Source: Asaia bogorensis (GTDB lineage: Bacteria; Pseudomonadota; Alphaproteobacteria; SHVZ01). From it: DNA of 34,835 nucleotides. A program made the position numbers and the translations under genes. Where the stretch lies: the NCBI GenBank assembly GCA_945897335.1, contig CAMDFP010000012.1, forward strand, positions 1 through 34,835, written 5' to 3'. Under the pieces are notes generated by a model that saw nothing but the letters and a program-made list of their open reading frames with translations, did not search any database and was not told the origin of the DNA. This document shows, piece by piece, positions 1 to 34,835 of this stretch. How positions within the stretch are numbered: position 1 is the stretch's first letter; every line of letters starts with the position of its first letter.

Positions 1-197
1 TTGCCGCCGACATGATCGCCGTGGTGATGGGTGTTGAGGATATGGGTCAGCCGCCAGCCCAGCGCCTTCAGGCGCTCGATCACCGGCTCGGCCACGGCCG
101 GATCGACTACCGCGACGTTGCCGGAGGCGCGGTCGCGCACCAGATAGACGTAGTTGTCCTTGAGGACGGGGATCTGCTCGACGTCGATCTGGCTCAC
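1..197 (-). CDS. gloB: Hydroxyacylglutathione hydrolase (glyoxalase II), N-terminal part
   Basis: Glyoxalase II hydrolyses S-D-lactoylglutathione to D-lactate and glutathione, the second step of cytoplasmic methylglyoxal detoxification. The gene runs off the left edge, so only about the first 65 residues are present. They read as a metallo-beta-lactamase-fold N-terminus: a start like VSQIDVEQIPVLKDNYVYLV, then VVDPAVAEPVIE, and the metal-binding THHHGDHVGG motif just before the edge. The start is a GTG at 195-197; no better ATG lies in frame upstream. It diverges from the methyltransferase at 255, with 57 bases between them that must hold both promoters. The gloB/methyltransferase pairing is familiar in alphaproteobacteria. 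The family is clear; only the C-terminal substrate-binding domain cannot be checked. Confidence 0.92.
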   Translation of the reverse strand, partial: MSQIDVEQIPVLKDNYVYLVRDRASGNVAVVDPAVAEPVIERLKALGWRLTHILNTHHHGDHVGG

Positions 198-254
198 GGG
201 GATCGCCTGGGCTGGGGGGCGGCAGACGATACCAGACCATGCTAGGCTAAGACC

Positions 255-1022
255 ATGTTCACGGACATCGTGGACCTTCGGGACTTCTATGCATCGCGCC
301 GCGGCCAGGTGGCGCGGCGCCTCATCCGTGCCCGCATCCGTCGGCTCTGGCCGGATGCCAGGGGCCTGTCAGTCCTCGGCCTCGGCTTCGCCACCCCCTA
401 TCTCGGACCCTACCGCGAGGAGGCTCAGCGCGTGGTCGCGGCCATGCCGGCGAGCCAGGGCGTGCTGCCCTGGCCTCGGCCCGGCCCCAACGTCGTGACC
501 CTGGCCGACGAGACCGACCTGCCTTTCGCCGATCTCTCCTTCGACCGGGTGCTGCTGGTTCATGCGCTCGAAGGCACCGAGCAGCTCCGTCCCATGCTGC
601 GCGAGGTCTGGCGGGTGTTGGCTGGCGGCGGGCGGCTGATGGTGGTGGTGCCCAACCGCCGCGGCGTCTGGGCGCGCAGCGACCGCACACCCTTCGGCTA
701 CGGCCAGCCCTACTCGCTGGGACAGCTCTCGCGCCTGCTGCGGGACACCTTGTTCACCCCGGTGCAGAGCGCCACGGCGCTGTTCCTGCCGCCCCAGGCG
801 GTCGTGCCGCTGGCCCGCTGGGCCCGCGACCTCGACAATATCGGCGAGCGCTGGGCGTCCACCTTCGCCGGCGTGGTGGTGGTCGAGGCGGCGAAGCAGA
901 TCTATGCCGGGACCGCGGTGCCGCAGGCCGGGCGCAGGCGCAAGCGCGTCCTGGTGCCGATCCAGGGCGGTGCCGTCGCCGCCACCGAACGCCACCAGAG
1001 CGCTCGGCCCGACGAGGCCTGA
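255..1022 (+). CDS. SAM-dependent class I methyltransferase
   Basis: A 255-residue protein with a Rossmann methyltransferase core. The glycine-rich SAM-binding loop is LGLGFATPY (residues 41-49). An acidic and hydrophobic stretch follows, with LPFADLSFDRVLLVHALE (motifs II/III of type-11 methyltransferases), and LREVWRVLAGGGRLMVVVPN gives post-motif III. The C-terminal third is basic and has no recognisable catalytic extension. The substrate cannot be read from the sequence. The gene starts 57 bases from the divergent gloB start, an arrangement common in alphaproteobacteria, but no functional link to methylglyoxal is established. The ATG at 255 is the first in frame that keeps the motif spacing. 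The methyltransferase fold is well supported; the specific role is unknown. Confidence 0.85.
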   Translation: MFTDIVDLRDFYASRRGQVARRLIRARIRRLWPDARGLSVLGLGFATPYLGPYREEAQRVVAAMPASQGVLPWPRPGPNVVTLADETDLPFADLSFDRVLLVHALEGTEQLRPMLREVWRVLAGGGRLMVVVPNRRGVWARSDRTPFGYGQPYSLGQLSRLLRDTLFTPVQSATALFLPPQAVVPLARWARDLDNIGERWASTFAGVVVVEAAKQIYAGTAVPQAGRRRKRVLVPIQGGAVAATERHQSARPDEA

Positions 1023-1062
1023 AGATCGCCCGGCTGGCGACTTTCGTCGATGCCGGAAGCCT

Positions 1063-1091
1063 TTGATTTTATCTGAATCCCCGACTACACC
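1063..1091 (+). promoter_or_regulatory. Candidate sigma-70 promoter of the chorismate mutase-hisC-tyrA operon
   Basis: TTGATT (1063-1068) and TACACC (1086-1091) are separated by exactly 17 bases. They lie in the 98-base gap between the methyltransferase stop and the chorismate mutase start at 1121, in a stretch locally richer in A+T than its surroundings. Transcription would begin near 1098. The -10 match is only partial, so this is a candidate based on position and spacing. Confidence 0.35.
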
Positions 1092-1120
1092 TAGCGGCCC
1101 CGAACCGCGCTTCCCCGAGC

Positions 1121-1963
1121 ATGGCCGCGCCCGCACCCACCCTCGACGAGATCCGCGCCGAGATCGACCGCATCGATCAGGCCATCCACGACCTGCTGAT
1201 GCGCCGGGTCGAGATCGTGCGCGGCATCGGCAGCCTCAAAGCCGGATCGGCACCCAAATGGCGCCCTGCCCGGGAGGCGGCGCTTCTGCGCCGCCTGGCC
1301 GCTCGTCACCAGGGCGAGATGCCGGTCGGCGTTCTCGCCCGGATCTGGCGGGAGATGATCATCGGCGGGTCGCTGGCCCTCCAGGAGGCGGTGTCCGTGG
1401 CGGTCGTGGCCGATGGCGCCGACGGCGGCTGCTGGGACCTGGCCCGGGATCATTTCGGTGCCGTGGTGCCCCTCCATGCCAATCCTTCGCCGAGCCAGGT
1501 GGTTCGCGAGGTGACCCGTGGCAAGGCGACCATCGGCGTGCTGCCGGCACCCGCCGAAGGGGAGGACGAGCCCTGGTGGCCGCAGCTGATGCGCCGGACC
1601 CCGACATCGCCCCGCATCGTCGCCAAGCTGCCCTTTGCCGGCGGCAGCAACGGCCGCAGCGTCGGCGAGGCCCTCGCCATCGCCCGGGTGGCCTTCGAGC
1701 CATCCGGCAGCGACCACAGCCTGATCGTCGTCGAGGCGGCGCCTGAGCTGAGCCGGGCGTCGCTCATGGGCGCGATCCGAAAGGCCGACTTGCATGCCCG
1801 CTGGCTTGCCCGCCACGAGGCGGACGACCGGCCGGCGCATCTTCTGGAAGTCGACGGTTTCGTCGGCGAGTCGGATGCGCGGCTGGCGGCGCTCAGGGAG
1901 CATCCGAGCCTTCAGGGCGTCATCCTGATCGGCGGCTACGCGCTGCCGCTGTCGAAAAGCTGA
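1121..1963 (+). CDS. Chorismate mutase (AroQ type) with PheA-like C-terminal region
   Basis: Residues 1-85 form an AroQ helical chorismate mutase domain, which converts chorismate to prephenate. Visible hallmarks are LDEIRAEIDRIDQAIHDLL, the following RR, a Lys in the SLKAG loop, and PAREAALLRRL. The remaining 195 residues resemble a degenerate prephenate dehydratase plus ACT module: VVREVTRGKATIGVLPAP looks like the dehydratase strand that normally ends in IENS, SLIVVEAAPELSRASLMGAI looks like the start of an ACT domain, and LLEVDGFVGESDARLAALRE followed by VILIGGYALPL looks like the ACT end. The dehydratase TRF catalytic motif is not seen; ARVAF stands near where it would be. Mutase activity is therefore likely, dehydratase activity unlikely, and the C-terminal half may be regulatory. 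It is first in an operon with hisC (19 bases between stop and start) and tyrA, which would use the prephenate. Confidence 0.85.
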   Translation: MAAPAPTLDEIRAEIDRIDQAIHDLLMRRVEIVRGIGSLKAGSAPKWRPAREAALLRRLAARHQGEMPVGVLARIWREMIIGGSLALQEAVSVAVVADGADGGCWDLARDHFGAVVPLHANPSPSQVVREVTRGKATIGVLPAPAEGEDEPWWPQLMRRTPTSPRIVAKLPFAGGSNGRSVGEALAIARVAFEPSGSDHSLIVVEAAPELSRASLMGAIRKADLHARWLARHEADDRPAHLLEVDGFVGESDARLAALREHPSLQGVILIGGYALPLSKS

Positions 1964-1982
1964 CGTGGTTTCGGAGATCGTC

Positions 1983-3077
1983 ATGACCGATGCGCCTGTC
2001 CCCCAACCCGGCATCCTGGAGCTGACGCCCTACAAGGCGTTCGCCAAGCCGAAGCGGCCGGGTCGCCTGATCCGCCTGATGGCGAACGAAGGCGCGCTCG
2101 GCCCCAGCCCGAAGGCGATCGAGGCCTACAAGGCGGCGGCGGGCGAGATCCACCGGTATCCGGAAAGCGGCTCCGGCACGCTGGTCTCGGCGCTCGCTAA
2201 GCATCATGGGCTCAAGGCCGACCAGCTGGTCATCGGCAACGGCTCGGACGAGCTCATCGAGCTCCTCTGTCATTGCTTCGCCGGACCCGGCGACGAGGTG
2301 GTCTACACACAGTACGGCTTCGTCATGTACCCGACCTGCGCGCGCGCTTCGGGTGCGACGCCGGTCGTGGCGCCGGACGACGGCATCACCGCGAGCGTGG
2401 ATGCGATCCTGTCCAAGGTCACGCCGAAGACCAAGATCGTCTTCCTCGCCAATCCCAACAACCCGACCGGCACCTACCTGGCGCGCTCGGAGGTCGAGCG
2501 CCTGTGGGCAGCGCTGCCGAAGCATGTCGTGCTGGTGCTCGATGCCGCCTATGCCGAATATGTCGAGCGCAACGACTATTCCTCGGGCGCCGAGCTGGCC
2601 GAGCGGGCGCCCAACGTCATCATGCTCCGCACCTTCTCGAAGATGTACGGGCTCGCGGGGCTCAGGCTGGGCTGGGGCTACGGTGCGCCGGCGGTGGTCG
2701 ACGTCCTGAACCGCGTCCACGGCGTCTTCAACGTCAACGCCGCCGCCCAGGCGGCGGGCGTGGCGGCGCTGGAGGACGTGCCGTTCCAGGATCGCTCGAA
2801 GACCCATAACCGCATCTGGGTGCCGCGGGTTCAGGAGAAGCTGAAGGCGCTCGGCCTCGAGCCGCAGTCGACCGTCGCCAATTTCATGCTGGTGAAGGTG
2901 CCGGAAAAGCTCGGCAAGACGCCGGACGAGATTCTGGCATTCTGCGCCGAGCGCGGCATCTTCATGCGCGAGATGAAGACCTACGGCATGACGGGTTACT
3001 TCCGCTTCTCGATCGGGACCGAGGAAGAGAACCAGGCTTTGATCGATACGCTCGCCGAATGCCTGGGTCATGGCTGA
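1983..3077 (+). CDS. hisC: Histidinol-phosphate/aromatic aminotransferase
   Basis: A 364-residue fold-type I PLP aminotransferase. Visible elements are NEGALGPSPKA near residue 35, NGSDELIELL (86-95), NPNNPTG (157-163), DAAYAEY (187-193), and the Schiff-base lysine K220 in TFSKMYGLAGLRLGWG, with the substrate-binding arginine near 228. HisC makes histidinol phosphate from imidazole-acetol phosphate. Members placed between chorismate mutase and tyrA often also transaminate prephenate or aromatic keto acids, so a role in tyrosine and phenylalanine synthesis is a fair inference here. The start at 1983 is preferred over the in-frame GTG at 1965 because GGAG lies at 1973-1976 with good spacing. 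It overlaps tyrA by 8 bases, which suggests translational coupling. Confidence 0.93.
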   Translation: MTDAPVPQPGILELTPYKAFAKPKRPGRLIRLMANEGALGPSPKAIEAYKAAAGEIHRYPESGSGTLVSALAKHHGLKADQLVIGNGSDELIELLCHCFAGPGDEVVYTQYGFVMYPTCARASGATPVVAPDDGITASVDAILSKVTPKTKIVFLANPNNPTGTYLARSEVERLWAALPKHVVLVLDAAYAEYVERNDYSSGAELAERAPNVIMLRTFSKMYGLAGLRLGWGYGAPAVVDVLNRVHGVFNVNAAAQAAGVAALEDVPFQDRSKTHNRIWVPRVQEKLKALGLEPQSTVANFMLVKVPEKLGKTPDEILAFCAERGIFMREMKTYGMTGYFRFSIGTEEENQALIDTLAECLGHG

Positions 3078-3951
3078 GATCTTCGATCGCGTCGCCATCA
3101 TCGGCATCGGCCTGATCGGTTCCTCGATCGCCCGCGCGCTGAAGGAGCACGGGGTCTGCCGCGAGATCGTCGTCGGCGACGTCAGCGAGGCCCATGGCAA
3201 GCGGGCGCTCGAACTCGGCCTCTGTGCCGCAGCTCATACGGATGTCGAGAAGGCGGTTGCCGGCGCCGACGTCGTGATCCTGTGCACACCGATGTCGACC
3301 TATGAGGCGATCGCCGACAAGATCGCGCCCGCCCTCAAGCAGGGCGCCATCGTCACCGATGTCGGCTCGGTCAAGCAGGCGGCGACCAAGTCGGTGAAGT
3401 CGCGGCTGCCGGCCCATGCCCGCTGGCTCGCCGGTCATCCGGTCGCCGGAACCGAAAATTCTGGCCCCGACGCGGGCTTCGCCGCGCTGTTCAAGGGCCG
3501 CTGGTGCATCCTGACGCCGGAGGCCGACAGCGATCCGGATGCCCAGGCGAAAGTCCACGCCATGTGGACGGCGTTCGGCTCGAACGTCGTCACCATGGAT
3601 GCAGAGCATCACGATCTGGTGCTGGCGATCACCTCGCATCTGCCGCACCTGATCGCCTACACCATCGTCGGCACGGCGACCGACCTGGAGACGACGCTTC
3701 AGTCCGAAGTGATCAAGTTCTCGGCCGGCGGCTTCCGCGACTTCACCCGCATCGCGGCATCCGATCCGATCATGTGGCGCGACGTCTTCCTCAACAACCG
3801 CGAAGCCGTGCTCGAGATGCTGCAGCGTTTCAGCGAGGATCTCTCTCACCTGCAGCGGGCGATCCGCTGGGGCGAGGGCGAGAAGCTCGAGGCGCTGTTC
3901 ACCCGCACGCGCTCGATCCGCCGCAGCATCATCGAGGCGAAGCAGGCCTAG
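3070..3951 (+). CDS. tyrA: Prephenate/arogenate dehydrogenase
   Basis: A 293-residue NAD(P)-dependent TyrA-family enzyme that oxidatively decarboxylates prephenate (or arogenate) towards tyrosine. The N-terminal Rossmann motif is IIGIGLIGSSIARAL (residues 9-23). TDVGSVKQAA (near 97-106) and GHPVAGTENSGPDAG hold the family's catalytic His and substrate-binding residues, and SHLPHLIAY and FRDFTRIAASDP mark the helical dimerisation domain. There is no C-terminal ACT domain, so feedback control, if any, may come from elsewhere, possibly from the ACT-like region of the chorismate mutase in the same operon. It overlaps hisC by 8 bases and ends only 3 bases from the convergent DUF2125 gene, leaving no room for a separate terminator. 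Prephenate and arogenate specificity cannot be told apart by eye. Confidence 0.94.
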   Translation: MAEIFDRVAIIGIGLIGSSIARALKEHGVCREIVVGDVSEAHGKRALELGLCAAAHTDVEKAVAGADVVILCTPMSTYEAIADKIAPALKQGAIVTDVGSVKQAATKSVKSRLPAHARWLAGHPVAGTENSGPDAGFAALFKGRWCILTPEADSDPDAQAKVHAMWTAFGSNVVTMDAEHHDLVLAITSHLPHLIAYTIVGTATDLETTLQSEVIKFSAGGFRDFTRIAASDPIMWRDVFLNNREAVLEMLQRFSEDLSHLQRAIRWGEGEKLEALFTRTRSIRRSIIEAKQA

Positions 3952-3954
3952 GAG

Positions 3955-4947
3955 CTAGGTCCCGGCTGGCGCCGCCAGCCGCGGCAGGGTCAGGATCGAC
4001 ACCGGGCCCAAGAACAGCCGGCCGTTCTGGGCGGTGATCGGTGCCGTGACCTCGCTGCCGCCTTCGGCCGTCGGCTGCGCCAGGAGGCCGAGCACGATCT
4101 TGGCGACGGACGCGTCCTGCGCCTTGACCTGGCCGCGGGCGACGAGGCGGTCGAGGGTAGGTGAAAGGCCCTGCAGCTTGGCGGTGCCGGCGCCGAGAGG
4201 CCGCATCTCGCCATCAAGGGCAACAGTTCCCTTGCCGTCGACCTTCAGCGGCCCCCAGACGAGAACCATGCGTCGAAGATCAACCGTTCCGCCGCCGTCG
4301 CGCCAGCGGGCGAGATCGGCGGCCGGCCCCTTGATCGCGCCGTCGAGATCGAGGTCGTAGGGCTCCTCGAACGGCATTTGGGAGGCTGAGCGTGCGGCCG
4401 GCCGCGTTCCTCGCAGGCTGACCCGACCGATGAAGCTCTCCGTCTGCCAGTCGGTCACGGCGGGATCGAAATGGTCGATGACCAGGGCGGCGCGGTCGGC
4501 GCTGCCGAGATCCTCTCCGCGATGGCGGGCCTTGGCGGCGACGCCTTCGGCGGTCAGGCTCTTGGCGCGACCGTCCTCGAGTTGCAGCTGGGCCGTCAAC
4601 GCCTCGATTCCAACGGTGGCCCCAGGACCCGTCACTGCCAGCTTGGGCGCTGTCAGGTCGATCTTGTGCAGACGCCAGGGGAGCAATGTCGCCGAGACCA
4701 GCGGCGCCTCGAGCGACCACCCGTCCTTGGCCAGACGTGGCTCGACGAAGCCGAGATCGAAGTAGAATGGAAACCCGCCGATATCGAGACGCTGCCAGGA
4801 GATGATGAAGCCTTCGGCCCGGCGCGATTCGGCCCAAAGTCCGGCTTCGTCCTCGACCCGGCTGGCGAAGATCAGCCAGAGGAAGAAGATGGTGGCCGTC
4901 GAAGCGGCCACGGCCGCGGCGAGCCAGGGAATGACGCGGCGGATCAC
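3955..4947 (-). CDS. DUF2125 domain-containing, membrane-anchored protein
   Basis: A 330-residue protein with one N-terminal hydrophobic segment (about residues 8-28, after MIRR) that should act as a signal anchor, leaving the rest in the periplasm. The body fits DUF2125: a tryptophan- and glycine-containing stretch, ISWQRLDIGGFPFYFDL, early on, then long beta-rich repeats that recall AsmA-like or DUF945-like proteins. No catalytic motif is seen and the function of the family is not known. Its start overlaps the histidine kinase stop by 4 bases (ATGA), so it is the last gene of the nrdJ-kinase-DUF2125 operon. In related genomes DUF2125 genes often lie beside tyrA, as here. The domain call is fairly secure; no function is proposed. 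Confidence 0.75.
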   Translation of the reverse strand: MIRRVIPWLAAAVAASTATIFFLWLIFASRVEDEAGLWAESRRAEGFIISWQRLDIGGFPFYFDLGFVEPRLAKDGWSLEAPLVSATLLPWRLHKIDLTAPKLAVTGPGATVGIEALTAQLQLEDGRAKSLTAEGVAAKARHRGEDLGSADRAALVIDHFDPAVTDWQTESFIGRVSLRGTRPAARSASQMPFEEPYDLDLDGAIKGPAADLARWRDGGGTVDLRRMVLVWGPLKVDGKGTVALDGEMRPLGAGTAKLQGLSPTLDRLVARGQVKAQDASVAKIVLGLLAQPTAEGGSEVTAPITAQNGRLFLGPVSILTLPRLAAPAGT

Positions 4948-6335
4948 GAGACGACGCGGTCTGCCGGCATCACCAGGCGCGCGGTCGTGCCGACGCCGGG
5001 CCGGCTCGTGACCTCGATGCGGCCGCGGTGGAGCTCGGCAAAGCGCTTGGCGAGGGTCAGACCGAGTCCGGAGCCGGTGCGCTCGCGCTTGAGCCCGTGA
5101 TCGATCTGCTGGAACGGCTCCAGCGCTCGCGGAATGTCCTCGGGCGCCATGCCGATGCCGCTGTCGGTGACGTCGATGCCGATGCCGCCATCTTGTGTGC
5201 GTCGGGCACCGATCCGGACCAGGCCGCCTGGCCGGGTGAACTTGATGGCGTTGGAGAGAAGATTGAGCAGGGCGTGGCGGATCAGGCGCTCGTCGCCGCG
5301 GAGTGCCGGCAGCTCGTTGGCGAGTTCCATCCTCAGCTCGACCCCCGCCTCGTCGGCGCGCGGCTGACTCATCCGCCGGCAGCGCTCGATCGCCGCGGCG
5401 ATGGAAAACAGGCCCTCCTGCAGGTCCAGCTTGCCGGCATCGGCCTTCGACAGATCGAGGATGTCGTTGATGAGGGTGAGCAGGTTGTGGGCGCCATCGT
5501 GGATGTCGCGCGCGTAGTCGCCGAGCTTGTCGCCGCGCTGTGCCGCGGGCTGCTCGGAGATCAGTTCTGAGTAGCCGATGATCGAGTTGAGCGGCGTCTT
5601 CAGCTCATGGGTCATCATCGCCAGGAATTCGGACTTGGCCCGGCTCGCACTTTCGGCCCGGGCCCGGGCCTCCTCCAGATGCTCGATCATGCCGATGCGC
5701 TCGAAACGGAGCCGGAGGGATTCCTCCAGCGTCCTGCCGATGGTCCGGACGGCGGAGACGAGGATGAGGATGAAGAAGATGAACCCGACGGCGAAGGCCA
5801 GATTGGCGAAGCTGCCGGTGGCGGCGAGCAGGATGATCAGCGGCGGCAGGTGGGTCGCCAGGTACAGGACATAGGCGAGCGGCAGCGTAGCGAGCACGGC
5901 AATGCCGCCGGCGGCCATGCCGGTCGCCGTCATCGTCATGACGATGAGGTTCGTCGGCGAGGAGGGATCGAAGAACAGGACGATGGACGCGCCCCAGCCG
6001 AGTCCGGAAGCGGCAGTCGAGATCACAGCGAGACGGGCCCATCCCGGAGCGGATTCGACGTCGGGAGAGGCGCGAACGAAGGCAGTATGCAGGAGGAGGC
6101 GGGCGAGCTGGACCAGGATCATGATGGAGATCCAGCTCAGAAGCCGCATCGACGGCCCGGATTCCGACCAGAGGACTGCGACCAGAAGCGTCGCGATGAC
6201 CGTGCTCGCGCCGAGCGCGGCCCTGAGCTGCCGGTAAAATAGGCGCACCCGCTCCGCATAGACCCGGCGATCTATCTCGAGCGCCCGCTCCTTCGGAGCA
6301 CCTACGGCGCCGATCGGCGACGCCGCCTCATCCAC
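4944..6335 (-). CDS. Membrane-bound sensor histidine kinase
   Basis: A 463-residue two-component sensor. Residues about 40-195 hold roughly six hydrophobic segments with no sizeable periplasmic loop, so the stimulus is likely sensed within the membrane. A short coiled linker (204-235) leads to the HisKA helix with phospho-acceptor H243 in MMTHELKTPLNSIIGYSE. The HATPase domain shows the N box (NLLSNAIKFT, about 358-367), G1 box DSGIGM (391-396), F box (EPFQQ) and G2 box GSGLGL (421-426), so all catalytic elements are present. No receiver domain is attached and no response regulator gene lies in the window, so its partner is elsewhere. It overlaps nrdJ by 8 bases upstream and DUF2125 by 4 bases downstream. 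The signal is unknown. Confidence 0.9.
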   Translation of the reverse strand: MDEAASPIGAVGAPKERALEIDRRVYAERVRLFYRQLRAALGASTVIATLLVAVLWSESGPSMRLLSWISIMILVQLARLLLHTAFVRASPDVESAPGWARLAVISTAASGLGWGASIVLFFDPSSPTNLIVMTMTATGMAAGGIAVLATLPLAYVLYLATHLPPLIILLAATGSFANLAFAVGFIFFILILVSAVRTIGRTLEESLRLRFERIGMIEHLEEARARAESASRAKSEFLAMMTHELKTPLNSIIGYSELISEQPAAQRGDKLGDYARDIHDGAHNLLTLINDILDLSKADAGKLDLQEGLFSIAAAIERCRRMSQPRADEAGVELRMELANELPALRGDERLIRHALLNLLSNAIKFTRPGGLVRIGARRTQDGGIGIDVTDSGIGMAPEDIPRALEPFQQIDHGLKRERTGSGLGLTLAKRFAELHRGRIEVTSRPGVGTTARLVMPADRVVS

Positions 6336-8658
6336 AGCGCGAGTAACCGCAGCTGGTGCAGAGATCGCAGCCTTCCTGGCGCATCAGCGAGGGCTGGCCG
6401 CATTTGACGCATTGGCGCGGGCGGGCACCAGACGGGCTCGGCAATCCGACGACCTTGCGCTCGCTCGCCGCCTCGATCTCCGAGCCCGGAGGCTGCAGGA
6501 AGCCGATGTCGACCATGTGCCGCTCGATCACGTCGCCGATGGCTGCCAGCAGCGAGGGCACGTAGCGCCCGCCCATCCACTGGCCGCCGCGCGGGTCGAA
6601 CACCGCCTTCAGCTCCTCGACCACGAAGGAGACGTCGCCGCCGCGGCGGAAGACCGCCGAGATCATCCGGGTCAGCGCCACCGTCCAGGCATAATGCTCG
6701 GTGTTCTTCGAGTTGATGAACACTTCGAACGGACGGCGGCGGCCGTCCTGAACGATATCGTTCAGCGTGATGTAGATCGCATGGTCGCTTTCCGGCCACT
6801 TGATCTTGTAGGTCTTGCCCGGCAGCTCCTCCGGCCGGTTGAGCGGCTGGGTCATGTAGACGACGCCGCCCGCATCCAGCGCGTCCGTCGGCTTGACGGT
6901 CGCATAGGTGGGCTTCGGCGTCTCCAGCGGCAGCTCCCGCTGGCCGGCCGTGTCCTCCGCCTTGACGGTCAGCACCGATCCGGTGACGTCGTTCGGGCGA
7001 TAGGTGGTGCATCCCTTGCAGCCGAGGTCATACGCCTGCCGGTAGATGTCCTTGAACGCCTCGAAGTCGAGCTCGGCCGGGACGTTGATGGTCTTCGAGA
7101 TCGAGCTGTCGATGTATTTCTGAACGGCCGCCTGCATCACCACATGGTCGCCGGGCGCAAGGGTCTGGGCGTTGACGAAGTAGTCGGGAAGCGGCGTCGT
7201 CTCGCCCTTCAGGCGGCGGAAGGCGCGGTAGGCGGCGTCCGTCACCTCTTCCTCGCGGCGGGTGCCGTCGGGCATCAGCACCGAGCGGGTGTAGGCATAG
7301 CTGAACACCGGCTCGAGGCCGGAGGAGACGTTGTCGGCGAGCAGCGAGATGGTGCCGGTCGGTGCGATCGAGGTGAGCAGCGAGTTGCGGATGCCGTGCC
7401 GGGCGATCGCTGACTTCAGCTCCTCGTCGAGCTCGCCGACGGATTCGCCGGCCAGGTACTTCTCCGCGTCGAAGAGCGGGAAGGGACCTTTCTCCTTGGC
7501 GATCTCGACCGAGGCGGCATAGGCCGCCCGCCGCAGCGTCGACATCCAGGTCTCGGTCAGCCTGACCGCCTCCTCGCTGCCGTAGCGCGCCCGGCAGTAG
7601 AGCAGCGCGTCGGCAAGCCCGGTGACGCCGAGGCCGATGCGCCGCTTGGCCTTCGCCTCCTTGGTCTGCTCGGGCAGCGGGAAGTTGGAGACGTCGATGA
7701 CGTCGTCCATCATCCGGACGGCGACGGCGGTGAGCTTCGACAGCCGGTCGAGGTCGAGCGATGCCTCGGCCTCGAAGGGGCTGGAGACGAGCTTCGCCAG
7801 GTTGATCGAGCCGAGCAGGCAGGCGCCGTAGGGGGGCAGCGGCTGCTCGCCGCAGGGGTTCGTGGCGCTGATGGTCTCGGCGTACCAGAGATTGTTCCGC
7901 CGGTTGATGCGGTCGATGAAGATCACGCCAGGCTCGGCATAGGCGTAGGTGGCCCGCATGATCTTGTCCCAGAGCGCGCGGGCGTGGATCGTCTTGAAGG
8001 TAACGCCGCCGAAATGCAGCTCCCAGGACTGGTCTTCCCGCACCGCCTGCATGAAGGCGTCGGTGACCAGGACCGAGAGGTTGAACATGCGGAGCCGGCC
8101 CGGCTCCTGCTTGGCGTCGATGAACGCCTCGATGTCCGGATGATCGCAGCGCAGCGTCGCCATCATCGCGCCGCGGCGGCTGCCGGCGCTCATGATGGTG
8201 CGGCACATGGCGTCCCACACGTCCATGAACGACAACGGCCCGGAGGCATCGGCACCGACGCCCTTCACCGGCGCGCCCTTCGGACGAAGGGTGGAGAAGT
8301 CGTAGCCGATGCCGCCGCCCTGCTGCATGGTCAATGCCGCCTCGCGCAGATGCGCGAAGATGCCGCCCATGTCGTCGGGGATCGTGCCCATGACGAAGCA
8401 GTTGAACAGCGTCACCTGCCGCTCGGTCCCGGCACCGGCGATGATGCGCCCGGCGGGCAGAAATTCGAGGTCGGCCATGGCCGCCTCGAACGTCTCCGCC
8501 CACTCGGCGCGAAGCTCCGGCGCCTCGGCTTCCGCGACCGACGTCGCGACACGTCGCCAAGTGTCGGCGAGCGTCTTGTCGACCGGCTGGCCGTCGGCGC
8601 TCTTGAACCGGTATTTCATGTCCCAGATCTGCTGGGAGATCGCCGCGACCTGACTCAT
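6328..8658 (-). CDS. nrdJ: Adenosylcobalamin-dependent (class II) ribonucleoside-diphosphate reductase
   Basis: A 776-residue class II ribonucleotide reductase, which uses coenzyme B12 to generate the thiyl radical and works with or without oxygen. C87 in TLFNCFVMG and C280 in GACLLGSINL should form the redox pair. NPCGEQ (267-272) supplies the catalytic N267, thiyl-radical C269 and E271; the 11-residue gap between C269 and C280 matches the family. GGIGYDFSTLRP and SRRGAMMATLRCDHPDI are further signatures. The C-terminus is cysteine-rich (CVKCG, then CDLCTSCGYSRCG), the tail thought to pass electrons from thioredoxin or to bind zinc; trxA lies 2 kb away. It is the first gene of the operon with the kinase and DUF2125. 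No cobalamin riboswitch was recognised in its short leader. Confidence 0.96.
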   Translation of the reverse strand: MSQVAAISQQIWDMKYRFKSADGQPVDKTLADTWRRVATSVAEAEAPELRAEWAETFEAAMADLEFLPAGRIIAGAGTERQVTLFNCFVMGTIPDDMGGIFAHLREAALTMQQGGGIGYDFSTLRPKGAPVKGVGADASGPLSFMDVWDAMCRTIMSAGSRRGAMMATLRCDHPDIEAFIDAKQEPGRLRMFNLSVLVTDAFMQAVREDQSWELHFGGVTFKTIHARALWDKIMRATYAYAEPGVIFIDRINRRNNLWYAETISATNPCGEQPLPPYGACLLGSINLAKLVSSPFEAEASLDLDRLSKLTAVAVRMMDDVIDVSNFPLPEQTKEAKAKRRIGLGVTGLADALLYCRARYGSEEAVRLTETWMSTLRRAAYAASVEIAKEKGPFPLFDAEKYLAGESVGELDEELKSAIARHGIRNSLLTSIAPTGTISLLADNVSSGLEPVFSYAYTRSVLMPDGTRREEEVTDAAYRAFRRLKGETTPLPDYFVNAQTLAPGDHVVMQAAVQKYIDSSISKTINVPAELDFEAFKDIYRQAYDLGCKGCTTYRPNDVTGSVLTVKAEDTAGQRELPLETPKPTYATVKPTDALDAGGVVYMTQPLNRPEELPGKTYKIKWPESDHAIYITLNDIVQDGRRRPFEVFINSKNTEHYAWTVALTRMISAVFRRGGDVSFVVEELKAVFDPRGGQWMGGRYVPSLLAAIGDVIERHMVDIGFLQPPGSEIEAASERKVVGLPSPSGARPRQCVKCGQPSLMRQEGCDLCTSCGYSRCG

Positions 8659-8743
8659 TGCTGAAGGCTCCGCCCAGGGCCGTCCGTGACCCTAAGCTAT
8701 TGATATGCTTGTTTAATTTTCCCGCTGATATTGCGGAACAAAG

Positions 8744-8772
8744 AGCATACGGTGGCCAGCGCCCGGCGTCAA
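8744..8772 (-). promoter_or_regulatory. Candidate sigma-70 promoter of nrdJ
   Basis: On the - strand TTGACG (8772-8767) and TATGCT (8749-8744) are separated by exactly 17 bases. Transcription would start near 8737, giving a leader of about 80 bases before the nrdJ ATG at 8658. The leader (about 8695-8740) is clearly more A+T-rich than its surroundings. I did not find a convincing NrdR box. Confidence 0.55.
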
Positions 8773-8805
8773 AGGGCTTCGATCCGCCGAATGAAGACGC
8801 AGAGA

Positions 8806-9189
8806 ATGGACGATCTGGAGCGCAACAAGCAGGCGGCGCTCTCCTTCTACGATCTGATGTTCAACCAGGGCCGGTCGCGGGACGCGATCGAGCGGTATGT
8901 CGGCGATGTCTATATCCAGCACAATCCGGAAGTTACCGACGGCAAGGCCGGCTTCATCGAGTATTTCGAGCGGATGGCGCGCGAGTATCCCGGCAAACGC
9001 ATGCATGCGGTGAGGTTGATCGCCGAAGGCGACCTCGTCGTCCTGCACAATCGCCAGGAGTGGCCGGGCTATCCCGACTTCGCCGCCATCGACATCTTCC
9101 GCCTGACGCCCGAGGGCAGGATCGTCGAGCACTGGGACGTGCTGCAGACGGTCCCGGACACCGCCGCCCACCCGAACGGGATGTTCTGA
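8806..9189 (+). CDS. SnoaL-like / nuclear transport factor 2 family protein
   Basis: A 127-residue alpha+beta cone-fold protein of the SnoaL-like group. Visible family sequence includes [50 protein letters not shown], and the C-terminal [20 protein letters not shown]. His and Asp residues in QHNPEV and EHWDV line the pocket in related proteins. Some members are polyketide cyclases or hydrolases, but most in this subgroup have no assigned substrate. The frame is open back to a TTG at 8731, and an ATG at 8791 is also possible. I chose 8806 because family members begin with the MDDLERNK-like stretch and because the open frame further upstream holds the predicted nrdJ promoter. Confidence 0.82.
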
Positions 9190-9268
9190 CGATTGGGCGG
9201 TGGCTGTCTGGTCAGGACATCGGGAATCGGATTAAGTCCGGCCCTCAATCGACTTCGGGGGATCGGCC

Positions 9269-10414
9269 ATGCCGCGCGTGAAGAAGATACCGCTCGTCTC
9301 CATGACTCCCGGCACCGGCCGGGAGCTGACGGTCTGGCGCTGGGGTAAGCCGGGCGCCCGGCCGAAGGCTTATCTGCAGGCGGCGATCCACGCGAACGAG
9401 CTGCCCGGCGTGATGGCGATCCATCATCTGGCGCCGATGCTGGAAGCGGCTGAGAAGAAGGGGCTGATCAAGGGCGAGATCGTGGTGGTGCCGCATTGCA
9501 ATCCGATCGGCATGGCCCAGCTCGCCGGCAACACCCACCACGGCCGCTATGAGAATCTCGGGCGAGAGAACTTCAACCGCAACTTCCCCGACGTCTTTCC
9601 TGCCGTGGTCGAGGCGGTCGGGAGGAAGCTCGGCAAGAACGCGGCCGCCAATGTCGCGTTGATCCGTAAGGCGGCGCTGAAGGCTTTGGCCGACCTCACG
9701 CCGATGAAGGAGCTGGACCAGATGCGGGCCCGGCTGATGTCGCTTTCGGTCGATTCCGACCTGATGCTCGATCTTCATTGCGACATGGAGGCCTCGCTCC
9801 ACCTGTTCATGGGCGGCCGCGACTGGCCGGCGGCGAGGGACCTGGCAGCCCAGCTCCAGGTCGAGGCGACGATGTACAACGCGCCCTATCCGCAGACGAT
9901 GACCTTCTCGGGCGCCAACGGCGCCTTCTGGGCCAAGCTCCAGGAGAAGTTCCCGGCCGCGGTCGTGCCGCAGGCCTGCCTGTCGGTCACCGTCGAGTAC
10001 CGGGGCCAGCACGACGTCAATCACACGCTCGGCGCGTTCGACGCGACGAATCTTTTCAAGTTCCTGCAACGCCGCGGCGTCATCGGCGGCGATCCCGGGC
10101 CGCTGCCGAAGCTGAAGGGCGAGGCGACGCCGATCTCGGCCATGGATGTCGGCTACTGCCCGAAGTCCGGCGTGCTCGTCTACCTGAAGCCCAAGGGCGC
10201 CAAGGTGAAGACCGGCGAGGCGATCGCCGAGATCATCGACCCGCTGGATCCCGATCCGAAGACCAATCGGGTCCAGATGACGTCCCGGACCGACGGTATC
10301 CTGTTCAGCCGGAAGCTCGACGGCCGGCTCGCCTGGCCGGGGATGGTCGCCTTCCGGATCGCCGGATCGAAAGATCTGCCCCACCGTAAGGGCTTGAGCG
10401 GGTTGGATGATTGA
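9269..10414 (+). CDS. Succinylglutamate desuccinylase/aspartoacylase family zinc hydrolase
   Basis: A 381-residue M14-related metallohydrolase. H41 and E44 in AAIHANELPG and H170 in LMLDLHCDME are the expected zinc ligands, and GRENFNRNFPD carries the substrate-binding Arg/Asn segment of this family. The last 110 residues form a beta-rich domain (GEATPISAMDVGYCPKSG, then LKPKGAKVKTGEAIAEIIDP) resembling the lipoyl/biotinyl-like hammerhead seen in long aspartoacylase-like proteins. It probably cleaves an N-acyl amino acid or similar amide in the cytoplasm; the true substrate is unknown. An 80-base gap precedes the ATG at 9269. A hairpin-rich gap follows before trxA, so it is likely transcribed on its own. 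Confidence 0.85.
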   Translation: MPRVKKIPLVSMTPGTGRELTVWRWGKPGARPKAYLQAAIHANELPGVMAIHHLAPMLEAAEKKGLIKGEIVVVPHCNPIGMAQLAGNTHHGRYENLGRENFNRNFPDVFPAVVEAVGRKLGKNAAANVALIRKAALKALADLTPMKELDQMRARLMSLSVDSDLMLDLHCDMEASLHLFMGGRDWPAARDLAAQLQVEATMYNAPYPQTMTFSGANGAFWAKLQEKFPAAVVPQACLSVTVEYRGQHDVNHTLGAFDATNLFKFLQRRGVIGGDPGPLPKLKGEATPISAMDVGYCPKSGVLVYLKPKGAKVKTGEAIAEIIDPLDPDPKTNRVQMTSRTDGILFSRKLDGRLAWPGMVAFRIAGSKDLPHRKGLSGLDD

Positions 10415-10422
10415 AGGCGGTT

Positions 10423-10447
10423 CCGGGGGCGTCCTTGACGCTCCCGG
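10423..10447 (+). terminator. GC-rich hairpin after the aspartoacylase-family gene
   Basis: An 11-base stem (10423-10433 with 10437-10447, one G-U pair) closes on a CTT loop, starting 8 bases after the stop codon at 10414. No T run follows, so it may only partly terminate or may protect the 3' end. The descending arm overlaps the predicted -35 box of trxA. Confidence 0.4.
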
Positions 10448-10463
10448 ACCTCGTTCCTAGATT
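10435..10463 (+). promoter_or_regulatory. Candidate sigma-70 promoter of trxA
   Basis: TTGACG (10435-10440) and TAGATT (10458-10463) are separated by exactly 17 bases. Transcription would start near 10470, about 60 bases upstream of the trxA ATG, so the hairpin at 10475-10495 would lie in the trxA leader. Confidence 0.55.
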
Positions 10464-10474
10464 GAGGGTCATCG

Positions 10475-10500
10475 GGGCGCCGATCGACGGCGCCCTTTGT
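10475..10500 (+). terminator. Terminator-like hairpin in the trxA leader
   Basis: A perfect 8-base stem (GGGCGCCG with CGGCGCCC) closes on a five-base loop and is followed by TTTGTGT. It can end read-through from the upstream gene. Because the predicted trxA start site lies just before it, it may also act on trxA transcripts as an attenuator or stabilising leader hairpin. Confidence 0.5.
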
Positions 10501-10531
10501 GTCTCAAAAGCCTTTTCCCCGGGGAACCGAC

Positions 10532-10858
10532 ATGTCCGACGTCACCACCAAAGTCAGCGAGGCCACTTTCGAGGCCGACGTGCTGCGCTCTTCCCGACCG
10601 GTCCTGGTCGACTTCTGGGCGGAGTGGTGCGGTCCCTGCAAGATGATCGGGCCGTCGCTCGAGGAGCTGCAGAAGGAATACGGCGAGAAGGTCACCATCG
10701 CGAAGGTGAACATCGACGAGAGCCCGGGCGTCGCCAGCCGCTACAACGTGCGCTCGATTCCGGCGCTGATGGTGTTCAAGGGCGGCCAGGTCGCCGCCAG
10801 CCGCATCGGCGCCATGCCGAAGAACAAGATCAAGGAGTGGGTCGACTCCGTCATCTGA
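10532..10858 (+). CDS. trxA: Thioredoxin
   Basis: A 108-residue classical thioredoxin, the cytoplasmic disulfide reductant for ribonucleotide reductase and other enzymes. The active site is WCGPC (C33 and C36) within VLVDFWAEWCGPCKMIGPSL, the cis-proline lies in RSIPALMVF, and the length matches the family. The start at 10532 (after GGGGAA at 10521-10526) is preferred over an upstream in-frame TTG at 10499, which would add 11 residues with no family match. It has its own candidate promoter and a terminator-like hairpin just after the stop. In related alphaproteobacteria trxA often lies near folC, as here, although in this window the two face each other across the GST gene. It may supply electrons to NrdJ. 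Confidence 0.97.
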   Translation: MSDVTTKVSEATFEADVLRSSRPVLVDFWAEWCGPCKMIGPSLEELQKEYGEKVTIAKVNIDESPGVASRYNVRSIPALMVFKGGQVAASRIGAMPKNKIKEWVDSVI

Positions 10859-10881
10859 CGAGCCGCCCACCGGTGAGAAAC

Positions 10882-10912
10882 GCGGGCACCTTTTCAGGCG
10901 CCCGCTTCGTTT
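10882..10912 (+). terminator. Intrinsic terminator between trxA and the convergent GST gene
   Basis: GCGGGCACC (10882-10890) pairs with GGCGCCCGC (10897-10905) with one mismatch, closes on a TTTTCA loop and is followed by TTCGTTT. It begins 23 bases after the trxA stop and abuts the GST stop at 10911, so it may serve both directions. Confidence 0.7.
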
Positions 10913-11507
10913 AGAGCGCTCCTTCGTTTAATGCTTGGGCCCGCTTGAACGCCGGGCGCTCGATGCAGCGCGCGACATAGGCGGCGCTGGCCGGCTTAGG
11001 CTGGACGATCTTCAAGAGCGTGCTGCCGAAGAAGAGGTCGCCCCCGATCATCACGTCGGCGGCGGAGAAGCGCTCGCCCAAGATCCACGGACCCTTGGTC
11101 ACCGCTTCGTCGATGACGTTGAACACCCGCTCGAAGTCACCCCAGCCGGCCTGACTCGACGGGATCTCGAGCTTGGCAAATTTCTGGGTGAAGGCCGCCT
11201 CGATGTTGGAGGCGAAGAACAGCCATTGCAGGTAGCGGCCGCGCAACGGATCGCCGATCGGCGGGGCCAGGCCGGCTTCGGGCACACGCTCGGCGACGTA
11301 GGCGCAGATCGCGGCGGATTCGGCGACCATCGCCTCGCCGTCGCTCAGCGCCGGCACCTTCTCCATCGGATTGATGCGGTGATATTCAGGTGTCGACTGC
11401 TTGCCTGTGCGGATGTCGATCAGCTCCCTTTCGTAGGGGCGCCCCGCCTCCTCCAGGATCCACAATCCCCGCAACGACCGCGTTCGCGGTGCCCAGTGGA
11501 GCTTCAT
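10911..11507 (-). CDS. Glutathione S-transferase family protein
   Basis: A 198-residue cytosolic GST. The N-terminal thioredoxin-like domain (about 1-75) contains RSLRGLWILEEAGRPYE, the cis-proline at VPALSDGEAM and the glutathione-gamma-glutamyl motif VAESAAICAYVAE. The helical C-terminal domain includes WILGERFSAADVMIGG, the conserved folding motif of GSTs. It conjugates or reduces electrophiles with glutathione; the substrate is unknown. The ATG at 11507 is supported by GGAGG six bases upstream; the frame is open ten codons further into folC but without family similarity. It begins 26 bases after the folC stop and is probably the last gene of the trpB-trpA-accD-folC run. Confidence 0.9.
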   Translation of the reverse strand: MKLHWAPRTRSLRGLWILEEAGRPYERELIDIRTGKQSTPEYHRINPMEKVPALSDGEAMVAESAAICAYVAERVPEAGLAPPIGDPLRGRYLQWLFFASNIEAAFTQKFAKLEIPSSQAGWGDFERVFNVIDEAVTKGPWILGERFSAADVMIGGDLFFGSTLLKIVQPKPASAAYVARCIERPAFKRAQALNEGAL

Positions 11508-11533
11508 GCTCGCCTCCGTCGGTTTCCGAAGAC

Positions 11534-12832
11534 TCAACCGTTCTCGGCCAATACCGATCCCGCGAGATACAGCGAGCCGCAGATGAGGATGCGCGATGGC
11601 GGCCCGCCCTTGGCGACGATGTCGGCAACGGCCGCTGTCACACTTGGCGATGCGCTCGCCGGCAGGCCGAGGCCGCGGGCTGCGGCGGCGATCGCCTCGG
11701 GGTCGTGGCTGGACGGCAGGTCGGGAATGGCGACGCCGTGCACGCTGTCGACGAGGCCGAGGAAAGGCCGGAAGACCGTCTGCGGCTGACGCTGCTTCTG
11801 GGTGGCGAAGACCAGATGGAACGGGCGCCTGGGCCAGGCCCTCAGCGTCGCTGCCACCACCTCGGCGCCGCCTTCGTTATGGGTGCCGTCGAGCCAGAGC
11901 TCCCAGCCGTCAGGCAGCGACTCGGCCAGGGGGCCGCGTGTGAGGCGCTGGAGTCGCGCCGGCCAGCGCACGGTGCCGAGGCCGGCGGCCATGGCACTCT
12001 CCGGGACTTTGATGTCCGGACTTGCCTCGAGGCAGGCAATCGCGGTGCCGGCATTGGAATACTGATAGTCGCCGAGCAGGCCGGGCTTCGGCAGAAGGCG
12101 TCCGCCTTGGGCGCTCTCGTAGCCGAGGCGTCCGTCCGGCTCCTTCCACGCCCGCCATTCGCGGCCGTAACGGAATAGGGGCGCGCCGATCACGGCCGCC
12201 TTCGCATCGAAGACCGCCGCGGCCTCCGGTGCCTGCGGGCCGATCACCGCCGGGCGGCCGGGCTTCATGATCTCGGCTTTCTCGGCGGCGATCTTCGCCA
12301 GCGTGTCGCCGAGGAACTCCATGTGGTCGAGGGAGATCGGCGTGATCGCGGCTGCCGCCGGCGCATCGACCATGTTGGTCGCGTCAAGCCTGCCGCCCAA
12401 GCCCGTCTCCAGCAGCACCACGTCGCCGGGGATGCGCGCGAAGGCGACAAAAGCGGCGGCGGTGATCAGCTCGAAATGCTGCGGGGAGATACCGTCTCCG
12501 GCCCTGGCGACCTCCTCCAGGAGATCGGCCAGCAGCGCCGTCTCGATGTCGTTCCCGGCGAGATAGATGCGCTCGTTCACGCGCACGAGATCGGGCGAGA
12601 TGGTCATGTGGACGCGAAGCCCGGCGGCCTCGCACATCGCACGGAGGAAGGCGACCAGCGAGCCCTTGCCGTTGGTGCCGGCGACATGGATCGCCGGTGG
12701 AATGCGAGACTGCGGATTGCCGAGACGGGCGAGCAGCGCCCGCATCTTGTCGAGAGAGAACTTGCCGGGATGGGTTCGTTGCGTCTTCAGCGGATCGAGG
12801 ATCCGGTGGATACGCTCGTCCGGAGTCGCCAT
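11534..12832 (-). CDS. folC: Bifunctional folylpolyglutamate synthase/dihydrofolate synthase
   Basis: A 432-residue Mur-ligase-family enzyme that adds glutamate to dihydropteroate and to folates, using ATP. The P-loop is VAGTNGKGSLVAFL (GTNGKGS at 52-58). Further family marks are RVHMTISPDLVRVNERI, LLETGLGGRLDATN, ITPISLDHMEFLGDTLAKIAAEK with its Mg-binding His, and WLDGTHNEGGAEVV in the C-terminal domain. Length and order fit FolC throughout. It starts 8 bases after the accD stop, an arrangement (accD-folC) conserved widely in proteobacteria. It shares the transcript with trpB-trpA-accD. Nothing suggests damage. Confidence 0.96.
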   Translation of the reverse strand: MATPDERIHRILDPLKTQRTHPGKFSLDKMRALLARLGNPQSRIPPAIHVAGTNGKGSLVAFLRAMCEAAGLRVHMTISPDLVRVNERIYLAGNDIETALLADLLEEVARAGDGISPQHFELITAAAFVAFARIPGDVVLLETGLGGRLDATNMVDAPAAAAITPISLDHMEFLGDTLAKIAAEKAEIMKPGRPAVIGPQAPEAAAVFDAKAAVIGAPLFRYGREWRAWKEPDGRLGYESAQGGRLLPKPGLLGDYQYSNAGTAIACLEASPDIKVPESAMAAGLGTVRWPARLQRLTRGPLAESLPDGWELWLDGTHNEGGAEVVAATLRAWPRRPFHLVFATQKQRQPQTVFRPFLGLVDSVHGVAIPDLPSSHDPEAIAAAARGLGLPASASPSVTAAVADIVAKGGPPSRILICGSLYLAGSVLAENG

Positions 12833-12840
12833 GGAGGGTG

Positions 12841-13752
12841 TCAGGTCCGCGGCTGCTGCGGAATCTCGACCTCCGGTGCCGGCAGCACCACCACCTCGGC
12901 AGACGGCCTCGGCTGCATCAGCAGGCCGAGGATGCGGGCGAGCGCCGCCTTCAGCTCCGCACGTGGCACCACCATGTCGACCATGCCGTGCTCATACAGG
13001 TACTCGGCGCGCTGGAAGCCTTCGGGCAGCTTCTCGCGGATGGTGTCCTGGATGACGCGCTGGCCGGCGAATCCGATCAGGCTGCCGGGCTCTGCCATAT
13101 GCACGTCGCCCAGCATGGCGAAGGAGGCGGTGACACCGCCGGTGGTGGGGTCGGTGAGGATCACGATGTAGGGAAGCCCGGCCGACTTGACCTCTTCGAC
13201 CGCAAGCACCGTGCGCGCCATCTGCATGAGCGAAAGGATGCCCTCGTGCATGCGGGCGCCGCCGGAGGCCGGGATCGCGACAAGGGCCGCCTGCTGCAGC
13301 TTGGCGAGGCGGGCGGCGGCGAGGAAGGCTTCGCCGACGGCGGTGGCCATCGAGCCCGCCATGAAGTCGAAGTTGAATGCGGCGATGACAGCCGGCTGCC
13401 TGCCGATGGTGCCGTGAGCGACGATCAGCGCGTCCTGCTCCTCGGTCGCCGCCTGAGCTTCCTTCAGCCGCTCGGTGTAGCGCCGGCGATCGCGGAAGCG
13501 CAGCGGATCCAGGGGCACCTTCGGCAGTTCGATGCGGGTGAAGGCGCCGTCGTCGAACAACATGCCGAGGCGCTTGAGGACGGGCAGGCGGAGATGATGG
13601 CCGCACTTGTCGCAGACATGAAGGTTCGCCTCCAGGTCGCGGTGGAAGATCATCTGTCCGCAGCCTGGGCACTTGTGCCAGAGGTTGTCGGGCGTGTCGC
13701 GCTTGACCAGCGCCCTGAGCTTCGGGCGGACGAAGTTGGTAAGCCAGTTCAT
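12841..13752 (-). CDS. accD: Acetyl-CoA carboxylase carboxyltransferase subunit beta
   Basis: A 303-residue AccD. The beta subunit of the carboxyltransferase joins AccA to move carboxyl from biotin to acetyl-CoA, making malonyl-CoA for fatty-acid synthesis. The N-terminal zinc ribbon is intact: CPGCG, a 15-residue spacer, then CDKCG. The crotonase-like core shows [56 protein letters not shown] and the oxyanion region [13 protein letters not shown]. Its start overlaps the trpA stop by 4 bases (ATGA), so translation is probably coupled. A proline/valine-rich C-terminal tail of about 25 residues follows the core, as in many AccD proteins. accA is not in the window. Confidence 0.97.
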
Positions 13753-14570
13753 GCGGTGACCCGCGCGCCTCGCACGCCGGCGGCGAGTTCGGCGATGAAG
13801 CGGTGCGTCTTCGCCACCGTCTCGGTCGGGTGCTTCTGGTGGTCGCCGATGATCTTCACCACGGCGGTGCCGACCACGGCGGCATCGGCGACGCGAGCGA
13901 CCGTCGCGGCCTGCTCGGGCGTGTTGATGCCGAAGCCGACGGCGACCGGCAGCGGCGTCGCGCGCTTCAGCCGCGTGACGGCCTGCTCGATGTTCTTGGT
14001 GTCGGCCGAAGCGGTGCCGGTGATGCCGGTGATTGAGACGTAGTAGACGAAGCCCGAGGTGTTGGAGAGCACCTTGGGCAGGCGTGCGTCGTCGGTGGTG
14101 GGCGTCGCCAGGCGGATGAAGGCGAGGCCCTTCCTGATCGCCGGCAGGCAGAGCTCGGAATCTTCTTCCGGCGGCAGGTCGACCATGATCAGGCCGTCGA
14201 CGCCGGCCTTGAGTGCATCGTCGAGGAAGCGCTCGACGCCATAGATGTAGATCGGGTTGTAGTAGCCCATCAGCACCAGCGGCGTCGCCTTGTCGCCCTC
14301 GCGGAAGCCGCGCACCAGCTCCAGGGTCTTCTTCAGCGTCATCCCGGCCTTCAGCGCGCGCTGGCTCGCAGCCTGGATCGCCGGGCCGTCGGCCATCGGG
14401 TCGGTGAAGGGCATGCCGACCTCGATCAGGTCGGCGCCGGCTTTGGGAAGGCCCTTCAGGATCTCGAGCGAGGTCTTGGGATCGGGATCACCGGCGGTGA
14501 TGAAGATCACCAGCCCGGCCCGGTTCGCCTTCTTGAGTTCAGCGAAACGCTCGGCGATGCGGGCGCTCAT
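13749..14570 (-). CDS. trpA: Tryptophan synthase alpha chain
   Basis: A 273-residue TIM-barrel subunit that cleaves indole-3-glycerol phosphate to indole and glyceraldehyde 3-phosphate; indole is channelled to TrpB. Catalytic E50 lies in [16 protein letters not shown], with D61 in the same motif, and SITGITG and [11 protein letters not shown] form the phosphate-binding end. The start at 14570 overlaps the trpB stop by 4 bases; the open frame extends 22 codons further into trpB with no family similarity. The stop overlaps the accD start by 4 bases. trpB, trpA and accD are thus joined end to end. Confidence 0.97.
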
Positions 14571-15787
14571 ACCGGCCGGCCCCGCTTGGCGAGGTGGCCG
14601 AGCACGGCCGCCAGATCCTTGTCGCCGCGTCCGCACATGTTCATGACCAGGATGTGGTCCTTCGGCAGCTTCGGCGCAATCTTTCTCACATAGGCGAGCG
14701 CGTGGCTCGGCTCGAGGGCCGGGATGATGCCTTCCAGTCGCGAGCAGTACTGGAACGCCTCCAGCGCCTCCTCGTCGGTCGCGCTGACATATTCGACCCG
14801 CTTCATGTCGTGCAGCCAGGAATGCTCCGGCCCGATGCCGGGATAGTCGAGGCCGGCCGAGATCGAATGCGCCTCGATGATCTGGCCGTCATCATCCTGC
14901 AGCAGATAGGTGCGGTTGCCGTGCAGCACGCCCGGCCGCCCGCCGGTGAGCGAGGCCGCATGTTTGCCGGTGGAGACGCCGTGGCCGCCGGCCTCGACGC
15001 CGATGATGCGGACGGACGGATCGTCGAGGAAGGGATGGAACAGGCCCATGGCGTTGGAGCCGCCGCCGATGCAGGCGACCAGCGTGTCGGGAAGCCGGCC
15101 CTCGGCCTCCTGCATCTGCTGCCTGGTCTCGATGCCGATCACCGACTGGAAATCGCGCACCATCGCCGGATAGGGATGCGGGCCCGCGACCGTGCCGATG
15201 ATGTAGAAATGCGTCTCGGCCTTGGCGACCCAGTAGCGGAGCGCCTCGTTCATCGCATCCTTCAGCGTGGACGAGCCGGAGGTCACCGGCCGCACTTCGG
15301 CGCCGAGGAGCCGCATGCGCTCGACGTTCGGCTTCTGGCGCTCGATGTCCTCGGCGCCCATGAACACGGTGCAGCTCATGCCGAAGCGGGCGCAGACCGT
15401 GGCGGTGGCGACGCCGTGCTGGCCGGCGCCGGTCTCCGCGATGATGTGGGTCTTGCCCATGCGCCGGGCGACCAGCGCCTGGCCCAGGCAGTTGTTGATC
15501 TTGTGCGCGCCGGTGTGGTTCAGCTCGTCGCGCTTGAAGTAGACCTTGGCGCCGCCGAGATCCTGGGTGATGCGCTCGGCGAAATAGAGCGGGCTCGGCC
15601 GGCCGACATAATGGGTGTGAAAGCTCGCCAGCTCCTTCTGGAAGCCGGGGTCGGCCTTGCACTCGGTATAGACGCGCTCGAGTTCCAGGATGAGCGGCAT
15701 CAGCGTCTCGGCGACGTAGCGGCCGCCATAGATGCCGAAATGCCCGCTCTCGTCCGGGCCCGTGCGGAAGCTGTTGACCGTGCTCAC
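14567..15787 (-). CDS. trpB: Tryptophan synthase beta chain
   Basis: A 406-residue PLP enzyme that condenses indole with serine to form tryptophan. It begins with [22 protein letters not shown] in the family register, and the PLP lysine is K96 in [44 protein letters not shown] (phosphate loop) and MCGRGDKD complete the pattern. The start is a GTG at 15785-15787; the frame stays open 68 codons further upstream, but that part is proline- and arginine-rich low-complexity sequence over the promoter region. A 91-base gap separates it from queC, and it has its own candidate promoter. In relatives trpF usually lies directly upstream; here trpF is 3.7 kb away. Confidence 0.97.
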
Positions 15788-15835
15788 GAATCCATCGCTG
15801 TCGTCTGGGGGGCCCCGGTCGCCGGAGCGGCCGGC

Positions 15836-15864
15836 ACTATGCGGAAGAGGGGGGCAAGGTGCAA
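15836..15864 (-). promoter_or_regulatory. Candidate sigma-70 promoter of trpB-trpA-accD-folC
   Basis: On the - strand TTGCAC (15864-15859) and CATAGT (15841-15836) are separated by 17 bases in the queC-trpB gap. Transcription would begin near 15829, about 40 bases before the trpB GTG. It would let trpBA, accD and folC be expressed independently of the genes inserted upstream. The -10 match is four of six. Confidence 0.4.
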
Positions 15865-15878
15865 GCGGAGAGGGCGTT

Positions 15879-16592
15879 TCAGGCCGGGGTGCCGCTCGAA
15901 GCCCGGTACCTTTCGAACCCGCTTTGACGCAGATCACAGGCCGGGCAGGTGCCGCAGCCGTAGCCCCAGGCGTGGAGATGCGTCCGGTCACCCTTGTAGC
16001 AGCTGTGGGTTTCGGTCCGGACGATCTCGGTGAGCCGGGCGCCGCCGAGCTGCTCGGCCAGCGTCCAGGTCTTGGCCTTGTCCAGCCACATCAGGGGTGT
16101 GTCGAGGACGAAGCGGCTCTCCATCCCGAGGTTGAGCGTCGCCTGCAGCGCTTTCAGCGTGTCGTCGCGGCAGTCCGGGTAACCTGAGTAGTCGGTCTCG
16201 CACATGCCGCCGACGATATGCTTGATGCCGCGGCGATAGGCGAGGGTGGCGGCGACGGTGAAGAACAGCAGGTTGCGGCCGGGGACGAAGGTGTTGGGAA
16301 GCCCGTTCGCCTGCATCCGGATGGCGACGTCGCTTGTGAGCGCGGTGTCGCTGATCTCGCCGATCAGGCCGAGGTCGATGACTCGGTCCTCGCCCAGCTT
16401 GCTCGCCCAACGGGGAAACCCTGCGCGGATCGAGGCGAGGATCGGCGCCCGGCAGTCGAGCTCGACGCGGTGGCGCTGGCCGTAGTCGAAGCCGACGGTC
16501 TCCACATTTTCGAAGCGATCGAGCGCCCAGGCGAGGCAGGTGGTCGAGTCCTGGCCGCCGGAGAAGAGGACGAGGGCGCTTAGCGGCATCAT
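15879..16592 (-). CDS. queC: 7-cyano-7-deazaguanine synthase
   Basis: A 237-residue QueC, which uses ATP and ammonia to convert 7-carboxy-7-deazaguanine to preQ0, a precursor of queuosine in tRNA. The PP-loop is [18 protein letters not shown] (residues 7-24). [29 protein letters not shown], and [13 protein letters not shown] are family signatures, and the C-terminal zinc site is CYKG followed by [11 protein letters not shown]. The start is probably the ATG at 16592 (or 16589). It follows the queuosine-precursor transporter gene with only 2 bases between, so the two form one unit. Other queuosine genes (queD, queE, queF) are not in the window. Confidence 0.96.
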
Positions 16593-16594
16593 GG

Positions 16595-17149
16595 TCAGGC
16601 CGGCGAGATTCCGAGTCGCAGGTCGCGGTCGCGGATCCAGCGCACCACCGGAATCGCGGCCAGCACCATCCAGGCCTTGCCGATGATCTGGCCGGCGAGG
16701 AAGTCGAGCGAGCCGAAGGCGAGGTAGAGGAACACCAGGCTGTCGACGGTGAGGCCGACCAGGCTGCTGGCGACGACGGCCAGCACCAGCCGGCGTTCCT
16801 GCAGCGGCGTGTAGACGGCGAAGTCGGCTAGCTCCGACAGGACGAAGGCGGCGACCGAGGCGAGCACCAGGGCCGGGGGCGCGACCAGAGCCGAGGCGAG
16901 GGCGCCGGCGACGATCGCGGCCAGAGACCAGGATCGCCCGAGTCGCCGCTGCACGATGTCGCGCAGCACCAATGCCAAGCCGATCATCAGCACGCCGCTG
17001 GGAGCCATGACCGACGGCGCCACCGGGATCAGGCAGGGGCCGTTCGGCACGCAGAGCGTGCCGACATTGCCGATCATCCAGTTGGCGAGCGGAATCGTCG
17101 CGCCGAACGCCGCGAGGGCGACGAAGCCCTCGATCCTTTCACGAACCAT
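16595..17149 (-). CDS. VUT family (YhhQ-like) queuosine precursor transporter
   Basis: A 184-residue integral membrane protein with about five or six hydrophobic helices. It matches the VUT/YhhQ (former DUF165) family: early [20 protein letters not shown] and LANWMIG, the [18 protein letters not shown] stretch, [21 protein letters not shown] with its conserved charged residues, and [16 protein letters not shown]. coli YhhQ imports preQ0/preQ1. Placement directly upstream of queC supports the same pathway here, so the cell could both make and import 7-deazaguanine bases. An extended -10 element lies upstream. The exact start is less certain than the family. Confidence 0.85.
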
Positions 17150-17180
17150 GTGCCACCACCCGCTGCTCCAAGACGCGGGC

Positions 17181-17189
17181 TCTATAGCA
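17181..17189 (-). promoter_or_regulatory. Extended -10 element upstream of the VUT transporter and queC
   Basis: On the - strand the gap between the MoaD-like gene and the transporter contains TGCTATAGA, a TGn plus TATAGA extended -10 box. No good -35 box lies 17 bases upstream. Transcription would start near 17174, 25 bases before the ATG. A 5-base stem (CCCGC/GCGGG) sits in the leader; it does not look like a preQ1 riboswitch. Confidence 0.35.
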
Positions 17190-17218
17190 TGAGCTCCGCC
17201 GACGTAGCGACGAGGGGG

Positions 17219-17479
17219 CTACCCTCCGCTGAGCGCCTGGACGATAGCGATCTCGTCGGTCGGCTTCAGCGGGCGGGCGAGGTCGAACACCTGCTCGCCG
17301 TTGAGGAAGACGCGCATGTGGCGGCGCACATGGTCCTGCTCGTCGACCATGCGGAAGCGGATGCCCGGGTATTGCCGGTCGAGGTCGGCGAGCAGCGCCG
17401 ACAAGGTGGCGCCGGCCGCCTCGACCTCGCGCTTCTTCCTGGTGTAGGAGCGGAGCGGCGTCGGGATCAGCACCTTCAC
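17219..17479 (-). CDS. MoaD/ThiS family ubiquitin-like sulfur-carrier protein
   Basis: An 86-residue beta-grasp protein ending in the diglycine that MoaD/ThiS proteins need for adenylation and thiocarboxylation (QALSGG at the C-terminus). The core LSALLADLDRQYPGIRFRM, RVFLNGEQV, and LKPTDEIAIV fits the family. The start is a GTG at 17477-17479 that overlaps the TGA of the Asp-box propeller gene, so the two are translationally coupled. No MoaE, MoeB, ThiF or ThiG gene lies nearby, which argues against ordinary molybdopterin or thiazole synthesis; pairing with an Asp-box propeller gene recurs in other bacteria as far as I recall. Its acceptor is unknown. Confidence 0.85.
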   Translation of the reverse strand: MKVLIPTPLRSYTRKKREVEAAGATLSALLADLDRQYPGIRFRMVDEQDHVRRHMRVFLNGEQVFDLARPLKPTDEIAIVQALSGG

Positions 17480-18648
17480 CTGACCTCTCCGGCCTCCACG
17501 GCGTAGATCTCCGGAAGATGCTGGGCGATCAGGCGCCATTTTTCGCCTTCGTCGCGGCTGCCCCAGAGCTCGCCCGAGGTGGTGCCGAAATAGACGCCGA
17601 CCGGATCCGAGGTGTCCGTCGCCAGCGCCTGACGCTTCACCGTCCACCACGCGTCGGTTGCCGGCATGCCGGCCGCCTGGCGTTTCCAGGTCTTGCCGCC
17701 ATTGCGGGTAACGAAGGCGCCGGGGATGCCGCCGGGACAGGTCCTCGGCCAGACATCGGTGCCGTCCATCGGGAACACCCAGGCGGCGTTTGCATCGCGC
17801 GGATGGACGGCCATCGGCAGGCCGATGTCGCCGACCTTCTTCGGCATGGCCTTGCCGACGCGGACCCAGGTCTTCGACGGCCGATCGAGCCGGTAGATGC
17901 CGCAATGGTTCTGCTGGTAGAGCCGGTCGGGGTTGGCAGGCGACATGCGCACGCAATGTGGATCGTGGAAGGCGATGTTCTTCGCATCGAAGCCGCCGAC
18001 GACCTCGAGCCCGTCGACCAGCGGCGTCCAGCTGCGGCCCTTGTCCAGCGACTCGTGCACGCCGCCGCCGGACATGGCGAAGTAGAGATGGGCCGGATCG
18101 CGCGGGTCGATGATGATCGAATGCAGCTTCGGCCCATCCGGCGTGCCGTCCTGCTCGGAGCCCATCCATTCGCGGTATTTCGGGTCGTCGTTGATCGTGG
18201 AGAAGGGATCCCAGCTGATGCCGCCATCCTCGGAGCGGAACAGTCCCTGGGGAGACGTGCCGGCATACCAGACGTTCGGTTCGTTGGCGTGTGCCGGCGT
18301 CAGCCAGAAGGTGTGGTCGACGGAGCGGCCCTTCTGGCCGGCCGGCGCCTTGGCGAAGGCGGGCGGGCGCTTGGCTTCCTTCCAGCTGCGGCCGAGATCG
18401 GTCGAGCGGAAGACGGTCGGGCCGAGATGGCCGGTCTTCGCCGCCGCCAGCAAGGTGCTGCCGTCACGCGGGTCCAGTATCATGTGGCTGATGATGTGGC
18501 CGAGGAAATGCGGCCCATCGGCCCGCCAGGTCTTCCGCGCCGCGTCGCCATGATAGATCCAGGCGCCTTTTCGTGTCGCGACCAGCACGACCGAACGCGG
18601 CTTCGAGGGCGGGCGCTTCGCCCGGGATGCGGGCTTCTTGGTGGCCAT
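17476..18648 (-). CDS. Cytoplasmic Asp-box (BNR) beta-propeller, exo-alpha-sialidase-like
   Basis: A 390-residue protein with at least five Asp-box repeats: RSTDLGRSW, RSEDGGISW, ESLDKGRSW, TRNGGKTW and GSRDEGEKW, spaced as in a beta-propeller of the sialidase/WD40-YVTN type. It opens with a lysine/arginine/proline-rich stretch (residues 1-19) and VVLVATRKGAWIYHGD, and has no signal peptide, so it should be cytoplasmic; true sialidases are normally exported. The sialidase arginine triad and Asp/Tyr/Glu catalytic set were not identified, so the automatic sialidase label would be unsafe. It lies between the MarR gene (3-base gap) and the MoaD-like gene (4-base overlap). The function is unknown, but the coupling suggests that the two proteins act together. 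Confidence 0.8.
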   Translation of the reverse strand: MATKKPASRAKRPPSKPRSVVLVATRKGAWIYHGDAARKTWRADGPHFLGHIISHMILDPRDGSTLLAAAKTGHLGPTVFRSTDLGRSWKEAKRPPAFAKAPAGQKGRSVDHTFWLTPAHANEPNVWYAGTSPQGLFRSEDGGISWDPFSTINDDPKYREWMGSEQDGTPDGPKLHSIIIDPRDPAHLYFAMSGGGVHESLDKGRSWTPLVDGLEVVGGFDAKNIAFHDPHCVRMSPANPDRLYQQNHCGIYRLDRPSKTWVRVGKAMPKKVGDIGLPMAVHPRDANAAWVFPMDGTDVWPRTCPGGIPGAFVTRNGGKTWKRQAAGMPATDAWWTVKRQALATDTSDPVGVYFGTTSGELWGSRDEGEKWRLIAQHLPEIYAVEAGEVR

Positions 18649-18651
18649 CGA

Positions 18652-19023
18652 TCATGTCCTTTCTGAAAGCGAGTCCTGGGCAGCCTTCCAGTCCGGATAG
18701 GCCGCCTCGAGTTTTTGTCGACCTGACGCCGTCAGCCGCAATGGCCGCTCTCGGCGGTCCTTCGGCGGGTCGACGTCGATCCAGCCGTTGCGTTCCAGCA
18801 AGGCTGCGTTCCGGGTCAGCGTGGTGCGCTCGAGACCCAGCAGCTCGGCCAGGTCCCGCATCGGCTTCGGCCCGGTGAGGGCGAGCGAGGCAAGCAGGGA
18901 GAACTGCGTCGCCTTGAGGTCGTGGCGGCGCAGCTTCGCCTCGAAATGCCGGGTGATCGCCCGCGCGTTTCGGCGCGCGGCGAGACAGCGGCAGTCGACG
19001 CAGAGCGACAGGTCCACGATCAT
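18652..19023 (-). CDS. MarR family transcriptional regulator with N-terminal cysteines
   Basis: A 123-residue winged-helix regulator. The first helix reads LAARRNARAITRHFEAKLRR, followed by LKATQFSLLASLALTGPKP, the recognition helix region LAELLGLERTTLTRNAALLE and the wing KDRRERPLRLTASGRQKL, all typical of MarR. The N-terminus carries three cysteines, C8, C11 and C13 (CVDCRC), which could sense redox state or bind metal; this is inference. The gene is the first of a run with the Asp-box propeller and the MoaD-like gene. A perfect inverted repeat overlaps its predicted -10 box, so autoregulation is likely. The predicted transcription start lies at or one base before the ATG, suggesting a leaderless mRNA. 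Confidence 0.88.
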   Translation of the reverse strand: MIVDLSLCVDCRCLAARRNARAITRHFEAKLRRHDLKATQFSLLASLALTGPKPMRDLAELLGLERTTLTRNAALLERNGWIDVDPPKDRRERPLRLTASGRQKLEAAYPDWKAAQDSLSERT

Positions 19024-19030
19024 GACATCA

Positions 19031-19058
19031 AGTGTAGATACACCTAATCAGGCGTCAA
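19031..19058 (-). promoter_or_regulatory. Candidate promoter and MarR operator palindrome
   Basis: On the - strand TTGACG (19058-19053) and TACACT (19036-19031) are separated by 16 bases. The inverted repeat GTGTA-GA-TACAC (19032-19043) covers the -10 box, a typical placement for repression by a MarR dimer. This is the whole gap between the thioesterase stop and the MarR start, so the element most likely controls the MarR/propeller/MoaD run. Confidence 0.6.
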
Positions 19059-19064
19059 GCTGGC

Positions 19065-19505
19065 TCAGGCGCCGGGATGGCCCGGCGCATCGAGTACCGC
19101 CATGGTCACCCGCGAGACGCAGACCAGCTTGTCGTCGGCGCCGGTGATCCTGACTTCCCAGATCTGGGTGGTGCGGCCGAGATGGATGGGACGGGCGACG
19201 CCGGTGACGTAGCCCTCTGTCGCCGAACGGATGTGATTGGCGTTGATCTCGAGGCCGACGCAGCGGGATTTCATGAGATCGACGGCGAAGTTGGCGGCGC
19301 AGGAAGCCAGCGTCTCGGCCAGCACCACCGAGGCGCCGCCATGCAGCAGGCCCATCGGCTGGCGGGTGCGCTCGTCCACGGGCATGCGCGCCCGGAGGAA
19401 GTCGTCGCCGACCTCCAGGAATTCGATACCGACGTGGTTGACCAGGGTCTTCTTGTGGATGTCGGCGAGGACCGCCGTAGTCACCGGCGTCTTCCAGATC
19501 GTCAT
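19065..19505 (-). CDS. Hotdog-fold acyl-CoA thioesterase (PaaI/YdiI-like)
   Basis: A 146-residue single hotdog-domain protein. GLLHGGASVVLAETLAS (residues 52-68) is the PaaI-type signature; H55 and E64 occupy the positions used for catalysis in YdiI/EntH-like thioesterases. The closing strands contain GVARPIHLGRTTQIWEVRI. It probably hydrolyses an aryl- or acyl-CoA, but the substrate cannot be read from sequence. It starts 2 bases after the trpF stop, so it is probably cotranscribed with pyrF-trpF, although no pathway link to tryptophan or pyrimidine synthesis is known. It is the first of the genes that separate trpF from trpB. Confidence 0.85.
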   Translation of the reverse strand: MTIWKTPVTTAVLADIHKKTLVNHVGIEFLEVGDDFLRARMPVDERTRQPMGLLHGGASVVLAETLASCAANFAVDLMKSRCVGLEINANHIRSATEGYVTGVARPIHLGRTTQIWEVRITGADDKLVCVSRVTMAVLDAPGHPGA

Positions 19506-19507
19506 GA

Positions 19508-20146
19508 TCAGGCGCCCTTAGCCGCGGCGAGAAACCGACGGATCTTGTCCGGCGACTTCACGCCCGGGCGATCCTCGACTCCTGAGGCAACATCGACGCG
19601 TGTGGCCCCGGTCGACCGGATCGCTTCAGCGACGGTCTCCGGCGTGAGGCCGCCGGCGAGCATCCAGGGCAGCGACCAGCGCGCGTCCTTCAGCAGCCGC
19701 CAGTCGAAGGCAAGCCCGTTGCCGCCGGGAAGCCCGCCCGGCGGCGGCTTGGCGTCGAACATCAGCAGGTCGGCGACGCCCTCATAGGCGCGGGCAGCGG
19801 CGACGTCGGCCTCGGTCGCGATCGACACCACTTTCATCACCTGCCGGCCGTTACGGGCTTTGATGCTGGCGACGCGCTGGGGCGTCTCGTGCCCATGAAG
19901 CTGGAAGATGTCCGGCGACAGCGTCTCGGCGATCTCGTCCAGCAGCCGGTCGTCGGCATCGACGACGAGCGCCACCTTGGCGACGTTCGCCGGCACGGCC
20001 GCGGCAAGGCGCGCGGCGGCCTCGGGCGTCAGCGAGCGGGGCGACGTCGGATAGAAGTTGAAGCCGAGATAGGCCGCGCCGCCCTCGATCGCGGCTTCGA
20101 TCGCTTCGGACGACTTCAGGCCGCAGATCTTGACGGCGGCACTCAC
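19508..20146 (-). CDS. trpF: Phosphoribosylanthranilate isomerase
   Basis: A 212-residue TIM-barrel enzyme that isomerises phosphoribosylanthranilate in tryptophan synthesis. The general-base cysteine C8 is in VKICGL. Other marks are AYLGFNFYPTSPR, FQLHGHE, LLMFDAKPPPGG with the general-acid Asp, and LAGGLTPETVAEAI followed by DVASGVE at the phosphate-binding end. The start overlaps the pyrF stop by 4 bases. In most related genomes trpB follows directly; here six other genes lie between. The enzyme looks intact. Confidence 0.96.
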   Translation of the reverse strand: MSAAVKICGLKSSEAIEAAIEGGAAYLGFNFYPTSPRSLTPEAAARLAAAVPANVAKVALVVDADDRLLDEIAETLSPDIFQLHGHETPQRVASIKARNGRQVMKVVSIATEADVAAARAYEGVADLLMFDAKPPPGGLPGGNGLAFDWRLLKDARWSLPWMLAGGLTPETVAEAIRSTGATRVDVASGVEDRPGVKSPDKIRRFLAAAKGA

Positions 20147-20874
20147 GCCGCCTCGGCCATGTGGCGGGCGATCTCGTCGATGGCCTGGCCCGGGTTCTTC
20201 GCCTGGGTGATCGGGCGGCCGATGACGATGTAGCTGGCGCCGCGGCGGACCGCTTCGGCCGGCGTCACCACCCGCTTCTGGTCGTCGCCGGCCGCGGCCA
20301 TGCGGATGCCCGGGACCACCAGCAGGAAGTCCGGACCGTGGATCTCCCGCAGCGCCGCCGATTCCTCAGCCGAGCAGACCACGCCGTCGAGGCCTGCCTG
20401 GCGGGTCAGGTCGGCCAACCGCTTCACCTGGTCGAGCGCCGGGCCTTTCTGGCCAACCTGGGTGAGATCGGCATCGTCTAGGCTGGTCAGCACGGTGACG
20501 GCCAGCATCCGCGGGCGCTCGACCCCGGCCTTGGCCGCGGCTTCGGACGCTGCGTCGCGGGTGGCCTCCATCATCGCCCGGCCGCCGGAGGCGTGGACGT
20601 TGAGGAGATAGGGCCGGCAGCTGGCCACGATGGAGCGGACGGCGCCGCCGACCGTGTTTGGGATGTCGTGGAGCTTCAAGTCGAGGAAGATCCGGGCCTG
20701 GCTCGCTTCGGCGACGCGGCGGACGCCGTCGGGGCCGTGGGCGCCGTAGAACTCGAGGCCGAGCTTGATGCCGCCGATGGTCGCCGCGAGGTCGGCGCTC
20801 ATGCGCTGGGCCCAGGCGAGATCGGTAGTGTCGAGGGCGCAGAAGACGCGCCGGAGAGGGGCGGTCATGGTCAT
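20143..20874 (-). CDS. pyrF: Orotidine 5'-phosphate decarboxylase
   Basis: A 243-residue decarboxylase that makes UMP in the last step of de novo pyrimidine synthesis. The catalytic charge network is D65, K67 and D70 in IFLDLKLHDIPNTV. GIKLGLEFYGAHGPDGV, AVTVLTSLDD, VCSAEE, VVPGIRMA and SYIVIGRPITQAKNP complete the pattern of the short bacterial OMPDC. It overlaps trpF by 4 bases. A TATAAG box on the - strand (20888-20883) lies so close to the start that the transcript would be almost leaderless, or an internal start (third codon, also ATG) is used. In relatives lapA or ihfB lies directly upstream; here a rearranged segment intervenes. Confidence 0.97.
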   Translation of the reverse strand: MTMTAPLRRVFCALDTTDLAWAQRMSADLAATIGGIKLGLEFYGAHGPDGVRRVAEASQARIFLDLKLHDIPNTVGGAVRSIVASCRPYLLNVHASGGRAMMEATRDAASEAAAKAGVERPRMLAVTVLTSLDDADLTQVGQKGPALDQVKRLADLTRQAGLDGVVCSAEESAALREIHGPDFLLVVPGIRMAAAGDDQKRVVTPAEAVRRGASYIVIGRPITQAKNPGQAIDEIARHMAEAA

Positions 20875-20921
20875 GGCGCGGGCTTATAGCAGACCCAGGA
20901 CGGCCCGGGTAAGGTCCGCCC

Positions 20922-21304
20922 ATGGACCCGCTCATCCTGCGTCCGGCGATCGCGGCCGACGCCCGGGAAATCGTCAGGCTGATTCGAGCCCTAGCGGCCG
21001 CCGGGGAACGCCGGTCGCCGATGATCGCGCCGGTGACGGAGGCCTCGGTCATCGCCGACGGCTTCGGCGCGGCTCCTTGTTTCGAGGCGATTCTGGCCGT
21101 CCGCGGCGAGGTGGGCTCGGGCGTTGGCTGCTCAGGGACGTGGCCCGGCGGGCGGTCGCCCTCGGGGCCAAAAGCCTCGAACTGCAGGTCGAGGCCGACA
21201 ATCCGGCGCGTGCGTTCTATGCCCGCGTCGGATTCTCGCTCCTGACCGACATCCGCTGCCGGATGGACGGCGACGCGATCCGACGGCTGGCAGAGGAACG
21301 GTGA
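20922..21304 (+). pseudogene. GNAT acetyltransferase, internally deleted and frameshifted
   Basis: The 5' part (20922 to about 21110) encodes a normal GNAT start, MDPLILRPAIAADAREIVRL, through FEAILAVRGEVG. At about 21108-21116 the similarity jumps frame and continues as GGLGRWLLRDVARRAVALG, LELQVEADNPARAFYARVGF and LTDIRCRMDGDAI, ending at the TGA of 21302-21304. Between the two parts roughly 35-45 residues are missing: the central strands of the form usually reading GFALFF...YSTF...LEDLYV, and half of the acetyl-CoA loop. A deletion with frameshift, not a simple sequencing error, best explains this. The product cannot be active. Its TGA overlaps the next ATG by one base, so it may once have been translated with the MmcQ gene. 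Confidence 0.75.
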
Positions 21305-21723
21305 TGGCGAAAAAGGCGTCGCTCGAAACGATCGAGGCGGATTTGCGCACGCACGCTCTCGCCTTTCCCGAAAGCCATGAGGATTTCCCCTGGGGCGAGC
21401 GGGCACTCAAGGTGAAGGGAAAGGTTTTCGTCTTCATGCGCTGCGACGACGGCACGCTGGGGCTTTCGGTCAAGCTGCCCTTCACCGGCGACGACGCGCT
21501 GGCCGAGCCTTTCGCCAAGCCGGCCGGCTACGGCCTCGGCAAGTCCGGCTGGGTGTCGCTCACCTTCGAGAACGTGAAGGAAGTCCCAGTCGAGCAGGTC
21601 AAGCGCTGGATCGGCGAGAGCTACCGCGCGGTCGCGCCGAAGAAGCTGGTCGAGCTCCTGGACGGCCCGCGTCCGAAGGCGCCCGCGCGAAAGACGGCGA
21701 GGATGACGAGCTCCGAGCAATAG
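21304..21723 (+). CDS. MmcQ/YjbR family protein
   Basis: A 139-residue protein of the MmcQ/YjbR (CyaY-like fold) family. Characteristic sequence is FPESHEDFPWGERALKVKGK followed by VFVFMRCDD, LGLSVKLPFTGDDAL, GYGLGKSGWVSLTF, and VKRWIGESYRAVAPKKLV. Members are often labelled DNA-binding but the biochemical function is not established. The ATG at 21304 overlaps the TGA of the GNAT pseudogene. The last dozen or so codons (ARKTARMTSSEQ) are antisense to the catalytic-cysteine segment of the adjacent broken NlpC/P60-like gene, so the C-terminal tail was probably acquired when the two regions were fused. The body of the protein looks intact. Confidence 0.82.
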   Translation: MAKKASLETIEADLRTHALAFPESHEDFPWGERALKVKGKVFVFMRCDDGTLGLSVKLPFTGDDALAEPFAKPAGYGLGKSGWVSLTFENVKEVPVEQVKRWIGESYRAVAPKKLVELLDGPRPKAPARKTARMTSSEQ

Positions 21724-22093
21724 ACGTTCTTCACCACGCCCTGGTGGTTGTTCAGCCGGGTGCGGAACTTCCGCAGGCGTTCGCGGGCGCCCGATCCGAA
21801 GGACGAAGAGCCGCTCCAGCTCTTGAAGAACGCGCGGGACGCTCCGTATTCGGCCGATTCCATGATCTGTTCGGCGATCTACTGGATCGCGTTGGCTTCG
21901 GTCTTGGTCAGGTTGTTGCCGCGGAAGACCTGGGCAGCGATCCGCCATTCCGAGGGGTCTTTCTTCACGATGCCGCGTTTGCTGGTGGCGTGGATCACGT
22001 AGTCGGCATGACCGAGGCGCTCGCGTCGGCGATCAGGATGTCGCCGGCCTTCAGGTTGTTGATCCTCTGGCTCGGGTCATAAGCGAATACCAT
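21694..22093 (-). pseudogene. NlpC/P60-like (permuted papain fold, YiiX-type) cysteine hydrolase remnant
   Basis: Starting at an ATG (22093) behind an AGAGGGG ribosome site, the first frame reads MVFAYDPSQRINNLKAGDIL then IADAS and soon reaches a TGA (21997-21995). In the next frame similarity resumes as GHADYVIHATSKRGIVKKD, meets an in-frame TAG at 21881-21879 where CAG (Gln) would fit, and continues through IAEQIMESAEYG, RERLRKFRTRLNN and VVKNVYCSELVILA. The GDI, GHADYVIH and YCSEL motifs are those of NlpC/P60-like hydrolases with catalytic His and Cys. The 3' end is lost: after CSELVILA the frame is antisense to the MmcQ gene. One frameshift, one nonsense mutation and one truncation make it a clear pseudogene. 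The family call is by motif only. Confidence 0.65.
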
Positions 22094-22108
22094 CGGATAC
22101 CCCTCTGC

Positions 22109-23053
22109 CTAGTGATGCTCGATCCATTGATGCTCGATGGCGAGCTGGGCGGCGGCGAGATCCTCGAGCGCCGTGCCCACGGATTTGAACATGGTGATCT
22201 CGTCCGCAGACCGACGCCCCTTCACCTTGCCGCGGGTGAGTTCGAACAGGTCGCCGACGACCTCCTTGAGGACGCCCGAGGCAAGCGGCTGGACGATGTC
22301 GCCGGCCTCCTTCGTCGCGCCGGCGCGGGTGTCGACATAGACTCGTCCCCGGCGGACGGACTCATCATCGGTCTCGCGCATCTTCGGCGTATAGGCGCCG
22401 ACCAGGTCGAGATGAGCACCCGGCTTCAGCCACGCTCCCATTACCACCGGCTCGGCCGAGAGCGTGGCCGTGGTGACGATGTCGGCGGCGCGAGCGGCGG
22501 CCTCCAGGTCCTCGGTCGCATCCGCGGCGAAGCCCTTGGCCTGGAGGGACCGGGCGAGGCCGCGGGCCGTCTCGGCATTGCGGCCCCAGACCGAGATCCG
22601 GCGGATCGGCCGAATCGCGGCATGAGCCTGGATCAGGTGCGGGGCGAGCGCGCCGGTGCCGATCATCAGGTGATGGCTTGCGTCTTCGCGGGCGAGATAT
22701 GTGGCGGCCAGCGCCGAGGCGGCAGCGGTGCGCCGAAGCGTCAGCATCCGGCCGTCGATCTGCGCCAGCGGCTGGCCGGTGGTGCCGTCGAGCAGGATGT
22801 AGATGCCCATCACCGCCGGCAGGCCCTTGGCGCCGTTTCCGGGGAAGACCGTCACGGTCTTGACCCCGATGTGCTTGCCGACCTGCCAGGCCGGCATCAG
22901 CAGGAGGATCGCCTCCGGCGCATCCGGCACCTGCACCGGGTGGTGATGCCGGGTCGGCAGCTCGCAGCCGGCGCGGAACATGTCGCGGAGACGATCTATC
23001 AGGGTCGGGAAGTCGAGACGGCGCTCGACCTCCGTCGCGTCCAGGGTCTGCAT
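22109..23053 (-). CDS. Ornithine cyclodeaminase/mu-crystallin family protein
   Basis: A 314-residue NAD(P)-dependent protein. The substrate-binding part includes HIGVKTVTVFPGN with K65, and LTLRRTAAASALAATYLARE with the conserved Arg near 108. The dinucleotide-binding region is MIGTGALAPHLIQAHAAI, followed by ISVWGRNAETARGLA and IVTTATLSAEPVV. GAYTPKMRETDDESVRR carries the Asp expected in ornithine cyclodeaminase. The family also contains alanine dehydrogenases and ketimine reductases, so the substrate is open. It begins 5 bases after the lapA stop and may share the ihfB-lapA transcript, but it is not part of the usual ihfB-lapA-pyrF order. The ATG at 23053 is chosen because upstream in-frame sequence overlaps lapA and has no family similarity. 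Confidence 0.88.
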   Translation of the reverse strand: MQTLDATEVERRLDFPTLIDRLRDMFRAGCELPTRHHHPVQVPDAPEAILLLMPAWQVGKHIGVKTVTVFPGNGAKGLPAVMGIYILLDGTTGQPLAQIDGRMLTLRRTAAASALAATYLAREDASHHLMIGTGALAPHLIQAHAAIRPIRRISVWGRNAETARGLARSLQAKGFAADATEDLEAAARAADIVTTATLSAEPVVMGAWLKPGAHLDLVGAYTPKMRETDDESVRRGRVYVDTRAGATKEAGDIVQPLASGVLKEVVGDLFELTRGKVKGRRSADEITMFKSVGTALEDLAAAQLAIEHQWIEHH

Positions 23054-23058
23054 GGAGA

Positions 23059-23373
23059 TCAGGTCACGCTTCGGGAGGGCGGGGGGAGCGCAGGAGATCG
23101 GCCGGGGTCGGCAAGCTTGCGCTCGGCCGCCTCGGCCCGCTTCGCCTCGCGCCGGGCGCGGTGCCGGGCCGCCAGAGTTCCAAAGCCGGCGAAGGCCGAG
23201 CCAGCCAGGAATCCCACGACCAGGGCGCCGAGGGCGAGGAGGTAGACCGGCATCTCGACCAGCTCGTCGAAGGGCCACAGGCCGACGATGACCGGACCGC
23301 GATTGGTGAGCGCAAATGCGATGACGAGGAGGGTCAGGGGGATGGTTATGACGGCTCCGAGCGCACGGGCCAT
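23059..23373 (-). CDS. lapA: LapA domain-containing membrane protein
   Basis: A 104-residue protein with two hydrophobic segments, about residues 6-24 (VITIPLTLLVIAFALTN) and 41-65 (MPVYLLALGALVVGFLAGSA), and a basic, coiled C-terminal tail (RHRARREAKRAEAAERK). This is the LapA (DUF1049, lipopolysaccharide assembly protein A) pattern; in E. coli LapA works with LapB to control LpxC and LPS synthesis. Position directly after ihfB (5-base gap) is the conserved proteobacterial context and supports the call. No lapB is seen here. Function in alphaproteobacteria is inferred from the family. Confidence 0.85.
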   Translation of the reverse strand: MARALGAVITIPLTLLVIAFALTNRGPVIVGLWPFDELVEMPVYLLALGALVVGFLAGSAFAGFGTLAARHRARREAKRAEAAERKLADPGRSPALPPPSRSVT

Positions 23374-23378
23374 CCTGG

Positions 23379-23693
23379 TCAGCTCGCCGCGTCCTCGGCA
23401 TCGTCGGACGACTCTTCGCCGTTCAGGCGGTCGCGGAGCTGCTTGCCGGTCTTGAAATACGGGATCGCCTTGGCGGCCACGTCGACCGCCTCGCCGGTGC
23501 GGGGATTGCGGCCGGTACGCTGGGCCCGGCGCTTGACCGAGAAGGCGCCGAATCCGCGCAACTCGACGCGATCGCCGCGGGCGAGCGCCTTCGCCACCTC
23601 GTCGAAAATGGTCGAGACGATGCGCTCCACGTCACGCTGGAACAGGTGCGGGTTGAGCTCAGCCAGACGCAGGATCAGTTCGGACTTGGTCAT
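23379..23693 (-). CDS. ihfB: Integration host factor subunit beta
   Basis: A 104-residue HU/IHF-family DNA-bending protein. [17 protein letters not shown] is the IhfB-type N-terminus, and [20 protein letters not shown] followed by TGEAV is the DNA-binding beta-arm with the intercalating proline region. The tail is acidic ([12 protein letters not shown]). The ATG at 23693 follows GGGGGAA; the open frame extends 36 codons upstream without family similarity. Its place between rpsA and lapA is the conserved order. Partner IhfA is not in the window. Confidence 0.95.
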
Positions 23694-23852
23694 GCCGTTC
23701 CCCCGGTCGCTCCGCGCGTCCCTCTCGTCGGTGCACAAGTCTTCTGGCGGGACCCTGACCCCGCGGGCCAGGAGCGTGCCCGACCCGTCCCCGTCCGTCA
23801 AGGTCTAAGCCTCTCGGATTGCTGCCTTTTCCGTCTCGCCCTGCAGAAACGA

Positions 23853-23878
23853 CGAGGGGGCCCGTTCGGGCCCCCTCG
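23853..23878 (-). terminator. Terminator after rpsA
   Basis: A perfect 11-base stem (CGAGGGGGCCC/GGGCCCCCTCG) on a four-base loop lies 29 bases past the rpsA stop in the 213-base rpsA-ihfB gap. On the - strand it is followed by TCGTTTCT, a short broken T run. The rest of the gap (23694-23850) should hold the ihfB promoter, but no strong pair of boxes was found. Confidence 0.75.
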
Positions 23879-23906
23879 CTGACGCCTGGAACCTGGCTCC
23901 GATCGG

Positions 23907-25628
23907 TCACTCCGGATCGGACTGGTCCCGCTCCTTCTCGCGCTTCTTGAAGGCCGCGCCGAGGATCTCGCCGAGGCGTGCGCCCGAGTCGGTCGAGCCG
24001 TACTCGGCCATCGCCTGCTTCTCCTCGTCCTGGTCCTTCGCTTTCACCGAGAGCGTGAGTTTCCGGGTCTTGGGATCGATCTGGGTGATCTTGGCGTCGA
24101 CCTTTTCACCGACGGCGAAGCGGTCCGGCCGCTGCTCGGAGCGCTCACGCGAGAGCTCGGACTTGCGGATGAAGCCGGGAACGCCGTCGCCGACGAGGAC
24201 GTCGAGTCCGGCCTCGTTGATCGCGGTGACCGTGCAGGTCACGACCTCGCCCTTCTTCAGCTTGGTCACGCCGGTCTCGAACGGATCGGAGCTCAGCTGC
24301 TTGATACCAAGCGAGATGCGCTCCTTCTCCATGTCGACGTCGAGGACCTTCACCTTCACCATGTCGCCGCGCTTGTGATCCTTGATGGCGTCTTCGCCGG
24401 CGCGGTTCCAGTCGATGTCCGACAGGTGAACCATGCCGTCGATGTCGCCGGGCAGGCCCACGAACAGGCCGAACTCGGTGATGTTCTTGACCTCGCCCTC
24501 GAGCTCGGCGCCGACCGGGAACTTCTCCTGGAAGGCTTCCCACGGATTGGCCAGGCACTGTTTGAGGCCGAGCGAGATCCGGCGCTTCTGCGGATCGACG
24601 TCCAGCACCATCACCTCGACCTCCTGGCTGGTCGAGACGATCTTGCCGGGATGCACGTTCTTCTTGGTCCAGCTCATCTCGGAGACGTGGACCAGGCCCT
24701 CGATGCCGGGCTCGAGCTCGACGAAGGCGCCGTAGTCGGTGATGTTGGTGACGCGGCCGGTGAACTTGGCGTTCGCCGGGTACTTGAACTCGACGCCCTC
24801 CCACGGATCGGCCTCGAGCTGCTTCATGCCGAGCGAGATGCGCTGGGTCTCCGGGTTGAAGCGGATGACCTGAACCTTGACGTTCTGGCCGATCTGCAGC
24901 GCCTCGGACGGGTGGTTGATGCGACGCCAGGCGATGTCGGTGACGTGCAGCAGGCCGTCGACGCCACCCAGATCCACGAAGGCGCCGTAGTCGGTGATGT
25001 TCTTCACCACGCCCTGCAGGATCTGGCCTTCCTTGAGGTTGGCGACCAGCTCGGAGCGGGCCTCGGCGCGGCTCTCTTCCAGGACGGCGCGGCGCGACAC
25101 GACGATGTTGCCGCGGCGGCGATCCATCTTGAGGATCTGGAACTGCTGCTGGGTGCCCAGCAGCGGGGTGATGTCGCGGACCGGGCGGATGTCGACCTGG
25201 CTGCCCGGCAGGAAGGCGACGGCGCCGGAGAGGTCGACGGTGAAGCCGCCCTTGACCCGCCCGAAGATGACGCCGGTGACCCGCTGGTTCTCCTGGAACG
25301 AGCGCTCGAGCAGCGACCAGGCCTCCTCGCGCCGCGCCTTCTCGCGCGACAGCTGGGCCTCGCCGTTCTTGTCCTCCATGCGCTCGAGGTAGACCTCGAC
25401 CTCGTCGCCGACCTTGAGCTCGTGCGCCTGGCCTGGGGCGGCGAACTCCTTGAGCTGGACGCGGCCTTCGCTCTTGAGGCCGACGTCGACGACCGCGGTG
25501 TCACCTTCGATGGCGACGACGCGGCCCTTCAGAACCGAACCTTCGAGGTTGTCGGCCTTGCCGAGTGACTCCTCAAGAAGGTCGGCAAAGCTCTCTTTGA
25601 CGACGCCGGCGGTCGCGGTATTGGGCAT
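23907..25628 (-). CDS. rpsA: 30S ribosomal protein S1
   Basis: A 573-residue S1, the mRNA-binding ribosomal protein needed for translation of most messages. Six S1 (OB-fold) repeats can be followed: the two N-terminal ribosome-binding ones (VLKGRVVAIEGDTAVVDVGL; GVIFGRVKGGFTVDLSGAVA) and four RNA-binding ones (GVVKNITDYGAFVDLGGVDG; GRVTNITDYGAFVELEPGIE; GEVKNITEFGLFVGLPGDID; a last, more divergent one around VTCTVTAINEAGLDVLVGDG). The start at 25628 (MPNTATAG) is chosen because the upstream in-frame 41 codons are low-complexity. A 119-base leader separates it from cmk, long enough for S1 autoregulation, but no specific structure was identified. Confidence 0.98.
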   Translation of the reverse strand: MPNTATAGVVKESFADLLEESLGKADNLEGSVLKGRVVAIEGDTAVVDVGLKSEGRVQLKEFAAPGQAHELKVGDEVEVYLERMEDKNGEAQLSREKARREEAWSLLERSFQENQRVTGVIFGRVKGGFTVDLSGAVAFLPGSQVDIRPVRDITPLLGTQQQFQILKMDRRRGNIVVSRRAVLEESRAEARSELVANLKEGQILQGVVKNITDYGAFVDLGGVDGLLHVTDIAWRRINHPSEALQIGQNVKVQVIRFNPETQRISLGMKQLEADPWEGVEFKYPANAKFTGRVTNITDYGAFVELEPGIEGLVHVSEMSWTKKNVHPGKIVSTSQEVEVMVLDVDPQKRRISLGLKQCLANPWEAFQEKFPVGAELEGEVKNITEFGLFVGLPGDIDGMVHLSDIDWNRAGEDAIKDHKRGDMVKVKVLDVDMEKERISLGIKQLSSDPFETGVTKLKKGEVVTCTVTAINEAGLDVLVGDGVPGFIRKSELSRERSEQRPDRFAVGEKVDAKITQIDPKTRKLTLSVKAKDQDEEKQAMAEYGSTDSGARLGEILGAAFKKREKERDQSDPE

Positions 25629-25747
25629 GCTTTGGATCTCTTTCTCCGTATCCGGGTCCGGCCTTCTGCCCCGATCTCTCTGGTGAGGGGCGGCCGTCCC
25701 GTCCTGCCCGGTCTTGCTCTTGGATCTTGAGCCGGGCTTTCGGGTCA

Positions 25748-26428
25748 TCACATCTCGGCGACCGGACCCCCCGGACCGCCAGAGTTCCGCGAGCGGATGT
25801 AGGCGAGCGCCTTTGCGAATGCCTGATCGGCATCCATGTCCGTCGTGTCGAGGACGAAGGCGTCGTCTGCACGCATGAGCGGCGAAGCGGCGCGACTACG
25901 GTCGCGCGCATCCCGCTCCTGAAGATCCCGCAGAACGGCCCCTTCTATAGTGGCAGCGCCCTTTCTGCGCAACTCCTTCTCGCGCCTGGCCGCCCGGACC
26001 TCGACCCCGGCATCGAGGAAGATCTTGGCGTCTGCGGAGGGGCAGACCACAGTGCCGATGTCGCGGCCATCGATCACCGCGCCCGGGGCACCGCCGGGGG
26101 GCGCGGCGGCGAAGCGGCGCTGGAAGTCGAGGAGGGCGGCCCGGACCTCCGGGATGGCGGCGACCACCGAGGCGGCCACGCCGGTTCGCTCGGCCCGGAG
26201 GTCGGGATCGCCGAGTTCGCCGGGATCGAGGGCGCGGGCGGCCTCGGCCGCGGCCTTGGGGTCCGCCGGATCCCGGCCGGCGCGAAGCAGCCGGAGGCCG
26301 ACGGCCCGGTAGAGCAGGCCCGAGTCGAGATGGGCGAAACCCAGATGGCGGGCCAGGCGTTTGGCGAGCGTGCCCTTGCCTGAAGCGGTCGGACCGTCGA
26401 TGGCGACGACGAAGGAAGTGGCGGTCAT
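25748..26428 (-). CDS. cmk: Cytidylate kinase
   Basis: A 226-residue nucleoside-monophosphate kinase that phosphorylates CMP and dCMP. The P-loop is AIDGPTASGKGTLAKRLA (GPTASGKGT at 12-20). LDSGLLYRAVGLRLL is the CMP-binding start, VIDGRDIGTVVCPSADAK the conserved core, and RDLQERDARDRSRAASPL with the LID-type arginines follows, then LDTTDMDADQ. The C-terminus ends in a glycine/proline-rich tail. It lies upstream of rpsA as in most proteobacteria. aroA, which often precedes cmk in this group, is not present. Confidence 0.96.
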   Translation of the reverse strand: MTATSFVVAIDGPTASGKGTLAKRLARHLGFAHLDSGLLYRAVGLRLLRAGRDPADPKAAAEAARALDPGELGDPDLRAERTGVAASVVAAIPEVRAALLDFQRRFAAAPPGGAPGAVIDGRDIGTVVCPSADAKIFLDAGVEVRAARREKELRRKGAATIEGAVLRDLQERDARDRSRAASPLMRADDAFVLDTTDMDADQAFAKALAYIRSRNSGGPGGPVAEM

Positions 26429-26473
26429 CTCACCTGGATCTGGGGGAGCGGAGGGGATCTGTGTGATTTTGCT

Positions 26474-26479
26474 TTTGAC
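26474..26479 (+). promoter_or_regulatory. Perfect -35 box upstream of the TIGR02300 gene
   Basis: TTGACA lies in the 133-base divergent gap between cmk and the TIGR02300 gene, 82 bases before the TTG start at 26562. The sequence 16-17 bases downstream (GCAATC/CAATCC) is a poor -10, so the promoter is only suggested. Confidence 0.3.
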
Positions 26480-26561
26480 AGGTGGGCGCGATCATGGCAA
26501 TCCCGCCGCCCTGACGAATGGCCCATGCCGACATCTTTGCCGGGCTGCGAAGGAGTGAGAA

Positions 26562-26906
26562 TTGGCCAAACCGGAATGGGGAACGAAGCGCCAGTGCACG
26601 AGCTGCGGCGCGCGTTTCTACGACCTGATGAAGCCCGAGATCGCCTGCCCGAAGTGCGGGACGGTCTATGACCCGGAAGCGGCGACCAAGTCGCGGCGGA
26701 GCCGGCCGGCCGCCGAAAAGGCAGCCGCCGCCCGTGAGCCCGTAGTCGAGGAGGTGGAGGTCCCGGCCGAGGCGGCGGAGGCGCCGGCCGAGGGCGAGGC
26801 CGAAGAGGAGGACGAGGCCCTGATCGAGGATACCTCGGACCTCGGCGAGGACGAGGATGACATGGCCGAGGTGATCGAGAACGTCGAGGACGAGGAGGAG
26901 CGCTAG
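26562..26906 (+). CDS. TIGR02300 family zinc-ribbon protein
   Basis: A 114-residue protein of a small alphaproteobacterial family. The N-terminus MAKPEWGTKRQCTSCGARFY and then CPKCGTVYDPE form a CxxC...CxxC zinc ribbon; the rest, from about residue 50, is extremely rich in Glu, Ala and Asp and is probably disordered. The function is unknown. The start is a TTG at 26562-26564, decided by AAGGAG seven to eight bases upstream (26550-26555) and by family agreement on the next residues. In relatives the gene commonly sits by tRNA-Ala and aroA-cmk on one strand; here it is divergent from cmk. It ends 110 bases before tRNA-Ala. Confidence 0.9.
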   Translation: MAKPEWGTKRQCTSCGARFYDLMKPEIACPKCGTVYDPEAATKSRRSRPAAEKAAAAREPVVEEVEVPAEAAEAPAEGEAEEEDEALIEDTSDLGEDEDDMAEVIENVEDEEER

Positions 26907-26950
26907 ACGCTCCGCCGCCCCTCTGCCGTCGCCTCTCCCGGAGTTTCCTG

Positions 26951-26979
26951 TTGCGCCCCGGGCGCGAGCGAACTATCTG
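26951..26979 (+). promoter_or_regulatory. Candidate promoter of tRNA-Ala
   Basis: TTGCGC (26951-26956) and TATCTG (26974-26979) are separated by 17 bases, between the TIGR02300 stop and the tRNA. Transcription would begin near 26986, about 30 bases before the mature 5' end. Confidence 0.45.
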
Positions 26980-27016
26980 AACACCGGCGCCGATCCCAGG
27001 GCGTCGCCAATTCTTC

Positions 27017-27092
<76 letters not shown>

Positions 27093-27098
27093 AATCGG

Positions 27099-27132
27099 AA
27101 GGCCCGGATCTGTTCAGGTCCGGGCCTTTTTG
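27099..27132 (+). terminator. Intrinsic terminator of tRNA-Ala
   Basis: AAGGCCCGGA pairs with TCCGGGCCTT around a loop of about ten bases (TCTGTTCAGG) and runs into TTTTTG. It starts seven bases after the tRNA CCA end and lies well before the next gene at 27200. Confidence 0.88.
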
Positions 27133-27199
27133 TCTCGCGGGCATCGCCGGTTTCGGCGAGCGGCGGCGGGCAAGGCACCAGGCAAGCTAAGGTAGGGCC

Positions 27200-28414
27200 A
27201 TGGCAGGCGATATCCTCGACTATGAAGGCTTGGCGGCAACCTTCAACCAGGCGCTGCTCCATACGCTGCGCAAGCATAGCGTCGCCGACACGTTCCTGGA
27301 CTATTGGGTTCCGGACGCCGATCCGGTGCTGGGCATCGCCGGCATGGTCGATTCAGCACGGATTGCCGGCCATCCGGCACTGTCCGTCCGCTTCAAGCTC
27401 GCAACCGTGGCCGAGGGGCGCCTGGCCGAGCTGGAAAGGGCCGTCAGCCGCTTTTACGATGTGACGATCGAACGCCAGGGGGACAGCGTCGTTCTCCACG
27501 CCGCCGGGATGATCGCGAGCGCCGAGGAGGCAAGCGCAAGGGGCCAGAGGCGGGCGAAGACGAAGCCCCGCTACTGGAGCGCGGAAATGGCTCCCGCCGG
27601 CCCCGCCATCGGTGCTGCCCCGGCCACTCGGTGGACCTCCGGGGAGCTTCCCGAATTCGCCGATGCCCACCCGCATTTTCGCGCGGCCATGAAGGCGGCC
27701 TCCGCCGGTCTTTCCCATGAAGGAGGCGCGGTTCCCGAAGATGCGGCCCTGAAGCGCCTCCAGGTGCTGGAGGGGGCGGTCAGGTTGACACTGGATGTCG
27801 ATCCGGTCACCCACACGGTGCGTCGGGCGGGTCACGACGGCGGGCGAACCCTCTCGGAGAGGGTCGCTCTGGACCTGTTCTGCCGGATGGCGGAAACCCT
27901 GCCGATCCAGGAAGTCGCCGACCATGTTGGCCTCAAGGTCGTCGACTCGCTGGTCGATGAGGACAAGCCGCCGCCGGTCGTCGGGGTCCTGCTTCCGATC
28001 AATGCCGGCCAGCCGTTCACGCTCGCTCCCCGTCTGGCCCGCAAGGCCTACGATGCCTACCGGGCCTCGATGTCGATGGGAACAGAGACCAATTTTCACT
28101 ACGCCCCGCCGTCTTCGGGCTGGCTGGCGCTGACGGCGCCCGAGCGGCGGGAGAAGGTCGTCGGCGGGCTTCGCGGCTTTCTGCAGTCGGCGGATCTCTA
28201 TCCCGACGACATCGAGCTCCTGCGGCTGGAGAAGAACAAGTACGGCTACGAGGTCCGGGGGGTGATCGCCTTTTCGGATCGCGTCGCGGTCGGCGACAAG
28301 CCGGTCCTGATGCGCCGCCTCGAGCGGCGCCTGCGCCGGGACCTGGAGACGGAGATCGAACTCGTGGCCGATCGGGCGAGGGACTCGAGTCCGCTCAGGC
28401 GCCTCCTCTCCTGA
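27200..28414 (+). CDS. Protein of unknown function (404 residues)
   Basis: I do not recognise this protein. It has no signal peptide and no clear membrane segment. Three parts can be seen: an N-terminal domain (about 1-115) with strand-like stretches such as ALSVRFKLATVAEGRLAELE and VTIERQGDSVVLHAAG; a basic, alanine/proline-rich linker (115-160) with RGQRRAKTKPRYWSAEM; and a C-terminal part (160-404) with LFCRMAETLPIQEVADHVGL, VGVLLPINAGQPFTLAPRLA, and a charged end LMRRLERRLRRDLETEIELV. Only one cysteine was noted. The ATG at 27200 lies 107 bases after the tRNA and fits the codon pattern. It is followed, 149 bases on, by the radical SAM gene on the same strand, which may or may not be related. 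Confidence 0.75.
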   Translation: MAGDILDYEGLAATFNQALLHTLRKHSVADTFLDYWVPDADPVLGIAGMVDSARIAGHPALSVRFKLATVAEGRLAELERAVSRFYDVTIERQGDSVVLHAAGMIASAEEASARGQRRAKTKPRYWSAEMAPAGPAIGAAPATRWTSGELPEFADAHPHFRAAMKAASAGLSHEGGAVPEDAALKRLQVLEGAVRLTLDVDPVTHTVRRAGHDGGRTLSERVALDLFCRMAETLPIQEVADHVGLKVVDSLVDEDKPPPVVGVLLPINAGQPFTLAPRLARKAYDAYRASMSMGTETNFHYAPPSSGWLALTAPERREKVVGGLRGFLQSADLYPDDIELLRLEKNKYGYEVRGVIAFSDRVAVGDKPVLMRRLERRLRRDLETEIELVADRARDSSPLRRLLS

Positions 28415-28563
28415 CCGACTCGGGATCGGCATACGGAACCTGCCGCCCAGTAGCGCCTGGCAGGCTCCGATGCTATCTAGGGCGTAGCTGAAAGGGTGGA
28501 TTCGTCGAGAACAAACTCGACCGGGTCCGAGGCGCGCACCCAGCTGACATCGGAGCAATCGAC

Positions 28564-29694
28564 ATGGCCGAACCCGTCATCCTTGAAGGCAAGGAGCTGA
28601 TCCTCGACGGGACGAAGATCGCCTGGCACACGGACCGGCTTGCCCAATGGGAACGGGGCGAGAAATTCGCGCCGGTGACCGTCGACATCGCGCTGACCCG
28701 CGCCTGCAACTATGGCTGCCATTTCTGCTACGCCATGCTCCAGGAGAACGACAACCACGTCATCGACCAGAAGATCGCCTATGCCTTCCTCGACGACGCG
28801 GCGGAAGTCGGCGTGCGCGGGATCAGCCTGGTGGGAGACGGCGAGAGCTCCATCTCGCCGGTGTTCGTCGACACCATCGTCCGCGGGAGCGAGAACGGCA
28901 TCTCGATGGCGTGCGCCTCGAACGGCCTGACCATCACCAAGCGCCGAGCGGAGGCGATCCTTCCGCACTTGACATATCTTCGCATCAATTTCTCCGGCGG
29001 CGAGCGCAAGCGATACGCCGAGATCATGGGCGCCAAGGAGGTCTGGTTCGACCGTGTCTGCCAGAACATCCGCGACATGATGGAGATCAAGCGGAGAGAT
29101 GGCCTCGACGTCACCGTGGGCATGCAGATGGTGGTCATGCCGGAGTTCGAAGACCAGCTCGTGCCTCTGGCGAAGCTGGGCAAGGAGCTCAGGCCCGACT
29201 ACCTGGTGCTGAAGCACTGCAGCGACGACGAGGACGGCTCCCTCGGTGTCGACTACGGCAAGTACGAGAGCTTCTACGACAAGCTCCGCGAGGCCGAGAG
29301 CTACTCCGACGACGAGTACAAGGTCGTGGTCAAGTGGTCCAAGATCGAGGCCAAGGGCACGCGCTCCTACCAGCGTTGCTACGGGGCGCCGTTCCTGGTG
29401 CAGATGTCGGGCACCGGCCTTCTGGCCCCGTGCTCGATGATGTTCAATGAGCGCTACAAGAAGTTCCATCTGGGAAACATCTGCGAGCGCCGGTTCAAGG
29501 ACATCGTCTTCAGCGACGAGTACTGGGATGTGATGAACCACCTGGCTTCGCCCAAGTTCAACGCTCAGGCCAGCTGCCCGACTCTGTGCCTGCAGCACAA
29601 GTTCAACGAGGCCCTGGACGACCATGTGAAGGGCATTCGGCCGATCGAAGCCACGAAAGGCTCGATCTCCCCCATGCACATCAATTTCGTCTGA
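28564..29694 (+). CDS. Radical SAM protein with SPASM-like C-terminal cysteines
   Basis: A 376-residue radical SAM enzyme. C48, C52 and C55 in LTRACNYGCHFCYA are the CxxxCxxC ligands of the SAM-binding [4Fe-4S] cluster; SLVGDGESSISP is the GGE-like SAM-binding strand and LRINFSGGERKRY a further core strand. The C-terminal part has several cysteines in RCYGAPFLVQMSGTGLLAPC, GNICERRFKDIV and SCPTLCLQHKF, as in SPASM or twitch domains that bind auxiliary clusters. The substrate is unknown. It precedes a remnant of a TIGR04372 glycosyltransferase; in other genomes similar radical SAM genes occur in surface-polysaccharide regions, so a role in glycan or glycopeptide modification is possible but unproven. 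The gap 29695-29796 shows no further gene. Confidence 0.87.
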   Translation: MAEPVILEGKELILDGTKIAWHTDRLAQWERGEKFAPVTVDIALTRACNYGCHFCYAMLQENDNHVIDQKIAYAFLDDAAEVGVRGISLVGDGESSISPVFVDTIVRGSENGISMACASNGLTITKRRAEAILPHLTYLRINFSGGERKRYAEIMGAKEVWFDRVCQNIRDMMEIKRRDGLDVTVGMQMVVMPEFEDQLVPLAKLGKELRPDYLVLKHCSDDEDGSLGVDYGKYESFYDKLREAESYSDDEYKVVVKWSKIEAKGTRSYQRCYGAPFLVQMSGTGLLAPCSMMFNERYKKFHLGNICERRFKDIVFSDEYWDVMNHLASPKFNAQASCPTLCLQHKFNEALDDHVKGIRPIEATKGSISPMHINFV

Positions 29695-29796
29695 ACACCA
29701 GGGACGCGGATAGGACACCAGGCCAAGGTTCAGCCGTGTCGGGAATAGGGGGAGGGACGCCGATGCGTTTCCTGCCTCTGAGCCGATCCGCGGATC

Positions 29797-30603
29797 TTGG
29801 CCGAGCGGGCGGTTCGCCGGGTGGCGTGCGAGGTCCGTAGGGAGGATGCGGGTCATGCCGGCCGCAAGCGATGTCCGCGCGCAGCACGGGAAGCTCGTAG
29901 AGTCCGCATGCCGGACGAGGCCTGGTTCGTCTACCTGCATGTCCGCGAGGGCGGACATCTGAAAGAAGCGTCGAATTCTCAGGAATCGGCGCGGAATGCC
30001 GACATCATGACCTACCTTCCGGCGATCGAGGAGATCGTGCGCGGCGGCGGCTGGGTGATCCGGATAGGCGACCCGAGCCTCACGCCGTTGCCGCAGATGG
30101 ATCATGTCGTCGACTACGCGATGACGAGTGTGCGCTCCGGCGAGATGGATGTCTTTCTTGTTGCACGCGCCAAGTTCCTCCTCGGCACGTCATCGGGGAT
30201 GTTCGCGGTCGCGATGGCGTTCGGAACGCCAAGCGCCTGCGCCAACTTCTTCCCGCCGGGCGAGCGCCTCTACACGAGCAACGATGTCTTTGTGACCAAG
30301 CTGCTCCGCGAGCGAGCGACCGGACGTCTGCTGAGCTTCGAGGAATGCATGTCGATGCCGCTCGCACTTACCTATGATTCGCGGCGCGTATGTGAAATGG
30401 GCCTCGATGTCGTCGACACGGAGCCTGAGGTTATCCGCCTGCTGGTTGACGAGATGCTGCGGCGGCGGGACGGCGGGACGCTCTATACCGCCGACGACGA
30501 AGCGCTGCAGCGGCGGTGGAAGGACCTCATTGGGCCAGACGTCGGGAGCCGTGTGGCCAGGCACTGGCTCGCGCGCCACCGCCACTTGTTCTCGCAGGCA
30601 TAG
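29797..30603 (+). pseudogene. TIGR04372 family glycosyltransferase, N-terminally truncated
   Basis: Clear TIGR04372 similarity starts near 29880 and runs to the natural C-terminus: MPDEAWFVYLHVREGG (from the ATG at 29908), ARNADIMTYLPAIEEIVRGG, WVIRIGDPSLTPLPQMDHVV, MDVFLVARAKFLLGTSSGM and DGGTLYTADDEALQRRW. The usual N-terminal half of about 150 residues is absent. A short frame at 29763 (MRFLPLSRSADL, stopping after 25 codons) could be what is left of the original start, in another reading frame. The glycosyltransferase probably lost its N-terminal domain by deletion. The protein could still be made from 29908 (about 231 residues), but activity is doubtful. TIGR04372 proteins are linked to cell-surface glycans. 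Confidence 0.65.
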
Positions 30604-30925
30604 GAGCGACGGCGACCGAGGGCGCGCAATCGGATGGCGACATCAGCTTGCAGCAGTTGAAGGAGGCGAGACCTCTCTCGGTATTGCGTCGGTTCCATGG
30701 CTGACCGAGCGGATCGTCAGGCGAACCTCGCCTGGCGAGGGCCCTGCATCGCCTGCGACGAGATGTTGTAGCAGTACTGGCGGGACCTGGTAGGGCCTGC
30801 TCGAGCGGCGGCGCCGGCAGAAAAATGCCACGGCGTTTCTCAGTTGCGGGATGGCGCTTGCGCGGGGGCGCAGGCGGCGACAGGCTTCCCCGAGGTTTTC
30901 AGATACGAAACACGGGAGACGGAAA
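30604..30925 (+). other. Intergenic stretch without a recognisable gene
   Basis: This 322-base gap between the glycosyltransferase remnant and the binding-protein gene shows no convincing coding region on either strand. It contains short GC-rich palindromes, for example CCTCGCC-T-GGCGAGG in the segment near 30720-30745, but no T run and no good promoter pair. The binding-protein promoter should lie in its 3' part. Confidence 0.5.
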
Positions 30926-32495
30926 ATGCGCACTCTGGCAACGATGCTCGCCGGCGCTGCGGCCCTGGCGCTCTGGGGGGGCCGGCGCGGACGCGAAGAC
31001 GTTCCGCTATGCGACGTCCGGCGACCTGCTCGGCCTCGATCCACATCTCAACAACGAGGCGCTCACCAACGGCTTCAAGGGCAACGTCTATGAGGGACTG
31101 ATCACCCGTTCGCCCGACCTCAAGCTCGAGCCCGGCTTGGCGACGTCGTGGACCCAGACCTCGCCCACCACATGGCGCTTCACGCTCAGGAAGGGCGTCA
31201 CCTTCCACGACGGCTCGCCCTTCACCGCCGCCGATGTCGCCTTCTCGATCCGGCGCTTCACTCATCCGAACTCGACCATGGCGCCGGCGGCACCGGGGAT
31301 CGAGGCCGCGACCGTGGTCGACGACTTCACCATCGACATCCGCACCAAGGCGCCGGACCCCGTGGTCCTGCAGGGCCTGCCATTCCTGTTCGTGATGTCC
31401 AAGGGCTGGTCGGAGAAGAACGCCTCGGCCGACCCGGCCAGCGGCGCCAACCCGACGAGCTATGCCAACCTCAACGCCAACGGCACCGGTCCGTTCAAGG
31501 TGAAGGAGCGGGTGCCGGACCAGCAGACCGTTCTGGCTCCTCACGCCGGCTGGTGGGCGAAACCCCAGCATAATCTGACCGAGGTGGTGTTCCGGCCGAT
31601 CAAGGCAGACGCGACCCGGCTCGCCGCGCTGGTGTCGGGCGAGATCGACATGATGTTCCCGGTGGCGCCGCAGGACACCCAGCGGCTGACCGGAACGCCG
31701 GGCATCCGCATCCTGACCGGCCAGGGCGTGATGACGGTGTTCTTCGGCCTCGACCAGGGCCGCGCCGAGCTTCTCGACATGCCCGGCACCGGCAAGAACC
31801 CGCTCAAGGACAGGCGCGTCCGCCAGGCCATGTACCAAGCGATCGACATGGACACGATCGCGCGCGTGATCATGCGTGGCGCCGCCCAGCCGACCGGGCT
31901 TCTGATCGCGCCCGGCATCGAAGGCTTCGATGCCGAGCTCAACAAGCGCTATCCCTTCGACCCGGACGGCGCCAAGAAGCTGATGGTGGAAGCCGGATAC
32001 GCCGATGGCTTCCCGATCACCCTCGATTGCCCGAACGACCGCTATGTCAACGACGAGGCCCTCTGCCAGGCCGTGGTGCCGATGCTGGCCCGGATCGGGG
32101 TCAAGGTCAGGCTGAACGCCCAGACCAAGGCGCTGCATTTCGCCAAGGCCGGCAAGCCGGGCAACTACAACACCAGCATGTACATGCTGGGCTGGATCCC
32201 CGGTACCTTCGATGCCCACCATGTGCTGGTGAACCTGATCACCGAAGGCGGCATCTGGAACGCCGGCATGTACAAGAACCCGCGCGTCGAGGAGCTGACC
32301 AAGCTGGTCGGCACCGAGATGGACCCGGTCAAGCGCCGCGCGATGATGCAGGAAGCCCTCAAGATCCATAAGGACGACTTCGGTCACATCCCGCTGCTGC
32401 AGCAGGCGACGGTGTGGGCGGCGCGCGACAGCGTCGCCACGATCCAGCAGTCGCCGCTGGACTTCGTGTATCTCAAGGACGTCGTGATGAAGTAG
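30926..32495 (+). CDS. ABC transporter substrate-binding protein (SBP_bac_5), frameshifted in the signal peptide
   Basis: A dipeptide/oligopeptide-type periplasmic binding protein. The mature part shows SGDLLGLDPHLNNEA, VYEGLITRSPDLKLEPGLAT, WRFTLRKGVTFHDGSPFTAA, GTGPFKVKER and DRRVRQAMYQAIDMDTIARV, the usual family-5 signatures. The signal peptide MRTLATMLAGAAALALWG starts at the ATG of 30926 behind GGGAG, but it is in a different frame. Removing one G from the run of seven at 30975-30981 joins it to GAGADAKTFRYATS, giving a normal cleavage site and a 522-residue protein. As read, translation from 30926 fails. It may be a sequencing error, a phase-variable tract or an inactivated gene. The open frame that extends back to 30825 has no signal peptide. 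No permease or ATPase genes lie beside it. Confidence 0.85.
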
Positions 32496-32506
32496 GCGAC
32501 GCAGGC

Positions 32507-32534
32507 TGAGGGCGGAGCGAGCGCTCCGCCCTCA
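32507..32534 (+). terminator. Bidirectional terminator hairpin
   Basis: TGAGGGCGGAGC (32507-32518) and GCTCCGCCCTCA (32523-32534) form a perfect 12-base stem with a GAGC loop. It sits in the 44-base gap between the convergent binding-protein and Anbu stops and can serve both. No T run follows on either side. Confidence 0.65.
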
Positions 32535-32539
32535 CCGCG

Positions 32540-33280
32540 TCAGGACGCCCAGTCGGGCCGCGGGATCGCCAGATAGGCTTCGCGCAGCGCCGTCGACCAT
32601 TGTTCGCGCAGCTCGCGGAAATAAGGGTCGTCCTCGCCGATGCGGCGGCGGATGTCGACCGCCAGCGCGTCCTTCTTGTAGACGAGCAGGTCGACCGGCA
32701 GCCCCACGGTCAGGTTCGACCGAAGCGTCGAATCCATCGAGACCAGGACGAGCTTGATCGCGTCATAGAGATCGCTGCCGTAGCGGGCGGCACGGTCGAG
32801 GATGGGCTTCCCATACTTGTGCTCGCCGATCTGCAGGAAGGGCGTGTCTTCCGTCGCTTCGATGAAGTTGCCGGCGGAGTAGATCTGGAAGAGCCGGAGC
32901 GAGCGGCCCTTGATCTGGCCGCCGAGGAGGAGCGCGACGTCGAATCCGACCTGCTGGGCGCGCATGGCCTCGCCATAGACCCCATACACCTTGCGCACGG
33001 CCTCGCCGACGATCTGCGCCGCCCGGAACATGCTGGGCGCCTTCGCCAGCGTCTCCATCTGGCCGGTGTCGGCACTTTCGAATCCTTCCGACACCAGATT
33101 CACGACCGCCTGGGTGATGGCGAGGTTGCCGGAGGTGGCGAGGCAGATCATGCGCTCGCCCGGGATCTCGACCACGTGCAGCTTGCAGAATGTCGCGATG
33201 TTGTCGACGCCGGCATTGGTGCGGGTGTCGGCCAGCATGACGAGGCCGCCCTGGAGGCGGAGGCCCACGCAATAGGTCAT
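32540..33280 (-). CDS. Anbu-type proteasome-like peptidase
   Basis: A 246-residue Ntn-hydrolase of the Anbu (ancestral beta subunit) group. After removal of Met1 the nucleophile would be T1 (MTYCVGLRL), with D17 in ADTRTNAG and K32 in FCKLHVV matching the proteasome triad. GERMICLATSGNLAITQAVV and SMDSTLRSNLTVGLPVDLLV are typical family stretches. Known Anbu structures are open helical or ring assemblies without an ATPase partner. The start at 33280 is required to expose the Thr; the open frame extends 49 codons upstream into the transglutaminase gene and is not used. The gene follows the transglutaminase-like gene after 22 bases and forms one locus with it and the alpha-E gene. Confidence 0.92.
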   Translation of the reverse strand: MTYCVGLRLQGGLVMLADTRTNAGVDNIATFCKLHVVEIPGERMICLATSGNLAITQAVVNLVSEGFESADTGQMETLAKAPSMFRAAQIVGEAVRKVYGVYGEAMRAQQVGFDVALLLGGQIKGRSLRLFQIYSAGNFIEATEDTPFLQIGEHKYGKPILDRAARYGSDLYDAIKLVLVSMDSTLRSNLTVGLPVDLLVYKKDALAVDIRRRIGEDDPYFRELREQWSTALREAYLAIPRPDWAS

Positions 33281-33302
33281 CGTCGGTCCCGATAGGCGGA
33301 GG

Positions 33303-34118
33303 TTACTGCTGCGCCTGAACCTGCTGCACTTCCACCGCCACCGCAAGCGTCTCCGCTGCACCGCCCCGGCGGATGCCGCGCACGGGCGCCGCCTCGGTGT
33401 AGTCGAGGCCGACCGCGACCCGCACATAAGCCTCGGTCGGAGACAGGCCGTTGGCGGCGTCGAACCCGACCCAGCCGAGCCGGTCGATCCGGACCTCGGC
33501 CCAGGCGTGGCTCGCCTCGGTCGGCTCGGTGCGCGGGCCGTCCCAGAAATAGCCGCTAACGTAGCGGGCGGGGTGGCCGAGCAGGCGGGCCGCGGCGATC
33601 AGCACATGGGCATGGTCCTGGCAGACGCCGTGTCCGCGCGCCAGCGCCTCGGCGGCGGATGTGACGACCGAGGTCGAGCCCACCTCGTAGACGACGCGGG
33701 CACGTACATCGAGCATCAGCCGGTGCAGGCGCTCGACCGGATTGGCGACGCCGGCCTGGGCTGCGGCGAGATCCTCGATCGCCTTGTCCGGGCGGGTCGC
33801 ATCGGTCTGGCGGAGATAGAAGAGCGCCGGCAGAGGATCGATGGCGCCGGTGACGACGCCGGCTGACTCGCTGGTCTCGACCTCGCCTTCGACGATGATC
33901 GCCGACTCCTCGTGCCGGCGTTCGATGGTGACCAGGTGGCAGCGGTTGCCGTAGCCGTCCTCGAATCCCGGAAGCATCCGCCGGTTGCCGTCCATGACCC
34001 GCCAGGAGAGCACGCGCTGGCCTTCGTGGTCGCGCGGCGCCAGGCGCACGACCTGGGCCGCCAGGTCGATCGGCTTGTCGTAGCGATAGCGGGTCTCGTG
34101 GCGGATACGGATACGCAT
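33303..34118 (-). CDS. Transglutaminase-like cysteine protease family protein
   Basis: A 271-residue protein of the bacterial transglutaminase-like family (COG1305). MRIRIRHETRYRYDKPIDLA is the characteristic N-terminal beta domain, and the catalytic triad is C166 in GHGVCQDHAHVLI, H204 in EASHAWAEVRID and D220 in GWVGFDAANG. Such proteins act as peptidases or amide-bond-forming enzymes; the substrate is unknown. No signal peptide is seen, so it is probably cytoplasmic. It lies 3 bases after the alpha-E gene and 22 bases before Anbu, the conserved arrangement, and probably handles the same peptide or modified protein. Confidence 0.92.
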   Translation of the reverse strand: MRIRIRHETRYRYDKPIDLAAQVVRLAPRDHEGQRVLSWRVMDGNRRMLPGFEDGYGNRCHLVTIERRHEESAIIVEGEVETSESAGVVTGAIDPLPALFYLRQTDATRPDKAIEDLAAAQAGVANPVERLHRLMLDVRARVVYEVGSTSVVTSAAEALARGHGVCQDHAHVLIAAARLLGHPARYVSGYFWDGPRTEPTEASHAWAEVRIDRLGWVGFDAANGLSPTEAYVRVAVGLDYTEAAPVRGIRRGGAAETLAVAVEVQQVQAQQ

Positions 34119-34121
34119 CGT

Positions 34122-34835
34122 TCAGAACAGATAATGCCGGCTGATCTCGCCGCCCAGCACCGTGTTGGTGTCGATGAATTCGGTCAGGAATTCGTGCAGG
34201 CCAGCCTGGAAGATCGCCTCGATCCGGCCGTAGCGCAAACGGGCGTCGATCTCGCCGGCCAGGCGGTGGCATTCGCCGCGCGCCCCATAGGACTGACCCA
34301 GCACGTCGAGCTGGCGGGAGATCTCGCCGAGGCAGCTCATCAGAGAGCGTGGCATCTCCGGGCGGAGGATGAGCAACTCGGCGACCAGCCAGGGCTTCAC
34401 CCGGTCGCGATAGACCCAGTGATAAGAGCGCAGCGCCGAGACCGAGCGCAGGATCGCCGTCCACTGGTAGTAGTCGACCAGGCCACCGACCGGTTCGGTC
34501 TTGGGCAGCAGAACGAGGTATTTCACATCGAGGATGCGGGCGGTGTTGTCGGCGCGCTCGACGAAGGTGCCGAGCCGGCTGAACCAGTAGGCATCGCTGC
34601 GCAGCATGGTCGCGGCGACGGCGCCGCCGAAGAGCAGCGAGCGCTCCTTCACCCGGTCGAGCACGCGGCGCACCCGTTCGGGCGAGAAGTCTTCGGGCCT
34701 GAGCTGGCGCATTTCAAGCCAGGTCGCGTTCACAGCCTCCCACATGTCGGCGGTCAGCGCGGTGCGGACGGCGCGGCCATTGTTCCTAGCCGTTTCCAGG
34801 CAGGAGAGGATCGAGGATGGGTTATCGGGATCGCG
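34122..34835 (-). CDS. Alpha-E domain-containing protein, 5' end outside the window
   Basis: About 237 residues of an alpha-E protein (COG2307), cut at its N-terminus by the window edge. The frame stays open upstream of the internal ATG at 34745 and reads RDPDNPSSILSCLE, then ARNNGRAVRTALTADMWEAV, a strong family signature, so the true start lies beyond 34835. Further signatures are SDAYWFSRLGTFVERADNTA, YYQWTAILRSVSALRSY and LHEFLTEFIDTN. The domain is all-helical and of unknown chemistry. It is normally encoded with a circularly permuted ATP-grasp protein, a transglutaminase-like protein and Anbu; the last two follow here and the ATP-grasp gene would be expected just to the right. Confidence 0.92.
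   Translation of the reverse strand, partial: RDPDNPSSILSCLETARNNGRAVRTALTADMWEAVNATWLEMRQLRPEDFSPERVRRVLDRVKERSLLFGGAVAATMLRSDAYWFSRLGTFVERADNTARILDVKYLVLLPKTEPVGGLVDYYQWTAILRSVSALRSYHWVYRDRVKPWLVAELLILRPEMPRSLMSCLGEISRQLDVLGQSYGARGECHRLAGEIDARLRYGRIEAIFQAGLHEFLTEFIDTNTVLGGEISRHYLF

Follow-up and report, generated by a model that had tools for sequence, protein, structure and literature searches.

In at least five phyla, a gene for a cytoplasmic, seven-bladed Asp-box propeller is paired with a gene for a ubiquitin-like carrier of the ThiS/MoaD/CysO type, far beyond what chance would produce. We interpret this pair, with confidence and doubt in roughly equal measure, as a two-gene sulfur-carrier module whose propeller serves as the dedicated partner of the carrier, probably as its acceptor enzyme. 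This interpretation draws on the steady pairing, the Gly-Gly ends of the carriers, the linkage of an E1 gene in two relatives, and a conserved set of propeller residues that is not that of a glycosidase. The components belong to known kinds and their combination appears to be undescribed: no description of the propeller-carrier pair was found in the literature searched, which left out most subscription papers, and the words propeller, sialidase and BNR are absent from two surveys of prokaryotic and archaeal ubiquitin-like proteins (PMC1779556, PMC2948915).

The three-gene operon of the window

The window, a 34,835-nucleotide stretch of DNA from Asaia bogorensis, encodes on its minus strand a 123 amino acid MarR-family regulator (18652-19023), the propeller (390 amino acids, 17476-18648; family of PDB 3B7F) and the carrier (86 amino acids, 17219-17479), in that order. 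Three bases (18649-18651) separate the regulator and propeller genes, and the propeller stop codon and the GTG start codon of the carrier gene share the 4-base overlap GTGA, exactly as the initial annotation had reported. The separate promoter that it assigned to these genes was located as well: a sigma-70-like site, TTGACG-16-TACACT, lies upstream of the MarR gene on the same strand (19058-19031) and matches the consensus at 9 of 12 positions, with two such sites observed in the region versus 0.2 expected. With only 7 bases between the end of the -10 element and the start codon of MarR, the transcript of the three genes may be nearly leaderless.

The regulator has the winged-helix MarR domain (MarR_2, PF12802; 41.6 bits versus a cut-off of 27, E = 1.4e-10). 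The -10 element overlaps a palindrome with a 2-bp centre, GTGTATCTACAC (19032-19043), a putative MarR operator whose counterpart, GTGTAnnTACAC, precedes the MarR gene in L010/L091, L093, L094 and L096. MarR homologues occupy the same position in L010, L093, L094 and L096, and a divergently placed one is found in L052; apart from the latter, the regulator is confined to the window's family, and no further operon member recurs. MarR is a lineage-specific addition to the propeller-carrier pair, and the description of the module as MarR-controlled therefore holds within the window's lineage but not beyond it. Near the N-terminus of the window's MarR is a CxxCxC motif (18985-19002), of which CxC is retained in relatives, the divergently placed MarR of L052 among them; the motif may serve as a thiol or persulfide switch.

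Downstream of the carrier gene, also on the minus strand, are genes for QueC and a VUT-type transporter (15879-17149); a trpB-like gene takes this place in L010, so these two do not belong to the module as constant members. Some 13 kb away, the minus strand carries an Anbu-type operon (32540-34745) encoding a proteasome-like subunit (PF00227), a transglutaminase-like protein (PF01841/PF08379) and an Alpha-E protein (PF04168).

Phyletic distribution, gene order and unlinked genes

Full-length propellers (E < 1e-100) were detected in 16 of the 249 genomes of the Pseudomonadota sample, and the carrier gene is immediately adjacent in 13 of these 16. Among Chloroflexota, the propeller is present in 52 of 151 sampled genomes and the carrier adjoins it in 26 of the 30 loci read, often at a spacing of 8 bases by the profile boundary. 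It is these fractions in two phylum samples that put the pairing beyond chance. The pair was also found in Myxococcota, Acidobacteriota, Neomarinimicrobiota and an archaeal Thermoplasmatota metagenome-assembled genome (MAG), and, in convergent orientation, in a Zixibacteria MAG, with the reservation that the MAG assignments are possibly contaminated. The adjacency is thus spread over several phyla; restriction to one lineage, which the initial annotation had named as fatal to its proposal, is not what was found.

Linked loci are typically on the same strand with short gaps. No other neighbour recurring across phyla was found, so propeller and carrier are each other's sole constant partner. Copies from Myxococcota and Burkholderiales share 73-76% identity with those of the window; in L011, with a propeller in this identity range, a rhodanese-E1 fusion is encoded directly downstream of the pair, and in L192 an E1 gene lies beside the pair on the opposite strand. 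No natural propeller-carrier fusion was seen, and long open frames around some carriers that were considered as fusions proved to be out-of-frame overlaps or JAMM-carrier-E1 fusions. A phage origin of the module was likewise rejected, no viral relative having been found. A Pseudomonas aeruginosa plasmid carries the pair with the carrier first (L004, 4747-6143), and we presume that it may match the chromosomal PA1355/PA1356. PA1356 is mentioned in passing in a transcriptome paper (PMC11538994).

The 42 linked loci, some of which are near-duplicates, include 31 with the propeller first and 11 with the carrier first. In the propeller tree, ten of the carrier-first loci group together in a single clade with strong support, and gene order, as read from this tree, marks deep clades. 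Carrier and propeller distances are correlated (r = 0.91, with none of 2000 permutations as high), which is a sign of co-inheritance, not of contact.

Solo propellers of the Rhodobacter type nest inside the propeller-first loci on the propeller tree, which suggests that they have lost the carrier. Three of the 16 Pseudomonadota propeller genomes (G251, G135 and G281) encode no carrier of the paired type anywhere, and the propeller of Streptomyces is unlinked, with the carriers of these genomes found in other contexts, for example, next to threonine-synthase-like or cysteine-synthase-like genes. Given the propellers in genomes without such a carrier, the partnership is not obligatory everywhere. 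A search by eye around four Chloroflexota propellers for which no carrier had been detected revealed no small neighbours ending in Gly-Gly. One Chloroflexota contig (G312 contig 1, 760928-766149) encodes two full-length propellers separated by about 3 kb; no carrier was found for the propeller read there (L176).

The carrier and the host genome

The carrier is a member of the beta-grasp family (ThiS, PF02597; 48 bits versus a cut-off of 22.5, E = 1.9e-12). Its nearest solved relatives are CysO-type chains (4n6e_B, 2e-18; 3dwg_C, 2e-17), and its best NCBIfam matches, SAMP1 (NF041918, 43.6 bits versus 60) and moaD_arch (42.6 versus 49.5), both fall below the cut-off. The window carrier ends in ALSGG. 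Among the linked carriers, 41 of 42 terminate in Gly-Gly, usually as SGG or AGG, and the remaining one has a short extension after it; most Chloroflexota carriers also have this terminus. Residues beyond Gly-Gly are present in the carriers of L015/L173 and L168 (L015, 7110-7430), where trimming would be required before activation.

CysO-type carriers partner with CysM-like enzymes, and CysO itself also with Mec+. No CysK/M-like or JAMM gene adjoins any pair, and the window carrier lacks the linkage to MoaE or MoeA that characterizes MoaD proper. Related carriers outside the pair have threonine-synthase, CysK or E1 neighbours (L146, L152) or an E1 neighbour (L147, L150), and two Pseudomonadota genomes (L148 and L149) encode single proteins of about 630 amino acids that combine JAMM, a ThiS-like carrier, E1 and rhodanese. 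In the pair, the propeller fills the position that known acceptor or E1 genes hold beside these related carriers.

The genome of the window (a 5.0-Mb assembly in 442 contigs, about 96% complete) has two ThiS-family genes, the window carrier and a canonical MoaD, the latter on contig C174 between MoeA- and MoaE-like genes, and a single E1, which is MoeB-like (263 bits) and encoded beside a CysK-like gene. The absence of molybdopterin partner genes noted at the outset accordingly applies inside the window but not genome-wide, and the genome does not lack an E1, the other finding that would have spoken against the original proposal. E1 was found in all 35 propeller genomes searched. In the Pseudomonadota background, E1 is encoded by 247 of 249 genomes and MoaE by 213 of 249, so that their co-presence with the pair, being near the phylum background, is uninformative, and the idea that either gene is enriched in genomes with the pair was dropped.

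Fold and conserved residues of the propeller

The propeller scores barely above the cut-off with two Pfam families, BNR/Asp-box (PF02012) and Sortilin-Vps10 (PF15902), and belongs with PDB 3b7f by both full-length profile (E = 4e-149) and fold (TM 0.90, 58% identity; AlphaFold model with pLDDT 91). Its N-terminus, MATKKPASRAKRPPSK, read from the sequence, has no hydrophobic signal segment, in agreement with the earlier assignment to the cytoplasm. Residues conserved in all groups outside the Asp-box and structural positions include K27, W161, H176, H231, Q246, H248, R302 and R339; all of these except W161 are listed as also kept in solo propellers. Differences between paired and solo propellers are weak, so no carrier-binding site can be named. 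By the strand order of the predicted structure, not by coordinates, the conserved polar residues are at the starts of the inner strands and in the loops between strands 2 and 3, on one face. This face has been recommended as the place to seek function in Asp-box propellers (PMC2716378).

The structural neighbours of the propeller include Ycf48, DAIP and sortilin, all with peptide-bound structures, and GH74 enzymes. GH74 enzymes are marked by a tandem pair of propellers with a catalytic Asp pair in the cleft, and GH33 sialidases by a Tyr/Glu nucleophile pair, an Arg triad and an Asp acid/base. The window protein is a single seven-bladed domain; no Tyr or Glu is invariant at the positions conserved across all groups, only two Arg are, and the BNR_2 score is 14.6 bits versus a cut-off of 31.4. 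Without an invariant Tyr or Glu, the propeller is not a sialidase, which bears out the suspicion that the catalytic set is missing, and a sialidase or glycosidase identity was rejected on residue conservation and family scores.

The initial annotation also raised the prospect of the diglycine tail reaching into the propeller. For L012, a fused chain in which the TGA between the propeller and carrier genes was read as Ser was predicted (pTM 0.76) with both domains folded, the carrier part at high confidence. The last three residues, with the Gly-Gly tail, were disordered (pLDDT < 50), and there was no sign of tail entry in this weak test, with its short linker, unpaired alignment and lack of coordinates.

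A putative sulfur-carrier module and its alternatives

In the module that we propose, the Gly-Gly of the carrier would be activated by the MoeB-type E1 of the cell and would then bear sulfur in the form of a thiocarboxylate, as is typical of its family. The propeller, the partner dedicated to this carrier and, most likely, its acceptor enzyme, would receive the carrier tail on the face bearing the eight conserved residues named above, from K27 to R339, and would hand the sulfur on to either a small substrate or a metal bound by the histidines. In the window's lineage, MarR with its N-terminal cysteines would control the operon via the operator that overlaps its own promoter. A role of the propeller as acceptor or scaffold fits the data. 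Against the module stand the solo propellers with the same conserved residues, which indicate that a linked carrier is not required for the propeller to work. A more specific version, which we put forward tentatively and would sooner doubt than assert, is that of a new sulfur-insertion enzyme class, in which a cytoplasmic propeller uses the carrier's sulfur and a His/Lys/Arg face, possibly with a metal, to thiolate a metabolite or build a metal-sulfide centre.

The propeller might instead be a non-enzymatic binder or chaperone that holds or hides the carrier tail and times sulfur delivery to another acceptor, much as Ycf48 binds the D1 peptide. The peptide-bound structures among its nearest structural neighbours and the carrier as its only constant partner argue for such a role, but the seven residues kept in solo propellers resemble an active or ligand site and the fused L012 prediction showed no docking, so we regard this as unlikely. 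Less probable still, the carrier could be a SAMP-like protein modifier, with the propeller as its main target or as a substrate adaptor. SAMP1 and archaeal MoaD are indeed its best NCBIfam matches, and some relatives have residues past Gly-Gly that would need trimming; however, both matches are below the cut-off, no JAMM gene recurs beside the pair, and the closest solved relatives are CysO-type sulfur carriers.

Only slightly lower in our estimation is the possibility that the two genes are independent and stay side by side because lateral transfer moves them as a small stress island, with no joint biochemical step. The MarR regulator, the patchy distribution and the high identity of the Myxococcota and Burkholderiales copies would suit a mobile stress module, but two gene orders in deep clades, linkage in most lineages and the distance correlation are hard to explain without a joint function. 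We give very little credence to the annotated identity of the propeller as a sialidase- or GH74-type glycoside hydrolase with the carrier as merely a frequent neighbour: the database names, the Asp-box fold and the GH74 enzymes among the structural neighbours speak for it, and against it are the missing Tyr/Glu, the low BNR_2 score, one propeller versus the two of GH74, the absence of a signal peptide and a carrier adjacency maintained over several phyla.

Known ThiS/MoaD-type carriers serve dedicated acceptors, and their products are a cofactor, an amino acid, a thionucleoside or a siderophore. The pairing of such a carrier with a propeller across several phyla would imply another sulfur-transfer product, overlooked because the propeller is automatically named 'exo-alpha-sialidase' or 'glycosyl hydrolase'. 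The link would supply a testable function for PDB 3B7F and correct a widespread, misleading annotation. If true, the propeller sulfur-insertion enzyme would bring a structural type new to the carrier-dependent acceptors, one that is common in Chloroflexota and Pseudomonadota.

Comparison with known systems

The same seven-bladed family includes PDB 3B7F (Reut_B4987 of Cupriavidus (Ralstonia eutropha) JMP134, 'BNR glycosyl hydrolase'), for which no function or partner was found described. It has been listed as seven-bladed with function 'not known' (PMC2716378). Ycf48/HCF136 is likewise a single Asp-box propeller and a structural neighbour, with a solved D1-peptide complex, but it is a photosystem II assembly factor with about 15% identity to the window propeller. 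To our knowledge, Ycf48/HCF136 has no carrier partner. The CysO-type carriers (4N6E_B, a ThiS/MoaD-family chain, and M. tuberculosis CysO, 3DWG) share the Gly-Gly end of the window carrier, whereas the constant neighbour of the latter is the propeller, without an adjacent cysteine-synthase gene. The MoaD/MoaE and ThiS/ThiG systems resemble the proposed module in combining a beta-grasp Gly-Gly carrier, E1 activation and a dedicated acceptor protein; here, in contrast, the fold of the partner is unrelated, and a separate MoaD is encoded beside MoaE in the same genome.
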